Below are positions 1 through 64,000 of a stretch of 64,000 nt of DNA, piece after piece; within the stretch, counting starts at the first letter, position 1, and every line of letters starts with the position of its first letter. The stretch comes from Spirochaetota bacterium (GTDB lineage: Bacteria; Spirochaetota; UBA4802; UBA5550). The notes under the pieces are model-generated. The model saw nothing but the letters and a program-made list of their open reading frames with translations. It was not told the DNA's origin and did no database searches. Location: contig JAJRXZ010000032.1 of NCBI GenBank assembly GCA_024276015.1, positions 1 to 64,000 of the forward strand, in the 5' to 3' direction. Position numbers and translations under genes: made by a program.

Positions 1-172
1 GAGCAACAGAGGCCATGAATAACTGGTTCCATGTAACCACAATTTCTGTTTTTTTATAACGTTTGACTATTTTATTATTTTTGTCTTTAATAACAGCCCT
101 AACAACAATCTCATCTTCATCGATAAGGGGCCTCAATGCCTTTATTGTTTCGTATGGAAGTTTTTTTATCAT
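1..172 (-). CDS. Hypothetical protein, N-terminal part (runs off the left edge)
   Basis: An open frame starts with ATG at 172 (protein begins MIKKLPYETIKALRPL) and continues for 57 codons to the window edge. A stop (TAA) lies in frame seven codons upstream, which fixes the frame and makes this the only ATG available. The visible part is charged, with an acidic patch followed by a lysine-rich segment. I do not recognise the family. It is divergent from the fliK-flgD-flgE operon, separated by about 420 bases. Confidence 0.4.
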   Translation of the reverse strand, partial: MIKKLPYETIKALRPLIDEDEIVVRAVIKDKNNKIVKRYKKTEIVVTWNQLFMASVA

Positions 173-589
173 TTCGGGTATCTTAATAAGTTAAAATCGC
201 TTAAAAAATCAGCATCTCCTTCATGCACATTATCTCCGGCCCCACTTCATGAACAGAGGCTGTTATTTTTTCAACAAACCGGACGGGTTATACTCTCTGT
301 TCAGCATAAAATATATTAAAACAACTTTACAGCTGTATGATAATCAATATTAAGCATAAAAAAATTCCCTGTCAAGTATTTGGAGTTAAATAGGGAGCAG
401 TAATAAGTGCAATATGCTTTTCAATTTCTAAGTACTATTTTCATGTTCAATTCATACATTATGTCACATAACAGGAAATATTTTATTCGGATCAAATAAG
501 AGAATTAATTATAAAATTACATTTAGTTTATTTTAATTAATAACGATATTTAAACTATACAATAACTTATTTGATTTAGTAAAAAAATT
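173..589. other. AT-rich intergenic region before fliK
   Basis: This 417-base stretch holds no convincing gene. It is very AT-rich, especially after 400, and must contain the promoters of the divergent partial gene and of fliK, but I see no promoter or hairpin good enough to mark. Confidence 0.5.
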
Positions 590-2047
590 ATGATGAATTT
601 GCTGAAAACCGAATTATTCAAAAGAGACCATGAAGTGTCATTAAGAAATGACTCCGGCAAGGCTCCCCTAATACAGGGCATGAGTTTTATCGACACTCTT
701 AAGGACAGTATAAACCGAAGTTACGCCCCTGATAAGAGTCTTTTGCCCGAAGAGACCCATACTATATCCTATAGGAAAGATAATAGTACCGATAATTCGG
801 ATCATTCTATAAAAGAAGATAAAGATACAACAAATAACAGGGAACACACCGGCCCCGGTGAACGCAGCGGATCCGATGTAAGCAGTGTGAAACACAACAC
901 CGAAAAAACAGAACCGAATAAAATAAAAAAGAGTCCTGCTGACGAACCTGTTAACGAAACCGATGAAAAGAAAAATAAAAAGCTTAACAGAAACAAATTA
1001 AATATCAATGAGCTGCTTAAACTCAATATTGCAGATATTGAAGAGATAAATGAACCTATGAAAAAACTCGGAAAGCTCCTTGAGCATTCCGAAGATGTCG
1101 ATTTTGAAGAGCTGATACGCAGCATTGAGGAGATACTTAATGCTCTCGGGACTCTGTTCAATAAAAAAGTTCATACAGCATTTAATAAGGATCCATTAAC
1201 AGAACTGAAACGCGCCTTCGGCAAAATGAATGGTAAGGAGAAGGTATCCTTTCTTGAAAAAAATTTCAAAAAACTCAAATCGCTGATAGATTCTATCGGT
1301 TTTAAATACTTAAAAGACAGAGAAAGAGATATTAAGACCGAAGATCTGCTGGCAGCCATTAATGACATTATAAAAAAAATAAATAAACACACTAAGGAAG
1401 AAACAATTTCTCTGAGAGTTTCCGATAATAAATCAACCGAATCGAACAGACCCGGAATAAATTCCTTAACAAAATTATTCTCAGATACTTCAACCTCCGA
1501 ACAGGATGCCGCGTCAAATTTCTCTTTCAGAGACAATGACAGAAGAGATCCGGGCAATAACAATTTCATAAATATTTTTAAACATGGTAATACCGGAACC
1601 AATTCGAAATTTGATCCCGGCGCTGTTTCAAAGAATCCCGAATTCAGACAGCAGCTCAGATCAATAATCGACAATTCAAAAGTGATCATAAAAGACAACC
1701 GCAACGGGTCCTTTTCGGTAAAACTCTATCCGAGGGAACTGGGGCATGTCAATGTAAATATAGGAATGAAAGACGGCATTATCAGCGGGAAATTTCTTGT
1801 GAATAATCATGAGGCCAGAGATATTTTGCTGCTTAACCTGTCACATATTAAAGATCAGCTTGAAGAAGCCGGGATATCTGTGGGAGAATTTCAGGTTAAT
1901 GTAAACGATCAGAGAGAAACATATAACAGTGACGATAATACCGATAAAGGTTCAATTCCTGTGAACAGCGATCTTGCTGAAAAAGCAGTAGATTACGATA
2001 AAATTTCAATGCCGCTGCACTACGGTGCAGTAAACTATGTCATTTAG
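590..2047 (+). CDS. fliK: Flagellar hook-length control protein FliK
   Basis: FliK is the secreted molecular ruler that measures the hook and switches the flagellar export apparatus from hook to filament substrates. The 485-residue protein has the expected build: a long, polar, low-complexity N-terminal two thirds rich in Lys, Asn, Glu and Ser, and a compact C-terminal Flg_hook domain at about residues 360-450. The family core sits near residue 379 as LYPRELGHVNV, followed by a segment ending LEEAGISVGEFQV. It is the first gene of fliK-flgD-flgE; its stop lies 9 bases before flgD. Two consecutive ATG codons begin the frame (590 and 593), and either may be used. Assignment rests on the C-terminal domain and gene order. 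Confidence 0.88.
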   Translation: MMNLLKTELFKRDHEVSLRNDSGKAPLIQGMSFIDTLKDSINRSYAPDKSLLPEETHTISYRKDNSTDNSDHSIKEDKDTTNNREHTGPGERSGSDVSSVKHNTEKTEPNKIKKSPADEPVNETDEKKNKKLNRNKLNINELLKLNIADIEEINEPMKKLGKLLEHSEDVDFEELIRSIEEILNALGTLFNKKVHTAFNKDPLTELKRAFGKMNGKEKVSFLEKNFKKLKSLIDSIGFKYLKDRERDIKTEDLLAAINDIIKKINKHTKEETISLRVSDNKSTESNRPGINSLTKLFSDTSTSEQDAASNFSFRDNDRRDPGNNNFINIFKHGNTGTNSKFDPGAVSKNPEFRQQLRSIIDNSKVIIKDNRNGSFSVKLYPRELGHVNVNIGMKDGIISGKFLVNNHEARDILLLNLSHIKDQLEEAGISVGEFQVNVNDQRETYNSDDNTDKGSIPVNSDLAEKAVDYDKISMPLHYGAVNYVI

Positions 2048-2056
2048 GAGACCCCA

Positions 2057-2545
2057 ATGAATAATTTTCAGATGTCATCACTGGACATTGCAAGAACCAA
2101 CATTCAGGTAAACGAACTGAATAAAAAGATAGGAGCCAATAAAGCGCCTCACGAGGGTAAAACAACTCTCGGTAAGGACTCCTTTTTGAAATTGCTTGTA
2201 ACTCAATTAAAGCACCAGGACCCAACAAGGCCAATGGAGGATAAGGAATTCATTTCACAGATGGCGCAGTTTTCATCTCTTGAACAGATGACAAATCTGA
2301 ACAAAGAGATAAAAACGCTTTTAAGAAGAACAGAATCTTCATCCGCATTTAACCTGCTGGGTAAAAAAGTTGATTCTTATAACCCGAAAACAGGCAAGAA
2401 GATATCAGGCACTGTTTCTTCTGTAAAATATAACGACGGCAATATTAAACTTGTTATCGGCAGAAATGAAGTCTCTTTAAATGATATAAGCGCAGTTCAT
2501 AACAACAGCATGGAAATCAACAAAAAAATAAATATATCTAAATAA
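2057..2545 (+). CDS. flgD: Flagellar hook capping/scaffold protein FlgD
   Basis: FlgD caps the growing hook and promotes polymerisation of FlgE. The 162-residue protein carries the FlgD N-terminal signature at about residues 38-80: GKDSFLKLLVTQLKHQDP followed by a segment ending EFISQMAQFSSLEQM. It is shorter than enterobacterial FlgD (about 230 residues) and lacks most of the C-terminal Ig-like part, keeping one short beta domain (about residues 105-150); short FlgD proteins are common in spirochaetes. Start supported by TAGGAG eight bases upstream. Lies between fliK and flgE. Confidence 0.9.
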   Translation: MNNFQMSSLDIARTNIQVNELNKKIGANKAPHEGKTTLGKDSFLKLLVTQLKHQDPTRPMEDKEFISQMAQFSSLEQMTNLNKEIKTLLRRTESSSAFNLLGKKVDSYNPKTGKKISGTVSSVKYNDGNIKLVIGRNEVSLNDISAVHNNSMEINKKINISK

Positions 2546-2563
2546 AATCAGGAGTTTTTCATT

Positions 2564-3937
2564 ATGATGCGATCACTTTTTTCCGGTGTTTCAGGATTAA
2601 AAAACCACCAGACAAGGATGGATGTTATAGGCAACAATATATCCAATGTAAACACTTACGGATATAAAACAAGCAGAGTTACTTTTCAGGACATGCTTTC
2701 ACAGACGATCTCCGGAGCTGCAAAACCTGAAGAGAATAAGGGAGGAGTCAACCCGAAACAGGTTGGGCTGGGGATGACCATTGCATCAATTGACAGAATT
2801 TTCACCCAGGGCAGCCTGCAGACTACGGGCAATCAGACCGACCTCGCAATTTCGGGTGACGGATTTTTTATTGTGGCAGAGGGAGATAAAAAATACTATA
2901 CAAGAGCCGGTACATTCGGGCTTGACAAAAACGGCAGCCTTGTAAATCCCGGAAACGGATTGAAAGTACAGGGCTGGATGGCTGCCAGAAATGAAAGAGG
3001 CGAAATGGTAGTAAACTCCAGCGGTACTCCTGAAGATATAATTATTCCCATATTCAGCAAAATAGAAGCCAAGGAAACCACTCTGGTCAGATATAAATGC
3101 AATCTGGATTCGAGGAGATCCATTGTTCCTCCCAATGCAACCGGAAGAATGCGCGCATCCGCGGGCGTTACAACCAGCATGGATATCTATGACAATCAGG
3201 GGAACACTCACAGGCTGACGCTGACATTCTGGAAAACCGGATCAAACCAATGGACGGCATCGGCCGCAATTACAGGTTCTTCAACACCGGTCACGCTTGA
3301 TGTTCCTGCCGGAGGAGGACAGCAGAATCAATTGAACCCCAGTACGCGGATAAATCTGAGATTTTCGCCGGACGGCAGATTAATATCGGTTGCCGATGAG
3401 TCAAGCCCCGACGAACTGAACAGCGGAACATTAACGGTTAACGCCAACTACAGAGTTGCAGGCGATCCCAATGTAAGAACCGTTGAACTCAACCTTGGCA
3501 AATCGGGACTTCTTGAGGGCATAACGCAATTTTCATCCCAGTCAACAACCAAAGCAATTGAGCAGAACGGCTACGGCATGGGTTATATGGAATCCTTTAA
3601 TATCGATAATTCCGGTATGATCACGGGAATATACTCAAACGGAACAAAGCAATTTATCGGACAGACTGCCCTTGCCGTATTTACAAATCCCCAGGGACTG
3701 ACAGCAGCCGGAGAAAACCTTTTCGAAGTCTCAAACAATTCGGGACTTCCCAATATCGGACCTGCGGCACAGGCCGGCCGCGGGAAAATTATTGCCGGGT
3801 CACTGGAGATGTCCAACGTTGATCTTGCAGAACAGTTCACCGACATGATCGTCACCCAGAGAGGATTTCAGGCCAATTCAAGGTCAATCACAACTTCGGA
3901 CCAGATGCTTCAGGAACTGTTGTCTCTCAAGAGATAA
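2564..3937 (+). CDS. flgE: Flagellar hook protein FlgE
   Basis: FlgE is the structural subunit of the flagellar hook. Residues 1-36 carry the rod/hook N-terminal motif (FSGVSGLKNHQTRMDVIGNN, then ISNVNTYGYK) and the last 45 residues the C-terminal coiled-coil motif (EMSNVDLAEQFTDMIVTQRG, then FQANSRSI); the middle is the beta-rich surface region. The length of 457 residues fits a hook protein rather than a rod protein. AGGAG lies 10 bases before ATG 2564. It is the last gene of the operon: the motA/motB/fliL genes that often follow flgE in spirochaetes are absent, and a converging gene comes next. In other spirochaetes FlgE subunits become covalently cross-linked; nothing here shows this directly. 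Confidence 0.95.
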   Translation: MMRSLFSGVSGLKNHQTRMDVIGNNISNVNTYGYKTSRVTFQDMLSQTISGAAKPEENKGGVNPKQVGLGMTIASIDRIFTQGSLQTTGNQTDLAISGDGFFIVAEGDKKYYTRAGTFGLDKNGSLVNPGNGLKVQGWMAARNERGEMVVNSSGTPEDIIIPIFSKIEAKETTLVRYKCNLDSRRSIVPPNATGRMRASAGVTTSMDIYDNQGNTHRLTLTFWKTGSNQWTASAAITGSSTPVTLDVPAGGGQQNQLNPSTRINLRFSPDGRLISVADESSPDELNSGTLTVNANYRVAGDPNVRTVELNLGKSGLLEGITQFSSQSTTKAIEQNGYGMGYMESFNIDNSGMITGIYSNGTKQFIGQTALAVFTNPQGLTAAGENLFEVSNNSGLPNIGPAAQAGRGKIIAGSLEMSNVDLAEQFTDMIVTQRGFQANSRSITTSDQMLQELLSLKR

Positions 3938-3963
3938 AAACAGAATGATTTTCCCTATTGCAT

Positions 3964-3994
3964 AAAAAAACAGCCATGGGATCGCCCCATGGCT
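3964..3994 (-). terminator. Intrinsic terminator after the EAL-domain gene
   Basis: A perfect 9-bp stem (agccatggg at 3972-3980 and cccatggct at 3986-3994) with a 5-base loop is followed on the minus strand by a run of seven T. It ends transcription of the minus-strand gene at 4027-6123. On the plus strand, after flgE, there is no T tract. Confidence 0.8.
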
Positions 3995-4026
3995 CAATTA
4001 TATGATCTTTTCTGAAAGGAAGTACG

Positions 4027-6123
4027 CTAACCGGAATCGGAAAATATGAACCTCTTCTCAAAATCATCCGCGGAAAGGGGTTTGCTGTGATAATATCCCT
4101 GAAAAATTTTACAATTTTTCTTTTTGAGATACTCAAGCTGATTGATATTCTCAATACCTTCGGCAACCACTTTGTAGCCGAGATTTTCGGCAAGATTGAT
4201 TATTGAATCAACAACGATCTTGGCTTCCTCGTTATTCGGCAGTTTATCGACAAAAGACTTATCAATCTTTATCACATCAATAGGATAGTTTATCAAATTG
4301 CTCAGTGATGAAAGCCCGGTGCCGAAATCATCCATTGCAATAGTAACGCCCATGGATCTTATCTTAAAGAGCTTCATCAAAGCTTCCTTTGCATTTTCAA
4401 TGATACCGCTTTCCGTAATTTCAAATTCAAGCAGATCGGTATCAACGCCGGTTTCATCTATGATCTTTTTAATATTTTCAATTAAATGGGGATCCTTAAA
4501 CTGGGCCGGAGCAAAATTAACCGCAATAGGTTTCCTGTAGTCTGCTTTCTCCCATTTTTTTATCTGCTCGCAGACTTTTCTTAAAATAATATAACCCACA
4601 TCGATTATCATTCCGTTTTTTTCAAGCAGAGGAATAAATTTCCCAGGAGGGATAACTCCTCTTGCAGGAGATTCCCATCTTATAAGAGATTCAATACTGA
4701 CAACCTCAAAATCGGAATTAAATTTCGATTGATAATATGCAGCGAACTCATCGTTCTGAACTGCTTCTTTTAATTCCTCTTCCATATGGAGATTATTAAT
4801 TAATTCCTCATGCATGGTCATGTCAAAGAGACAGTATTGATCGGGGCCTGCTTCCTTTGCTCTGTACATTGCAGACTCGCTGTTGTTGATCAACACTTCC
4901 GGTTCCCTGCCGTCATGGGGATACAAAGCGATTCCTATAGAGGCCGTAACCTTTATCCTGCGGTCATTTATAACGAAGGGCTCGGAAAATATTTTCTGAG
5001 CCTTCCTCACAATATCTTTAAGATCAAAAGATCTGGCCACGTATGTTAAGAGTATAATAAAAACGTCGCTGTTAAAACGCGAGACCAGATCGTCTTCTCT
5101 GAAAGTTTCTTTAATTCTCTTTGCGGCCCGGTTTAAAATTTTATCGCCCGCAGACTTCCCGTAGAGGTTATTGATATTTTTGAATTTATCAATACCGATG
5201 CTCATTAGAGCAAATTTATTGTCAATATTTCTTTCTTCAACCTTCAATATCTCAAGCTGCAGTCTGTTTTTCAGATAACCGAGTTTCGGAAGATCGGTAA
5301 TTTCCGTATCATATAACTGATGACGCGCAGCCTTCTCCTCTGCAGTCTTCTGATCCGTAACGTCCCTTGTATGAAGCACAATGCCGCCCACGAGGGGGTC
5401 ATCTATCATATTATTGCCTGTTGTACTAACATGGCGCCATGTTCCGTTCTTATGCCTCAAACGGTAGCTGTTTCCGGATATACCGGTTTTACCGTTCCTT
5501 TTTCGGACTATATTTTTCTCCATAGAATCTCTGTCGTCGGGATGAACAAAATCCAGAACATTCCTGCCTGCAATTTCGTATGGAGAATAACCGAAAATCC
5601 GCTCTATTGAATCGCTGTTATATTCAAAAAATCCTTCGGAGTCAATCAGAGAAATAACTTCGGAACTGAGGCGGATCATTTTACGAAATTTTTCACCGCT
5701 CTCCCGAAGAGCCTGGCGGTATTTTCTTCGCTCATGAAGATCTTCAACAGCCAATATCGATATTTTCTTATTATCTGTTATTACAAGTTCGGCTTTTATT
5801 TTAACAGGCAATTTAGTGCCGTTCTTATGAATGCACTCCAATTCAAATTCAATATCAGATGATCCCGTTAGATCTTCAGTAATATTGCCGTACTCAGGAG
5901 AAATGAAATCGTTAAATTTGCTTCCCAGCATCTCTTCCCTGCTTCTGCCGAGAAAATCAAGCATAAAGGGATTTACATAGATGATCCCCTGCACATCTTC
6001 CGAAAGCAGTAATCCTTCTGAAATTTTATTAAGGATATTGCCGAATTTAATAAAAATATCCATTATTGACATTCCTTTAATGTTTTCCGAAAAATGAGAT
6101 TTAGCTGTTATTTCTTCCGGCAT
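4027..6123 (-). CDS. PAS-PAS-GGDEF-EAL protein with degenerate GGDEF; probable c-di-GMP phosphodiesterase
   Basis: A 698-residue cytoplasmic signalling protein with no signal peptide or membrane segment. Two PAS domains lie at about residues 20-130 and 145-260, a GGDEF domain at about 285-440 and an EAL domain at about 455-690. The GGDEF active site reads RFNSDVF (NSDVF at 351-355) in place of RFGGDEF, so the cyclase is probably inactive and may only bind nucleotide. The EAL domain looks competent: ESLIRW at 478, then FEITES, DDFGTG, IKIDKSF and VVAEGIE are all present. Predicted to hydrolyse c-di-GMP under control of the PAS inputs. It converges on flgE and is transcribed alone. Confidence 0.88.
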   Translation of the reverse strand: MPEEITAKSHFSENIKGMSIMDIFIKFGNILNKISEGLLLSEDVQGIIYVNPFMLDFLGRSREEMLGSKFNDFISPEYGNITEDLTGSSDIEFELECIHKNGTKLPVKIKAELVITDNKKISILAVEDLHERRKYRQALRESGEKFRKMIRLSSEVISLIDSEGFFEYNSDSIERIFGYSPYEIAGRNVLDFVHPDDRDSMEKNIVRKRNGKTGISGNSYRLRHKNGTWRHVSTTGNNMIDDPLVGGIVLHTRDVTDQKTAEEKAARHQLYDTEITDLPKLGYLKNRLQLEILKVEERNIDNKFALMSIGIDKFKNINNLYGKSAGDKILNRAAKRIKETFREDDLVSRFNSDVFIILLTYVARSFDLKDIVRKAQKIFSEPFVINDRRIKVTASIGIALYPHDGREPEVLINNSESAMYRAKEAGPDQYCLFDMTMHEELINNLHMEEELKEAVQNDEFAAYYQSKFNSDFEVVSIESLIRWESPARGVIPPGKFIPLLEKNGMIIDVGYIILRKVCEQIKKWEKADYRKPIAVNFAPAQFKDPHLIENIKKIIDETGVDTDLLEFEITESGIIENAKEALMKLFKIRSMGVTIAMDDFGTGLSSLSNLINYPIDVIKIDKSFVDKLPNNEEAKIVVDSIINLAENLGYKVVAEGIENINQLEYLKKKNCKIFQGYYHSKPLSADDFEKRFIFSDSG

Positions 6124-6307
6124 TTATCCTATAATTTCCCTTTGTTTTACATCATTAAGAAATAATAACAGAGCAAAAGATCAGATCACCCGACAGAGAG
6201 GTGTTGATATATATTAATTAAAATAACAGCTATTGTCAATAAAAGAGTAATAAATACTATGTAAAATGTAATAAACACTATGTTTTGCGTAATGAACGAC
6301 AGGCGAG

Positions 6308-6335
6308 ATATTTCCCATAAAAACGGAATGACCCT
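6308..6335 (+). repeat. Dispersed repeat, copy 1
   Basis: The block atatttcccataa followed by cggaatgaccctt recurs at 28585-28612 with two differences in 28 bases. Both copies lie upstream of a TTGACA element followed by TTAACTATT. It may be a shared regulatory module or a decayed mobile repeat. Confidence 0.45.
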
Positions 6336-6345
6336 TAAAAATAAA

Positions 6346-6374
6346 TTGACAATTAACTATTCATATTTTAATAA
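6346..6374 (+). promoter_or_regulatory. Candidate sigma-70 promoter of the small Nif11-like gene
   Basis: TTGACA at 6346-6351 and TAATAA at 6369-6374 with 17 bases between, 30 bases before the start codon at 6405. Confidence 0.5.
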
Positions 6375-6404
6375 TTAAGATCATTTAATTACAGGAGGGT
6401 TTTT

Positions 6405-6617
6405 ATGGGAAATATTGTAGACTTTGTAGTAGAAGCATCAAAAAATCCGGAAAAGGGTAAAGCGCTATCAGATCTTCTTAAGCAGAAAGATATAACTGCC
6501 GAAGGCCTTATGGAATGGTTTAAAAAAGAAAATCATGATGTGCCCTTGGATGACTGCAAAAAAATTATAGAGAATAAAGAACTTATTGCAGAGGGAGCGA
6601 GTGTGAAGTCATACTAA
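6405..6617 (+). CDS. Small Nif11-like protein, possible precursor peptide
   Basis: This 70-residue protein has an excellent ribosome binding site (AGGAGGG six bases before ATG) and its own promoter candidate, so it is probably expressed. The layout resembles the Nif11-like leader domain found in some RiPP precursors and small orphan proteins: a helical start (VDFVVEASKNPEKGKALSDL) then DITAEGLMEWFKKENHDVP and a DDCKKIIENKE helix. There is no GG cleavage site and little core after the domain (only about 10 residues, GASVKSY at the end). It sits 70 bases before the histidine kinase, with a strong hairpin between, upstream of a radical SAM/SPASM gene. Family assignment is by eye and tentative; it could equally be a small regulator of the kinase. 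Confidence 0.6.
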   Translation: MGNIVDFVVEASKNPEKGKALSDLLKQKDITAEGLMEWFKKENHDVPLDDCKKIIENKELIAEGASVKSY

Positions 6618-6625
6618 ATAAATTT

Positions 6626-6667
6626 GATTTTATCTCATCCCTTTCAATATAGGGGTGAAATAAAATC
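6626..6667 (+). terminator. Hairpin between the small ORF and the kinase operon (terminator or attenuator)
   Basis: Arms at 6626-6641 and 6652-6667 pair over 16 positions with one mismatch and one G-U, closing a 10-base loop. The downstream bases are only weakly T-rich, so it may be a leaky terminator or an mRNA-processing hairpin letting the small gene be made in excess over the kinase. Confidence 0.55.
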
Positions 6668-6687
6668 CTTTAATAATTATTATCAAG

Positions 6688-9600
6688 ATGAAGAACATAT
6701 TCAACTTATATAAATTGCTTCTTTCTCTTGTCTTCTTCATTCTTTGTTCGAATAAGAATTTGTACCCACAAAGTGATAAAGCAATTATTCATATAAATTC
6801 TAATGATATTGTATATGAACTTTCACAACAATGGTATTTTAAAATGGATGACAATATTGAATATAAAAATATTAATATTGATCATCATAATTGGTCATTT
6901 TTTTATCCACATTTACCTTGGGAACAATTCCCCGGCTATAAAGGGTACAGAGGGAACTCATGGTATAGACTAATAATTTATGTCAGTAAGAATATTACTG
7001 ATCTGGGATTATTTGTTCCAAGACATTACAGAGGAGCACAATTTTATTTTAATGGAGTTCTTATTCATCAAACGAGAAAATTTTCTAATTCAGGTAAATC
7101 ACCACCAATTATCGGAAAACCCGATTTAATAAAAATACCAACAAATCTAATAAATAGAAAAAATATATTAGCAATGAGAACAGGATTTCTTAATCAAGCA
7201 GGCGGTTTTGACGGGAAAATATATATAGGACCCCAAAATCTTATTCATAAAAAATGGATAAAATTTATAATATGGAACATTTTCCTCGCATCCATAAATA
7301 TATTTTTAGGATTTTATTTCTTCATATATTATCGGAACAGAAAAGAAGACAGGTACTATTTATACTATTCGGGGCTTGCTCTGTCGCTCGGATCATGGTT
7401 TCTGGGCTATAACGGCCTTATTCTCTGGGTATTCGATCACCAGTGGGTCTATATTATTTCCACATATATAGGCTCAATGTTTATACCTGTTATGCTGATC
7501 AATTTTATTCATTCGTTTTTTAATTATAAAAAAGGCCTTACAGCCAGATCATTCGAAGCTTTTTACTCTTTCCTGATAGTTTCATTACTGATCGAATATA
7601 TCCTCAGAGGCAATATTTACTATTTTTCAAAATATTTATACGAACCATTTATGCTGAGCATTTTGCTTGCCTGCACATATTCGGTCTATATCTGTTACAA
7701 AGGAACAAAAGAGAAGAAGCCCTATGCGCGGCGCATATTTGCGGGAACAGGAATTGTGGGAATATCTGCTATTGTCAGTATCCTCACATTTATAGATATT
7801 ATTAAATTTAACCCTCCCATACTTGAAGGGTTCTTTGCAATGACAATTATCTTTGCCACTGTTCTTGCGGCCCGCTTTTCAAGCGTTCACACAGAGCTCG
7901 AAATCGCTCATAAAGAGCTTCTTGAAATGGACAGAATGAAAGACGACTTTATAGCCTCGACCTCGCACGAGCTTAAAACTCCCCTTCTCGGCATAGGAGG
8001 CATTGCAGAATCGCTTATAGATAACGCTAAAAGCAGGCTCGGCAGAGAGACAATTTCAGACCTTTCATTGATCGTGTCAAGCGCCAGACGCCTTTCAAAT
8101 CTTGTTAACGATCTGCTGGACCTTTCAAGAATCAAACATAAAGACCTTGAACTTCAGAGAGGAGAAGTTGACATAAAACAGATAACCGATATGGTTATAT
8201 CGCTCACCTCGGCTCTTGCCCGCGATAAGCCAGTTGAGTTTTATAACAAGATAGATGAGAATACTCCTACCCTATACTGCGACGAAAACCGGCTCCTCCA
8301 GATAATGCACAACCTGATCGATAATGCCCTTAAATTTACCGAACGGGGCGAGATATCGGTTTATGCCCAAAGGATGAACGATTTTGTCAAAATTACGGTG
8401 GAAGATACCGGCATAGGCGTCCCGGCCGATAAAATTGAGAAGATATTTAACTTTTTCGAACAGGCCGACAGCTCCATTACGCGGAAATACGGAGGCACGG
8501 GAATAGGCCTCAGCATAACGAAACAGCTTATTGAACTGCACGGCGGCAAAATTCACGCCGAATCAACGGAAGGCAAAGGATCAAAGTTTATATTTACAAT
8601 GCCCCTTTTCACGGGGCAGTATGACGAATCCGCATCATTAAAAGCGGCACCAGAGGAGATCGATCCGGAGAAAGCGCAAAAGATACTGCGCGCCTATTTC
8701 AAACATGCTGAAACTGAAAACCTGCATGCTCCCCGAATTATATACGAAAAGAAGGAAAGTGATCTCAGCGAAAACCGTAATAAAACCTCTGTTCTTGTAA
8801 TTGACGACGAGCCTATCAATCTGCGCGTTCTTTCCAGCCAGCTGACGTTTGCAGGGTATAACGTAAAAACAGCGGCAGGCGGCCGCGAGGCTCTTGAACT
8901 GCTTGAAACTTCCAGGATCCCCGACATAATTCTGCTGGACATCATGATGCCAGGCATGTCCGGATATGAACTCTGCTCCAGGCTCAGAGAGAGATACACA
9001 ATGCACGAACTGCCTATTATAATGATAACGGCAAAAAACCAGACCGCAGATCTTGTTGCGGGATTTGAAACGGGCGCAAACGATTATCTCGGAAAACCCT
9101 TTGAAAAAAGAGAGCTTCTTGCCAGGGTTAACAACATTATTGCGCTGAAAAAAACCATAAAAAAATACGAAAAATCCAGATATAAAAACCTCAGAGAAAG
9201 GGCCAATCCTCATTTTCTCTTTAACGCGATACACACCATTCACGCTCTGATGCGGAGCAACGTAAAAAAGGCGGACGAAGCAATGGTAATGCTTGCGGAT
9301 ATTTACAGATTTCAGATGGACACATCCTTTCAGGATCTGGTGCCCTTTGACGTGGAATGGGAATTTGTGAATATATACCTCAAATTTGAAAAAATTCTCT
9401 TTCCCGAAACCATAAATTTCGAAATGAACAAAACCGGCGGCCTCAGCTCCATAATGATCCCGCCGCTGATCATACAGCCCCTTGTTGAAAATTCCCTTAA
9501 GCACGGTCTCAGAAATAAAGAAGATGGCGGATACATTCATGTCAATGCCGCGTGCACCGGAAATTCGGTAAAGATCTCGGTTGAAGACAACGGCACGGGT

Positions 9601-9747
9601 CTGCACAATGAAAATCCCTATGCACGCACGCTGGGAAATATTAAAAATATGCTGAGATTTCATTTTAACGGCTCCGATGTAACAATAGAGAACAGAGCCG
9701 GAGGGGGCGTTATTGTAACCCTCACTTTTGAGATCGATGAAAAATAA
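6688..9747 (+). CDS. Hybrid histidine kinase: 7TM sensor, HisKA/HATPase, REC, then a second LytS-type kinase module
   Basis: A 1019-residue membrane sensor. After a signal sequence (about 1-27) comes a periplasmic beta-rich domain (about 30-185) of the 7TMR-DISM extracellular type, seven membrane helices (about 190-395), a short coiled coil, and HisKA with the phospho-acceptor His427 in ASTSHELKTPL. The HATPase domain includes EDTGIGVP (near 573) and a GGTGIGLSI box. A receiver domain follows with phospho-acceptor Asp751 in LLDIMMPG. The last 190 residues are a second kinase of the LytS/YehU (His_kinase) type, with His842 in RANPHFLFNAIHTIH and its own ATPase motif (VEDNGTGL). No DNA-binding output exists in the chain, so the second kinase may be the output. 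The isoprenoid-type gene starts 18 bases after the stop. The first 200 codons are much more AT-rich than the rest. Confidence 0.88.
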   Translation: MKNIFNLYKLLLSLVFFILCSNKNLYPQSDKAIIHINSNDIVYELSQQWYFKMDDNIEYKNINIDHHNWSFFYPHLPWEQFPGYKGYRGNSWYRLIIYVSKNITDLGLFVPRHYRGAQFYFNGVLIHQTRKFSNSGKSPPIIGKPDLIKIPTNLINRKNILAMRTGFLNQAGGFDGKIYIGPQNLIHKKWIKFIIWNIFLASINIFLGFYFFIYYRNRKEDRYYLYYSGLALSLGSWFLGYNGLILWVFDHQWVYIISTYIGSMFIPVMLINFIHSFFNYKKGLTARSFEAFYSFLIVSLLIEYILRGNIYYFSKYLYEPFMLSILLACTYSVYICYKGTKEKKPYARRIFAGTGIVGISAIVSILTFIDIIKFNPPILEGFFAMTIIFATVLAARFSSVHTELEIAHKELLEMDRMKDDFIASTSHELKTPLLGIGGIAESLIDNAKSRLGRETISDLSLIVSSARRLSNLVNDLLDLSRIKHKDLELQRGEVDIKQITDMVISLTSALARDKPVEFYNKIDENTPTLYCDENRLLQIMHNLIDNALKFTERGEISVYAQRMNDFVKITVEDTGIGVPADKIEKIFNFFEQADSSITRKYGGTGIGLSITKQLIELHGGKIHAESTEGKGSKFIFTMPLFTGQYDESASLKAAPEEIDPEKAQKILRAYFKHAETENLHAPRIIYEKKESDLSENRNKTSVLVIDDEPINLRVLSSQLTFAGYNVKTAAGGREALELLETSRIPDIILLDIMMPGMSGYELCSRLRERYTMHELPIIMITAKNQTADLVAGFETGANDYLGKPFEKRELLARVNNIIALKKTIKKYEKSRYKNLRERANPHFLFNAIHTIHALMRSNVKKADEAMVMLADIYRFQMDTSFQDLVPFDVEWEFVNIYLKFEKILFPETINFEMNKTGGLSSIMIPPLIIQPLVENSLKHGLRNKEDGGYIHVNAACTGNSVKISVEDNGTGLHNENPYARTLGNIKNMLRFHFNGSDVTIENRAGGGVIVTLTFEIDEK

Positions 9748-9765
9748 TGATATTAGATTTAACGC

Positions 9766-10773
9766 ATGGCCGAACTTAATTCAAAAGATCTATTCTCAAT
9801 CTGCAGAGAACTCTCCTTTGGCGAGGTTGTACCCGGCAGAGAAGAAGAAGCCCTTTATAAAGTCTTAAACGAGCAGATATTAGACCTCTGCAGGGGCTTG
9901 CCCCAACCGATGCAGAGTCCTGGTATTATGTTCATGATGGAGTATTCGGGATTAGCTCCCGGAGAGACCCTCGATTTTTACAAGAACTACTATAAGCCGG
10001 TGTGGACCATAATATATCATATTTCAAAAAAATTCGAACCGGCCCGCTCTCTTACCGAGCGGGAAATGGAAACCGCTCTTAAAGGACAGGCCATGTCCCT
10101 TTTTCTTCATTCAATTGACGACCACCTCACCGACGGCCAGATCGGGACTTCCCATCTGATGCTTCTTCTTCGAACAGAGGCATGGATGCGCATGACAGAG
10201 GCGATCGAATCCTTTTCCGAAAACAATAAGGAGTTTAAATCAATAGCGGAACAATTAATCAATGAATACTATAAAGGAGTCTGCTCTCTGCATTGCCCCA
10301 AAAACTTTAATGAATTCTGCGCACAATTTAAGAAAGAGATATCAACTATATATATAATGCCTCTATTAACCGCAAAAAAGCTCGGCAGTACGGATGAATT
10401 AATGAGTGATATAAAAAAATGTATCGCCTCCTTTGGCCTTGCATGGCGGCTCATTGACGATATAAACGATCTGGAACAGGACATAAAAGGAGAGCATTCG
10501 GGGCTATACTACTCTCTGCCAAGCACAGGCAGGGAACTCTGGGACAGCATTGACACCGGGAAAAACGGAACAGCAGCGGAACAGATTACCAAAATAATAA
10601 CAGAAAACAGAATTATTGAGCGCATAACAAGTCAAATAACAGAAGAACTCAAAAAAGCGTCCCTTATTGCGGGAAAACATAAAATGGATGAATTATCCCG
10701 CCAATATTCTGTTATGAGAGCCCCCCTTGAATTATGGCTGAAAAAGCAAAAAAATCAGGCATCGAAAAATTGA
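9766..10773 (+). CDS. Class I isoprenoid-synthase-fold enzyme
   Basis: A 335-residue, mostly helical soluble protein with two aspartate-rich motifs spaced as in class I isoprenyl-diphosphate and terpene synthases: SIDDHLTDGQ (Asp118, Asp119, Asp123) and RLIDDINDLEQD (Asp231, Asp232, Asp235, Asp239). These normally bind three Mg ions and a prenyl diphosphate. The rest is not close to FPP/GGPP synthases; the first motif in particular departs from DDxxD. It most resembles proteins annotated only as class 1 isoprenoid biosynthesis enzyme. It lies between a sensor kinase and a radical SAM protein whose start overlaps its end by 40 bases, so the products probably act together. The substrate is unknown. 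Confidence 0.72.
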   Translation: MAELNSKDLFSICRELSFGEVVPGREEEALYKVLNEQILDLCRGLPQPMQSPGIMFMMEYSGLAPGETLDFYKNYYKPVWTIIYHISKKFEPARSLTEREMETALKGQAMSLFLHSIDDHLTDGQIGTSHLMLLLRTEAWMRMTEAIESFSENNKEFKSIAEQLINEYYKGVCSLHCPKNFNEFCAQFKKEISTIYIMPLLTAKKLGSTDELMSDIKKCIASFGLAWRLIDDINDLEQDIKGEHSGLYYSLPSTGRELWDSIDTGKNGTAAEQITKIITENRIIERITSQITEELKKASLIAGKHKMDELSRQYSVMRAPLELWLKKQKNQASKN

Positions 10774-11819
10774 TCGAAATGCAGGATATCGCCGATAAAG
10801 AGCCCCTCTCTATTGAAGTCACAACAGAATGCAACAGCCGGTGCTCCCACTGTTTTGCTCGGGCAGGGCTGAAAGAGTATAGTGGTCTCGCTGCCGAAAC
10901 CGCGCACCAAATAATGAAAGAAGGTTTTGCTCTCGGATACAGAAATCTTCATATTACCGGCGGAGAACCCTTTCTGTGGCCCGGCCTTTTCGAGCTTATC
11001 GGATCCGCGTTAAATACCGGTTACGAATCAATATTCTGCAATACCAACGGAAAACTTCTCACCGAAAAAAACTGCTCCCGCGCGCGGGCATTCGGCAAAA
11101 GCCTTACTCTGTCCGTAAGCCTCCAGGGGTATCCCAAACTTCACGACGCTGTCAGGGGGAGCGGGTCCTGGGAAAAAACATCGAAGGGAATTAAAACCGC
11201 TGTTGAGGCGGGCCTTGATCTTTTTGTTTTCACCTCTGCAGGGAAAAGCCTTATTAAAAGCCTGCCTCGTTATACGGAATTTATATTTAATGAATTTAAA
11301 GGGATCATGGGATTGACCTTCATTCAGATGATAAGAACTGCCGGAGATAAACCTGACCTTTCGGACGAACTGCTTGAGCCCGAAGATTTTATGGAAATGG
11401 TAAGAGCTCTGTCGCTTCTGAGCCTTTTCGGTTACCCTGTTGATATACTTGAGAACCCCCTTGCCGCAGTCGTTTCCCATATTATGGGCATGGACTGGCT
11501 TCCCCATACCCCTCCCCTTCACAGGCCCGGAAAGCTCGTTGTTCTGGCAGACAAAAATGTCACGCTTTCACACTCCTCAAGAGAATCGCTGGGAATTTAC
11601 AAAGAAGGCAGACTGAAACAGTTCCTTGAAGCGGCTATGCGCGGCAAAGCCGTTGCTCCCGATTCAAAAATATGCCCTAACTGCCGGCATATTGAAAAAT
11701 GCAGAAAATTCGGGATGTTAAATCCCTCGGAATGGTTCAGAGACAGGGGAAAGGGGGCTCCCTTCTGTATGAAAACGCTTGACAAATGCATGAGGCTAAT
11801 TGAGAAAAAATATTCTTAA
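10734..11819 (+). CDS. Radical SAM protein with SPASM-like C-terminus
   Basis: A 361-residue radical SAM enzyme. The cluster motif is TTECNSRCSHC with Cys33, Cys37 and Cys40 (CX3CX2C), followed by the SAM-binding TGGEPFLW. The C-terminus has a cysteine set typical of SPASM auxiliary clusters: CPNCRHIEKC (Cys314, Cys317, Cys323), then Cys345 and Cys351. SPASM enzymes commonly modify peptides (PqqE, anSME, RiPP maturases) but some act on other substrates. It overlaps the isoprenoid-type gene by 40 bases; an alternative ATG at 10779, just after that gene's stop, would also keep every motif. Modification of the nearby small Nif11-like protein is possible but unproven. Confidence 0.82.
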   Translation: MAEKAKKSGIEKLIEMQDIADKEPLSIEVTTECNSRCSHCFARAGLKEYSGLAAETAHQIMKEGFALGYRNLHITGGEPFLWPGLFELIGSALNTGYESIFCNTNGKLLTEKNCSRARAFGKSLTLSVSLQGYPKLHDAVRGSGSWEKTSKGIKTAVEAGLDLFVFTSAGKSLIKSLPRYTEFIFNEFKGIMGLTFIQMIRTAGDKPDLSDELLEPEDFMEMVRALSLLSLFGYPVDILENPLAAVVSHIMGMDWLPHTPPLHRPGKLVVLADKNVTLSHSSRESLGIYKEGRLKQFLEAAMRGKAVAPDSKICPNCRHIEKCRKFGMLNPSEWFRDRGKGAPFCMKTLDKCMRLIEKKYS

Positions 11820-11853
11820 ATCAATAAAAAATAGATTGTCCGATCTTATTATT

Positions 11854-12732
11854 TCAGAGAAACTTATTCTGCCCCTTTCGATATCTGATCAAACCTTCTT
11901 GTATTGTGGAGGCAACAAGTTTCCCGTCACGGGTGAAAATATTACCGCGATTGAGCCCCCTTGCATTGCCGGCGCTGGGGCTGTCCATTACGTAGAGCAT
12001 CCACGCGTCCATTTTAAAATCTCTGTGAAACCACATAGCATGATCAAGGCTTGCAACCTGCATTGAAGGTTCCCAGTAAGTATGCCCGTGGGGGTACAAA
12101 GCGGTTCCCACAAGACCGAAATCGGAAGCATAGGCAAGAATATATTTATTGACCGATATATCATCAGGCATCCTGCCCGCAGCTTTGAACCACATATACT
12201 TTACAGGTTTCATTTTTTCAGGAGCAAAGGGATCAACCGGATTTACGGCTCTGAATTCTATGGGCTTGCCGCATAAGATCTTTTCTCTTATGGCCTCAGG
12301 AATTTTATCTTTAATTCTTTTTGCCCTTTCAAGTTCCGATATAAGGCCTTCAGGTCCCGGAACATGAGGCATTTCGGTCTGATGCTCAAATCCGGTTTCA
12401 TTAATATGAAAGGACGCCTCAAGAGAAAGGATTGCCCGCCCCTTCTGAATTGCCTTAACTCTTCTCGTTGTAAAACTCTTGCCGTCGCGGATACAATCCA
12501 CCTCATAAATTATAGGTTTATTGGCATCGCCGGGTCTGAGAAAATAGGAATGAAAACTATGAGCGCTCCTGCTGCCGTCAACTGTCTGCGACGCCGCGGA
12601 AAGGGCCTGTCCCAGCACCTGTCCTCCGAAAACACTGCCGAACCCCAGATCCTGACTCCTGCCTCTGAAAATATTTTCCTCAATCTTTTCCAGTTTTAAA
12701 AGCTCCAGAAGATCATTCAATACATCCGACAA
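11854..12732 (-). CDS. tesB: Acyl-CoA thioesterase II (TesB family)
   Basis: Double-hotdog thioesterase that hydrolyses acyl-CoA to free acid and CoA. The 292-residue length matches E. coli TesB (286). Visible signatures include a GSVFGGQVLGQAL helix near residue 31, the motif HSFHSYFLRPGD in the first hotdog, FTTRRVKAIQ, and in the second hotdog ASLDHAMWFH, ESPSAGNARGL-like DSPSAGNARGLNRG and a final FTRDGKLVAS. The gene converges on the radical SAM gene with a 34-base gap and is transcribed alone. Confident for family; physiological substrate unknown. Confidence 0.9.
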   Translation of the reverse strand: MSDVLNDLLELLKLEKIEENIFRGRSQDLGFGSVFGGQVLGQALSAASQTVDGSRSAHSFHSYFLRPGDANKPIIYEVDCIRDGKSFTTRRVKAIQKGRAILSLEASFHINETGFEHQTEMPHVPGPEGLISELERAKRIKDKIPEAIREKILCGKPIEFRAVNPVDPFAPEKMKPVKYMWFKAAGRMPDDISVNKYILAYASDFGLVGTALYPHGHTYWEPSMQVASLDHAMWFHRDFKMDAWMLYVMDSPSAGNARGLNRGNIFTRDGKLVASTIQEGLIRYRKGQNKFL

Positions 12733-12987
12733 TTTGATCCCGCCTTATCATTAAAATATCCCGCTGCATGATTATTGTTCAAGTTATGTTTCATGTCAAA
12801 CATTTTCAATATGTTTTTACAAATAGATAATATTTTTGACGGAAAAACCCAAAAAATATTTATTACTTGTAAAATGATATATCTATGAGATTGTATCCAA
12901 GAATAATTGAATTTTAAGTGAGATCTTTACCTCTTATGCTAAAAACTTTATAACCTTACTAATAAACATTATATAAAACGAAACAAG

Positions 12988-13770
12988 ATGATTGAAGCAG
13001 TCAATTTCAGCGAAGTCGAAAATGAAATAAAAAAGCGCAATGCCATTTTTAAATATGTAAATATCAGCAGAATTAAAAGCAGGCTTGAAAGATATGGGAT
13101 CGACGCTTTTGCCGGTCAGCTATCCCGGTGGGAGCTGTCATATATTAACAATTTAAAGATTCCGAAAAGGAGATCCGATTTTTTATCCGGCAGGATTGCC
13201 GGGAAAAAAGCAGTAAAAGATCTTTTATCCGACAGTAATGCCGCTGCAGAACCGGCTCATTTCAAAAATATTGACATCCGCAGAATGGATTCGGGAGCAC
13301 CGCGTATCTTTATTAATAATAAACATTCTGATATCCTCCTTTCCATATCCCATTCGGGACACACGGCTCTTGCCATTGCCGGGAGCACCGAACACTTCAA
13401 AGGCATAGGTATAGATATTGAAATAATTGATTCAAGGGACGAATCATTTATTAATATTGCCTTTGGCAAGAATGAAACAAAAGGCTTGAAGAAAATAAGA
13501 GACAATGCATCAGTCTGGGATGATGAAAAAATAACGCTCCATTGGACAATAAAAGAAGCCCTTTTAAAATCGATAAATTCCGGTTTCGATATGAACCTTA
13601 AAGATATTGAAATAAACTATGATAATACAAATAAGATCTTCATAAAATTAAAAAACCATATAGAAAAAAAATTTAACGAAACCGGAACTGAAAAACCGGT
13701 AATCAGATCATACATGCTGAGCGGATTCATAATATCCGTTGTATTTATTCCTAATATAGCCGATCCATAA
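12988..13770 (+). CDS. 4'-phosphopantetheinyl transferase family protein
   Basis: Transfers phosphopantetheine from CoA to a serine of carrier proteins. The 260-residue Sfp/AcpT-like sequence shows the metal-binding GIGIDIE motif (Asp143, Glu145) and the WTIKEALLK motif (Trp186, Lys189, Glu190), with an SISHSGHTALAIAG segment before them matching the usual SxSHxxG. An N-terminal extension of about 60 residues precedes the first conserved FLSGRIAGKKAV helix. It is transcribed alone, divergent from tesB, and no carrier protein or synthase lies in this window, so its client must be encoded elsewhere. Confidence 0.85.
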   Translation: MIEAVNFSEVENEIKKRNAIFKYVNISRIKSRLERYGIDAFAGQLSRWELSYINNLKIPKRRSDFLSGRIAGKKAVKDLLSDSNAAAEPAHFKNIDIRRMDSGAPRIFINNKHSDILLSISHSGHTALAIAGSTEHFKGIGIDIEIIDSRDESFINIAFGKNETKGLKKIRDNASVWDDEKITLHWTIKEALLKSINSGFDMNLKDIEINYDNTNKIFIKLKNHIEKKFNETGTEKPVIRSYMLSGFIISVVFIPNIADP

Positions 13771-13881
13771 CTATTTTTCTTTACCGAATTTGACCTATTT
13801 AAAAAAGATATTATTGTTTATTAACAACACTATATCAAAAGCATTGATCAAGAAAAAATTGAAATAAACAAAAATATGTAA

Positions 13882-13911
13882 TTGACCTTATATAAAGAAA
13901 AAAAATATGAT
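13882..13911 (+). promoter_or_regulatory. Candidate sigma-70 promoter of the PhnD-like gene
   Basis: TTGACC at 13882-13887 and TATGAT at 13906-13911, separated by 18 bases, about 45 bases before the start codon at 13957. Confidence 0.45.
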
Positions 13912-13956
13912 TTCTATGATTTGTGGAAATAATGATTTCGGAGAAACATAAATAAA

Positions 13957-14892
13957 ATGAAGAATAAGATTTTTTCTTATCCAATCCTTATTATAATAAT
14001 TATTTTTCCCCTCTGGGGCTGCGGCATTGACAAAACAGATGAAAACCGGACCAAAGGAGAAAAAAAATCAACTTACATCATAAAGCTCAAAATCGGTCTT
14101 ATTCCCGAACAGAATGTCCTGAATCAGAAAAAAAGATATAAACCTCTTGGCAAATACATTGAAGAAAAAACCGGAATAAAAATAAAATTTACAATTTTGC
14201 CGCGATACGGAAACATTATAGATAACTTTAACAGGCTCAATCTCGACGGTGCTTTTTGGGGAAGTTTTACAGGCGCTATGGCAATTAAAAAACTCGGCAT
14301 TGAACATATTGCCCGGCCCGTAAATATTGACGGGACATCCTCATATAGAGGTTATATCTTTGTTCTGAAAAAAAGCTCCGTAAAAAGCGTGAAGGATATG
14401 AAAAATAAGGTTATTGCTTTTGTTGACAGGGCAACAACAGCGGGCTATGTTTTTCCGATTGCATATTTTAAAGAACAGGGCATAAAAAATATCAAAAGTT
14501 ATTTCAAAGAGAGCTATTTTACCGGAAGTCACGATGCAGCTATTCACGCTGTTCTTGACGGACATGCGGATATAGGATGCGCAAAAAATACTATCTTTAA
14601 TATACTTCAAAAGAAAGACAAGCGAATAGAAAAAGATCTCCGAATAGTGGCAACCTCTCCGGATGTGCCTTCCAACGGTCTGGGATTAAAAAAAGACCTG
14701 GATCCGAAGATAAAAAAGGCTTTAAAAGATGTTCTGATTTCCATGGATAAAGACCCGGAAGGAGCCAGAGTTTTGAATAAATTTTTTGTCATAAAATTTA
14801 TTGAAACCTCCGAAAAAGACTATAAGCCCGTTTTCGACATGGCAAAAAAAGCCGGAATTAATTTAAAATATTATAAATATATCAATAAATGA
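13957..14892 (+). CDS. PhnD-like periplasmic substrate-binding lipoprotein
   Basis: A 311-residue lipoprotein: signal peptide followed by lipobox LWGC with Cys22. The mature part is of the PhnD/phosphate-phosphonate binding family (PBP2): IGLIPEQNVLNQKKRYKPLG near the start, FTGAMAIKKLGIEHIARPV in the middle, and CAKNTIFN and SPDVPSNGLGLKKDLDPKIK later. No ABC permease or ATPase accompanies it; instead the next gene, a membrane sensor, starts four bases before its stop (ATGA overlap). It is therefore more likely a ligand-sensing partner of that sensor than a transporter component. Ligand unknown. Confidence 0.82.
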   Translation: MKNKIFSYPILIIIIIFPLWGCGIDKTDENRTKGEKKSTYIIKLKIGLIPEQNVLNQKKRYKPLGKYIEEKTGIKIKFTILPRYGNIIDNFNRLNLDGAFWGSFTGAMAIKKLGIEHIARPVNIDGTSSYRGYIFVLKKSSVKSVKDMKNKVIAFVDRATTAGYVFPIAYFKEQGIKNIKSYFKESYFTGSHDAAIHAVLDGHADIGCAKNTIFNILQKKDKRIEKDLRIVATSPDVPSNGLGLKKDLDPKIKKALKDVLISMDKDPEGARVLNKFFVIKFIETSEKDYKPVFDMAKKAGINLKYYKYINK

Positions 14893-17387
14893 AGCAAAAA
14901 ATAATTACATCTCTCATTGCAATATTTCTATTGTTTACAATAGGAATAGCGCTCTCATTTATTTATATTGTAAATGCCACAGGAGAATTGAATTATATTA
15001 TTAAACTCCATCAGATTGAGCAGCGAAGACAATCTCTATTAATTAAACTCCAAACCGTACAGAATCATTTCTATACTGTAAAGACATCCATGCTGGAAGA
15101 CCTGGACTACATTGTTGACAGTATGGACGTTCTTGAAAAAACCGCAGCAGAATGCTCAAGCTGTCACCATCCTCTTCTGCTGAGAAAGCGGATATCAAAA
15201 GTAGAGCAACTCATAAAAGATTACCAACAGCACATAAGTTATTATATAACCCTCAGAGCCAATGAGAAGAGAATGCTTGCACTGAAAAAAGAATCGGCTC
15301 AAATAGGAAATAAGATCCTGAAAGAACTGCAGAATATGTCCCATACGGCAAGCCGCAATCTTGAAGAAGTAACTCTGCAAAGCAGAGAAAATGTAAAAAA
15401 GATCATCAAAATTCTGAGTATAACACTAATTGCGGCGCTGATCTTTGCTATTATATTTGCCGTAAGGCTTATCTCTTCCATAAGCAAGCCCATAAACAGG
15501 CTTTTGGAAGCTACAAGAAGCATTTCGTCAGGAAGTCTGGGTGCCACAATTGATCATAATTTCAGTACCGAATTCGGCGAGCTTGCAGATACATTTAATG
15601 AAATGAGCCTGAAGTTAAAGAAGAACTACGACAAAATAAATCACGAAATCCACGAACGCAAACAGGCTGAAGAAAAACTCAGGATCAGCGAGGAGAGATA
15701 TGCCCTGGCTGCGCGCGGGGCAAATGACGGTTTATGGGACTGGGATCTGAGATCAAACAGGGTCTACTACTCTTCCAGGTGGAAATCCATTCTTGGATAC
15801 GAAGACAACGAGATCGGTGATCACCCTGACGAATGGCTCAGCAGAGTTCATCGGGACGACAGCATCAATGTGAGAAAAGAGATCATGGCTCACAGAGAAG
15901 GAGCTTCGGATCAATTCAGAATTGAATACCGGATGAAGCATAAAAACGGGACATATCTGTGGGTTTTGACGCGGGGAATAATTGTAAGAGACAAAAACAA
16001 TACCGCTTTTCGTATTGCCGGATCCCAAACGGATATCACCGAAAGAAAGGAAGCTGAAAAAAAATTGATCTATGACGCATTTCATGACACGCTCACAGAC
16101 TTACCCAACAGAGCTCTCTTCTTCGATCGCCTGGAACTTGCTGCCAAAAGAATATCAAGAGCCTCAAATAAAAATATGTTTGCCGTACTCTTTATCGACA
16201 TTGACCGTTTTAAAATAATAAACGATACAATGGGGCACCTTGTGGGAGACAGACTGCTCATCAATATTGCCAGGCGTCTGCAGGAATGCCTCAGGCCGGG
16301 AGATACAATAGCCCGTTTCGGAGGCGATGAATTTGCCGTACTGCTGGAAGATATTCCCAATTCCGACGACGTTCTGCATCTTATTGAACGAATACAGGAA
16401 AAATTATCACTGCCCTATTACATTAAGGACAATGGAAAAGAACATAAGATCTTTAATACGGTCAGTATTGGAGTCTGCTTCAGCGACAGTTCATTTGACA
16501 GGCCGGAAAATCTGCTCCGAAACGCGGATATTGCCATGTACCATGCAAAATCATCAGGCAGAGATTCCTATAAAATATTCAGCAAAAATATGTATGAAGA
16601 CGTGATGACTTCAATGCAGCTGGAGAGAGACCTTAAAAATGCCCTGGAAAATAAAGAATTTGTTCTATACTACCAGCCGGTAATGCTGACCGATTCCGGA
16701 AAGATCACCGGTTTTGAAGCTCTTGTAAGATGGCAGCATCCGGTGCGCGGTCTTATTTATCCCGATGAATTTATCCCCCTCGCAGAAGAATCGGGAATAA
16801 TAATCAACCTTGGCGAATGGGTCTTGAACGAAGCATGCATACAATTAAGCATGTGGCAGAAAAAATACCCTCACGACACACCCTTTACAATGAGCGTTAA
16901 CGTATCCGGAAAACAGTGCACTAAAGAGTTTGTTGAATATGTTGACAATATAATCAGAAAGACCGGGATCAAACCGAATACGCTCAAGCTTGAAATAACC
17001 GAATCCATATTAATGGAAAACTCGGAACTTTTGTCACCCCTGTTTAAGCGATTAAAAGAATTAAAAGTCGAACTTCAGATTGACGATTTCGGCACAGGAT
17101 ATTCATCTCTTAACTATCTGCATAATTTTCCCGTTGACGCCCTGAAGATTGACAAAGAATTCATTAAAAAAATAAGCATAGACGAAAACGAAAAAATGGA
17201 GATCATAAAAACAATAACCTCACTGGCCGAAAGTCTTAATATGTATGTTATTGCCGAAGGAGTCGAAACAGAAGACCAGCTTTCAAGACTTAAGATGCTC
17301 TACTGCCGACACATACAGGGCTACCTGCTCTCCAGACCTCTCAATAAAAATGATATTGAGATATTTCTGAGTAAGCACAAAATCTAA
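14889..17387 (+). CDS. Membrane sensor with periplasmic CXXCH haem motif, HAMP-PAS-GGDEF-EAL
   Basis: An 832-residue inner-membrane c-di-GMP enzyme. An N-terminal helix (about 5-27) and a second at about 178-203 enclose a helical periplasmic domain with AECSSCHH, i.e. CXXCH at Cys89, Cys92, His93, the covalent haem-c motif. Next come HAMP (about 204-258), PAS (about 265-390, DITERKEAE at its end), GGDEF (about 395-560) and EAL (about 575-825). Both output motifs are intact: RFGGDEF (478-482) and GFEALVRW (EAL 610-612), with ITESIL, DDFGTGYSS and AEGVE. It could make or degrade c-di-GMP depending on a haem-detected signal (NO, O2, redox) and on the PhnD-like lipoprotein whose gene it overlaps. 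Confidence 0.9.
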   Translation: MKQKIITSLIAIFLLFTIGIALSFIYIVNATGELNYIIKLHQIEQRRQSLLIKLQTVQNHFYTVKTSMLEDLDYIVDSMDVLEKTAAECSSCHHPLLLRKRISKVEQLIKDYQQHISYYITLRANEKRMLALKKESAQIGNKILKELQNMSHTASRNLEEVTLQSRENVKKIIKILSITLIAALIFAIIFAVRLISSISKPINRLLEATRSISSGSLGATIDHNFSTEFGELADTFNEMSLKLKKNYDKINHEIHERKQAEEKLRISEERYALAARGANDGLWDWDLRSNRVYYSSRWKSILGYEDNEIGDHPDEWLSRVHRDDSINVRKEIMAHREGASDQFRIEYRMKHKNGTYLWVLTRGIIVRDKNNTAFRIAGSQTDITERKEAEKKLIYDAFHDTLTDLPNRALFFDRLELAAKRISRASNKNMFAVLFIDIDRFKIINDTMGHLVGDRLLINIARRLQECLRPGDTIARFGGDEFAVLLEDIPNSDDVLHLIERIQEKLSLPYYIKDNGKEHKIFNTVSIGVCFSDSSFDRPENLLRNADIAMYHAKSSGRDSYKIFSKNMYEDVMTSMQLERDLKNALENKEFVLYYQPVMLTDSGKITGFEALVRWQHPVRGLIYPDEFIPLAEESGIIINLGEWVLNEACIQLSMWQKKYPHDTPFTMSVNVSGKQCTKEFVEYVDNIIRKTGIKPNTLKLEITESILMENSELLSPLFKRLKELKVELQIDDFGTGYSSLNYLHNFPVDALKIDKEFIKKISIDENEKMEIIKTITSLAESLNMYVIAEGVETEDQLSRLKMLYCRHIQGYLLSRPLNKNDIEIFLSKHKI

Positions 17388-17396
17388 AGTATTATA

Positions 17397-18185
17397 ATGC
17401 ATGATCTAATTGTTTCTGTCATACAATCAAACGTACACTGGGAGGATATTGATTCAAATATTTCGATGTTCGATCTAAAGATCGACGCTGTAGATGAAGC
17501 TGCCGACCTCATTGTTCTCCCTGAAATGTTCACAACAGGATTTACTATGAATGCCCCAAAATATTCGGAAAAGATGAAGGGGCCCACAGTACAATGGCTG
17601 CTGAAAAGATCCGCTCAGAAAAAAGCCCATATAACAGGAAGCATTATCATTGAGGAGAAAGGAAAATTTTTCAACAGACTGATCTGGGTAAAACCGAACG
17701 GCAGCCTTTTTACATACGACAAAAGACACCTTTTCAGATATGCAGGAGAAGAAAGAACCTACAGTGCCGGTAATAGAAATATAACGGTACAGGTAAAGGG
17801 ATGGAAAGTAAGGCCTTTTATATGCTATGATCTTCGATTCCCGATATGGACAAGAAATCTTAAAAATCAATATGATATTGCGATCTTTACAGCCAACTGG
17901 CCGGGGTCACGGTCGCTGCACTGGAAAACTCTTTTAAGATCAAGGGCTATCGAAAACCAGTGTTATGTTCTCGGGGTTAACAGAGTCGGCACCGACGGGA
18001 ATGGTATTTCATACAGCGGAAATTCCTCTTTAATAGATTTCAAAGGGGATATTATCTTTGAAAAACAGGATGAAGAATCGATTCTCACTGCCAAATTATC
18101 CTTATCCGATCTTATTAGTTACAGAGAAACCTTTCCCTTCTGGAAAGACGCCGACATTAATGAGAACTCTCAAATAGAGGATTAA
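17397..18185 (+). CDS. Nitrilase-superfamily amidase, omega-amidase (YafV/Nit2) type
   Basis: Carbon-nitrogen hydrolase of 262 residues with the catalytic triad Glu43 (VLPEMFTTGF), Lys109 (YDKRHLFRYAGE) and Cys143 (FICYDLRFPIW). The TTGFTMNA and DLRFPIW motifs fit omega-amidase/YafV, which hydrolyses alpha-ketoglutaramate or alpha-ketosuccinamate and so repairs products of transamination. Also visible are ANWPGSRSLHWKTLLRSRAI and NRVGTDGNG, both typical. It starts 10 bases after the GGDEF-EAL gene and may be co-transcribed, although no functional link is obvious. Confidence 0.87.
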   Translation: MHDLIVSVIQSNVHWEDIDSNISMFDLKIDAVDEAADLIVLPEMFTTGFTMNAPKYSEKMKGPTVQWLLKRSAQKKAHITGSIIIEEKGKFFNRLIWVKPNGSLFTYDKRHLFRYAGEERTYSAGNRNITVQVKGWKVRPFICYDLRFPIWTRNLKNQYDIAIFTANWPGSRSLHWKTLLRSRAIENQCYVLGVNRVGTDGNGISYSGNSSLIDFKGDIIFEKQDEESILTAKLSLSDLISYRETFPFWKDADINENSQIED

Positions 18186-18219
18186 AACTCCCGCAGAAAA
18201 TATAAAAAGATCGAATAAT

Positions 18220-18292
18220 AGCCTGCTGGCGGGTTCGAACCGCCGGCCTCTTCATTACGAGTGAAGTGCTCTGCCAACTGAGCTAAGCAGGC
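18220..18292 (-). tRNA. tRNA-Thr (anticodon CGT)
   Basis: The minus strand folds as a standard cloverleaf: acceptor GCCTGCT/AGCAGGC, D arm GCTC...GAGC, anticodon arm CTTCA/TGAAG with loop CTCGTAA (anticodon CGT, reading ACG), and T arm GGCGG-TTCGAAC-CCGCC. The short variable loop is type I. CCA is not encoded. Confidence 0.95.
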
Positions 18293-18586
18293 AAAGGGTG
18301 AATCATTTCCAGGCTCAATTCTCACATAGAACAAACTTAATCGAGATAATTAGTATAAATCTGTAATCAGCCTATTGTAATTGACTCTATGATCCAAGTA
18401 AAAGAACAGATCAAATTAACACAATTTAACCGATTTAATGATAAATATTATTTAATTTAATAATGGTCAAGATTTTTATTAAAATTTATTCCCGCCGGCC
18501 CTCAAAGGCCCAGGAACACAAAAAATAAGTAAAAAAAAACTTGACAGAAAAACATGAAGTCAGCTATTTGTTAGGAATCCTTACTA

Positions 18587-18625
18587 TTTTTCGGATAAGT
18601 TAGATCCGGCGCTTTATCCGAAAAA
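18587..18625 (+). promoter_or_regulatory. 12-bp inverted repeat upstream of norC (candidate operator)
   Basis: tttttcggataa (18587-18598) and its exact complement ttatccgaaaaa (18614-18625), 15 bases apart, end 33 bases before norC. A TTGACA at 18541-18546 lies just upstream, so the palindrome would fall in the 5' untranslated region or overlap the transcription start. It does not match the FNR/DNR box TTGAT-N4-ATCAA. No T tract follows, so a terminator is unlikely; binding site of a regulator of NO detoxification is an inference. Confidence 0.55.
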
Positions 18626-18658
18626 TGAGGAAATTTGAGTAATTAAGGAGGATTAAAA

Positions 18659-19372
18659 ATGTCAATTAAAACGGCAAAAATCATTTTCTGGGTTGGCTCC
18701 ATGATTTCTATGCTAATTTTAATAATTCTGACTTTTGATTCTATGGGGCAGATGGCTGTGAGAACAAAAGAAAAAAATCTTTCCGAAGAAGTTGTTGCAG
18801 GCAAAAAAATATTTAGAAAGTACAATTGTAATGATTGTCACACTATTCTGGGTATCGGCGGATACTATGCTCCGGATTTGACAAGAGTTTACAGAAGGAA
18901 AGGAGCTAAATACATCGAAAGCGTTATAATGGATCCTGAAAACACGCTGAAAAACTCGTTCAGGAAAATGCCTAAAAAGTACGCAGGGGGATACGAGGTT
19001 ACACCGGAAGAGGTAAAAAAAATGATCACTTTCTTTAAATGGGTAGACGGCATAGATACCAACAATTGGCCGCCTCAGGACCATAAAGAAAAAACTTTTG
19101 GAGGTAACAGCTTTTATCAGAACAATTCCGCAGGCGGAACCAATGATCTCACTTTACTAAAGAGAAAGGGATGTATTGATTGTCACAAAATCCGGGGAAC
19201 AGGCGGTACTTACGGCCCCGCTCTCGACGGAGTGGGCTCCAGGTTTAACCTTCAGGAGATCAGGAAAATTATCAAAGAAGGAAAAGGGAATATGCCCGGA
19301 AGAGACATTTCCGAAGAAAACCTTCAAACTATTGGTAATTTTCTCATTAAACAAAAAGGAGGCCAAAAATGA
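18659..19372 (+). CDS. norC: Nitric oxide reductase cytochrome-c subunit, dihaem NorC-type
   Basis: Membrane-anchored electron-entry subunit of cNOR, which reduces 2 NO to N2O. A single N-terminal helix (about 8-28) anchors a periplasmic domain with CNDCHTILGIGGYYAPDL (Cys57, Cys60, His61), a methionine-ligand region KMPKKY and DGIDTNNWPP, all diagnostic for NorC. The 237 residues exceed the usual 150: a second c-type domain follows with CIDCHKIRGTGGTYGP (Cys172, Cys175, His176) and a likely Met ligand in GNMPGRD. Strong AAGGAGG ribosome site. The stop overlaps the norB start (ATGA). Confidence 0.92.
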   Translation: MSIKTAKIIFWVGSMISMLILIILTFDSMGQMAVRTKEKNLSEEVVAGKKIFRKYNCNDCHTILGIGGYYAPDLTRVYRRKGAKYIESVIMDPENTLKNSFRKMPKKYAGGYEVTPEEVKKMITFFKWVDGIDTNNWPPQDHKEKTFGGNSFYQNNSAGGTNDLTLLKRKGCIDCHKIRGTGGTYGPALDGVGSRFNLQEIRKIIKEGKGNMPGRDISEENLQTIGNFLIKQKGGQK

Positions 19373-20700
19373 CAGTCTTTAAATCACAGAGAGTATCATA
19401 CTACTATTTTGTACTTGCCTTATTGTTATTTGGCTTACAGGTGCTTACCGGATTATGGCTGGCAGCAAACTACGCCTTCACAATTCCTCAAGGCATAGTT
19501 GATATATTCCATTTCGGCACTGCAAGATCCTTTCATACTAACCTGCTGGTTCTATGGCTTCTGCTCGGTTTTATGGGCGGAGCTTATTTTATGATTCCCG
19601 AAGAAACAAACTCGGAATTATACAGCCCTAAAATTGCCTATATCCAGCTCATTCTGTTAGCCCTTACCGGAGTTGCGGCGCTGATAGGATTTTCCTTTGG
19701 CTGGACACAGGGAACACCGCTGTTGGAAATTCCGCCCTTGCTTGACATTCTGGTGGTTATCGGCGCTTTAATGTTCCTGTTTAATATCGGCATGACACTG
19801 ATAAAAGCGAAAGAACGAACGGTTATATCCTGGACGCTTCTTGCAGGATTACTCTTCTTATCATTGTTATACCTTTTTGGCCATCCATTCTATAAAAACC
19901 TTTCAAACGAATTCTACTGGTGGTGGTGGGTAATTCACCTCTGGGTAGAAGGAGCATGGGAATTGATCACAGCTTCCATAATGGCATGGATCATAATAAA
20001 GGTGACCGGAGTTGACAGAGCCGTTGTTGAAAAATGGTTATATATTGAAATAGGATTATTCCTTTTTACGGGACTTGTGGGTACGGGCCATCACTATTAC
20101 TGGATCGGGACACCCGAATACTGGTACTGGTGGGGCGGAATATTCAGTGCTCTTGAACCCCTGCCTATTCTATTAATGGTCTGGGATACTTACACACACA
20201 TTAAAGACAGGAAAAACGAGATCATTAATCCCGTTGTATGGACCTATATTATAGGATCTGCAATAGTCCATTTTGTTGGAGCAGGAATATGGGGCTTTGC
20301 CCAGACTCTGCCTCAGGTAAATTATTTCACGCACGGCAGTCAGGTTACTGTGTCTCACGGGCATTTAGCCTTCTTTGGCGCCTTTGTTTTGATCAACCTG
20401 ACAATATTCTACTATGCCATACCAAAGCTGAAAGGAATTGAACGGTTCAAATCAACCCTTGGTTTATGGGGCTTCTGGATAACCAACAGTTTTATGTTTA
20501 TAATGGTTCTTGCATTCAGTGCTGCAGGAATTCTGCAAAGCTATCTTGAACGTAAAATGGGACTTGGCTATATGACTGCTCAGGCTGAGATGCAATTCTG
20601 GTTTCAAGTGGTACTTGTTTGCGGAATTGTTTTCTTTATCGGGACTGTCATTATAATCTATGACCTCCTCTCTCTTAAAGAGAATAAGGCGGAAGCATAA
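19369..20700 (+). CDS. norB: Nitric oxide reductase catalytic subunit NorB
   Basis: Haem-copper-oxidase-superfamily integral membrane subunit holding haem b and the haem b3/FeB site where NO is reduced. The 443-residue protein has about 12 helices and no quinol-oxidase N-terminal extension, so it is the cytochrome-c-dependent form. Recognisable parts: ARSFHTNLLVLWLLLGFMGG with a haem histidine, WWWVIHLWVEGAWELI (FeB His and Glu), GTGHHYYWIGTPEYW (FeB His-His) and HGSQVTVSHGHLAFFGAF (haem ligands). Translationally coupled to norC; no norQ/norD accessory genes follow in this window. Confidence 0.95.
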   Translation: MTVFKSQRVSYYYFVLALLLFGLQVLTGLWLAANYAFTIPQGIVDIFHFGTARSFHTNLLVLWLLLGFMGGAYFMIPEETNSELYSPKIAYIQLILLALTGVAALIGFSFGWTQGTPLLEIPPLLDILVVIGALMFLFNIGMTLIKAKERTVISWTLLAGLLFLSLLYLFGHPFYKNLSNEFYWWWWVIHLWVEGAWELITASIMAWIIIKVTGVDRAVVEKWLYIEIGLFLFTGLVGTGHHYYWIGTPEYWYWWGGIFSALEPLPILLMVWDTYTHIKDRKNEIINPVVWTYIIGSAIVHFVGAGIWGFAQTLPQVNYFTHGSQVTVSHGHLAFFGAFVLINLTIFYYAIPKLKGIERFKSTLGLWGFWITNSFMFIMVLAFSAAGILQSYLERKMGLGYMTAQAEMQFWFQVVLVCGIVFFIGTVIIIYDLLSLKENKAEA

Positions 20701-20742
20701 TTACGGTTATAAAGAATTTAAATATACAATCCAATTTATACA

Positions 20743-20775
20743 TTTATTGAGACGCTGCGCCAGCGTCTCAATAAA
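20743..20775 (+). terminator. Perfect 15-bp hairpin after norB
   Basis: tttattgagacgctg (20743-20757) pairs exactly with cagcgtctcaataaa (20761-20775) around a CGC loop. It lies 43 bases after norB and 120 before the next gene. There is no T run, so it may be a transcript-stabilising hairpin or a weak terminator. Confidence 0.65.
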
Positions 20776-20895
20776 CAAGATATTCCTGTCTAAGAGCAGA
20801 TATCCTCAACATAAATCGTAAATAAAATAGTGGACAAAATTAAAAAACATTGTTTTTTAGTGCTGAATACAGAATTTAAACTTTGAGGAAATAAT

Positions 20896-21990
20896 ATGAA
20901 CGAAAAAAATGATATTTACCGGGAGCTTCAAAAACACCTTGATAAAATGCCTGTTGGATTCCCCCCTACTGATTCAGGAGTAGAAATACGAATTCTAAAG
21001 AGATTTTTTACTCCGGAGGAAGCTGAAATAGCGACAAAACTTTCTTTTATACCCGAATCCCTTGATAATATTTCTAAACGGCTTGAACCTCTGGGATTCT
21101 CTGCTGAAGATATCGAAACCGCTCTGGACAGAATGGTAAGTAAGGGTGCCATTAACGGCGGTAAAAATCCGAAAACCGGTGAAAAATACTTCAGCAATGC
21201 TCTCCTTGCAGTGGGTATATTCGAATATCAGGTGGGAAGGCTTACCAAAGATTTCGTAGAAGACTTCGAGCAGTATCTTGACGAAGCATTTAAGTATGAA
21301 TTTACAAAAACAAGCACTCCTCAATTGAGAACCATTCCCATTGAACAGAGCATCAAAGTTGAACATTTTGTCCAATCCTATGACCATGTGATACATCTTA
21401 TTGAATCAAGAAATCTGATCTCGGTTTCAAATTGCGTATGCAGAGAGAGTAAAAAAATTCTGGGGAAGGGCTGTTCACATATTATGGAGACATGTTTTCA
21501 GTTCGGCGGCGCAGCGCGGCACTACATTGACCATGGGCTGGGGCGTCAAATAAGCAAAGACGAAGCACTGAGAATAATCGAACAGTCCCAAAAGGAAGGG
21601 CTCGTTCTCCAGCCCGGCAATTCTAAAAAACCCTTTGCAATATGCTGCTGCTGCAGCTGCTGCTGCGAAGTGCTTATAACAGCAAAAAAATTCCCAAAAC
21701 CGGCACAGTTTTTTGCCACCAACCACTTATCCGGTGTTGATGCTGAGATATACACAGGATGCGAAGCCTGTATTGAAATATGTCCCATGGAAGCGATGGA
21801 TATGGTAGATGGGATATCTCATGTAAACCCCGAAAGATGTATCGGATGCGGCGTATGCGTTCCCTCCTGTTCAGTTGACGCTATCACTTTAATCAAAAAG
21901 GATAAAGAAAAAGAACCTCCCAACAGTACTGTTGAGATGTTTATGAGAATTATGGAGGAGAAAAACAGGCAAAATCAGACAAAATTGTAA
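20896..21990 (+). CDS. 4Fe-4S binding protein with polycysteine run
   Basis: A 364-residue soluble protein. The N-terminal 85 residues look like a winged-helix segment (RFFTPEEAEIATKLSF, then ALDRMVSKGAI). The middle has Cys residues in SVSNCVCRESKKILGKGC and an unusual run ICCCCSCCCEVL (250-257). The C-terminus is a two-cluster ferredoxin domain: CEACIEICP (Cys289, 292, 296) and CIGCGVCVPSC (Cys315, 318, 321, 325). Related proteins of this layout are annotated only as 4Fe-4S proteins. Following norCB by 195 bases, it may belong to anaerobic electron transfer or the nitrosative response, which is inference from position. Confidence 0.8.
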   Translation: MNEKNDIYRELQKHLDKMPVGFPPTDSGVEIRILKRFFTPEEAEIATKLSFIPESLDNISKRLEPLGFSAEDIETALDRMVSKGAINGGKNPKTGEKYFSNALLAVGIFEYQVGRLTKDFVEDFEQYLDEAFKYEFTKTSTPQLRTIPIEQSIKVEHFVQSYDHVIHLIESRNLISVSNCVCRESKKILGKGCSHIMETCFQFGGAARHYIDHGLGRQISKDEALRIIEQSQKEGLVLQPGNSKKPFAICCCCSCCCEVLITAKKFPKPAQFFATNHLSGVDAEIYTGCEACIEICPMEAMDMVDGISHVNPERCIGCGVCVPSCSVDAITLIKKDKEKEPPNSTVEMFMRIMEEKNRQNQTKL

Positions 21991-22045
21991 TATTTTATTA
22001 TACAGCAGATGCATAGTTTAATTCTAATATAAGAGGGGATAATTT

Positions 22046-22798
22046 GTGAAGGATCCGGTACTGGGCATTGATATCGGCGGCACTTGGATAAAATCCTCGC
22101 CTGTTGATGTTTCAAAGGGCAGGCTCATTGGAAGACCCTTTAAGATCCGCACGCCCGAACCCTCAACCATTGACAATCTTTTATTATCATTTGAAAAAAT
22201 TATTAAAAATTTTTCCTGGGACGGCCCAGTTGGCTGCGGCTTCCCGGGAGTTATCAAGAATGGGACCATATATACTGCCGCAAACATGTCGAAAAAACTA
22301 TTAAATATAAATCTTGCTGAAAAGATCAACGATCTGTGCAAATATAAAAGTACAGTGATCAATGATGCGGATGCAGCAGCAATAGCTGAAATGCTTCATG
22401 GATCGGGTAAAGCTCACTGCGGATATGGAGGAGGAGTGGTATTGGTAATAACACTGGGAACCGGGATCGGAAGTTCCATTTTTGTTGAGGGACACCTTGT
22501 GCCCAACACCGAATTCGGACATATTGAATACAGAGGAATGGACATCGAGAAATGGACTGCCGGCGTTATTAAAGCAAAAGAAAATTTAAGCTGGGAAGAA
22601 TGGGGCCGCAGATTAAATACATATCTTCAGATAATGGAAAAACTATCCAACCCGGATCTTTTTATTATTGGCGGCGGTATTGCGGAAAGCTTTGATAAAT
22701 TTAGGCATTACATAGATCTCAGAGCAAAAATTACATGCGCAAAGATGGGGAATAACGCCGGCATAATCGGCGCGGCTATTTGGGCCGGAAAAGAATAG
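22046..22798 (+). CDS. ppgK: ROK-family sugar kinase, polyphosphate-glucokinase-like
   Basis: Phosphorylates glucose using polyphosphate and/or ATP. The 250-residue protein has the phosphate motif GIDIGGTWIKSSPVD, the catalytic INDADAAAIAEM, the second phosphate motif VLVITLGTGIGSSIF, and NTEFGHIEYRG, a pattern typical of PpgK; it lacks the zinc-binding Cys cluster of ATP-only ROK kinases. The C-terminus DLFIIGGGIAESFDKF fits the adenosine/polyphosphate pocket. Start is GTG at 22046, with AGAGGGG nine bases upstream. Polyphosphate use is inferred from motif resemblance. Confidence 0.85.
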   Translation: MKDPVLGIDIGGTWIKSSPVDVSKGRLIGRPFKIRTPEPSTIDNLLLSFEKIIKNFSWDGPVGCGFPGVIKNGTIYTAANMSKKLLNINLAEKINDLCKYKSTVINDADAAAIAEMLHGSGKAHCGYGGGVVLVITLGTGIGSSIFVEGHLVPNTEFGHIEYRGMDIEKWTAGVIKAKENLSWEEWGRRLNTYLQIMEKLSNPDLFIIGGGIAESFDKFRHYIDLRAKITCAKMGNNAGIIGAAIWAGKE

Positions 22799-22857
22799 CG
22801 CTGATATTAACTTGGAATGAACTGCCGGTATGCGCCATTAGATCAGCCGCTATACAT

Positions 22858-23232
22858 CTATTTTCTGCTGAGCTCGTTGTAGAGCATCTTTGCAATACCC
22901 AGATCGGTATTTTTCGAAAGATTTAATGCGTATTCATCATAAAGCATATCCTCGAAGATCTCCTCTGCAAATCCGCCATGAATCCACTTGGTTTTGTGTA
23001 CCGTATTCCTCATCTCTTTAAACATCTTTGCAACAAATATGGACTCCATTTCGATACAGGTATCCATTAATCTTTTGTCTTCGGCTTTTCTTCCGGCGGG
23101 ACTTTTGTCTGCACCAAGCGATTTTAATGTATCATGAAATTTATTCGAGGTTGAGGCGTCCTTTAATTTCCTGCCCATATTCTTATCAACTTGTGATCTT
23201 GCATTATTCAGTATATCGACAATCCCAGTCAT
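22858..23232 (-). CDS. flgJ: Flagellar rod-binding protein (FlgJ N-terminal type)
   Basis: Rod cap/chaperone protein needed for assembly of the flagellar rod. About 124 residues, containing only the rod-binding domain (ESIFVAKMFKEMRNTV and GGFAEEIFEDMLYDEYAL) and none of the muramidase domain of enterobacterial FlgJ, as in other spirochaetes and alphaproteobacteria. The start is taken at ATG 23232, with GAGG six bases upstream; an in-frame GTG at 23244 would overlap flgI. Last gene of flgG-flgA-flgH-flgI-flgJ. Confidence 0.85.
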   Translation of the reverse strand: MTGIVDILNNARSQVDKNMGRKLKDASTSNKFHDTLKSLGADKSPAGRKAEDKRLMDTCIEMESIFVAKMFKEMRNTVHKTKWIHGGFAEEIFEDMLYDEYALNLSKNTDLGIAKMLYNELSRK

Positions 23233-23240
23233 AATTATCC

Positions 23241-24239
23241 TCACTTAATTATTAATTCGGCATGCAGAGCGCCGGCTTCCTTCAGCGCTTTTAATATTGA
23301 TATAATATCTTTTGTTGAAGTTCCGATGGAATTCAGCGCATCAACCAGATCCTTAACAGTACTCGATTCTTTAAGCAGGGACACAGTCCCCTTTTTATAT
23401 GTACCGGATATCTCAACGGTCACTCCCTCTTTGCTTACAAGAGCTTCGGATATTTTTACTGTGCCTCCTGTTACGATCGTTCCGTCCCTTTCATTTACAA
23501 CTATCCTCGCTCTGAAACTCGGTTTTATCTCAATATCCTGGATCGCAGATATAAATTCCGGCAGATCAACATTTTTTATAAGATTTACTTTGATCTTCCC
23601 ATTAATTACTTCCGGATTTGCAGAAGGATACTTTTTGGATATTGCTTTCATGATCTCGCTGGCCATAGAATAATCCCAGTTCTTTAATACTATATATATA
23701 CTGTTTTTTGAAACGACATTGGGAATTATTTCACGCTCCACAAGAGCTCCATCTGAAATTACGGCCACTGTTTTGACCCCTCTCCTGTTCCTGCTGCCCC
23801 GGGCAACAGAAAGAGTTCCCTGAGCAACTGCATAAATTATATTGTCCGCCCCTTTCAAAGGCGACTGCATCAAGATCCCCCCTTCAAGCGATTTTGCATT
23901 GCCTATAGAGGATACGGTAACGTCAATTCTATCTCCGATCCTCACAAAAGGCGGTAATTGAGCTGTCAACAACACAGCGGCAATATTTTTCGAATCGGTA
24001 TTTTGCCCCTCCATTCCCAGACTTTTCAGAAGATTATTAAGCGAAGCCTTTGTTATTTCCGATTTTGTATCTCCCGAACCTTGAAGTCCCACAACAAGTC
24101 CGTATCCGTAGATCTGGTTCTCCTTCAATCCGTCAATAAAGGAAATATCTTTTACTTTTACGGTTATTTCGGCATTCAATAATAACTCGAAAAAAATAAC
24201 TGCAGCAACAATCAATAGGGTTCTGATGGCTATTCTCAT
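23241..24239 (-). CDS. flgI: Flagellar P-ring protein FlgI
   Basis: FlgI forms the periplasmic bushing around the rod. 332 residues with an N-terminal signal peptide (about 1-25), IYGYGLVVGLQGSGD, the segment ending VRIGDRIDVTVSSIGNAKSL, GGILMQSPLKGAD and AQGTLSV, all P-ring hallmarks; slightly shorter than the usual 365. Follows flgH after 5 bases. P- and L-ring genes are absent from Treponema and Borrelia but present in Leptospira, so the flagellar basal body here is of the ring-bearing spirochaete kind. Confidence 0.93.
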   Translation of the reverse strand: MRIAIRTLLIVAAVIFFELLLNAEITVKVKDISFIDGLKENQIYGYGLVVGLQGSGDTKSEITKASLNNLLKSLGMEGQNTDSKNIAAVLLTAQLPPFVRIGDRIDVTVSSIGNAKSLEGGILMQSPLKGADNIIYAVAQGTLSVARGSRNRRGVKTVAVISDGALVEREIIPNVVSKNSIYIVLKNWDYSMASEIMKAISKKYPSANPEVINGKIKVNLIKNVDLPEFISAIQDIEIKPSFRARIVVNERDGTIVTGGTVKISEALVSKEGVTVEISGTYKKGTVSLLKESSTVKDLVDALNSIGTSTKDIISILKALKEAGALHAELIIK

Positions 24240-24244
24240 AAATG

Positions 24245-24880
24245 CTACCTTGTAAGCTCCCTCAGTATTTTTTGAAGATAATCGGCGATGATCTGCTGTT
24301 TCTCTTTCTCAGTGAGAGTGTTTATTGCAGATTCTCCCTCCTTCGGAGCGGTTCTTACTATGTTGATCCCTTCGGAGGCCCCTTTTACTTCTATCCTGAA
24401 ATCCGCCACATATTTTGAATCAACATTCCTTCCCTTCATAACCGCAGGATCAATTGTTCCGGAAACGATGATCCTGTTTGTAATTCCATTAATTGAAAAA
24501 GTCCTTATACCTCTTACAGTAAAGGTTCCCCCTCTGCCCTTTCTTATTACTCTTGACGCAACGGAAAGATTCAACTGTCCCCTTTCGGTAAATCCTGTTG
24601 AATCTCTGTAATTAACGGTTCTATTCGATGCTGCCTTGGGCAGAAAGGCAGTAATGGTCATATCGGGATTTGAAGTTACAGTGGATGTTTTGCTGCTGTT
24701 TAAGGCGACTGTAAATCTCATATTGGAAATATCATTTATCTTTATTATTATAATATCGCCGGCTTTTATATTCTCCCTTGATGAATAGATATTTTTGTCC
24801 TGCCAGATAGTTTTTGAATATCCGAAGGACAAAAAAACAGATAAGATCATAAATAATGTCAGCCCGAATTTTCCTGTCAT
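24245..24880 (-). CDS. flgH: Flagellar L-ring protein FlgH lacking a lipobox
   Basis: FlgH forms the outer ring of the rod bushing. The 211-residue protein has IWQDKNIYSSRENIKAGDII, an AASNRT...GFTERGQLNLSV region, the core FTVRGIRTFSINGI, IVSGTIDPAVMKG, and KYVADFRIEVKG. Enterobacterial FlgH is a lipoprotein; here the signal region (SVFLSFGYSKTIW) has no cysteine, so the protein should be soluble in the periplasm. This suits spirochaete flagella, which do not cross the outer membrane. Start overlaps the flgA end by four bases. Confidence 0.9.
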   Translation of the reverse strand: MTGKFGLTLFMILSVFLSFGYSKTIWQDKNIYSSRENIKAGDIIIIKINDISNMRFTVALNSSKTSTVTSNPDMTITAFLPKAASNRTVNYRDSTGFTERGQLNLSVASRVIRKGRGGTFTVRGIRTFSINGITNRIIVSGTIDPAVMKGRNVDSKYVADFRIEVKGASEGINIVRTAPKEGESAINTLTEKEKQQIIADYLQKILRELTR

Positions 24881-25410
24881 AGATCTATCTCAACCGATTT
24901 TTTGTCGGTAACTTTACCGTTTATTCTTTTATTTCCATTTATTATTACAGGAATGATACGGCCCCTTTCTCCGTCTGAAGCCGCAGTACCATGCACTTCA
25001 ATCCTGATCCCCTTTTTAATTAAAATAAGCTTTATCGGGTCACCCTTTTTTATAAGGAAGATACCCTTTTTTTCAATATCACGAGGGCTTCTCTCTTCGG
25101 GCCTGTTTTCCAATATCCTGGAGGCGCTTCCATAAATAAAATATAAATGATCGGTATGTTTCTTTAAGATATCAGCAATCTCCTTCCTGTCAACAAATCC
25201 GTCATCATATAAATTGCTGTTTATTACAATTTTGCTTAATCTTATGGCCTCATCTTTATAAGCAGGCATGGTGTCTATTCTGGCTATATCCCCAATCCGC
25301 AAAAATTCTCTTTTATTGACTTTCGGAACAATGTACAACTTCAGATCAGCATAGAGAGAAGCCGCTGAAAATAATAGCATCAATAATATTATATACTTGA
25401 TCTTTCTCAT
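24877..25410 (-). CDS. flgA: P-ring assembly chaperone FlgA
   Basis: Periplasmic chaperone for FlgI assembly. 177 residues with a signal peptide (about 1-21) and a C-terminal SAF domain: FLIKKGDPIKLILIKKGIRI, then EVHGTAASDGERGRIIPVI, matching the family's drawn-out GxIRVxNxxSGRxV region. The N-terminal half is divergent. Overlaps the stop of flgG by one base and flgH by four, so it is translationally coupled on both sides. Confidence 0.85.
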   Translation of the reverse strand: MRKIKYIILLMLLFSAASLYADLKLYIVPKVNKREFLRIGDIARIDTMPAYKDEAIRLSKIVINSNLYDDGFVDRKEIADILKKHTDHLYFIYGSASRILENRPEERSPRDIEKKGIFLIKKGDPIKLILIKKGIRIEVHGTAASDGERGRIIPVIINGNKRINGKVTDKKSVEIDL

Positions 25411-26204
25411 TATCTCTTAAGTGCTATTGCTGTGCCAAGCATTGAATCCGATGTCTGAATTGCCTTGGAATTAATTTCATACGCTCTCTGAGCAACAATC
25501 ATATTTACCATCTCTTCAACAACCTTTACGTTGGACATCTCAAGAAATCCCTGATGTATTTTTGCCATACCATTCATTCCCGGCTGGCCCGGGATCTCTT
25601 CGCCCGATGCAGGAGTTGTTTTGTACATATTCCCGCCGATACTTTTTAAACCGGCAGGATTTACAAAACGGTATATTTCCATCTGTCCTATTTCAACCGG
25701 ATCATCCTCACCAACGATCTTTATGGTAACCCTTCCGTCTTTACTGATGGCCAGTGTCTCAAGGATTGAGTTTTCCGGAAGTACAAGCTGAGGCTCGAGA
25801 AGATACCCGTTGGATGTTACTATCTGCCTGTTTGAGTCTATTTTAAATGATCCGTCTCTTGTATAGGCAAAGGATCCGTCATAGAGCTGAACTTTAAAAA
25901 ATCCGTCTCCTTCAAAGGCAAGGTCAAGTTTGTTCTCCGTTGCCTGCAGGCTTCCCTGAGTAAACATCTTCTGTGTTGCCGCAATTTTTACGCCATGCCC
26001 CACCTGAATTCCTGTGGGCACCTCCGAAACCTCTGTGGCCGGTGTTCCTGCAAGAAGAACAGTCTGATATAAAAGATCTTCAAACTCCGCCCTCTGTTTT
26101 TTAAAACCCGTAGTATTCACATTTGAAAGATTATTTGATACCGTATCGATATTAAATTGCTGTCCTATCATTCCCGATGCGGCAGTCCAGAGTGACCTCA
26201 TCAT
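25410..26204 (-). CDS. flgG: Flagellar distal rod protein FlgG
   Basis: FlgG is the distal rod subunit. 264 residues, exactly the usual size. N-terminus MMRSLWTAASGMIGQQFNID, TVSNNLSNVNTTGFKKQRAE and FEDLLYQT; C-terminus GFLEMSNVKVVEEMVNMIV and QRAYEINSKAIQTSDSML, both diagnostic. First gene of the operon flgG-flgA-flgH-flgI-flgJ; no flgF precedes it here. GGAG lies eight bases before the ATG. Confidence 0.95.
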   Translation of the reverse strand: MMRSLWTAASGMIGQQFNIDTVSNNLSNVNTTGFKKQRAEFEDLLYQTVLLAGTPATEVSEVPTGIQVGHGVKIAATQKMFTQGSLQATENKLDLAFEGDGFFKVQLYDGSFAYTRDGSFKIDSNRQIVTSNGYLLEPQLVLPENSILETLAISKDGRVTIKIVGEDDPVEIGQMEIYRFVNPAGLKSIGGNMYKTTPASGEEIPGQPGMNGMAKIHQGFLEMSNVKVVEEMVNMIVAQRAYEINSKAIQTSDSMLGTAIALKR

Positions 26205-26341
26205 TGTACTTACTCCAATAGTTATTTTTTTCTTCAGCTATAGTGCGCCATTTATATTTTCGGCTTCTTTCTTTAATGTCTTTACACTAAAACAGGATTG
26301 TTAAACCTGATATATCAATTGATTTTATAAACATTTTGAAT

Positions 26342-26371
26342 AAAAAAAGAGCTCCTGAGAGCTCTTTTTTT
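26342..26371 (-). terminator. Bidirectional-looking intrinsic terminator after the acyl-CoA synthetase
   Basis: aaaaaaagagctc (26342-26354) and gagctcttttttt (26359-26371) form a perfect 13-bp stem with a CTGA loop. It ends the minus-strand gene at 26394 and separates it from the flgG operon. Confidence 0.9.
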
Positions 26372-26393
26372 ATATGCAAAGTAATTATTTTCT

Positions 26394-28202
26394 TTATTCA
26401 GGAGGGTACATTGCTTCTATTTCTTTACTGTATTTTGTATTGATCACCTTTCTTTTCACTTTCTGAGTGGGAGTTAATTCTCCGCTTTCCTGAGTCCATT
26501 CCGCATCGAGAAGAGTGAATTTTCTTATCTGCTCCACTCTTGAAAATTTCGCAGTGTACTTTTCAATCTCCGAACCGATCAAATTTATCACTTCTTCATT
26601 TTTGATCAGTTCGGTATTGTCGGTAAAAGTAATACTATTCTTTAAAGCCCATTTCTTTGTTTCTTCAAAAGCCGGGATGATCAGCGCTGAGAGATATTTC
26701 CTTCTGTCTCCGATAATGGCAACCTGTTCAATATACTTTGATTCCTTAAGGCTGTTTTCTATATTCTGAGGCGATATATTTTTGCCTCCTGCAGTAACAA
26801 TAATATCCTTAATCCGCCCCGTAATTGAAAGAAAACCGTCCTCGTCAATCACGCCTATATCCCCTGTTTTGAAAAATTTATCTTTAGTAAAAACCTCTTT
26901 TGTTGCTTTGGGATTTTTATAATAACCCTTCATCACCTGCGGCCCTTTAATTAAAATTTCGCCTTCATCGGAAATTTTGATCTCCGTTTCAGGTATTGGA
27001 GGTCCTACAGTGCCGGGTTTAATATGCCAGGGTCTGTTAAAATTCGTAACAGGCGTTGTCTCAGTCAGACCGAAACCCTCCAGAATAATAATTTCCATAC
27101 CGAGAAAAAATTCCGCATCTGAAACCGAGAGGGGGCCTCCTCCTGATATGGCAAATTTCAGCCTGTCCATTCCCAGCGCGGCTTTCAATTTTGCAAATAC
27201 AAGTTTATCTGCGAGCTCATACTGCTTTGCAAAAAGTCCGGTCCTTGGCTTTCTATTGCATATATAAGGAAGATTTTTTGCAGCCATTTTCATGGCCCAA
27301 TTAAAGATCATCTTTTTCACCGGCGAAGCATCGGAGACTTTTGCCACAATACCGGCATGAACTTTTTCATATATCCTGGGAACGCTTACCATAATAGTAG
27401 GTCTTACCTCGGTAAAATTTTCCATTAGAGTCGTAATATCTTCTGCAAAAACCACTTTTGCTCCCGAATGTATTGGAAAATAAAGCCCGCAGGTCCTCTC
27501 AAGCGAGTGCGACAGAGGCAGGAATGAAAGAAAAATATCTTCATCGGATATATAATCCTTAACTTCGCTTCCAATATTGGTAACATTAGATAAAAAATTG
27601 CCGTGAGTAAGCATAACGCCCTTTGGATTTCCCGTTGTTCCGGAAGTATAAATAATAGTAGCAAGGTCCGTTCCTTTTACGGACTTCAACCTCTTTTCAA
27701 AATTCGATTTTGTTTTATATGCATGCCCCTTTTTAAAAGCATCGTCAAGTCCTGTTACATTTTTCTGTTTTTTTGAAATTTCATCAAAAACAACGATATT
27801 TTTAATTTTAGGAAGTTTCCTCTTTACTTTGAGAACTTTTTTGAGATGATCTTCGGTTCCCGCAAAACAGAGTTTTGATTCGGAATTTTCAAGAACATAG
27901 AGGGCTTCCTCAGCAGAATTTGTTGCATAAATGGGCACATTTACAGCGCCAATGGACAGAATCGCAAGATCGGCAACCCACCACTCGTACCTGTTTGGCG
28001 AAAAAAGTCCTATTTTATCACCCTTTTTAATCCCAAGGGATAATAAATAATATGCCAGCTCATGAACCATCCTGTTCATATCTTCCCATGATATGTCATG
28101 GTATTGGTTATCCTTTTTATAAGAAACACAGGCCTTGGTTCCATATTTTTGAGCCTGATTTTGAAAAATTGCAACCATTGAATTTTCTTTTAATTTAGCC
28201 AC
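26394..28202 (-). CDS. fadD: Long-chain acyl-CoA synthetase (AMP-forming)
   Basis: Activates fatty acids to acyl-CoA through an acyl-adenylate. ATP motif TIIYTSGTTGNPKGVMLTHG, the A-loop LEGFGLTETTPVTNFN, KTGDIGVIDEDGF, and GRIKDIIVTAGGKNISPQNI with the FACS motif are all intact; about 600 residues, with the bacterial/eukaryotic long-chain ACS layout. The start is placed at GTG 28202 because GGAGG lies five bases upstream; an ATG at 28223 would put that site inside the gene. Monocistronic and followed by a strong terminator. Spirochaetes commonly depend on exogenous fatty acids, so a role in lipid uptake or recycling is reasonable inference. Confidence 0.92.
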   Translation of the reverse strand: MAKLKENSMVAIFQNQAQKYGTKACVSYKKDNQYHDISWEDMNRMVHELAYYLLSLGIKKGDKIGLFSPNRYEWWVADLAILSIGAVNVPIYATNSAEEALYVLENSESKLCFAGTEDHLKKVLKVKRKLPKIKNIVVFDEISKKQKNVTGLDDAFKKGHAYKTKSNFEKRLKSVKGTDLATIIYTSGTTGNPKGVMLTHGNFLSNVTNIGSEVKDYISDEDIFLSFLPLSHSLERTCGLYFPIHSGAKVVFAEDITTLMENFTEVRPTIMVSVPRIYEKVHAGIVAKVSDASPVKKMIFNWAMKMAAKNLPYICNRKPRTGLFAKQYELADKLVFAKLKAALGMDRLKFAISGGGPLSVSDAEFFLGMEIIILEGFGLTETTPVTNFNRPWHIKPGTVGPPIPETEIKISDEGEILIKGPQVMKGYYKNPKATKEVFTKDKFFKTGDIGVIDEDGFLSITGRIKDIIVTAGGKNISPQNIENSLKESKYIEQVAIIGDRRKYLSALIIPAFEETKKWALKNSITFTDNTELIKNEEVINLIGSEIEKYTAKFSRVEQIRKFTLLDAEWTQESGELTPTQKVKRKVINTKYSKEIEAMYPPE

Positions 28203-28725
28203 ATTAACCTCCATATTAAACACAAAATTTATATTAGTTATTATACAATTTGCAGTTTAATGTTAGTAATATAATCATATTGCTGTTTTTTTATCCACTA
28301 TTTTTTATTAATCGGAAAAATATTTTTATGGACTCTTTCCGCTTTGTTGGGACAGAATATTAGAAATCTCTAAAAGGGGGATTTAAAGATCGCGAGAAGG
28401 ATATACCGATCATCATTGAAATTTTCCATATTACCTGAACTGATGCGAATTTTACCCGTTTTTTCTGCATTATGTTAACGAATAAATGTAAATTGATACA
28501 TAAAAGTAAAACCCCCGCCAGGGGAATTAGGGGGTCTTTCAAGAATAAGTTAAGAACCTTGAGAAAATAATATTATTGCTCATATTTCCCATAAATCCGG
28601 AATGACCCTTTTTATGATAAAACAATCCGGTCTATTTGAATTATTTTGATCTATAAAATACTTGACATTAACTATTTCCTCTATGAGATACCAATTTTAA
28701 GAATAAACGATCAGGAGACTTCAGA
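28203..28725. other. Intergenic region with repeat-like sequences before tatC
   Basis: No gene is supported. A segment at about 28360-28545 contains G-rich and C-rich blocks (aaagggggattt at 28373 and cccccgccaggggaattagggggt at 28511, in two parts) and looks like a decayed intergenic repeat. The second copy of the dispersed 28-base repeat is at 28585-28612, and a TTGACA at 28668-28673 lies about 50 bases before tatC. Confidence 0.4.
28585..28612 (+). repeat. Dispersed repeat, copy 2
   Basis: Matches the copy at 6308-6335 in 26 of 28 positions. It precedes a TTGACA-TTAACTATT element (28668 onward), as does copy 1. Confidence 0.45.
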
Positions 28726-29814
28726 TTGGCAGACACAACAAAAAAAAAATCAACTTCCAAAAAGAAAACAGAGAAAAAGAGATCCGCTGCAGCGCAGAAA
28801 TCAAAAAATAAAAAAACCGAAAAAAAACCCGGCAAAAAAAAGGTTGTTGAATCCGTAAAGAAACCTGTAAGAAAAAAAAGCGTTAAAAAACAGAGAACCG
28901 ACAAAGGATCAGGGGAAAAATCTGCGGGGAAAAGATCTAACTCCCTTATCCCTGCCAAACTTCCTGCTGATACAACTTCTGAAATAAAAACAACCTATAA
29001 AAAAGATACATATCCTGAAGAATATTCTAAGAATAATTTACCCGAAAAAACCGAGGACGACGAATATACTTCCGCTAAGGAGAGAGGCGATGAGCCCATG
29101 AGCGTTGTGGGACATCTTGATGAAATGAGATCCAGAATATTACAGAGCCTCATTGCTGTAATAGTTCTGACTTTTGCAGGATTCTTTTTGTCCGATCACC
29201 TTCTTGAGTTCATGAACGCTCCCTTTGTAAAAACCGGTCACAAACTGAATATTTTTAAGCTCACCGGAGGATTTATAATCAGGATCAAGGCTGCTCTTGT
29301 TGCCGGCCTGATGATAGGTCTTCCCTTTATTATCTACCAGATCTGGAAATTCATCTCACCGGCTATTTCTAAAAAGGATAGAAAATTTTCTATTATATCA
29401 TTGATATGCGCTTTCTTCCTTTTTTACGGAGGCATGGCATTTGTGTTCTTCATTCTGCTGCCCTTTGCAATTGATATGCTTCTGAGTTTCATCGGGGACG
29501 ATATGCTAAGCACAATAGGCGCCAGCGATTATATGAGTTTTATACTTCTTATGAGCGTTGCTATGGGTATTCTCTTTGAATTACCTATTGTTGTGATGAT
29601 ACTTACAAGAATAGGGTTAATAACGCCGCGTTTTCTTATTACCAAAAGAAAATATTCCGTTGTAATTATCTGGATAATAGCGGCAGTAATTACGCCGCAG
29701 GATGTTCTGTCGCAGGTACTGGTTGCAGTACCTCTTATGCTGCTGTATGAAATTTCCATTGTCATATCCAGAATAATATTTATCCGCAAAAGAAAAAGAG
29801 AAGCCTTGGATTAA
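28726..29814 (+). CDS. tatC: Sec-independent translocase subunit TatC with a long lysine-rich N-terminal extension
   Basis: TatC binds twin-arginine signal peptides and forms the core of the Tat translocon. Residues about 125-362 are a standard six-helix TatC: MSVVGHLDEMRSRILQSL, then LPFIIYQIWKFISPA, a conserved acidic loop, GILFELPIVVMILTRIGLI and RKYSVVIIWIIAAVITPQD. The first 125 residues are an added hydrophilic arm, starting with about 60 residues that are nearly half lysine with Ser/Thr/Ala and ending acidic. The start is TTG at 28726 with AGGAG nine bases upstream; an internal Met near residue 125 is the normal TatC start. No tatA/B gene is adjacent. Confidence 0.9.
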   Translation: MADTTKKKSTSKKKTEKKRSAAAQKSKNKKTEKKPGKKKVVESVKKPVRKKSVKKQRTDKGSGEKSAGKRSNSLIPAKLPADTTSEIKTTYKKDTYPEEYSKNNLPEKTEDDEYTSAKERGDEPMSVVGHLDEMRSRILQSLIAVIVLTFAGFFLSDHLLEFMNAPFVKTGHKLNIFKLTGGFIIRIKAALVAGLMIGLPFIIYQIWKFISPAISKKDRKFSIISLICAFFLFYGGMAFVFFILLPFAIDMLLSFIGDDMLSTIGASDYMSFILLMSVAMGILFELPIVVMILTRIGLITPRFLITKRKYSVVIIWIIAAVITPQDVLSQVLVAVPLMLLYEISIVISRIIFIRKRKREALD

Positions 29815-29898
29815 TGATCTTGACTGGATCTATTTATAATGTAATATGAAGACAGAACTATTTTACATCATAAATCTCATCTTACAGGCGGTTATGTT

Positions 29899-31083
29899 AT
29901 GACTGTTAAATATATTGATCAGATTGATATTAAAAATAAACGGGTAATAATAAGAGTAGATTATAATGTCCCATATAACAGCAGTATGGAGATTACAGAC
30001 GACACCAGAATAAGATCAACTCTGAGAACAATTAACTACTGCGTAAAAATGAGATCGAAAATAATTCTGATCTCTCACTTGGGCAGACCAAAAGGGAAAA
30101 TTGTTCCTGAAATGACTTTGAAACCCGCGGCTCAAAGGCTTTCCCGGATCATAAAAAAAGAAGTGAGATTCTTTAATGATGAAATCGGCGAAGGATTGCA
30201 GAATAAGATCGACCGGCTCAACCCGGGAGATATTTGTCTTCTCGAGAATATCAGGTTCTATCCGGGTGAAGAGAAAAACGATGACGATCTTGGCAAAAAA
30301 CTTGCTTCTTTGGCGGATGTTTATATAAACGATGCCTTTGCCGCAGCGCACAGGGGGCATGCTTCCAACGATGCTATTACTAAATTTATCAAGACAAGCT
30401 GCGCAGGCTTCTTACTGAAAGATGAAATCGAGTTTTTTAAAAAGGCGCTGGAAAATCCTGAAAAACCCCTGGGCGCTGTTATCGGAGGCGCAAAAGTTTC
30501 TACAAAACTCAATGTTCTGGAGAACATTCTGAACAAAGTGGACTACATCATTATCGGAGGCGCAATGGCCTTTACATTCTTAAAATCCAAAGGTTATGAT
30601 ACAGGCAAATCATTAATAGAAGAGGATCTAATTACTTCAGCCGGTGAAATCCTCCATAAAGCCTCAAAAAAAAATATTCCTGTCTATTTGCCGGTTGATA
30701 TAGTTGCAGCTTCCGAATTTAAGAATGAATCTCCTGCAAAAGTTGTGCCTGTAGAAAATATTCCCAAAGATATGATAGGGCTTGATATCGGGCCTGAAAC
30801 AATTAATCTATTTTCTGAAAAAATAAAAAACTCAAAAACAGTAATATGGAACGGCCCCATGGGCGCCTTTGAAATGCCGCGTTTTGCCGAAGGTACAAAT
30901 GAGCTGGCAAAAACAATTGCAGGATCGCGATGTCTCAGTATTGTGGGAGGCGGCGACAGCGTTACTGCGATCAATCAACTGGGCATTGCCGACAAAATAT
31001 CATACATCTCAACCGGAGGGGGAGCCTTCCTGGAATTGCTGGAAGGTAAAAAACTGCCGGCTATTAAAGCCCTTGAAAGATAA
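29899..31083 (+). CDS. pgk: Phosphoglycerate kinase
   Basis: Glycolytic kinase making ATP and 3-phosphoglycerate from 1,3-bisphosphoglycerate. 394 residues, standard length. RVDYNVPYN, LISHLGRPKG, LLENIRFYPGEE, NDAFAAAHRGHAS, VIGGAKVSTKLNVLENIL, VIWNGPMGAFEM and GGGDSVTAINQLG are all present. It follows tatC by 84 bases. A hairpin terminator follows at once. Confidence 0.97.
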   Translation: MTVKYIDQIDIKNKRVIIRVDYNVPYNSSMEITDDTRIRSTLRTINYCVKMRSKIILISHLGRPKGKIVPEMTLKPAAQRLSRIIKKEVRFFNDEIGEGLQNKIDRLNPGDICLLENIRFYPGEEKNDDDLGKKLASLADVYINDAFAAAHRGHASNDAITKFIKTSCAGFLLKDEIEFFKKALENPEKPLGAVIGGAKVSTKLNVLENILNKVDYIIIGGAMAFTFLKSKGYDTGKSLIEEDLITSAGEILHKASKKNIPVYLPVDIVAASEFKNESPAKVVPVENIPKDMIGLDIGPETINLFSEKIKNSKTVIWNGPMGAFEMPRFAEGTNELAKTIAGSRCLSIVGGGDSVTAINQLGIADKISYISTGGGAFLELLEGKKLPAIKALER

Positions 31084-31087
31084 TAAA

Positions 31088-31113
31088 AAAGCGGCACTGT
31101 AAATGGCCGCTTT
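31088..31113 (+). terminator. Terminator after pgk
   Basis: aaagcggc (31088-31095) and gccgcttt (31106-31113) form an 8-bp stem with a 10-base loop, followed by a T-rich run, five bases after the pgk stop. Confidence 0.75.
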
Positions 31114-31139
31114 CTGTTTATGCCGTGCAATTCAGAAAA

Positions 31140-33746
31140 TTACTCTTCACTATCCCCGTCTTTTTCAATATTTATCTGAGCGATTCCAAGTTTTGCAAGA
31201 GGTATTGAGTACGGCGAGCAGGATACATAATTTAATCCTGCCTCCATGAGAAACTTGATATTATCCGGATTTGCGCCATGTTCGCCGCAGAGGCCTATTT
31301 TAATATCCGGTCTTGTCAGCTTTCCTCTGATTGAAGCAATACCGATCAGCTCTTTCACTTCTTCACCAAGATATTTAAAGGGATTGTGCTTAATAAGGTC
31401 AAAAAGCGAATAATCGGGGAAAAATGAATTGGAATCATCCCTGGAAAGACCGTAGGTAGTCTGTGTTAGATCATTTGTGCCGAAACTGAAGAACTCCGCA
31501 TATTTTGCAATATTACCGGCCCCAAGAGCAGCAGCGGGAAGCTCTATCATTGTACCAACACTGTATTCCAATTCGTCAATACCATACTCTTCAATAACTT
31601 CATCTTTTATATCGCGGATTCCCCTGACCGTTGTGCCTTCAATGGACTTCCCGTTTTTTATGAATTTAATCTCCTCTTCGCTCATAACAATGGGGATCAT
31701 TATTTCAGGTTTGACATTAATTCCTTCTTTAATAAGCATACATGCCGCTTCAAAAATAGCCCGGCACTGCATCTCATATATCTCAGGATACGTTACAGCA
31801 ACACGGCAGCCCCTGTGCCCCAGCATAGGATTCATCTCTGCAAGTTCGTCACACCTTGCTCTGATCTCTGAAGGCGGTATTTTCTTTTTTCTATTTTTCA
31901 TATACTTAATAAAATCATTCATGCTTGCTTCGGATCTCGGCAAGAATTCATGAAGCGGCGCGTCCAGCAGTCTGATAGTTACGGGTTTGCCTTCCATTGT
32001 TTTAAAAAGGTCATAGAAATCGGATCTCTGCATCGGTTCAAGAGCTTTAAGAGCCTCCCGTCTTTCTTTTTCGCTTTCGGCAATGATCATCTCTCGAAAT
32101 CTCATGATCCTCTTTTCATTGAAGAACATATGCTCCGTTCTGCACAGACCTATACCATCGGCATTAAAATCTTTAGCTACTTTAGCGTCTCTTCCCTGGT
32201 CCGCATTTGCGCGAACATTAAAACTGTATATAAAATTTTCTACAATTCCCAGGAATTCAATTAAACCGTTATTCTTAAAATCAGGCTCTATCAAACCGAC
32301 CTTCCCAAGATAGAGCGTAGGGTCTTCATAATAAGGCACATTGAGAGAAATATAATCACCCTCTTTAATGATCTTTCCGCCAAGCGTAAAAGATTTACCC
32401 TTGATCTTCATTTCAGGCTGGACCATAGCGACTTTACCCAGACTTCTGGCTACAACAGGAGCGTGCGATGAGAATCCCCCTTCGCATGTTACAACGCCCT
32501 GAGCAACTTCGATGGCTTTGACATCCTCTGCATAGGAAGACGGCAGAACAAGTATCACATTTGTATCTCCACCCCTCATGATAGCTTTTCTGTACTCTTC
32601 CATGAGTTTGGGAGTTGAAAAATAAACTCTTCCGATTGCAGCGCCTGTTGAACCGGCTATGCCGCCTTTAATGCTCTTGATCCCCTTTGTGGTTCTCGGG
32701 TCTATAACAGGGTGGAGCAGTTCGTTCAACTGATTTGGCTTAATATTCTCAACAAGATACTTTTCGGATATTTTTTTGTTTTCTACAAGATTCAGCAGCG
32801 CTTTAAGCTGTGATTGTGTGGACTTCTCGTCAACCTCGCGCTGTTCAACAAGCCAGAAATCTCCCTCTTCAATGGTAAATTTGATATTTCGAACTTCTCT
32901 GAAATTCTCTTCAAGATTTTGCGCTATTTTGGTAAACTTTTCGTAATATTTTTTATCGATCTTACTTATATCCTTTGCTTTTGCGCCGGTTAAATCAAAT
33001 TCATTCTGAACAAAATCTCCCTGAATTTCCGGATCGCCTGTTATTATATTTCTGGTATAAAAATTCCCTGAATAAGAATTCTTGCCGAAATTCCCATAAA
33101 CCATTGCCTGAACCATTATTGAAAGGGAATTATCAACATCAATGTCGGAATCACAGTACCTCTCAGACGCTGCCTTAAGAAACTTACTTAACTGTTCATA
33201 GACATCTTCCTCAAAATGGTCGCCATATTCCTTTTTGTACAGAGCGATAACCTTTTTCAAGTCATCAACTTTAGGTTTCTTGGAAAGCTTTCCTTCAATG
33301 GACTTCTTTTTTTCATCGTCAAGATCGAATAGCTTGTCGCCGACGTTCCTTAAAAGATAGAGATATTCGCCGTAAGCAAAATCCTTGCCTGTGAACTGTC
33401 CGAACCCCTCAACAGTCTTATCATTCATGCCAACATTATGTATTGACGGGAAATAAGGAACATTAAGGTCGGAGCTCAAAACAATTTTTAACATTAATGG
33501 TTTTGCCGGATCGCCAAACTTCTTCTTAGTCTCTTTTTCTATATCACCTATATAAGTTTTAAGCAGAGCTTTCAAATTTACCTGCGGAAGCTTTTGCGTA
33601 AGTTCCGAATCGATGATAAAACCGGGCGCTATCGGCAGACCCATCATAGCCAGATCAACAGCCCGTCTTCCTCTGATACCCAGTTTCATTCTCGATTTTT
33701 CGTTAATGTCTTTTAAATCTTTATTGAAATATATTATATTTTCCAT
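31140..33746 (-). CDS. ppdK: Pyruvate phosphate dikinase-like protein with diverged nucleotide-binding domain
   Basis: PPDK interconverts pyruvate, ATP and Pi with PEP, AMP and PPi. The 868 residues match PPDK end to end. The central phosphohistidine domain (TCEGGFSSHAPVVARSLG) and the PEP/pyruvate barrel are well conserved: LGHRGCRVAVTYPEIYEMQC, GTMIELPAAAL, SFGTNDLTQTTYGLSRDD and IGLCGEHGANPDN with catalytic Cys, then GLNYVSCSPYSIPLAKLGIA. The N-terminal ATP-grasp part has drifted: the usual VSVRSGA...SMPGMMDT region reads LKIVLSSDLNVPYFPSIHN, losing the ATP-binding arginine. It may use another phosphate donor or act as a regulator. An orphan gene lies 38 bases upstream in the same direction. 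Confidence 0.85.
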   Translation of the reverse strand: MENIIYFNKDLKDINEKSRMKLGIRGRRAVDLAMMGLPIAPGFIIDSELTQKLPQVNLKALLKTYIGDIEKETKKKFGDPAKPLMLKIVLSSDLNVPYFPSIHNVGMNDKTVEGFGQFTGKDFAYGEYLYLLRNVGDKLFDLDDEKKKSIEGKLSKKPKVDDLKKVIALYKKEYGDHFEEDVYEQLSKFLKAASERYCDSDIDVDNSLSIMVQAMVYGNFGKNSYSGNFYTRNIITGDPEIQGDFVQNEFDLTGAKAKDISKIDKKYYEKFTKIAQNLEENFREVRNIKFTIEEGDFWLVEQREVDEKSTQSQLKALLNLVENKKISEKYLVENIKPNQLNELLHPVIDPRTTKGIKSIKGGIAGSTGAAIGRVYFSTPKLMEEYRKAIMRGGDTNVILVLPSSYAEDVKAIEVAQGVVTCEGGFSSHAPVVARSLGKVAMVQPEMKIKGKSFTLGGKIIKEGDYISLNVPYYEDPTLYLGKVGLIEPDFKNNGLIEFLGIVENFIYSFNVRANADQGRDAKVAKDFNADGIGLCRTEHMFFNEKRIMRFREMIIAESEKERREALKALEPMQRSDFYDLFKTMEGKPVTIRLLDAPLHEFLPRSEASMNDFIKYMKNRKKKIPPSEIRARCDELAEMNPMLGHRGCRVAVTYPEIYEMQCRAIFEAACMLIKEGINVKPEIMIPIVMSEEEIKFIKNGKSIEGTTVRGIRDIKDEVIEEYGIDELEYSVGTMIELPAAALGAGNIAKYAEFFSFGTNDLTQTTYGLSRDDSNSFFPDYSLFDLIKHNPFKYLGEEVKELIGIASIRGKLTRPDIKIGLCGEHGANPDNIKFLMEAGLNYVSCSPYSIPLAKLGIAQINIEKDGDSEE

Positions 33747-33784
33747 TATTTTTTCTCCCTGAGCATAATCATCAACTTGTTATA

Positions 33785-34699
33785 TTAAAACAGGTTCAGC
33801 ACTTTGCCTATACCGACTTTAAGAAACTGCTCGAATCTGGGGCTGGCCCCTTCATAGAGATATTTCTTAAGCTTTGACACGCCTTTTATATCATCACCGG
33901 CAATTTGAAAAAAAATCGAATCGGCATGCTTTACTTTGCCCCATTTAAAAAGCGAATTAATATCATTTATTACTTCACCTTTAAAGAATATTGACACATC
34001 AAGATGGGGATACTTGGCCTTATAGCTTTCAATGATCTTTTTCCATGCCTCAACATTACCATTGTGAAATAACTCATTGGAAACCACAACTGCATACTTC
34101 TCAGTTACATTTCTACTGCCGCTAATACCTGCTTGAGATTCAGGAGCCTTCTGCACAGGCTGTACGGTTCTGGCAACTTTTGTTGCATCAATAAATTCCT
34201 TATTTATGAAAACATCTTTACCTGCGATCATTTCCTCAACAGCAATTATTGCCTCTTTCTCAATTTTATTATTTTCTTCTTTGAGATATTTTACATATAT
34301 TACAAGCAACTGATCTGCTGCCAATTCTCTGGCTTTTTCCCAATGAAGAGGATTTTTGGGATTGATCAGAAAGATATCCCCGATGGGACTGTAATAAACA
34401 AGTATAATATCCAGCGCAGTCCACTTGGCTGTCTCTTCTGTAATTTTGCTGAAATCGGATATTGTTGCCGGTATACTGTAGGAATCGTAACTGTAATTAA
34501 ATTTATCCCGGATTACAGCTCCCACAACCGGTAAAACCTGCTCATTTGTCAGTTCATCACTGGCAAGCATATTGTTTATTACATCTGCCAGATTCTTATC
34601 TGATTCAACTTCGTCTACAATCTCATTTACACTAAAAAAATGTCTTAATGCTTTATTAAAATTATTTTTTGATGCAAGAGAATAATAAGTAGTTTCCAT
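33785..34699 (-). CDS. Hypothetical protein next to the PPDK-like gene
   Basis: A 304-residue soluble protein that I do not recognise. It has no signal peptide or membrane helix. Residues 1-165 are helical and acidic, a Ser/Pro/Gln-rich linker follows (about 175-200, VQPVQKAPESQAGISGSRN), and a C-terminal domain of about 100 residues begins EKYAVVVSNELFHNGNVEAW. Its end lies 38 bases before the PPDK-like gene on the same strand, so the two are probably co-transcribed. Confidence 0.7.
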   Translation of the reverse strand: METTYYSLASKNNFNKALRHFFSVNEIVDEVESDKNLADVINNMLASDELTNEQVLPVVGAVIRDKFNYSYDSYSIPATISDFSKITEETAKWTALDIILVYYSPIGDIFLINPKNPLHWEKARELAADQLLVIYVKYLKEENNKIEKEAIIAVEEMIAGKDVFINKEFIDATKVARTVQPVQKAPESQAGISGSRNVTEKYAVVVSNELFHNGNVEAWKKIIESYKAKYPHLDVSIFFKGEVINDINSLFKWGKVKHADSIFFQIAGDDIKGVSKLKKYLYEGASPRFEQFLKVGIGKVLNLF

Positions 34700-34921
34700 A
34701 TTATTTACTCCAGAATACTAATTAGATTATACAATTATTATTTTATAAAATTCTTAAACAATAAATGTATTATTATGCAATACATTAACAGTTAAAAAAA
34801 CATGACGATTAATATCAGTTATTAAGATGAATTTTCCCGTAGTTTTCATCTTAATATAGATGTGAACCTATACCATGATAAAAAATATTGCAAGAACTTT
34901 GTTATTTTTTTTTGTTTAATC

Positions 34922-34959
34922 AAAAAAAAGAGGATGCATGGGGGCATCCTCTTTTTTTT
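34922..34959 (-). terminator. Strong intrinsic terminator after cfpA
   Basis: A perfect 16-bp stem (34922-34937 and 34944-34959; core gaggatgc/gcatcctc flanked by A8/T8) with a 6-base loop, 15 bases after the stop of the minus-strand gene. The T8 tract on both strands would let it work in either direction. Confidence 0.92.
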
Positions 34960-34973
34960 AAAATCTATTTTGA

Positions 34974-36926
34974 TTATAGTTCTTTCAATCCAGAACTTTT
35001 CTTTTTACCGCTGCTTTTTGAAGGTTTCAGATCAACGGAACCTTTAATTTCTTCAGCTCCGGTTTCACCCTTATAAAAGCCGTCATAAAACTCTTCCTGC
35101 TGAGGCACTTCCCCGAAAGACTGATCAATATCCGCTCTGACAGTTGACCTTCTTCTGGAATAGGTTGCAAACGCGGCATCAGCAAATCCTTTAGATACTC
35201 CGTAGAGGAATTCATTAAGAACATTTGCCATCCCCTTAAGCATATATTGCTTTCTTTTAATAGTTGTTATGTCTATATCCAGAACCAATCCCGGCTGTAT
35301 ATGATGAGGATTTACAAGATATGTGAATTCATTGAACTTTAATTCAAGGAAGTTAAGCCTTTCATCAAGGATAACTCTTTCAATAGGATTCTGGAATTCA
35401 TGCATCTTCTGTAATATCTCTCTGAGATACTTGATCTTTCCTTTGAGGTTTCTGATCCTGTCCTCATAGGTTCTGTTATTCTTCTCAACAAAGGTATTTT
35501 CATTATACATTTCGCCAATCTCGTTCCACAGAACATGATCCGGATCGGATTCTCTTGCCCTCTTCTCATTTTTCCACTCTTTACTCATGAGTCGACCCGC
35601 CAGATCATCAAGATCTTTTAGGGATCTGAATCTCTTCTTTGATTCATAATGAGCATGTACAATATCCCATACCTCCTGAATAGCAATTGAGAAGGCCCTC
35701 ATCTGTTTGTCATACTCTTTCTTTTCTTCCCTTAACTGATTCTGGTCATAATATGCGAGCCTCATGGAATATCTTTCATCCGGTAATTCAAGAGGATCAT
35801 TCTCTTCATACTCTCTTATATGGCATATCCTTGCATTCTTCATATTATCGCAAACCTGATAGCCAAGTTTACTTGTATCAAGGATCGATGTTATAGAATT
35901 AACACAGGTATTATATCCTCTGTTTCGAATATTCTCTTCATCTATTATATACTTGATATTGTCCCTGATGTTAAGAGGATCTCTCTCTTCAAGATCAATT
36001 TCCGCCCGAAGTCCTTCAATTTTATCAAGAAATTTCTTTGCAAGGATTGTGTATCTCTTTGATTTCTCATCCTCTTTTTCATCGTCAGTAAAGCTTTCTA
36101 TTTTCTTGATCTTTTCAAACATTACTTCACTGGCGCTGAGATCTCTCTTACCCTGATCTACCAGCTCGTCATTCAGTTCCTGCACCTGATGGTCAATGAG
36201 TTCCTGAATATGCTTCTGTATTGTCTCTTTCAGAAGTGTTTCAAGCGTTACCTGATAATGGTACATAGGGCTGATAAGCTCACTGTCCAGAATATTGATG
36301 GAAAGCTTTACATCATACACATGCTTCTTTCTTAAACTGTTGTCTTTAAAAACACACTTTAATATTGAATAAGCGTTTTCACCGCGTACAAAAGCTCCGA
36401 CATCGGTTTTCTGCCTTAAAATTGCATTTGTTTCAACCTCAAGGTCGTTAACGCCCCTCTGAATATGCCCCTGAAGATGACCGTACATGTTAACAATCGA
36501 TTTTTCTATTTCACCGGTATGGAATTTGTCCGCGCCGCCGATCTTATCGAGCATTTCAGTTATCTCTTTCGGAGTGTACCTGTTGAGGCATTTTGATTCC
36601 TCCCTGTCAACAAAATCCCTTACCTTCTTGATAAACTCATCTTCCATAGTTACAGTATATCTATTGAACATATTAACATAATTCTGGTTAATATACTTAT
36701 AAAGTTTCTCCTTTAAACCGCCCATAACATCCAGTTTTGTCAAGACCTCTTCAGGCAGTTTGCTTTCAATATGATTCAACACCTTATCAGTTGTCTCTTC
36801 CAGAATCAGTTTAGCTTCTTCTACCTTATCCCTTCCTTCCTGAACGAGTGAATTCCTGGAGCCCACAGCACTCGGAATAGTAGGGTGAACTTTATTAGGA
36901 CTTTTTGGGAATTGACCTATAGCCAT
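34974..36926 (-). CDS. cfpA: Cytoplasmic filament protein A (CfpA)
   Basis: Structural subunit of the cytoplasmic filament ribbons that run under the inner membrane in Treponema and relatives and are needed for normal cell division. The 650 residues, soluble and rich in charged helices, begin MAIGQFPKSPNKVHPTIPSA, then LVQEGRDKVEEAKLI, which I recognise as the conserved CfpA N-terminus; length is near the about 680 of treponemal CfpA. Long stretches are predicted coiled coil, with a basic Ser/Lys tail (SSGKKKSSGL). A promoter candidate lies upstream (37022-37050) and a strong terminator downstream, so it is monocistronic and probably abundant. The gene is a good marker that the host is a spirochaete. 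Confidence 0.85.
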   Translation of the reverse strand: MAIGQFPKSPNKVHPTIPSAVGSRNSLVQEGRDKVEEAKLILEETTDKVLNHIESKLPEEVLTKLDVMGGLKEKLYKYINQNYVNMFNRYTVTMEDEFIKKVRDFVDREESKCLNRYTPKEITEMLDKIGGADKFHTGEIEKSIVNMYGHLQGHIQRGVNDLEVETNAILRQKTDVGAFVRGENAYSILKCVFKDNSLRKKHVYDVKLSINILDSELISPMYHYQVTLETLLKETIQKHIQELIDHQVQELNDELVDQGKRDLSASEVMFEKIKKIESFTDDEKEDEKSKRYTILAKKFLDKIEGLRAEIDLEERDPLNIRDNIKYIIDEENIRNRGYNTCVNSITSILDTSKLGYQVCDNMKNARICHIREYEENDPLELPDERYSMRLAYYDQNQLREEKKEYDKQMRAFSIAIQEVWDIVHAHYESKKRFRSLKDLDDLAGRLMSKEWKNEKRARESDPDHVLWNEIGEMYNENTFVEKNNRTYEDRIRNLKGKIKYLREILQKMHEFQNPIERVILDERLNFLELKFNEFTYLVNPHHIQPGLVLDIDITTIKRKQYMLKGMANVLNEFLYGVSKGFADAAFATYSRRRSTVRADIDQSFGEVPQQEEFYDGFYKGETGAEEIKGSVDLKPSKSSGKKKSSGLKEL

Positions 36927-37021
36927 TTATTGATCCTCCTTGTATTTTTGAACAATTTCAAAACATTATCTAAATATTTCTTAATTGCAACAATTTAATG
37001 TACCTGTAAAAATTATTACAA

Positions 37022-37050
37022 TACTTAATTAATAATAGAATTAATGTCAA
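37022..37050 (-). promoter_or_regulatory. Candidate cfpA promoter
   Basis: On the minus strand TTGACA (37045-37050) is followed 17-18 bases later by TAAGTAT, about 100 bases before the cfpA start codon. Confidence 0.4.
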
Positions 37051-37158
37051 GATATATTTATATTTATATAAAAATCTTGCTCCTATATGTAATTTTCGAC
37101 ATCTATATATAAAAAATTAGCCATATTTACTAAAATGTATAAAATATAGCACCCCAAT

Positions 37159-38241
37159 TTAAGATGCCATATACTTGAACCCGTAATTGGCAACCTGAAA
37201 AATATCTCCGTCCTGAAGGATGTTTCCGCCTTCTTTATTCTTGAATTCAAATTCTATATTTTCAGGTACCTTCAGCATTGATCCTCCGCTCTTTTTATCT
37301 GCAATAATACTGAAGGATCCCGGAAATGCGAAATCATGGAGATTAAGATGACAATTTACACCCTTACCAATAACTATCTCATTTGACATGTGCCTTGAAG
37401 CGTCAAATTTTTCAATATAGGGATCCAGTATTTCAGTGTTCCAGTACTCCAATCTGCCGGTAACAACAGGACCTCCCCCTTTCTTCACAACGAGAAAAAT
37501 AATAATTCCGACAACAACAACAATTGCAATAATTATACTTACCGGAAATCCTTCGTCGGGCAGCTCATCCTTCTGAACTTCCCTGAAACTCTCTTCCGGC
37601 CTTTCTCCGGCTGAAATAATTTTCGATTTGCTGCTTACCTTTTCGAGTTCCTTCTTTAATTCATTGATCACCTTCTCATTCTTTTTCAGATCACTGTAGC
37701 TGACAAGATATATCCACCAATCTTTGCCGGCATAATCGCTTGCAACGGATTTTATGTCAAAACTCTCCTTCCGCTTGCCCGGAGGCGGATCGTCCAGCGC
37801 ATCGGTCATAATTACAATAACAAGTTTCCGATCCTTATCGGCACTGCTTAACTCCTCGGCTTTTTTAAATACCTCTTTCATCATATTAATAGTATATGTC
37901 CATTTGCCCTTTGCCTCGGTCATGGAAATATACTTCTTCAGAATATCACGGTCATTTTCATCATCAACAAGAATTGCAGGATATGTTCTTACCTCAGTAT
38001 CAAATGTCATAAAAGTTACTTTATCGCCGTCCTGAAGTTTATCAATATATCTGGCGATGCTGCCCTTGACATCTTCCAGTATATCCTTGCCGCCAAAGCC
38101 GATCATACTCATTGACGTGTCAAGAACAAGTATTACATTTCGATTATCACCTGCATAAAGCTGCGAGGCGCCATGGCACAAATAAATTGATATTACAATA
38201 AATAAAGATAAAACCGCCTTTCTGATTGTTTTTAATTTCAA
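37159..38241 (-). CDS. Membrane-anchored VWA-domain protein with FHA-like C-terminus
   Basis: A 360-residue protein with a signal peptide (about 1-30), a periplasmic von Willebrand A domain with metal site DTSMS (Asp41, Ser43, Ser45) and VIMTDALDDPP, a membrane helix (about 231-252), and a cytoplasmic C-terminal domain of about 90 residues resembling FHA (NEIVIGKGVNCHLNLHDF, then GGNILQDGDIFQVANYGFKY). It could report an outside binding event to a phosphoprotein inside. Two Batten-like or Treponema-like VWA proteins have related layouts; function is not known. Originally about 125 bases downstream of the gene at 40198 before the insertion sequence separated them. Confidence 0.8.
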   Translation of the reverse strand: MKLKTIRKAVLSLFIVISIYLCHGASQLYAGDNRNVILVLDTSMSMIGFGGKDILEDVKGSIARYIDKLQDGDKVTFMTFDTEVRTYPAILVDDENDRDILKKYISMTEAKGKWTYTINMMKEVFKKAEELSSADKDRKLVIVIMTDALDDPPPGKRKESFDIKSVASDYAGKDWWIYLVSYSDLKKNEKVINELKKELEKVSSKSKIISAGERPEESFREVQKDELPDEGFPVSIIIAIVVVVGIIIFLVVKKGGGPVVTGRLEYWNTEILDPYIEKFDASRHMSNEIVIGKGVNCHLNLHDFAFPGSFSIIADKKSGGSMLKVPENIEFEFKNKEGGNILQDGDIFQVANYGFKYMAS

Positions 38242-38294
38242 TTCTAATCTCCTAAAAATTATAATGAAATAACATTACCCCTATTATAAAATAA

Positions 38295-38321
38295 TATTAG
38301 CACTAAAAAAAAAGTTGTCAA
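38295..38321 (-). promoter_or_regulatory. Candidate promoter of the VWA gene
   Basis: On the minus strand TTGACA (38316-38321) is followed by an AT-rich -10 region (AATATT) after 17 bases, about 55 bases before the start codon. It lies outside the insertion sequence. Confidence 0.35.
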
Positions 38322-38415
38322 GTAATATAAAATTTATATGTACAATTTTTTCTATTTATTTCTAATCCTAAAACAAGCGTGTATTTTGTGTATTTTTTAG
38401 AGACATAACATAAAA

Positions 38416-38494
38416 CACTTGAAATGCTCCAATTTACATGGTTTTTTGTAATTAATACAAAAACAAAAGAACCCCAGAAGGAGCATTTCAAGTG
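38416..38494 (+). promoter_or_regulatory. Hairpin that can sequester the transposase start
   Basis: cacttgaaatgctcc (38416-38430) and ggagcatttcaagtg (38480-38494) are exact 15-base complements. The downstream arm contains the GGAG ribosome site and the GTG start codon, so the stem would block translation in any transcript that begins outside the element. Confidence 0.75.
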
Positions 38495-40000
38495 AAAAAT
38501 AACTTTGCCAGAATCGCTGAAAATTACAAGAAGAATTTAAAAATCCGGTTAGAAAATAATAATGATGAACGGATAAAGCCTGTATTTTCAGCATCAAATA
38601 CAGATTATGAAATATCCGAAAGGATCAAGGCTATTCCGTGCGGCGGCATTGGACTTGTAGACCAACTAATAAAAAGAACAGGTCTGCCTAATATGATAAA
38701 CGAAAACATTCATCTTTTGAAACGTCATAAACCATACTTTGAATCAGATCATATACTAAATATCGCTTACAATATCGTATGTGGGGGTACCTGTCTTGAA
38801 GATATTGAACTGTTAAGAAACAACATCTCCTATATGGATGCCCTTGGGGCAAAGAGGGTTCCTGATCCGACAACGGCGGGAGATTTTTTAAGAAGATTTG
38901 AAGAGGATGACATATGGAAATTAATGGATGTTTTTAATGAAGCGAATACAATAGTATGGGAAAATACCCTTGATAAGCGAAGCCGCAGGGCCTGCATTCT
39001 TGACGTTGACGGGAAAATACAGTCTACATATGGAGAATGCAAAGAAGGAATGGATATGTCCTATACGGGAGAGTGGGGATTTTCTACACTTGCAATTACC
39101 GAAGCGACTACGGGCGCTCACCTGCATGTTGTAAACCGGGCTGGGAATGCATTGTCGCAGGAAGGAGCTGATGAATGGATAGATAAATCGATAAATACCG
39201 TAAAGAAGACATTTGACAGCGTATATCTCCGGGGAGACTCGGCTTTCAGTCTGACATGGAAATTTGACGAATGGAATGATCAAGACGTAAAATTCATATT
39301 TGGTTATGATGCTTTTCCCAATCTGGTAAAAAAGGCTGATTTATTGGGGAAAAATGAATGGAAATCTTTTTCTAAACCAAAGAAGAGGCGTGAGAAAAAA
39401 AGAAAGAAAAAGCAGAGAGTAAAAGAAGTTGCTGTAATCAGAAGAAAATATAAAAATATAATCCAGAAAAAACTTTATGTTTCAGAATTTAAATATAGGC
39501 CGGGAAAATGCAAAAAGGACTACAGGGTTATTGTTCTCAAAAAAATAGTTGATGTAAAAAAAGGACAACAACTGCTTTTTGAAGATGTTCGGTACTTTTT
39601 TTATATAACCAATATCTATGACACGTGTTCAACTGATCTGATAAAATTTATACATGGGCGCTGCAATCATGAAAATAAAATCGAACAGCTCGCCAATGGC
39701 ATTCATGCCCTCAAGATGCCTGCGGCAGAATTTATGGCTAACTGGGCATATATGGTAATCTGTTCGCTTGCCTGGAATATTAAATCATGGCTTGGCCTGC
39801 TAATGGTGGACAAAGTAAAGGGAGAAGAATTGATCAAGGCAGAATTTAAAAGTTTTCAGAATAAAATTATACAAATCCCCTGTCAGGTATTGACAACCGG
39901 AAGAAAAATAATTTTCCGTTATTTGAATTATAACTTATGGATTGAAAGCAGTTATGCTACATTTATAAAAATTAAGAAAATGAAGTTTTCATCAGCTTGA
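38492..40000 (+). CDS. IS1380-family DDE transposase
   Basis: A 502-residue transposase of the DDE/RNase-H fold. Family features: an N-terminal GGIGLVDQLIKRTGLPNMIN helix region, HILNIAYNIVCGGTCLEDIE, PDPTTAGDFLRRF, the first catalytic Asp in ACILDVDGKIQSTYG, the second in VYLRGDSAFSLTWK, a lysine-rich insert (about 295-325) and the NHENKIEQLANGIHALKMPA segment carrying the catalytic Glu. Start is GTG at 38492 with AGAAGGAG upstream. Lies wholly inside the 38367-40196 element and appears intact. Confidence 0.92.
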   Translation: MKNNFARIAENYKKNLKIRLENNNDERIKPVFSASNTDYEISERIKAIPCGGIGLVDQLIKRTGLPNMINENIHLLKRHKPYFESDHILNIAYNIVCGGTCLEDIELLRNNISYMDALGAKRVPDPTTAGDFLRRFEEDDIWKLMDVFNEANTIVWENTLDKRSRRACILDVDGKIQSTYGECKEGMDMSYTGEWGFSTLAITEATTGAHLHVVNRAGNALSQEGADEWIDKSINTVKKTFDSVYLRGDSAFSLTWKFDEWNDQDVKFIFGYDAFPNLVKKADLLGKNEWKSFSKPKKRREKKRKKKQRVKEVAVIRRKYKNIIQKKLYVSEFKYRPGKCKKDYRVIVLKKIVDVKKGQQLLFEDVRYFFYITNIYDTCSTDLIKFIHGRCNHENKIEQLANGIHALKMPAAEFMANWAYMVICSLAWNIKSWLGLLMVDKVKGEELIKAEFKSFQNKIIQIPCQVLTTGRKIIFRYLNYNLWIESSYATFIKIKKMKFSSA

Positions 40001-40197
40001 AAGATTGATCTCTTCTATAATAAAATATACAGGGAGAGGTGTGTTCAAAAATATTGTTGCCTAAGAAAATGATAGAAAAAGGATAACTTTTGATAAATTG
40101 AATTGATTTCCCTTGAAATAACACTGGTTAGAAGGCAATAATTTGTAAAATTATAAAATTTTGAATACAATTTGGGTAATTAACGCTTGTTTTAGGT

Positions 40198-40956
40198 CTA
40201 ATACTCTTTATATGTTATGTCTTTTTTAAGATACTGTCTGAAATCCGGTTCAACATTCTTTTCAACATCAAGATATTCGTTCATTAAAATAAAAAACCAG
40301 AGCATAGTATCTTCTCCGGTTTCCAGAGCAATAAAACTTCTTTTCTCTCTCCAGTTCTTTACTATAATACCTTTATTCCAGATAATCAATATGTCAAACT
40401 CGAAATCACTGTTCACGCTCTTTTCTATGTAAAAATTAATTATTTCATTTTTAATGTCCCTGATGGAGAAACTTGTTTCGCCTATTACTATGAATGCGGG
40501 AACTACAACACTCTTGCCGCCTTCGGGATTTTCTGCAGATGTATTCAATCTTTTAACAGCCGCCACTCTGCCAAGGAGACTCCCAAGGTCGCTTTTATTC
40601 AGAGCGGGCTCAATATGATATGTCCCGTATACGGATTCGTAGGGTATATATCCGTCCATTATTTCAATAATGTCTCTGCAGAAGGGTTTATAGGCGATAA
40701 GATCAGCGCCGGAAGGGGAAAAACCGCTTGAATCAATGGGTTTAACAGAAGCTATTTGCAGAAAAGCCGGTATAATATTATTTAATTTTTCACTGAAAAG
40801 CTTAAGGTCAAATTTTATCTGCTCAGTTGTTTTTTTGCCGGCCGAGGAGCCTTTCCCCGATGTTTTTTTTGCCGCACTTTTAGTTTTTTTATTAGCAGCG
40901 GTTTTTCTTTTTTTTACGATTTTTTTATTAAAGTCATCAAAATATTTACTTATCAT
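40198..40956 (-). CDS. Hypothetical protein with lysine-rich N-terminus; stop codon supplied by an IS target duplication
   Basis: A 252-residue soluble protein I do not recognise. The first 45 residues are a basic Ala/Lys/Ser/Gly tract (KKTKSAAKKTSGKGSSAGKK) and the rest is a mixed alpha/beta domain (LNNIIPAFLQIASVKPIDSS; then SGADLIAYKPFCRDIIEIMD). It ends KDITYKEY, and its TAG stop (40198-40200) is part of the TCTAAT duplication made by the neighbouring IS. Since the same six bases remain on the far side, the protein end is unchanged. It and the VWA gene (37159-38241) were probably neighbours before insertion. Confidence 0.75.
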   Translation of the reverse strand: MISKYFDDFNKKIVKKRKTAANKKTKSAAKKTSGKGSSAGKKTTEQIKFDLKLFSEKLNNIIPAFLQIASVKPIDSSGFSPSGADLIAYKPFCRDIIEIMDGYIPYESVYGTYHIEPALNKSDLGSLLGRVAAVKRLNTSAENPEGGKSVVVPAFIVIGETSFSIRDIKNEIINFYIEKSVNSDFEFDILIIWNKGIIVKNWREKRSFIALETGEDTMLWFFILMNEYLDVEKNVEPDFRQYLKKDITYKEY

Positions 40957-41174
40957 AAGTTCCCTCTCAGATTCATTCTAATATGTATCACGGATTTTTC
41001 CCGGATAAAATTTAATTAATATACGATTATGAAGATATTCTCAACAAAAAACTTTTGTAATTGCCGGGAATCCGTTTTTCCCATTTTTAGAAGTTAAATT
41101 GTTTCAGATAAATCGGCTATTTTTACTTTACCTTATTGAATATTTTGTTACTGCTGTCAATTATTAAAAAATAG

Positions 41175-41202
41175 TTGATTTATTTCCCGCTTTTTTTATC
41201 TT
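41175..41202 (+). promoter_or_regulatory. Promoter of 6S RNA
   Basis: TTGATT (41175-41180) and TATCTT (41197-41202), 16 bases apart, place transcription start near 41208-41209, matching the first paired base of the 6S closing stem. Confidence 0.55.
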
Positions 41203-41207
41203 TTATC

Positions 41208-41388
41208 TGCCTGCATTGCTCGTGATAGGTTTGCAGTATTTTTGAGCCAATATAATACTGCACGGGATCCTTAATCTGGAAGCGGATACCATGCTCTCTC
41301 GAAGAGAAGGTAGAAACTTACATGCGGGAACCCACCTGGTTTACCAGGTTCAAAAATCCTTACCTACACGGCAAATGCGGGTTTTTTA
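41208..41388 (+). ncRNA. ssrS: 6S RNA
   Basis: 6S RNA binds the housekeeping RNA polymerase by mimicking an open promoter and lowers transcription in stationary phase. Ends pair as in the family: cctgcattgctcgtg (41210 on) with cacggcaaatgcggg (41367-41381), leaving small bulges, then the arm continues around a large internal region. Internal sequence matches E. coli 6S in order: UGAGCC-AUA near 41245, AUGCUC in the middle, and the terminal-side hairpin CACCTGGTTTACCAGGT corresponding to the family's CACCUUGAACCAAGGG. Total about 180 bases, the normal size, and a T run ends it. Identified from memory of the family; a covariance search would confirm. Confidence 0.8.
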
Positions 41389-41443
41389 TTATATTATAAA
41401 GTATAAAGGATCATTAAATATGTTTAGAGAATATATGAAACTC

Positions 41444-41481
41444 AAAAAGAAAGTGAGGATATATATCCCCACTTTCTTTTT
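41444..41481. terminator. Convergent terminator between 6S RNA and nifJ
   Basis: aaaaagaaagtg (41444-41455) and cactttcttttt (41470-41481) are exact 12-base complements with an inner loop of 14 bases, between the plus-strand 6S gene and the minus-strand nifJ, serving both strands. Confidence 0.85.
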
Positions 41482-41510
41482 CAACCCGCATACTATGGTT
41501 TTTACTAATA

Positions 41511-44500
41511 TTAGAGACTTGCTAACATTGTATATTTTTTATATCTCCATCTGGCATCATTCTCCGCCGCTTTAAAAAGCTCATCCGCAACATCGGGGAA
41601 GGTCTTTTCCAGAGAAGTATACCGGATCTCTCCCTTAAGAAATTCCTGGAATTTCTCCCACTGAGGTTCCTTTGAATCAAGGGTAAAGGGATTTTTGCCT
41701 TCCTTTTCAAGGAGAGGATTATATCTGTAAAGATGCCAGTATCCTGCTTCGACCGCGGCTTTTTCCTCCTGCTGTGTTTTACCCATCCCGGCTCTTAAAC
41801 CGTGATTAATGCACGGCGAGTATGCTATTATCAGGGAAGGCCCCGGATACGCTTCAGCTTCGAGAACTGCTTTGATAAACTGAGACTGATTCGCTCCCAT
41901 TGCCACCTGAGCAACATAGACATATCCGTAAGACATTGCCATCATACCCAGGTCCTTCTTTCTTATTCTTTTACCGGCAGCGGCAAACTTTGCAACAGAA
42001 GCGGTAGGAGTAGCTTTTGAAGATTGCCCTCCGGTATTGGAATATACTTCGGTATCCATAACAAGTATGTTGATATCATCTCCCGAAGCGATTACATGAT
42101 CAAGTCCGCCATAACCGATATCATAGGCCCATCCGTCACCGCCAAAGCTCCATACCGATTTCTTGGCCATATATTTTTTTAATTTCAGTATCTCCTTAGC
42201 AGCACTGTTATTCTCTTTTTCAAGCAGGGGAACCAGCTTCTTTGCCGCTTCCGCCGTTTTTTCGGCATCTTCACATCCGTCAAGCCACTCTTTCAGCGCA
42301 GCTTTTAAATCCGAAGAAACATCTCCCCGGATACATTCATTTGCTAAATCCGCAATTCTGTCCTTCATCTGCTTGAGGCCGATAAGCATACCGTAGCCGA
42401 ATTCAGCCGCATCTTCAAAGAGAGAACTTGCCCATGCAGGCCCGCATCCGTCAGCATTCGTACAGTATGGCGTTGACGGAGCCGAACCGCCGTATATAGA
42501 AGAACATCCCGTTGCATTGGCGATCATCATCCTGGATCCGAAAAGCTGTGTAATAAGCTTAATATAAGGAGTCTCTCCGCATCCCGCGCATGCGCCGGAA
42601 TATTCGAAGAGAGGCTGTAAAAACTGGCTCCCTTTTACGCTCTTTGTCGATATAAGACCGCCTTTACAGGTTACATTACGATGAATATGATCCCACCTCG
42701 CAGCTTCATCCATTTGGGATTCAAGAGATCTCATCAATAAAGCCTTCTCCTTCGCGGGACATACGTCCTCGCAGTTACCGCAGCCCGTACAATCGAGGGG
42801 GCTTATCTGAATTCTGAATTTCAAGCCTTCTAGCCCCTTCCCTTTAGCATCGATCAATACAGTGCCTTCCGGTACGCCTGCAGCTTCATTTTCATCAAAG
42901 AGGAAAGGCCTTATTACCGCATGCGGGCAAACATAGGAACACTGATTACACTGAATGCAGTTATCCGGAATCCACTGCGGAACATGAACTGCAATGCCCC
43001 TCTTCTCATAAGCTGTTGTTCCGGGCGGGAATGTTCCGTCTGCCATATCTTTAAACACGCTGACAGGCAGAAGATCTCCCTGCAGTCTGTTAACAGGATC
43101 GGCAATATTCTTAATAAAATCGGGAAGGGCCTTTTCATCACCCTTATCTTCAGGTTCTATACCTTTCCATTCTCCGGGGATATCTATCTTCTCAAGTTCA
43201 TCTCCTCCCCTGTCAACAGCGAGATAATTCATATTAACAATATTGTCGCCTTTCTTGCCGTAAGTCTCTTTAATGGCTTCTTTCATAAGCCTGCTTGACT
43301 CTTCATAGGGTATAACGCCGGATACTTTAAAAAATGCCGCCTGCATGATGGTATTGGTTCTTGTTCCAAGCCCGATCTCCTCTGCAATTTTCGTAGCGTT
43401 AATTATATAAAACTTTATGTCATTATCAGCAAGATATTTCTTAATGTTATTCGGAAGCTTATTCTTTGTCTCCTCAGCGTCCCATATACTGTTAAGCAGA
43501 AATGTGCCGCCCTTTTTCAGCCCTTTGAGCATATCATACTTATCAAGATATGACGGTACGTGACATGCCACAAAATCGGGATTTGTGATCAAATAAGTCG
43601 ATCTTATAGGTTTCTTGCCGAACCTCAGATGGGAAACCGTAATGCCGCCCGATTTTTTAGAATCATAGGCAAAATAGGCCTGAGCGTACATATCCGTATT
43701 GTCACCTATGATCTTTATGGAATTTTTATTGGCTCCAACCGTGCCGTCCGAACCGAGACCGTAAAACTTTGCCTCAAAAGTTCCCTCAGGCACTATGCTT
43801 ACTTCCTCGTGAAGAGGAAGCGAAGTAAATGTAATGTCATCCACGATCCCCGCGGTAAATCCGTTTTTCGGTTCCGGAAGTTTCATGTTATCAAAAACAG
43901 GTATTAATGTCCCGGGCGTAGTATCCTTGGAACTTAAACCGTATCTGCCGCCTGTAATGAGAGGCGCATTCTTTTCGCCGTAGAATATATTCTTTACATC
44001 AAGGTAAAGAGGTTCGCCGCCGGCTCCGGGCTCCTTGGTCCTGTCCAGAACGGATATGCGTTTAACCGTTTGGGGCAGCACTTTCTTAAAATATTTTGAC
44101 GAAAAGGGCCTGTAAAGGTGAACCGAGATCATACCGACCTTTTCGCCCTTTGACATCAGATAATCCACAACTTCCGTTAATGCATCAGTAACGGACCCCA
44201 TGGCAACAACAATATTCTCTGCATCGGGAGACCCGTAATATTTAAAGGGCATATACTCTCTTCCCGTTATTTTGCTTATCTCTTCCATATAATTGCTAAC
44301 TATATCCGGGAAGGCATCATAATATAAATTAGAAGCTTCCTTTTCCTGAAAAAAGATATCCGGATTCTGGGCAGTCCCTCTTGTTACAGGAGATTCGGGA
44401 TTCATCGATCTCTTTCTGAACTCATCAACAGCGTTATGATCGAGCAATTTTTCCAGATCGTCATATTCAATGACTTCAATTTTCTGCACTTCGTGGGAAG

Positions 44501-45032
44501 TTCTGAAACCGTCAAAAAAATGAAGCACCGGAACTCTGCTCTTTATAGCTGCGAGATGAGCGATCCCTCCCAGATCCATAACCTCCTGCACGCTGCCCGA
44601 TGCAAGCATGGCAAAACCGGTCTGCCTCGTAGCATAAACGTCGGAATGGTCTCCGAATATTGAGAGCGCATGAGCCGACACGGATCTGGCGCTTACATGA
44701 AATACACCGGGAAGCAGTTCGCCCGATATTTTATACATGTTGGGTATCATCAAAAGCAGCCCCTGAGAAGCGGTAAATGTTGTTGTTAAAGCTCCGGCCT
44801 GCAATGAACCATGAACAGCGCCTGCTGCGCCGGCTTCGGACTGCATTTCAATGACTTTTACAATGTTTCCAAATATATTTCTCTTCCCATACGCAGCCCA
44901 TTCGTCAGCATGTTCTGCCATTGGCGATGAAGGAGTAATAGGGTATATTGCAGCCACTTCCGTAAAAGCGTATGCGACATGCGCGGCAGCCATATTACCA
45001 TCCATTGATTTCATTTTCTTTTTCAGGGACAT
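41511..45032 (-). CDS. nifJ: Pyruvate:ferredoxin (flavodoxin) oxidoreductase
   Basis: Oxidises pyruvate to acetyl-CoA and CO2 with reduction of ferredoxin; TPP and three 4Fe-4S clusters. Single-chain form of 1173 residues with domain I ([17 protein letters not shown]), domain II, the ferredoxin-type insert ([18 protein letters not shown] and [18 protein letters not shown]), and the TPP domain ([55 protein letters not shown]). Start is ATG 45032 with AAGGAG seven bases upstream; two upstream codons (TTG at 45038) are too close to that site. Its presence argues for anaerobic pyruvate metabolism, fitting the nearby PPDK-like gene. Confidence 0.97.
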   Translation of the reverse strand: [1173 protein letters not shown]

Positions 45033-45112
45033 TACCAATCTCCTTATATTAATATATTTTTATTGTGCTAAGTATCTTAATTTATACATTCATTTCAAAT
45101 AAGTTTGCACAT

Positions 45113-45138
45113 ATTTAATTATAAAAGAGATATGTCAA
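45113..45138 (-). promoter_or_regulatory. Candidate nifJ promoter
   Basis: On the minus strand TTGACA (45133-45138) is followed 16 bases later by AAATAT, about 80 bases before the start codon. Confidence 0.35.
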
Positions 45139-45286
45139 GTTTATCTTAAATTAAAATAATGTAATTTTATGTAAAGGATAGACACCTTAAAATTTATCTT
45201 ATGCTCCTTCCTTAATTGTAAAATTGTTTTTTTATACAGAATACCATACCGTTATTTTTTTATCAAGTTTTATTAAGTAAATTTCT

Positions 45287-46291
45287 CTACTTTTCATTTA
45301 TGGTTTCTTCAACAGACATGCCGAAATGCCTGCCGCCCCTTTCAACAAAACCGAGCACCTTATCTCCGCCTTTAAGGGACGCAACGCTTAATGCTTCGCC
45401 TGATATGCCTGTGAGCCGAATTGTTTCGGCATTCTGCAGAATAATTGAATGCCTTCCGCCCTCTTCATCTTCGGCAAATATAACCACCATGGGACGTTTT
45501 TCAATTTTTGACCTGCCTACATAAGACATATAAGAGTTGCCTTCTTTGTTTACTATAAGTACGGGATCACCTGTGCCGAGTTCGCCAAGATATCCGGTTT
45601 TGTCTCCTGGAACCCTGATATAGGAATGGACCGCTCCTGCATTAACACGAAAGGGCCTTGGCGAAACATAGGGGTTGTCCAGATTCTCCGCGTGAACAAG
45701 AAACATACCCCTGCTTGAATTGCCGATGAGCATACCTTCACCCTGACCAATATTACTTACAGTGTCAAGACAGACCCTGTCTCCTGTTCCGATATTCCGT
45801 ATCTCGGTAATTTGAAGAGTTATGAGGTTAAATGTTTCAGAATTTATTGATTTTATATATTTTATAACAGAAGTTATCTCACCGGGGTTGTCGGTCTCAA
45901 GGACTATTCCTGCAACCCCTTTCTCCATTATTTCAAGAGCAAGTTTAGCTTCGTTTATATCCCTGACAAAGGTGAAGAGATTCTCACCGCCGCGGGGGAT
46001 CAGATTTTCAATGGGAATTATATTCCAGTCGGTTGTTCTTACGGCAACAATTTTAGACCTCAAGGCATCAGCAGCACGATCTTCGTCATCTTTATTGTTA
46101 ATTATTATCACTTCAACATCTTCGGGGATCTTCATATCTCCCTTCTCAGGAGCAACAACAGTGATACGTCCCAGTTCTTTGATCCTGTGAACAAACGCAG
46201 CAGGCGCCACTATTGCATCAATACCCGATTCCAGCGCTTCGGTTACAAGTTTTTTATCCCAGTCTTTTAAGTTTAGCCAGCATTTTTTCAT
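45287..46291 (-). CDS. aroB': 3-dehydroquinate synthase II (archaeal type)
   Basis: Converts 2-amino-3,7-dideoxy-D-threo-hept-6-ulosonate (ADH) to 3-dehydroquinate in the archaeal route to the shikimate pathway, which bypasses DAHP. The 334-residue protein matches the MJ1249 family in full: [20 protein letters not shown] at the start, TDNPGEI near the middle, [39 protein letters not shown], and [20 protein letters not shown]. No similarity to bacterial AroB. Its start overlaps the ADH synthase stop (ATGA), a two-gene operon. Confidence 0.93.
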
Positions 46292-47052
46292 CGGACTTTA
46301 CCATGGACAATTTCAGATATTTTTCTTACCATCTTTTCAGGATCCTCATGCTGAAATATATTCCTGCCTATTGAAACGCCGGCTCCGCCTACACTTATTG
46401 CTCCCTTTACCATTTCCAGTACTTCCTCGTCGGTTTCCATTTTTTCACCGCCTGCAATAACAACAGGGACAGGACATCCTTCAATCACCTCCCTGAATGT
46501 TTCCGGCGAACCGGTATAATTCACTTTTACAATATCTGCGCCAAGCTCCGCTCCCACTCTCGCTGCATGTTTAACCACATTAACGTCGTACTCATCCTCA
46601 ATCTTTTCGCCTCTGGTATACATCATTGCAAGGAGCGGCATCTGCCATTCCAGACAGGCTTTGGAAACAATGCCGAAATTTTGCAGCATCTCCGATTCTG
46701 TTTTTGCTCCTATGTTTACGTGTATGGACACAGCGTCGGCTCCCAGTTTTAATGCTTCTTCAATCGAACAGACAAGTGTCTTTGCATTTGAATCGGGCGC
46801 AAGAACCGTGCTTGCAGAAAGATGTATGATCAGTCCGATATCTATTCCCGAACCTCTGAAGCCTGTTGAAACAAGCCCCTTGTGCTGAAGGATCGCATTG
46901 GCTCCCCCTCTGGCAATCTTATCAATTGTTCCCGCAAGGTTAATAAGCCCGTGAATCGGGCCTATTGTTACTCCATGGTCAATTGGAACCACAATAATTT
47001 TTTCCGTATTTCTGTTAATAATTCTCTGTAAACGAATCTTTTTCCCAATCAT
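46288..47052 (-). CDS. 2-amino-3,7-dideoxy-D-threo-hept-6-ulosonate (ADH) synthase
   Basis: Class I aldolase of the FbaB/LacD family that condenses 6-deoxy-5-ketofructose phosphate with aspartate semialdehyde (MJ0400 type). 254 residues with [16 protein letters not shown] near residue 21, [59 protein letters not shown] containing the Schiff-base Lys, [18 protein letters not shown] and [13 protein letters not shown]. Pairing with dehydroquinate synthase II identifies the pathway. First gene of the operon. Confidence 0.93.
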
Positions 47053-47190
47053 GATAAAACCCTCAAAAATAAATTACAGCGATCAGCTCTCATACCGGCT
47101 GTTGATATAATCTCAACCAATATTTAACAAATATTTTAAGTCAAGCAAATAATAACCGGGTCAAACTTTCCCATTGATTAACTTCCCATG

Positions 47191-47281
47191 AGGCCGGATC
47201 CGGAGTCGAACCAGACAGGCACCTTATAGACGCCTCAACGGGTTTGCAGCCCGCGGGGAGCACCGGCCCCCTAAACCGGCC
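47191..47281 (-). tRNA. Selenocysteine-tRNA-like tRNA with Cys anticodon (GCA)
   Basis: A 91-base cloverleaf. Acceptor GGCCGGT/TCCGGCC (position 7 is T opposite T); D stem of six pairs (GGGGGC/GCTCCC) with a four-base loop CGGT; anticodon arm GCGGG-CTGCAAA-CCCGT, anticodon GCA (Cys); long variable arm AGGCGTC-TATAA-GGTGCCT of seven pairs; T arm TCTGG-TTCGACT-CCGGA. The long variable arm, six-pair D stem with tiny loop and CTNCAAA loop are hallmarks of tRNA-Sec, but the anticodon and discriminator T73 are the CysRS identity elements. An 8/4 branch is an alternative pairing. CCA is not encoded. Probably charged with cysteine; ordinary tRNA-Cys is type I, so this is a minor, specialised form. 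Confidence 0.82.
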
Positions 47282-47705
47282 AAAAATAAATTTTTTATAA
47301 TTTGTCATTCCAATAATATACCAAAAATATATCTACAAATGAGACTGTCAATTATTAATTATATCAATATACTATATCTATAATATAGATCAATATTAAC
47401 TGCAATATATACAACAGTTATCCCAGCAGAATAATTAACTGTATTTCACCAGCCTGCGCCGTACTTGGCTTAGGCTGGTGAAACCAGGACATAGGTAACA
47501 CTTTTAGACAAAATTGAATTCGGGAGTAAACTTTCAGTTCACCTGTATTTTCTACTTGAAATTTTAATGACCGATTTATTACTTTATATCCTGACAAATA
47601 TAATGAAGTTAAAAATATTTACATAGAAAATGATAATACTCTATTAGTCGATCACAGGCTCAAAAAAGTGTTGTAATTTACAAAGATACATATAGTATTT
47701 TTACT
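47282..47705. other. Scarred intergenic region with an inverted repeat
   Basis: AT-rich and without a gene. tttcaccagcct (47444-47455) and aggctggtgaaa (47472-47483) are exact complements 16 bases apart, followed by ccaggacataggtaacac (47484 on), a sequence I associate with IS21/IS481-type element ends. TTGACA on the minus strand at 47346-47351 may be part of the tRNA promoter. Confidence 0.4.
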
Positions 47706-47879
47706 ATGATAGATTGGCACAAAGGCTCAAATTGGACAGTTTTACATTTTGTTCCCCATGATGCAGCAGGAAAAGAGTCTCGTGCGGAAGAGCTTTATTC
47801 ATTGATAGATCTAAAAAACCGTAAGATAGTCGATAATGAATTTAAAAGATATATAAGGCATTGGGCCAATGGCAGTTAA
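47706..47879 (+). pseudogene. Possible C-terminal remnant of a lost gene
   Basis: A 57-codon frame from ATG 47706 (begins MIDWHKGSNWTVLHFVPHDA) to TAA 47879. It extends upstream without a start codon as far as a TAA near 47640, and reads like the end of a real protein rather than random translation. It overlaps the start of the next gene by 11 bases. The missing 5' part may have been lost with the mobile-element-like scar just upstream. No family recognised. Confidence 0.35.
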
Positions 47880-48744
47880 GATGAAAATAATAAATACAAA
47901 CCAGACAGTTATGAGACCTTTAAAAGAAGAAAATTTTAAATACATTGATTACAGCGAATTCTGGCAGAACAGCCTCCAGAAGATTGAGGAGATCGAACAG
48001 AAACTGAACAGAACCATATATGAACTTGAAAAAAAATATTTCGGTTTTGACGATATCTATGAAAAAGCAGAAGAAGAGATCAACACGCTCCTTTCAATAT
48101 ACTCAAGCTTCAACTGTTTTGAGGGAATTGAATATATTTTCAGACTTAGTTCACTAATTAAAAACTATAAGAACAGATACACGCACAACGGGATCGATTT
48201 TAAACTCATACATTTCCTTCTTTCCAAAATTTCAGATTTGCGGGACAGAAGCTTAGAAAATTTTCCCCATATAGTTCATACAGAGAAGAATGGACCCATA
48301 GCCCAAGTAATTGCAGGAAATAACGCTGATCCCGAAGATCCCCAATACCATAAACGCCCATACAAATGGTTAACATTTATGCGGAACGGGTCATGGTTCA
48401 TTGTCCCTTTCCAGAATATTAAGATATTAAATGACAGTGATGTTGAATTTATATCCTTCGAAAAACCGGATACTGTTATAATCCGGTATAACGATAAACT
48501 GTTCACCGCAAAGGATTTCTTTGCAGATATAAATCGGGGATATAAAAATCCCACGCGTTATCTCTTGATCGATAGCGGGAAAAAAGTTTTTGCCGCCGAT
48601 AAAACCGGTAAAAAAATATTTGCCAGGAATGATTTTCTCAAAGAAAAAATAATCCCCTTTAAAGAACTTAAGAACAATTTAATATCGCCGGGACATATTA
48701 AGATATTCGGGAAAAATCATATCCTCGTCAAAAATCCCGCATAA
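47869..48744 (+). CDS. Hypothetical protein
   Basis: A 291-residue soluble protein I do not recognise. The first 130 residues are helical (coiled-coil near 30-65, NSLQKIEEIEQKLNRTIYEL) and the last 140 beta-rich and basic, with WLTFMRNGSWFIVPFQNIKI and ILNDSDVEFISFEKP. A second possible start is Met at 47881. Its end overlaps the end of the converging gene at 48728 by 17 bases. Confidence 0.65.
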   Translation: MAVKMKIINTNQTVMRPLKEENFKYIDYSEFWQNSLQKIEEIEQKLNRTIYELEKKYFGFDDIYEKAEEEINTLLSIYSSFNCFEGIEYIFRLSSLIKNYKNRYTHNGIDFKLIHFLLSKISDLRDRSLENFPHIVHTEKNGPIAQVIAGNNADPEDPQYHKRPYKWLTFMRNGSWFIVPFQNIKILNDSDVEFISFEKPDTVIIRYNDKLFTAKDFFADINRGYKNPTRYLLIDSGKKVFAADKTGKKIFARNDFLKEKIIPFKELKNNLISPGHIKIFGKNHILVKNPA

Positions 48745-49405
48745 AACAGGAGACTGCAATGAGAAACTGCGCAGGCCCGTAAGATGCCCATGTAAAAACA
48801 GAACTGTGCTTGATCTCTGCGGCAAAAGCATTATATGCCAGCGTTAAATCCGATATCAAAAAGAGCGCCGCTCCGGCAGTTACTGTTAAATTTCCGAGAT
48901 TTACTCCTCTGTTCAACCCTGTTATTGCAAAAAATGCCATGGTCAGGATTACTGTCATATAGACCAGTATGGGTACACGTAAATTTCCTGCCTTTTCCTT
49001 AAATAAAGCATCAAGCTTTACAATCATAAAAATGAACATCAGGGGCAAAGACAAATTCCAGACTCTGAAGAGATATCCCTCTGCAAATGCTGCTGTATAT
49101 GCAATATGCGCCATCAGAAAAAATACAATTCCGTATTTCATCAGATCAACTTCTTCTATCATAAGGATCACATCTGCAATCAGTGAAAATGTAAGAGCTG
49201 CAAAAATTAACAGGCTGTACGAAGAGGGGCCATCCTGACCGATAGAGAGAATAACAAACCCCATAATTGAAGCTGTAACCAGAGGAGTGAGGACATATTT
49301 CAGCGGTTTTACTTTCCTGAATGTAAAGTATTGCCTCAAAACAAAAAGCATAATAAAAGTAAAAAATATTAAGGCGAAATAATCTCTTGAATAAATATGA
49401 GACAT
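48728..49405 (-). CDS. YhhN/TMEM86 family membrane protein, lysoplasmalogenase-like
   Basis: A 225-residue protein with about eight membrane helices. Family features include KYVLTPLVTASIMG, FAALTFSLIADVILMIEE, VFFLMAHIAYTAAFAEGY and GAALFLISDLTLAYNAF, the two Asp-containing helices being the most conserved. Animal TMEM86 members hydrolyse lysoplasmalogens; bacterial members are mostly untested. It begins six bases after csrA and is in the same transcript as the flagellar filament-junction genes, so its expression follows them. Lysoplasmalogenase activity would suit an anaerobe containing plasmalogens, which is inference. Confidence 0.78.
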   Translation of the reverse strand: MSHIYSRDYFALIFFTFIMLFVLRQYFTFRKVKPLKYVLTPLVTASIMGFVILSIGQDGPSSYSLLIFAALTFSLIADVILMIEEVDLMKYGIVFFLMAHIAYTAAFAEGYLFRVWNLSLPLMFIFMIVKLDALFKEKAGNLRVPILVYMTVILTMAFFAITGLNRGVNLGNLTVTAGAALFLISDLTLAYNAFAAEIKHSSVFTWASYGPAQFLIAVSCFMRDF

Positions 49406-49410
49406 CTTTA

Positions 49411-49671
49411 TTACTTATCTTTTTCTTTTTTCTTCTTACCTCTGTTGAAAAAATCGGACAGCTCTTTAAGATCATCCGGTTTAAAATCGGATTTAATTGC
49501 CGCAATATTTTCCTGTTTAATATCCTGATATATCTCTTTCCTGTGAACCGCTACATTCCTGGGTGCTCTGATCCCAAGCTTAACCTGATCGCCTTTAATA
49601 TCAATTATAACTATTTCAACATCGTCGCCTATCATAATGCTTTCATTTAATCTTCTTGCAAGTACCAGCAT
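49411..49671 (-). CDS. csrA: Carbon storage regulator CsrA
   Basis: RNA-binding homodimer that represses translation of flagellin and other mRNAs by covering GGA motifs. 86 residues: [40 protein letters not shown] and EIYQDI are standard (about 61 residues), followed by an extra 25-residue lysine-rich tail ending GKKKKEKDK. It is adjacent to fliW, whose product sequesters CsrA until flagellin is exported, so both halves of the FliW-CsrA switch are here. Confidence 0.95.
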
Positions 49672-49674
49672 CTT

Positions 49675-50136
49675 CTATCCCCCTCCCTCAGCCGATTTTT
49701 TTATTTCAGCCAGTATTCCGTGTTTGACCCCATATCTGTCTGTAAGAGAGATAGCCTGCTTGCCCAATTTTTCATGAGGATTTATTATTATAGGCCCCTG
49801 AAGATTTGCCGTCATTTCCGAAGGATTTGACGGTATTGTTACAATGGCAAAAACAAGCACATCCTGAGGACCTTGGGCTTTAACGTCTTTATAATCATTT
49901 TTTGAGATATCGGGTTCATAAGATCTCATAAAATCATGGGGCTGAATAATAACAAAGGCAAGTTCGGGTTCCTCCAAGGCCTGAAGCCATTTGAATGGAG
50001 ACTTTTCATCTTCATTATCAATTACTGCAAATTTTTTAACAAAATCGAATCCCGGTATCCCTTCCGGAAAATCTATTACCTGCCTTTCGTCAATTTCAAC
50101 CTCGCCAAAGGGTCTTGTTTTAATCTTCAGTTTCAA
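49675..50136 (-). CDS. fliW: Flagellar assembly factor FliW
   Basis: Binds both flagellin and CsrA, coupling flagellin synthesis to export. 153 residues: FGEVEIDERQVIDFPEGIPG, KSPFKWLQALEEPELAFVII, then VLVFAIVTIPSNPSEMTANL and GPIIINPHEKLGKQAI, all typical. The gene ends 3 bases before csrA. Co-transcribed with flgL and flgK upstream. Confidence 0.95.
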   Translation of the reverse strand: MKLKIKTRPFGEVEIDERQVIDFPEGIPGFDFVKKFAVIDNEDEKSPFKWLQALEEPELAFVIIQPHDFMRSYEPDISKNDYKDVKAQGPQDVLVFAIVTIPSNPSEMTANLQGPIIINPHEKLGKQAISLTDRYGVKHGILAEIKKSAEGGG

Positions 50137-50171
50137 CTATAGCTCCTTAGATAATATTGATTTATTGCGCT

Positions 50172-51434
50172 CTATCTTAGAAAATCCATCAGAGTAGGCT
50201 TGATCGTTTTAGCGCCCACGGCCAGAGCATATTGATGAACGCTTTCAAGCCACTTGAAATTCATAATTGTTTCAGCCACATCAATCCCTTCCGATTTGGA
50301 AAGCATCTCCAGAACATTAACCTTATCATATTCGGTCCTTTTGATAAGCTCGTCCACCCTGTTCTGCTTTGCTCCTACAGACGCAATATGCCTTAAAAGA
50401 TTGTCCAGCGCTATATCTATCAAACCCAGGTCTCTGCCTCCCACAAGCTCCTGATCTCCTCTGACCAGATCGTCTCTCAACTGAATTACCATTTCAAAGA
50501 GCGACATCCCGCCCACAGTTACCGTCGGATCTATATTATTGGGAGGTTCCGGGAAATTGCTGTTTATCAATCCCAGATCCTGAAGGATTGTACCGCTCCC
50601 CACATCCTCAAGCCATATCTGATGAGGGGTCGTGGTTTCCAGAATAATATTATTTCTGCCCCCCTTGGATGCGCGCACACTTAATCCGGCATTATTGATC
50701 TTATCTATAATAATATCCATTGTGTCACCGGCTGAAATATTTATTTCTTTGCCGTCAATGCTGATCTTCTGATTTGTTACAGCCGAATATCCGGAAGAAT
50801 CGCGATTTGACGTGAGGATCTGATTTGACGCCCAAAAAAGTTTATTGCCTGGAATATTGACCTCCATATATTCGCCCTTTGCCACTTCCCTTTTAATTGC
50901 GCCCACATTGCCTCTGTACTCAACTCCGATCATAGCATCGCCCTGATTCCCTGCAGTAAGCGTCTGATAGATCTTTACAAAGGGATTGGGCTGTTCTTCA
51001 GTGCCGGTATGGTGGCCTCCGAAAATGGGTCTTCCGGTTGAACTCTTTGTATTTGCTATATTTACGAGCTCCTCAAGGAGCTGATTGATCTCTGTTGCAG
51101 CAGCCTCTTTCCTTTCAAAGGATGAATATATTCCATGGGCTCCCTGAACCGTAAGCACTCTGATCCTCTGAAAAATTCTCAATACCGACTGGATTGCCGT
51201 ATCCGCCTCATTCAGCTTTATTGTACTTTCATTGAGATTACTGATATACTGGTCAAGTTCTGTGAGCCTTGACCTGTAAAGCATCTGATTTGAAGCGGCT
51301 ATAGGATTGTCCCTGGGCATATTGACATTTTTTCCGCTAGCAAGCCGGTTCTGAATTTTGTCCATCTCGGTCTGGTGGCGCTGGAGATTATATGTCATTG
51401 TGTTATTGATCATCTGATTTGTTATTCTCTGCAT
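50172..51434 (-). CDS. flgL: Hook-filament junction protein FlgL (HAP3)
   Basis: Joins the hook to the flagellar filament. 420 residues with the flagellin-like N-terminal helix (RITNQMINNTMTYNLQRHQT, then RLASGKNVNMPRDNPIAA) and C-terminal helix region (HIASVGAKQNRVDELI, then MNFKWLESVHQYALAVGAKT). The middle contains extra domains (about 150-330), longer than enteric FlgL (317). Starts 4 bases after flgK. Confidence 0.93.
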   Translation of the reverse strand: MQRITNQMINNTMTYNLQRHQTEMDKIQNRLASGKNVNMPRDNPIAASNQMLYRSRLTELDQYISNLNESTIKLNEADTAIQSVLRIFQRIRVLTVQGAHGIYSSFERKEAAATEINQLLEELVNIANTKSSTGRPIFGGHHTGTEEQPNPFVKIYQTLTAGNQGDAMIGVEYRGNVGAIKREVAKGEYMEVNIPGNKLFWASNQILTSNRDSSGYSAVTNQKISIDGKEINISAGDTMDIIIDKINNAGLSVRASKGGRNNIILETTTPHQIWLEDVGSGTILQDLGLINSNFPEPPNNIDPTVTVGGMSLFEMVIQLRDDLVRGDQELVGGRDLGLIDIALDNLLRHIASVGAKQNRVDELIKRTEYDKVNVLEMLSKSEGIDVAETIMNFKWLESVHQYALAVGAKTIKPTLMDFLR

Positions 51435-51438
51435 CTAT

Positions 51439-53346
51439 TTATACCCCCATCCTGTTTATTACCGTGTCGAGCATTCTGTCCACAGCAGTGATCACTCTGG
51501 CCGCGGCATTGTAGCCGTGCTGAAAGGCAACCATATTGGCCATCTCCTCGTCAAGATTGATCCCGGATACGGACTCTCTCAGATTGGTCAAATTTTTTAA
51601 AAGCGTTTCCTGATTGGAAATTCTGTCCTTTGCCTCTTCGCCCTGAGTTCCTATCCTTGATACTACCGCTATATAAAAATCGTTAAATGTTGAATTTGTA
51701 TCTACCATTGCATTGCTGTAACGGAGCTTTGCAAGTCTCAGCGCATTGGACCCGTCTCCGATACCGTTTGACTTATTGAAATCCCCGGTACCACCAATAT
51801 CCTTTCCTCTTGCCGCTGCGATCCTGTCAACATCGCCCAATATGGCATCCGATACCGCCATATACGCTGCGGGATCAAACTTCGGCGTAATTGTGATGTG
51901 TTCCCTTGCCGGCAGAAATTTTGCTATTTCGTTTATTCTTCTGTAATCGAAGGCTCCCTCATTTCCGCTCTGTTTCAATATGCCGGTAAGCCCCACAAGA
52001 AACTGCCCCGAGTCTTCAAGATGACGAATAATAAAATTCTTTTTGTCGGTATCCCCTGCAAGGGTTGCTTTGACCGCAAAGTGACTGTTATGGTCAATAT
52101 ATGCAACCACTCCCAGTTTCGCATCATTTATCTTCTTTATGATCGAATTTACAGTATCGGAAGAATTGTAATCCACCTGTTTAATAGATTCAAGGCCGTC
52201 ATTTGATACGAAGGTAAGAGTCCCCGAAACGCCGACGGCTGCCGAGGCGTCAACTTTATTGGTGCCGGCTACTTTGAAAATTGCAGTGATCTCTTCCACT
52301 CCGTCGTTGTTAAGGTCAAAATTGCCTTCAACATTATCGCTTACCGCAAGATGCCTGAAGAAATTCACGTTGGTCTCATTGCGCCTGCCAAACCCGTCTC
52401 TGTGGACTTCATTGGTCAAATCAACAAGGTTTACTGCAAAGGCATTAATATCATTTATATTCTCTCTTAATATTTTGTCCCTCACTTCAATGAGACCGGT
52501 TAACTGACCGCCTTTCAGTGTAACATCGGTCCCTGTTCTTTTCCACAACACTTTATGGAAACCCCCGTTTTCAGGGTCAATTACCGTTTCAAGAGGTCTG
52601 AAGACTTCTCCCTGCACCAGATTCTCCGATCCTATATAGACAATTGTTTCGTCCTTATCGCTCCTCCCCACTGATATTTCAACAAGCTCCGAAAGTTTTT
52701 CTATGAGAGCGTCCCTTTTATCCTTTAGATCATTGGGGCTGTCGCCAACAGCTTCGGATTTCAATATCCTCACATTGAGATCCCGAATATCTGAGGCATA
52801 CATGTTGATCTGTTTTACCCTGTGCACTATCTGACGGTCTGCATTCACTCTCAGCTCATAGAGCTGCCTGAAGATCATGTTGACTTCATTGCTTAGATTT
52901 ACCGCCTTTTCTTTAACCACCTCTCTTGCAGACCTTACTTCCGGATACTTAGAGAGCTCCTCCCAGGCCTTCCATAATTCGTCAAGGCGCGACCGGAGCG
53001 AATTGTCGCTGGGTTCGTTATAGATATTTTCGATCTGATAAATAAAATCGTTCTTAGATTTCCAGAAACCCATCACATTTTTTTCCGCCACAATGCGGTC
53101 ATCAATAAATGTATCTCTGATCCTCTCAATAGTTGAAACAACAGATCCCTGGCCAATATTACCGGCAATATTTGCTCTGTTCAGGGAAGGCAGATAAATC
53201 GGATCAACGGAATTAATAACTACTCTCTGCCTTGAGTAATCCTTATTCTCCGCATTAGATATATTATGCCCCGTAACATGCAGCGCCTGCTGATGAGACA
53301 TGAGTCCCTTTTTGCCGATCTCCAACCCCATAAATGTACTTGCCAT
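51439..53346 (-). CDS. flgK: Hook-filament junction protein FlgK (HAP1)
   Basis: First junction protein between hook and filament. 635 residues, starting FMGLEIGKKGLMSHQQALHV, TGHNISNAENKDYSRQRVV and ending GINLDEEMANMVAFQHGYNA and AARVITAVDRMLDTVINRMG, all diagnostic. Larger than enteric FlgK (547), with an inserted beta domain about residues 340-440. GGAGG lies upstream of the ATG. Second gene of the flgN-flgK-flgL-fliW-csrA operon. Confidence 0.95.
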   Translation of the reverse strand: MASTFMGLEIGKKGLMSHQQALHVTGHNISNAENKDYSRQRVVINSVDPIYLPSLNRANIAGNIGQGSVVSTIERIRDTFIDDRIVAEKNVMGFWKSKNDFIYQIENIYNEPSDNSLRSRLDELWKAWEELSKYPEVRSAREVVKEKAVNLSNEVNMIFRQLYELRVNADRQIVHRVKQINMYASDIRDLNVRILKSEAVGDSPNDLKDKRDALIEKLSELVEISVGRSDKDETIVYIGSENLVQGEVFRPLETVIDPENGGFHKVLWKRTGTDVTLKGGQLTGLIEVRDKILRENINDINAFAVNLVDLTNEVHRDGFGRRNETNVNFFRHLAVSDNVEGNFDLNNDGVEEITAIFKVAGTNKVDASAAVGVSGTLTFVSNDGLESIKQVDYNSSDTVNSIIKKINDAKLGVVAYIDHNSHFAVKATLAGDTDKKNFIIRHLEDSGQFLVGLTGILKQSGNEGAFDYRRINEIAKFLPAREHITITPKFDPAAYMAVSDAILGDVDRIAAARGKDIGGTGDFNKSNGIGDGSNALRLAKLRYSNAMVDTNSTFNDFYIAVVSRIGTQGEEAKDRISNQETLLKNLTNLRESVSGINLDEEMANMVAFQHGYNAAARVITAVDRMLDTVINRMGV

Positions 53347-53362
53347 ATTATTCCTCCTTTAA

Positions 53363-53872
53363 TCAGACAGTACGGTTAAACAGAAGGGAATCTGCTGCTT
53401 TTCTGTTCTCTTCTCTGCCGTCTTTTCCGTAACCTTCATTTATTGCGGTTCTGTTTTTTAATCCCGAAATAAGTATATTGAAAAATTCCATGTTGTCATT
53501 AAGTATTTTTTCATTCGTCCTTACGAGCCCTTCCGTTTTCATCATTATATTCTTTAATTCCATTCCCAGTTCCAGAAGATGATGAGAAGAGTCCTCGTCC
53601 ATGGATAACACTATATCCTTCAGCGTTATTTCTCTCTGTAAATCATCAAGGTTGTTCATCCTACTGTATTCGTCAATCAACTGCTCCCTCTCCTTTTCGA
53701 TGAGTTCAAGTTTAGAAAAAAGTTTATCCTGCTCGATTGACAGTTTTTCCAGATTCTCCCAGTCTTTTTTTATAAGGGCTTCGCTCTTTTCTCTCTCAAG
53801 ATCATACAGGCATGTGTAAATATTATTTTCTTCGGTTAAAATTCTCTCCATATCGACTACGGGCCTGAACAT
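53363..53872 (-). CDS. flgN: Flagellar export chaperone FlgN-like protein
   Basis: A 169-residue helical protein immediately upstream of flgK, where the FlgN chaperone of FlgK and FlgL is found. Coiled-coil from about residues 10-125 (LEREKSEALIKKDWENLEKL, KLELIEKEREQLIDEY) with a disordered end containing NRTAINEGYGKDGREENRK. Sequence similarity is low, as usual for FlgN, so the call rests mainly on structure and position. Start at ATG 53872 chosen because GGAGG is six bases upstream; an in-frame start at 53899 lacks a good site. Confidence 0.78.
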   Translation of the reverse strand: MFRPVVDMERILTEENNIYTCLYDLEREKSEALIKKDWENLEKLSIEQDKLFSKLELIEKEREQLIDEYSRMNNLDDLQREITLKDIVLSMDEDSSHHLLELGMELKNIMMKTEGLVRTNEKILNDNMEFFNILISGLKNRTAINEGYGKDGREENRKAADSLLFNRTV

Positions 53873-54124
53873 ATTTTTACCTCCATAAAACTGCCGCATA
53901 TTTAATACTTTTCCGGTTTATTTATCGGATTTTTTTAAGAATTTAATGAGGATATTTCTTGCCGGCGGATGTGCACGAAGGCCCCCAACTCTCAAAACCA
54001 TTATAATTGCAAATAAAATATTTTCAGGACTATACTATTTTTTGTATCATCAAATAAATTGTATTGACACACAATAAATATTATATAGAATATAATTACA
54101 CCAACAACGGAGGGAATTTAATCT

Positions 54125-55363
54125 ATGCAATTAAAGAGATTTGCTTACCTAATGCTTATTGTTCTGTTTGTTTTTTCATGTACATCAAAATCCAAAAAAG
54201 ATACCGGCGCAAAAAAGTATCCGCCTAAAATTTCAGGCAATACTATGGAAGTTTACTACCCGGACGGTTCAATTCTCGGGAAGGGTAAAATTACTCCCGA
54301 TAAAGCCAAAAACGGCGCCTGGACAATATATTATAAAGGCAATAAAGGAAAAATCAAAGCCAAAGGAAATTTTAAGAATAATAAAAAAGATGGTCCATGG
54401 GTCGGTTTCTACGAAAACGGAAAGAAAATGTTTGAAGCATCATACGTCAATAATCAGATCCATGGCAAACAGGTATTGTATTACGATACCGGGAAAAAGA
54501 AGATGGAAGCTCTATACAAATATGGAAAACTCAACGGCGAAAAGATCACATATTTCCCCAATGGCAAAATTCAGTCCAAATCGTCATACAGAGATAATAA
54601 ACTGAACGGGCCCAGTACAACCTACTACAAAAACGGGATATCGCAGGCAGAATATATTTACAGGAATAATAAAAAAGAGGGTATTTCAAAAGAATATTAC
54701 CCAAACGGCAAACTTAAAACAAATTCATATTACAGCAATGACAAATTGAACGGGGCCTACTATCAGAACTGGCCTAACGGAAAAAAGAAGATGCTCGGCA
54801 AATACAGAGCAGGAAAAAAAACCGGCCCCTGGAAATTTTTTCATACAAACGGACGGCTAAAAATGACCGGGAACATGATCGATGACAAGATGTCGGGACA
54901 CTGGAAAATGTATTACCCAACGGGGCAGCTTGAATCGGAAGGATCCTTTAAGAATAATCAGCAGACAGGCATCTGGACTTACTACGACAAAAAGAAACTT
55001 ATAACTAAAAAATTAACGCTCAAAGGGGCCATGGTAAGCGGGCCATGCTGGCTTTACAAAAACGGTAAAATAATCGGCGAATTTAAAATGACAGGACTGC
55101 CGAAAAATCCCAAAAAGAACGGTATAGGTAAAGAATTTTACCCCAACGGTAAAATAAAATCTATGGGCAGCTACATGATGAACAAAAAAACCGGAAAATT
55201 TAAAGAATATCATCCAAACGGCAAACTCATGGCCGAAGGCGAATATATGAACGGCAAAAGAAACGGCACATGGATATTTTATCTAAATGACGGAGTTACG
55301 AAAGATAACAGTAAATCCGGTTACTATATGATGGGCAGATTAAATAAAAAATTAAATATGTAA
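54125..55363 (+). CDS. Lipoprotein of MORN-like (YwqK-type) repeats
   Basis: A 412-residue lipoprotein: signal peptide with FVFSC lipobox (Cys19), then about sixteen to seventeen repeats of about 22-24 residues of the form YYPNGKLKxxxxYxNxKxxGPW, e.g. EYYPNGKLKTNSYYSNDKLN and KFFHTNGRLKMTGNMIDDK. This is the MORN_2/YwqK family of beta repeats, found with toxins in some bacteria and in surface proteins of spirochaetes and fusobacteria. No toxin lies nearby. The product is probably anchored in a membrane, facing periplasm or outside. Transcribed alone. Confidence 0.85.
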   Translation: MQLKRFAYLMLIVLFVFSCTSKSKKDTGAKKYPPKISGNTMEVYYPDGSILGKGKITPDKAKNGAWTIYYKGNKGKIKAKGNFKNNKKDGPWVGFYENGKKMFEASYVNNQIHGKQVLYYDTGKKKMEALYKYGKLNGEKITYFPNGKIQSKSSYRDNKLNGPSTTYYKNGISQAEYIYRNNKKEGISKEYYPNGKLKTNSYYSNDKLNGAYYQNWPNGKKKMLGKYRAGKKTGPWKFFHTNGRLKMTGNMIDDKMSGHWKMYYPTGQLESEGSFKNNQQTGIWTYYDKKKLITKKLTLKGAMVSGPCWLYKNGKIIGEFKMTGLPKNPKKNGIGKEFYPNGKIKSMGSYMMNKKTGKFKEYHPNGKLMAEGEYMNGKRNGTWIFYLNDGVTKDNSKSGYYMMGRLNKKLNM

Positions 55364-55371
55364 AATATAAG

Positions 55372-55398
55372 GAAGCAGCGTCAGCCTGATGCTGCTTC
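55372..55398. terminator. Hairpin between two converging genes
   Basis: gaagcagc (55372-55379) and gctgcttc (55391-55398) pair exactly around an 11-base loop, 8 bases after the repeat lipoprotein and just beyond the end of the minus-strand gene at 55403, so it can serve both. Confidence 0.65.
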
Positions 55399-55402
55399 TC
55401 AT

Positions 55403-56500
55403 TTATTGCTGTTTTTCTTCCAGCATCTCAAGGAACTCATCATAGTTGACCTCGCTGATTGCGTCAATATTTGTTATTTCAACCCCCACTTTAATTATAC
55501 TGTTTTCCATAAAAGATATATTTCTGACAATTGCTCCCACCATGGCTTTTTTCATAGTCGGAAGCATAACTTCAAAGCTCACAATACTGTCCTGTTTAAA
55601 ATATCTTGTTGTCCTTCTGTCTCTGAAAACAATACCCAGTCCTTTTTTCGACATATCGGAAACAAGCAGTCTCTCCGAAGCAGGTTGAAAAAAGTTATCT
55701 TTTCTGAAAAGCTCATTTATAACAACCGACATCCTTTTGATCTTTGATAAATGCCCGTCACTCATTGCCGTTGAATTATTTACCTGAACATAACCGTATG
55801 GGATCGTATTTCTTATTAACACGGGACAGGATATCTCGGAGATCAATTCCTTTTTCCCGGATAGTTTATAATCTTTTGAATATATGTTGTTCAAATAGAA
55901 ATTGTGCATCTTTTTCGTCTTTTCGCCGGGCTCGCTGTTTATGTCGGATATAAAAAAGGGAGTGGGGTTTTTTGCAAAATACTTCATTCTTACATCGCCC
56001 TTTCCTTCATGGACGAAGCTGATCATTACATTTTCGAACTGTTTGGACAGATCAAACTTTATCATTTCTTTTATATTATCAATTTTTTTCGAATTCATTG
56101 AAAGTTCGTTTTTTACAATAAAATCCGAAATGATCTTTTCAATGTAAATCACATTTTTGCTCTGGCCCTCGCCGCCCACCGTTTTACGATCTTCTCTGCG
56201 CGTTAAAGACAATATTTGAAACTGTTCCGGAAGGAATATAAAGGTATCTTCGTTCCTTTCAAGAAATTTCATCTTCGCATTTATTGTGGCTCCTCTGGTT
56301 CTGGAAAACAGAGTGATCCTCTCAGGAAGATTTTGCACACGGGGGATCCGGAAAGCAACACGGCCGTCCGAATAACCGAGAAATTGAAGATAGATATTTC
56401 CACTCTTTGTTTTCAGAAAAACATTTCCCCCCATATAATATTCATTGATCATCTCTCCGAAGAGAGCCGGGTCTGTTATTGTTTTAATCTGAGCAGTCAT
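55403..56500 (-). CDS. PilZ-like protein with a long insert between its two c-di-GMP motifs (DUF1577-like)
   Basis: A 365-residue soluble protein resembling DUF1577 proteins of Leptospira. An N-terminal beta domain (about 20-95) leads to LTRREDRKTV, whose RxxxR (Arg101, Arg105) fits the PilZ arginine motif; DMSKKG (Asp282, Ser284, Gly287), the second PilZ motif, lies almost 180 residues later, then a beta-rich C-terminal part. The insert is helical and contains FVHEGKGDVRMKYFAKNP. If both motifs join in one fold, it is a c-di-GMP receptor, fitting the two EAL proteins of this window. Transcribed alone, converging with the repeat lipoprotein. Confidence 0.75.
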   Translation of the reverse strand: MTAQIKTITDPALFGEMINEYYMGGNVFLKTKSGNIYLQFLGYSDGRVAFRIPRVQNLPERITLFSRTRGATINAKMKFLERNEDTFIFLPEQFQILSLTRREDRKTVGGEGQSKNVIYIEKIISDFIVKNELSMNSKKIDNIKEMIKFDLSKQFENVMISFVHEGKGDVRMKYFAKNPTPFFISDINSEPGEKTKKMHNFYLNNIYSKDYKLSGKKELISEISCPVLIRNTIPYGYVQVNNSTAMSDGHLSKIKRMSVVINELFRKDNFFQPASERLLVSDMSKKGLGIVFRDRRTTRYFKQDSIVSFEVMLPTMKKAMVGAIVRNISFMENSIIKVGVEITNIDAISEVNYDEFLEMLEEKQQ

Positions 56501-56603
56501 TTGTTCCTTTTTATAATAATTATATTATATATTACCTCCATACTAACAATTAAAAACCAATTATTCAATTAATAAATAAATTTTCACCGCAATTTTTATT
56601 ATT

Positions 56604-57281
56604 CTATACTATTTCCCCATCCATAAGAGAAATGGTTCTTTCAGTAAGCGAAGCAATTCCCGGATCGTGAGTTACAATCAGGATAGTAGTATTGTTCTCT
56701 CTGCCAAGCTCTAACAGAATTTCAGTAAGATTTTTTGAATTCTCACTGTCAAGGCTTCCTGTTGGCTCATCAGCAAGAATAATATCGGGCTTGCCTACAA
56801 TAGCCCTTGCAACTGCGATTCTCTGGCATTCGCCTCCGGATAACTCTGCAGGAAGATGATGCGCTCTGTTCGAGAGACCGAACCTTTCCAGGAGATCCTT
56901 TGCAATAGATTTTGCTCTGCTCTTCCTCATCCTGCCGATAAGAAGAGGCATCATTATATTCTCCAGAGCATTAAACTCTGTAAGAAGATTATGCTGCTGA
57001 AAAATAAAACCTATATGCTTATTCCTGAATCCCGAGAGGTCTTCCACGGAAAAATCAGAAACATCCTTTCCAAGTAAATTAAGAGTTCCATTGTTAAAAC
57101 TGTCAAGGCATCCGATCAAATTAAGAAGCGTTGATTTACCCGCACCTGAAGGCCCTACAATAGCGGCAATCTCACCCTGCCCTATCTCAAGAGAAATTCC
57201 CTTTAAAACTTTAAGGGCGTTCCTTCCGTATCCGTATACTTTCTCCAGATCGCTGCATTTTATTGCATGAGTCTTTTCCAT
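56604..57281 (-). CDS. lolD: ABC transporter ATPase, LolD type
   Basis: ATPase of an exporter that extracts lipoproteins from the inner membrane or drives a related MacB-type process. Walker A GPSGAGKSTLLNLIG, Q-loop FIFQQHNLLTEFNALEN, signature ELSGGECQRIAVARAIV, Walker B IILADEPTGSLDSENS and H-loop TILIVTHDPGIAS are all intact. Start is ATG 57281 (MEKTHAIKC...) because AAGGAG lies six bases upstream; an ATG at 57299 would overlap the permease by 8 bases but lacks a site. Follows lolC/E directly. Confidence 0.9.
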   Translation of the reverse strand: MEKTHAIKCSDLEKVYGYGRNALKVLKGISLEIGQGEIAAIVGPSGAGKSTLLNLIGCLDSFNNGTLNLLGKDVSDFSVEDLSGFRNKHIGFIFQQHNLLTEFNALENIMMPLLIGRMRKSRAKSIAKDLLERFGLSNRAHHLPAELSGGECQRIAVARAIVGKPDIILADEPTGSLDSENSKNLTEILLELGRENNTTILIVTHDPGIASLTERTISLMDGEIV

Positions 57282-57291
57282 GTGCCGCTCC

Positions 57292-58596
57292 TTATTCATA
57301 CCTGATCGTTTCCACGGGCTTTAACCTTGAGGCGCTCCATGCCGGGAAAATTGCGGCAACCGTTGAAAGAAAGACTGCAATAATTGAGATAAAAACAACA
57401 AATTCGGGCTTTACTTCCGTTGGTATTGTGTCAATATAGTAAACATTCGTAGGAACAATAACGATCTTTTCAAACCTGCCAAGCTTTAACAGCTCATATG
57501 CAAAGGCCATAACAACGTTGAGAGACTGTTCCACCCATCTTATTATTGCTTCCAGATTTAGGGCCGCCGCAAGACCGAAAATAACTCCCGTAACCGACCC
57601 GAGCACTCCTATGAGAAATCCTTCAAGGATAAAGATTATCATTATGGATTTCGGTTTTGCCCCCATCGATTTGAGAACGCCTATTGCCTTCCTCTTCTCC
57701 ATTACAACCATTGCAAGCGTACCCATAATTGTAAAACCGGCCGAAACAATAACAAGAAAAAGAATTATCGTCATAATCAATTTTTCCAGTCTCAGAGCAT
57801 AAAAGAGATTCTGATTTTTCTCTTCCGCTGTCATGGGGATATATTCAAATCCTATCTCAGCCTGGATCTTTGACGACATTGAATTCATCTTATAAACATC
57901 ATTAATTTTTACTCCGATCCCCCAGGCTATATTGCCCACGGAATAGAGTCTCTGAGCCTGCTTCAGGGACATTAAAATAAGCCTTGTATCAAAATCATAA
58001 TATCCGGTTTTAAAATAACCGAGAACTTTAAACTTTCCCATACCGGGAACCACGCCTTCCCTGGCCGTTAGTCTTCCCTTCGGCACAATTACTTCTATCC
58101 AATCGCCTATTGCTATATTATAGTTCAGGGCCATTTCCGAACCTATATAAACTCCCCGTTTCCCTGTAAATTCCTTCTCACCTTCGGTAATGAATTTTTT
58201 TATATGAGCAGGCATTTTCCCCTTACTGCCCATGCCCCTTATCATTACATATGTAATATTTTTTCTGAATCTTAACAATCCCTGTCCCTGAATAAAGGGG
58301 TCCGCAGATACAACTCCCGACACTTTTTTGATCTTCTCGGTTAATTCTCTATAATTTGTGATGGTATCTCCCTTTCTGGAACCGTACATATTGGAAACGG
58401 TAATATGAGCCTCAACATCCAGGATCTTATCTTTGATCTGAGCCTGAAAACCGTTCATTACGGATATTACAATTATAAGTATAAAAACACCGATAAAAAC
58501 AATGACAATCGAGAGCAGTGTATTAAACGAAATAAATCCCTGACTCTTTTTGGATTTAAGATATCTGAAACCCACAAATAATTCGTAAAGACTCAT
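57292..58596 (-). CDS. Lipoprotein-releasing ABC permease, LolC/LolE family
   Basis: 434 residues with four membrane helices and a large periplasmic domain (about 50-265) between the first two, the FtsX/MacB layout. N-terminus FVGFRYLKSKKSQGFISFNT and C-terminal FSAIFPAWSASRLKPVETI-type end (AIFPAWSASRLKPVETIRYE) are characteristic of LolC/E. One fused or symmetrical permease gene rather than separate LolC and LolE is common outside Gammaproteobacteria. Overlaps the end region of the ATPase gene and starts three bases after a small lipoprotein. Confidence 0.88.
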   Translation of the reverse strand: MSLYELFVGFRYLKSKKSQGFISFNTLLSIVIVFIGVFILIIVISVMNGFQAQIKDKILDVEAHITVSNMYGSRKGDTITNYRELTEKIKKVSGVVSADPFIQGQGLLRFRKNITYVMIRGMGSKGKMPAHIKKFITEGEKEFTGKRGVYIGSEMALNYNIAIGDWIEVIVPKGRLTAREGVVPGMGKFKVLGYFKTGYYDFDTRLILMSLKQAQRLYSVGNIAWGIGVKINDVYKMNSMSSKIQAEIGFEYIPMTAEEKNQNLFYALRLEKLIMTIILFLVIVSAGFTIMGTLAMVVMEKRKAIGVLKSMGAKPKSIMIIFILEGFLIGVLGSVTGVIFGLAAALNLEAIIRWVEQSLNVVMAFAYELLKLGRFEKIVIVPTNVYYIDTIPTEVKPEFVVFISIIAVFLSTVAAIFPAWSASRLKPVETIRYE

Positions 58597-58599
58597 AGT

Positions 58600-59049
58600 T
58601 TACCTTTTATTATTCACCTTAATGAGTGTTCTGTTATGCATCAGCCAGCCCCTCTTCTCTTTTTCTCCATTAACATATTTAATAAAAAGAAGGTCTCCCT
58701 TAATGTAACCGAGCGCCTTTTTGGTTTTTCTGTTTACTGTATTACATTGGAAAATAACTCTTCTCTGTCTGTAGCTGCTTCCGGTATGATCCTTTTTAAT
58801 AATTTTATCATCAGAGTCTTCGATCTTTATTATAGCAATCTCTGTAAAATAATACTCTTTATAAATTTCCCTGAAAACAGCCTGACTTTTGGGAAAAGCC
58901 TCATGCTTTTTATATTCATTATAATTCAGCGTTTTTACGGCTTTTGCCCATCTCTGTAAAATAAATTCCGGTTCAACAAATTTCTTCTTCTTTTTACAGG
59001 AAGGCGAAACCAGCAAAAGAACCAATATGGAGAACATTACCTTCTTCAT
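58600..59049 (-). CDS. Small lipoprotein, function unknown
   Basis: A 149-residue protein with a short signal peptide ending LVSPSC (Cys18 lipobox) followed by a run of five lysines, then a compact mixed domain with a helical RWAKAVKTLNYNEYKKHEAF and a beta half (YRQRRVIFQCNTVNRKTKKA). It lies three bases before the LolC/E-type permease and is probably its operon partner, perhaps a substrate or accessory. Family not recognised. Confidence 0.75.
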   Translation of the reverse strand: MKKVMFSILVLLLVSPSCKKKKKFVEPEFILQRWAKAVKTLNYNEYKKHEAFPKSQAVFREIYKEYYFTEIAIIKIEDSDDKIIKKDHTGSSYRQRRVIFQCNTVNRKTKKALGYIKGDLLFIKYVNGEKEKRGWLMHNRTLIKVNNKR

Positions 59050-59490
59050 AAAATATCCCGAACTTTATTTTTACCAGAGATAAAACAAAGAATTGCAGTT
59101 GATATTTTTTTGTCATTTACTTTTTGTATAAATTTGAAAAGCCCTTACTCTATAAGGGCACTTTAACGTGTGCGCTCAGGACAGGGATGGACCAACACCG
59201 TGTAAAAACTGCGCTTCAATATTGCCGACATATATTATAGAGGGGGACATAAATATTACTTGCCTGCATTTAACGGAGGATTCTGTCCGTTCCAATCCGA
59301 ATATCTATTCCCTGTAATAAACTGGTACACCTGAACAAAAAGGGGAATCCACTGTTTTCTTTTATCTCATTTTAAGTCTCCCCAGATTCAGGTACAGGGC
59401 CTCGCCTTTACCTCCCCTTTAAAATCTTCTTCAACAATTGCAATAATCTTCCCGCTCATAGCATAAATATCTTTTGTTAAAATTATTATC
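59050..59490. other. Intergenic region, possible gene remnant
   Basis: No intact gene. On the minus strand 59256-59366 reads 36 codons that look protein-like (WIPLFVQVYQFITGNRYSD, then WNGQNPPLNAGK and a stop) with a stop directly before them and no start, a possible decayed 3' end. A short stem with aagcccttactctataagggc occurs near 59137-59160. Confidence 0.35.
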
Positions 59491-60057
59491 TCAGATCAAA
59501 CCCAGTTCCTTTTCGCCGAAAACCTGAGCGGAAAATTTTTCTATCTTTGTTCCCTCGCGCTTCCATGAATCTGCGGGAAGCCCGGCCTTGTAGCAGGTAT
59601 GTTCAAGGAAAGTGTTTCTGTCCCACCCGTATTCCGCTGCCACTTGGGGAAGAAGCAGGCCGGAATTAAATCCCCTTGTAATAATAAGCCCGTCTCTGCC
59701 TGCAACGATATCCGAAACATTTTTTACAGTCTCAATGGGACTTAAAATTGAGATTTCAATGTCAATATCTTTATATTCCTCTTTTGTAAGAGGGCTGAAC
59801 CTTGGATCTTTGAAAGCCGACGACAGGGACATCTCTTTTATAGTTTCAGGGATCGCCCTGGTACCGATAATATTGCCTATACATCCTCTGAGTTTTCCCT
59901 TAAGATGAAGCGTAACAAAGGCCCCGCATTTATTGCCGTATATTTCATCTTTAAAATCAAGATCGCCTATATCCGTTTCAACCTTCAACGCCTCGGCTAT
60001 GGTCTTTCTCGCCAGCCTGATCAAAGCTGCCTGCTGTTCTCTGTTAAGTTCTATCAT
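59491..60057 (-). CDS. AMMECR1-domain protein
   Basis: A 188-residue AMMECR1 (AmmeMemoRadiSam protein A) family member; the signature LRGCIGNIIGTRAIPETI is intact, with SAFKDPRFSPLTKEEYKDID, SILSPIETV and GRDGLIITRGFNSGLLLPQV plus YKAGLPADSWKR. The molecular activity of the family is unknown. In many bacteria it is encoded with a Memo protein and a radical SAM partner; neither is adjacent here. Start ATG 60057 has GAGG seven bases upstream. Confidence 0.9.
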   Translation of the reverse strand: MIELNREQQAALIRLARKTIAEALKVETDIGDLDFKDEIYGNKCGAFVTLHLKGKLRGCIGNIIGTRAIPETIKEMSLSSAFKDPRFSPLTKEEYKDIDIEISILSPIETVKNVSDIVAGRDGLIITRGFNSGLLLPQVAAEYGWDRNTFLEHTCYKAGLPADSWKREGTKIEKFSAQVFGEKELGLI

Positions 60058-60175
60058 CACGCAACCTCTTTCTCATCAATAACCCGGCAAAGCAGGAATA
60101 GTGTTATGCTATTATGACAATATATAATACTTCCAAAACAATTTGTCCACAACATTTATACTCCCTTTAATATTT

Positions 60176-60193
60176 TGTTACATTTATGTTACA
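60176..60193 (+). repeat. Direct repeat TGTTACA upstream of amtB
   Basis: TGTTACA occurs at 60176-60182 and 60187-60193, 11 bases apart start to start, i.e. about one helical turn, just before the amtB promoter candidate. A regulator of nitrogen assimilation could bind there, but no known box fits exactly. Confidence 0.3.
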
Positions 60194-60250
60194 ACTCTAT
60201 TACAGTAATGTTAAATTATTTAAAATCCCATACAGTTAAAATATATGACA

Positions 60251-60279
60251 TTGACACAGCAATATACAATTTCTATTCT
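60251..60279 (+). promoter_or_regulatory. Candidate amtB promoter
   Basis: TTGACA (60251-60256) and TATTCT (60274-60279) with exactly 17 bases between. About 100 bases before the start codon. No sigma-54 -24/-12 element was seen. Confidence 0.5.
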
Positions 60280-60383
60280 TTCATTTATACTTATAGATCA
60301 GCAACATTTTATACTAATTGTATGAATTAAAACTTAATTTACTATACCTGTAATTTAATTATTTTTTTCCAAGGAGTTTAAAT

Positions 60384-61613
60384 ATGATCAACAGTGCCGA
60401 CACAGTATGGATGATAATTGCCACGGCAATGGTTATGTTAATGACGCCGGCCCTTGCATTTTTTTACGGAGGTCTGGTAAGAAAGAAAAATGTTTTATCA
60501 ATTTTAATGCAGTGCATTACAATTCTCTGTTTAATTTCCATTCAGTGGGTTCTCTTCGGCTACAGTCTTTCCTTCGGCCCGGATAAGGGCGGAATAATAG
60601 GCGGCCTTGAATGGTTCGGTTTAAAGAGCGTGGGGTTGAGTCCAAGCAAAGATTATGCCGTTACTATCCCGCATCAGCTTTTCATGATGTTCCAGATGAT
60701 GTTTGCCGTAATAACTCCGGCTCTTATGGTCGGAGCCTTTATAGAACGGATCAAATTCTCAGGGTTTGTGCTCTTTTCTCTTCTATGGGCAACTTTTATA
60801 TACGACCCCCTTGCCCACTGGGTTTGGGGCAGCGGAGGATGGCTGGCAGAACTGGGAGCTCTCGATTTCGCAGGAGGCACTGTAATTCACATTAATGCAG
60901 GCATATCGGCTCTTGTTATGGCTCTCTATGTAGGCAAAAGATCAAGTTTTAAACACCAGAGCTCGCCTCATAATCTTCCCTTTGCAGTTTTGGGAGCGGG
61001 GATATTATGGTTCGGCTGGTTCGGCTTTAACGCGGGAAGCGCTCTGTCGGTTGGCGGAGTTTCCGTTGCTGCATTCGCGGCAACCAATACCGCTGCTGCA
61101 GCAGGAGGTCTTACCTGGATTTTTCTTGACTGGAAATTTAACGAGGTTCCCACCGTACTTGGGGTTATAACCGGAATAGTAGCCGGACTTGTTGCCGTCA
61201 CGCCTGCAGCAGGATTTGTGACCCCCATATCGGCAATATTTATCGGGATAACCGGAAGTATATTCGGTTTTATCTTTGTCACAAAAATAAAACCGAAATT
61301 CGGATACGACGATTCTCTTGACGTTTTCGGCGTCCATGGAATAGCGGGCATAGTAGGAGCTCTTGCCACAGGAATTCTGGCAACAAAATCTATCAACCCT
61401 GACGGTGCGGATGGACTGCTTTACGGAAACGCACACCAATTATGGGTTCAATTCATAACCGTACTTGCTGCCGTTCTATTCTCTGCAATAGGTACATACA
61501 TATTGCTGAAAATTGTGGATTCAACTCTGGGACTCCGCGTTGATAAAAAATCCGAATATCTGGGGCTCGATCTGTCCCAGCATCATGAAGTGGGTTATAC
61601 CCTCATGGATTAG
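60384..61613 (+). CDS. amtB: Ammonium transporter AmtB
   Basis: Trimeric ammonia/ammonium channel in the inner membrane. 409 residues, about 11 helices. Conserved ALAFFYGGLVRKKNVLSILM at the start, AHWVWGSGGWLAELGALDFA, then GGTVIHINAGISALV with the first pore histidine, LGAGILWFGWFGFNAGSAL, and VFGVHGIAGIVGALATGI with the second. It is translated with a P-II protein gene 65 bases downstream, the usual amtB-glnK partnership. Confidence 0.96.
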   Translation: MINSADTVWMIIATAMVMLMTPALAFFYGGLVRKKNVLSILMQCITILCLISIQWVLFGYSLSFGPDKGGIIGGLEWFGLKSVGLSPSKDYAVTIPHQLFMMFQMMFAVITPALMVGAFIERIKFSGFVLFSLLWATFIYDPLAHWVWGSGGWLAELGALDFAGGTVIHINAGISALVMALYVGKRSSFKHQSSPHNLPFAVLGAGILWFGWFGFNAGSALSVGGVSVAAFAATNTAAAAGGLTWIFLDWKFNEVPTVLGVITGIVAGLVAVTPAAGFVTPISAIFIGITGSIFGFIFVTKIKPKFGYDDSLDVFGVHGIAGIVGALATGILATKSINPDGADGLLYGNAHQLWVQFITVLAAVLFSAIGTYILLKIVDSTLGLRVDKKSEYLGLDLSQHHEVGYTLMD

Positions 61614-61678
61614 GGATCGGGAACCGGAAATAAATAATAATTTTCAATTGATCAATCTACTTTATAGGAGATACTTTT

Positions 61679-62020
61679 ATGAAATATGTAATAGCAGTAA
61701 TACGCCCCCATAAACTGGAAGATGTAAAAGAGGAACTGGACAAAGTAGGCGTACACCTTATGACTGTTGTTGACGCACTGGGCTGCGGCAGGCAGAAGGG
61801 CGTCACCGAGGTATACAGAGGCGTTAAAGAGGTCGGAAACCTTCTGAGAAAAGTTAAAATTGAGATAGCCGTTAATGACGAATATCTCGATAAAACCATT
61901 GAAGCCATTACAACAGGCGCAAGGGAAGGCGAAATAGGAGACGGCAAAATATTTATCTTTGATATGACGGAGTGCGTAAGGATAAGAACCGGTGAAACAG
62001 GCGCCGTAGCAATAGGATAA
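61679..62020 (+). CDS. glnB: Nitrogen regulatory P-II protein (GlnB/GlnK)
   Basis: Trimeric sensor of ATP/ADP and 2-oxoglutarate that closes AmtB and regulates nitrogen enzymes. 113 residues, standard size: [21 protein letters not shown]-loop [17 protein letters not shown] with the uridylylatable Tyr51 position, [17 protein letters not shown] and [20 protein letters not shown]. Linked to amtB, so most like GlnK in role. AGGAG six to ten bases upstream of the ATG. Confidence 0.95.
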
Positions 62021-62108
62021 GCAATAATATCTTTTTCAGGATAATATGTCTATTGCAGCGGGCACAACAGGCGGTATAAAACAACAGTTGTTCACTGCAT
62101 TAAAACCG

Positions 62109-62717
62109 TTACTTTGCAGAGATCGGCATTTCCAGACGATCCAGCACTTTTTTTATATCCTCCCATACATCTTTACGGAGAGGGCTTTTCTCTCCTCCGT
62201 TTCTAAGCAGGTAACTCGGATGGTAAGTGGGCATTACGGGAATTCCCATGAACCGGCCCCAGCGCCCCCTCATTCTGGTGATGCCGGTTGAAGTTTGTAA
62301 AATAAACTTTGTCGAAGGACTGCCCAGAGTAACGATCACACGGGGACAGACTATTTCTATCTGCCTTAAAAGGAAAGGCGTACATGCCTTAACCTCGTCG
62401 GCTTCGGGAGGACGGTCTCTGGTAAATTTCAGATCTACGGTTGGTCTGCATTTTACTATATTGGCTATATAAACATCCTCTCTCGGTATCCCCATCCCCT
62501 TTTCGATTATCCGCGTCAGAAGTTCACCGGCTCTGCCCACAAAGGGCCTGCCTGTGAGGTCTTCCTGTTTTCCCGGGCCTTCGCCGATAAACATAATGTC
62601 GGCAGCGGAGCTGCCCTCGCCGAAAACAACCGTTGTGCGCGTTGTACTCAGTCTGCAACGAAGGCACTTTCGGGCTTCATCTTCCAGCTCTTTCAGACTG
62701 TCTTCAATATTCGTCAT
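62109..62717 (-). CDS. Uracil-DNA glycosylase, family 4 (type 4/5 Fe-S)
   Basis: Removes uracil from DNA in base excision repair. 202 residues with a Fe-S cluster (cysteines in KCLRCRLS and elsewhere), the catalytic-region motif FIGEGPGKQEDLTGRPFVGR, NIVKCRP, VTLGSPSTKFIL and the HP-containing motif PTYHPSYLLRN. The first motif and 4Fe-4S pattern mark the thermophile/bacterial family 4 UDG. Next to a deformylase-like gene 43 bases upstream in the same direction. Confidence 0.92.
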   Translation of the reverse strand: MTNIEDSLKELEDEARKCLRCRLSTTRTTVVFGEGSSAADIMFIGEGPGKQEDLTGRPFVGRAGELLTRIIEKGMGIPREDVYIANIVKCRPTVDLKFTRDRPPEADEVKACTPFLLRQIEIVCPRVIVTLGSPSTKFILQTSTGITRMRGRWGRFMGIPVMPTYHPSYLLRNGGEKSPLRKDVWEDIKKVLDRLEMPISAK

Positions 62718-62760
62718 GCTGCATATATTCCTGCAATCCCATTATTCATTCTTCGGCGGC

Positions 62761-63384
62761 TTATGCATGCAGGACTTCCGGATAATCTATGTAAAGCCTG
62801 CCCTTCAGGTGGTCGATCTCATGCTCAAGCAGGGCAGCATAGCGGCCGCTCAGAACCAGCGTTCTTTCTTTATTATCAAGAGCCCTATATTTGACTTTTA
62901 TATGATAGGGACGTTTTACCTCTCTTTCATCGAACTGAGGCAGCGACAGGCACACCTCGCTGCTTATATACGAGCCGCTCTTCTCCACAATCTCAGGATT
63001 GACCAGTGTATAAATTTCACCGTGAATTCCGCATACAATTACTCTCTTTAATACTCCCACCTGCGGAGCCGAAAGCCCCAGCGGGATACACAGATCTTTA
63101 ATTTCAATAAGCATATAATATCTGAGAGTTGAGATCATCCCTTTACTGAGGGCAATAATCGGTTCCGTTATTCTGCTGACAGGTTCGGACTGCTCACGAA
63201 GTATATGATCGGGGTACTCAACAATATCGGTTACGTGATGGTTTCTTTTATATATTTTGGTAAAACCGACAGCTCCCGCTGCCAGTAAGGGCAGGCTTCC
63301 AAGCCCGTATATGAGAAATCTTTTTCTGCTCAGCAAAGAATATATCCTCTCTTCTTTATACCGATCACCATTGAAAATTTCCAT
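62761..63384 (-). CDS. def: Membrane-anchored peptide deformylase-like protein
   Basis: Peptide deformylase removes the N-formyl group from new proteins. This 207-residue version carries the three motifs in altered form: GLSAPQ (103-108, for GxGxAAxQ), EVCLS (143-147, for EGCLS, Cys145 a metal ligand) and HEIDH (188-192, intact). Uniquely it has an N-terminal membrane helix (about 23-44, FLIYGLGSLPLLAAGAVGFT), so the catalytic domain is tethered to the inner membrane; orientation is not obvious, with positive residues on the N-terminal side suggesting the catalytic part may be outside. Residues ILREQSEPVSRITEPI also match the family. Probably the second gene of a unit with the glycosylase. 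Confidence 0.8.
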   Translation of the reverse strand: MEIFNGDRYKEERIYSLLSRKRFLIYGLGSLPLLAAGAVGFTKIYKRNHHVTDIVEYPDHILREQSEPVSRITEPIIALSKGMISTLRYYMLIEIKDLCIPLGLSAPQVGVLKRVIVCGIHGEIYTLVNPEIVEKSGSYISSEVCLSLPQFDEREVKRPYHIKVKYRALDNKERTLVLSGRYAALLEHEIDHLKGRLYIDYPEVLHA

Positions 63385-63676
63385 ATTAAATGGATCGGTA
63401 TATTATTTAACCAGGATTTTGCCCTTTATCAAGGGACAAAATCGATGCTTTTTGATATACATAAGATAAAGTGCCGATACAATAATTTATCATATTACAT
63501 ATTTAGTAAAGCAATAAATTTCTCCTCTGACACCGATGAGAGCGGCTCAAGCCAACCAATTTCGGTTTCGTCATTGGGCGCCGGAGGTGACAGATGAAAA
63601 TTCGATTTCAACCGGAAGAAATTGTACATATATTAAAATTGATTGACAATTTGTACAACCGGTGAGACAATGGCGC

Positions 63677-64000
63677 ATGATAAAAAGAAACATTGAACGA
63701 GAAATCAGAACATTATACAGGGAATTCCCCATAGTTGCCATACTTGGCCCCAGGCAGTCGGGCAAAACCACACTGTCAAGAATACTTTTTCCGGAATTCA
63801 AATATATCTCCTTAGAAGATATTGATAACAGGGAATTTGCAAAGGAAGACCCCAGAGGTTTTCTTTCAAAATATAATTACAAAGTTATATTTGATGAAAT
63901 TCAAAGGGTTCCGCATCTGATTTCATATCTTCAAAGCCATGTTGACAATGAGAATAAAAAGGGACAATTTATTATTACCGGCTCTCATAATTTTTTGTTA
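63677..64000 (+). CDS. AAA_14/DUF4143-type ATPase, N-terminal part (runs off the right edge)
   Basis: Start of a P-loop ATPase: MIKRNIEREIRTLYREFPIV, Walker A GPRQSGKTTLSRILF, then Walker B KVIFDEIQRVPHLISYLQ and FIITGSHNFLL, the sensor-1 region. This is the AAA_14 family normally fused to a DUF4143 domain, common in defence-rich or mobile regions and scattered in anaerobe genomes. 108 codons visible. Start at ATG 63677; ATG 63669 is out of frame. A TTGACA occurs at 63640-63650. Confidence 0.85.
   Translation, partial: MIKRNIEREIRTLYREFPIVAILGPRQSGKTTLSRILFPEFKYISLEDIDNREFAKEDPRGFLSKYNYKVIFDEIQRVPHLISYLQSHVDNENKKGQFIITGSHNFLL

Follow-up and report, generated by a model that had tools for sequence, protein, structure and literature searches.

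U73 and the anticodon GCA are the main CysRS identity elements, and in E. coli a shorter acceptor stem moves the binding of selenocysteine tRNA (tRNA-Sec) from SelB to EF-Tu. A tRNA-Sec of Aeromonas salmonicida with a GCA anticodon reportedly inserts Sec at UGC/UGU codons. Cysteine tRNAs with a Sec-like build are already known from Firmicutes, Thermodesulfobacteria, Nitrospirae and Proteobacteria, according to PMC7609411, in which selC* tRNA-Cys has an 8/4 acceptor/T branch with an A51a bulge. The clostridial GCA tRNA-Cys of Desulfotomaculum nigrificans is reported to be charged by CysRS and delivered by SelB, with UGA read as Cys (PMC11415595). tRNA-Sec with a 12-bp branch, some of them from Spirochaetes, are also known and were judged functional (PMC5330540).

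We analyzed the window, a stretch of 64,000 nucleotides from a Spirochaetota bacterium (GCA_024276015.1, contig JAJRXZ010000032.1, positions 1 to 64,000). Direct reading revealed an intact 91-nt tRNA gene on its minus strand, at 47281-47191. ARAGORN called a tRNA-Cys(GCA) at 47190-47281, and an Rfam cmscan of the whole window gave a full-length match to the tRNA-Sec model RF01852 (62.0 bits versus a gathering score of 47, E 3.4e-10), the kind of model that the sequence-only reading of this stretch had proposed to run. Both names are correct, the first for the Cys labels U73 and GCA and the second for the D and variable arms of a tRNA-Sec body. The minimum-energy fold reproduced the same arms, which are laid out as follows.

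47191..47281, minus strand: whole tRNA gene, with G1 at 47281 and U73 at 47191 (ARAGORN and RF01852); the CCA end is not encoded
47275..47281, minus strand: acceptor stem, 5' strand GGCCGGT, positions 1-7 (direct reading and family counts)
47256..47271, minus strand: D arm, 6-bp stem GGGGGC/GCTCCC and 4-nt loop CGGT (direct reading)
47238..47254, minus strand: anticodon arm, 5-bp stem and loop CTGCAAA (direct reading and family counts)
47245..47247, minus strand: anticodon GCA (ARAGORN)
47217..47235, minus strand: variable arm AGGCGTC-TATAA-GGTGCCT, 7 bp (direct reading)
47199..47215, minus strand: T arm, 5-bp stem TCTGG/CCGGA and loop TTCGACT (direct reading and family counts)
47192..47198, minus strand: acceptor stem, 3' strand TCCGGCC, positions 66-72 (direct reading and family counts)
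47191..47191, minus strand: discriminator U73 (direct reading; U73 in 20/20 family members)
47324..47351, minus strand: TTGACA-16-TATTTT, resembling a promoter by consensus match only, about 42 nt upstream of the tRNA

All the elements listed in the sequence-only reading were read directly in the gene, namely GCA, T73, the 6-bp D stem with its 4-base loop, the 7-bp variable arm, the CTNCAAA loop (here CTGCAAA) and the T7:T66 mismatch; acceptor pairs 1-6 are Watson-Crick and 7:66 is U:U. Its view that a tRNA of Cys type is built on the body of a tRNA-Sec is upheld. With its 7-bp variable arm the molecule departs from the class I body and short variable loop of ordinary tRNA-Cys, and with U73 and GCA it departs from the G73 and UCA of tRNA-Sec. 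It belongs to the broad group of Sec-like tRNA-Cys by its Sec-like D arm and long variable arm, its Cys identity elements U73 and GCA, and a host that has a canonical tRNA-Sec and SelB.

When 84,980 named species genomes were scanned by pattern, 98 loci were obtained, and each was inspected singly. Those with U73 fell into window-like, Nitrospirota, Bacillota and deltaproteobacterial groups; the others were a few chance matches and, in Burkholderiales and Cloacimonadota, GCA tRNAs with G73. With a covariance model of the window-like sequences, 393 Spirochaetota genomes were searched, and four carried the tRNA (G000, the window's host, and G025, G035 and G041). These four belong to one order and three families, the remaining matches in the phylum being canonical tRNA-Sec with clearly lower scores. 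The window tRNA scored 97.6 bits against covariance model R1, whose training included its own sequence. With 16 loci in other phyla, the clade numbers 20, so that the structure is common to relatives, three of them in genomes of the same order. The phyla added by the scan were Spirochaetota, Planctomycetota, Acidobacteriota, Elusimicrobiota and Chloroflexota. The sequence-only reading had associated such tRNAs with Deltaproteobacteria; they do occur there, but confinement to that group does not hold, given these five phyla and those listed in PMC7609411. As far as the literature tells, and judging from reviews, their placement in spirochaetes and some of the other phyla is new, although earlier notice is possible.

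All 20 window-like sequences formed one clade (FastTree 0.90, ultrafast bootstrap 89), separate from the tRNA-Sec of their own hosts, in a tree that is only moderately firm because the sequences are short. The window tRNA is 86% identical to the tRNA of a Syntrophaceae genome, compared with 68% to its own genome's tRNA-Sec and 54% to the ordinary tRNA-Cys. From the tree placement and the first two of these identities, transfer between phyla appears to fit better than local duplication of selC. The window tRNA is not a chance product, having relatives with intact stems and compensatory changes. One Syntrophaceae locus (L169, G403) contains two differing copies 6.2 kb apart (2388-2486 and 8654-8751), near yedE, DUF3343, yedF and a CooC-like ATPase gene.

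The sequence-only reading had suggested that the T7:T66 mismatch might conceal an 8/4 branch. Pair counts over 19 aligned clade sequences led us to reject this for the clade, as pair 49:65 was standard in 16/19 sequences, with three pair types, and the alternative 8:65 in only 10/19. Under the 7/5 model, 93.5% of cells were paired and 18 pairs changed on both sides, which exceeded all shuffles and slid controls. D arm cells were 100% paired across phyla, and all 6 variable-arm pairs counted across the clade altered on both sides. Pair 7:66 was non-standard in 12/19 sequences. By these counts the clade has a 7/5 branch, in which the last acceptor pair is weak and the linker has 3 nt.

The window tRNA, 7/5 without a bulge, therefore falls outside selC* sensu stricto, which has an 8/4 branch and an unpaired A51a. 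Five deltaproteobacterial loci of the scan (L059, L079, L093, L125 and L132) have that form in our own reading of the sequences, and in four of them (L059, L093, L125 and L132) selB lies 37-64 nt from the tRNA. The window tRNA also lacks the 13-bp (8/5) branch of tRNA-Sec, as does the host's own tRNA-Sec, which is likewise 12 bp. In the spirochaete hosts, tRNA-Sec has 7 nt from the T stem to G73 and a bulged acceptor base (7/5), whereas the tRNA-Sec of the non-spirochaete clade hosts is an ordinary 8/5. Because the order's own tRNA-Sec is 7/5 and that class was judged functional (PMC5330540), a 12-bp branch need not exclude SelB; in the non-spirochaete hosts, SelB would need to work with 8/5 and 7/5 tRNAs alike.

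The host genome (2.86 Mb, 94.8% complete) was placed in Spirochaetota, in agreement with a spirochaete origin. It contains the genes that the sequence-only reading had proposed to look for: a normal tRNA-Cys on contig 10 (C10:4335-4408) and a true selC (UCA/G73) on contig 35 (C35:9508-9596), with selA and selB after it. Its single selD has an in-frame TGA, and the hairpin GGUCC-GGC-GGACC that comes after this UGA is SECIS-like by position. Genes for a Sec-lyase-like aminotransferase, YedF and a Se/S carrier (DUF3343) lie together on contig 80. These genes, together with the hairpin, indicate that the Sec system is present and probably active. Canonical selC was found in 18/20 clade hosts, selB above the cut-off in 17/20 and selD in 20/20, the hosts that miss selC or selB being mostly draft genomes. 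Neither a second selB nor a CysRS without anticodon domain, either of which accompanies selC* in some lineages, was found beside the window tRNA; the host has one selB and one cysS above the cut-off, on other contigs, and selB was within 2.5 kb of 0/20 clade members. A truncated CysRS was discarded as a candidate, since the host has one cysS and the weaker second matches in other hosts are untruncated ORFs of 729-848 aa.

The window tRNA has no selenium gene beside it. The next gene downstream is context with no known link to the tRNA, and is followed by another.

46288..47052, minus strand: 2-amino-3,7-dideoxy-D-threo-hept-6-ulosonate synthase (TIGR01949, 344.9 bits), next gene downstream on the same strand
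45287..46291, minus strand: 3-dehydroquinate synthase II (NF002627, 440.2 bits), context

These two adjacent genes (45287-47052, minus strand) correspond to the archaeal type of shikimate-pathway entry, here in a spirochaete. Elsewhere in the window, a 6S RNA (41205-41387, plus strand; RF00013, 102.2 bits) lies just past the 3' end of a pyruvate:ferredoxin oxidoreductase gene, and a 502-aa ORF (38492-40000, plus strand) looks by eye like a DDE transposase.

Across the family, we searched within 2.5 kb of each tRNA for yedF, yedE, selD, double-cubane reductase, activase, Sec lyase and DUF3343 genes. YedE, YedF and DUF3343 were linked earlier to selenium genes through genomic context, as were a 2-hydroxyglutaryl-CoA dehydratase-like subunit, its activase and DUF169 (PMC5322559). 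Such a selenium-handling neighbor adjoined 27/67 U73 loci (9/20 window-like and 18/47 others) and 0/30 GCA/G73 loci, 23 of which adjoin selA or selB; selB adjoins 5 further U73 loci. The spacing to the selenium gene was often 10-90 nt, and curated models confirmed the double-cubane reductase (NF040772, 470 bits), the activase and YedF. The order was tRNA-reductase-activase at L040, L081 and L044, reductase-activase-tRNA-yedF at L118, yedE-Sec lyase-tRNA-yedF-selD at L110 and yedF-tRNA-selD at L120. Among the other spirochaetes, G035 has a reductase gene upstream of the tRNA, cut by the contig end, G025 has a DUF169 gene near it, and G041 has a double-cubane reductase gene directly upstream (L035:3711-4346) with an internal deletion of about 200 residues, so that the N-terminal 22 residues are joined in frame to the C-terminal half. 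The 11/20 clade loci without a selenium-handling neighbor include several cut by contig or locus ends.

Neighboring genes were also considered as local UGA targets. This was rejected, as tblastn alignments showed no internal stop in the selenium genes near these tRNAs, bar one HdrD-like gene with three stops, in a draft genome. In four of four Desulfobulbales loci (L060, L096, L134 and L136), about 20-50 nt separate the tRNA from the end of an upstream gene for an HdrD-like iron-sulfur protein.

We favor, with reasonable though far from full confidence, a functional minor tRNA-Cys with the body of a tRNA-Sec. CysRS would read U73 and GCA and charge the tRNA with Cys, and SelB would deliver this Cys-tRNA wherever a SECIS hairpin marks a UGA codon, which the GCA anticodon would read. 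When selenium is scarce, selenoproteins would thus be built with Cys instead of Sec. This seems the best reading because the clostridial relative is reported to act in this way (PMC11415595), because the family tracks selenium genes and because it co-occurs with selC, selB and selD. Points against it are the absence of a selenium neighbor in the window and at 11/20 clade loci, the need in non-spirochaete hosts for a SelB that takes both branch types, and the shift toward EF-Tu that a shortened acceptor stem causes in E. coli. A UGA-containing SelD may be one plausible beneficiary, and in these cells Sec synthesis would depend in a circle on SelD, itself a selenoprotein. In a more specific version, which is tentative and on balance doubtful, the SelB-delivered tRNA would allow a Cys-containing SelD to restart Sec synthesis in response to low selenium, and the 7/5 clade, together with yedF, yedE and double-cubane genes, would form a module that can be transferred.

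The UGA form of SelD occurred in 20/20 clade hosts and in 34/34 other U73 hosts, among those with a readable SelD, compared with 19% of the SelD genes of a reference set (PMC4561486). Two controls led us to drop it as a tell-tale of the tRNA's role. Whether the tRNA is present or absent, nearly all SelD in the window's order have UGA, and so do most in Planctomycetota, the phylum of G408, where UGA was present in all but about 20 of the about 160 SelD listed. The association is therefore non-discriminating in these groups; UGA-containing SelD evidently does not require the tRNA, and common lineages may account for the association. As UGC/UGU may be read as Sec in the GCA/G73 genomes, these do not make a clean control. 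As an observation in its own right, the in-frame UGA is the rule for SelD in Planctomycetota, far over the 19% of reference prokaryotes.

Other functions were weighed against SelB delivery. The gene might be an extra tRNA-Cys that works with EF-Tu at ordinary UGC/UGU codons, its Sec-like arms inherited and its selenium link a matter of regulation, such as more Cys decoding upon selenoprotein failure. GCA pairs directly with these codons, and the 7/5 branch supported by covariation has the canonical length for EF-Tu. However, a plain Cys tRNA needs neither a D arm kept fully paired across phyla nor the Sec system that the hosts nearly always have, a normal tRNA-Cys is already in the host, and a 7/5 branch also occurs in some tRNA-Sec that were judged functional (PMC5330540), so that we regard this as unlikely. 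The sequence-only reading had also considered action on a particular Cys-rich mRNA; no sign of this was found. A role as Cys donor in a non-ribosomal selenium or sulfur reaction, linked with the double-cubane reductase, YedF or YedE, would account for the operon-like spacing that the tRNA and these genes show in several phyla; such a role appears quite improbable, as no aminoacyl-tRNA-dependent ligase was recognized nearby by eye and the Sec-decoding machinery co-occurs.

The patchy distribution in Spirochaetota, the 7:66 mismatch and the lack of a selenium neighbor in the window would suit a functionless relic or inactive copy. Yet the other pairs are all intact, with compensatory changes across the clade, the tRNA is found in three families of the order, and the same pair is mismatched in most members, which makes a relic very improbable. 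The poorest candidate, in our estimation, is Sec insertion at UGC/UGU codons by a tRNA-Sec whose anticodon has changed. It would agree with the GCA anticodon and with a Sec-like D arm of the kind recognized by SelA (PMC7609411), but the U73 of all members contrasts with the G73 that marks tRNA-Sec (PMC5330540), and the GCA tRNA-Sec in the scan keep G73, mostly beside selA/selB.

With these results, a sparsely studied group of recoding tRNAs reaches into spirochaetes and other phyla, gains a distinct 7/5 clade and is linked to genes of selenium trafficking. It offers a direct test case for whether bacteria program the replacement of Sec by Cys at UGA, and another for the sharing of 12-bp tRNAs between SelB and EF-Tu.

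Among known systems, ordinary tRNA-Cys, as in the host copy, has the same anticodon loop and U73, and differs by its short variable loop and canonical D arm. The GCA tRNA-Sec of Cloacimonadota, Burkholderiales and A. salmonicida have the same anticodon and a Sec body; they differ by G73 and a position mostly beside selA/selB, and are expected to serve Sec, not Cys. The scan found such GCA/G73 tRNAs in Burkholderiales (L039, L050, L052, L068, L111 and others), mostly beside selA/selB, and in Cloacimonadota (L057, L064, L099, L100 and others), which makes these organisms candidates for Sec encoded by UGC/UGU. The 12-bp tRNA-Sec of Spirochaetes, Gammaproteobacteria and Clostridiales (PMC5330540) have the 7/5 branch, the host's selC being of the same kind, and carry G73 and UCA in selABC clusters. 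The selC* tRNA-Cys of Syntrophobacterales and Desulfobacterales is likewise a Sec-like Cys tRNA with U73, from which the window-like clade differs by lacking the 8/4 branch, the A51a bulge and a selB directly downstream. tRNA-ReC, from D. nigrificans and others, resembles the window tRNA in its Sec-like body, U73, GCA and a host with its own tRNA-Sec, and some Bacillota relatives adjoin yedE or double-cubane reductase genes. Its Bacillota members have an 8-bp acceptor stem and mostly an extra T-stem base, unlike the 7/5 clade without bulge, which stands apart in the tree. By sequence and inferred structure, the window-like tRNAs are a distinct 7/5 multi-phylum clade inside the known Sec-like Cys tRNAs, next to selC* tRNA-Cys and tRNA-ReC.
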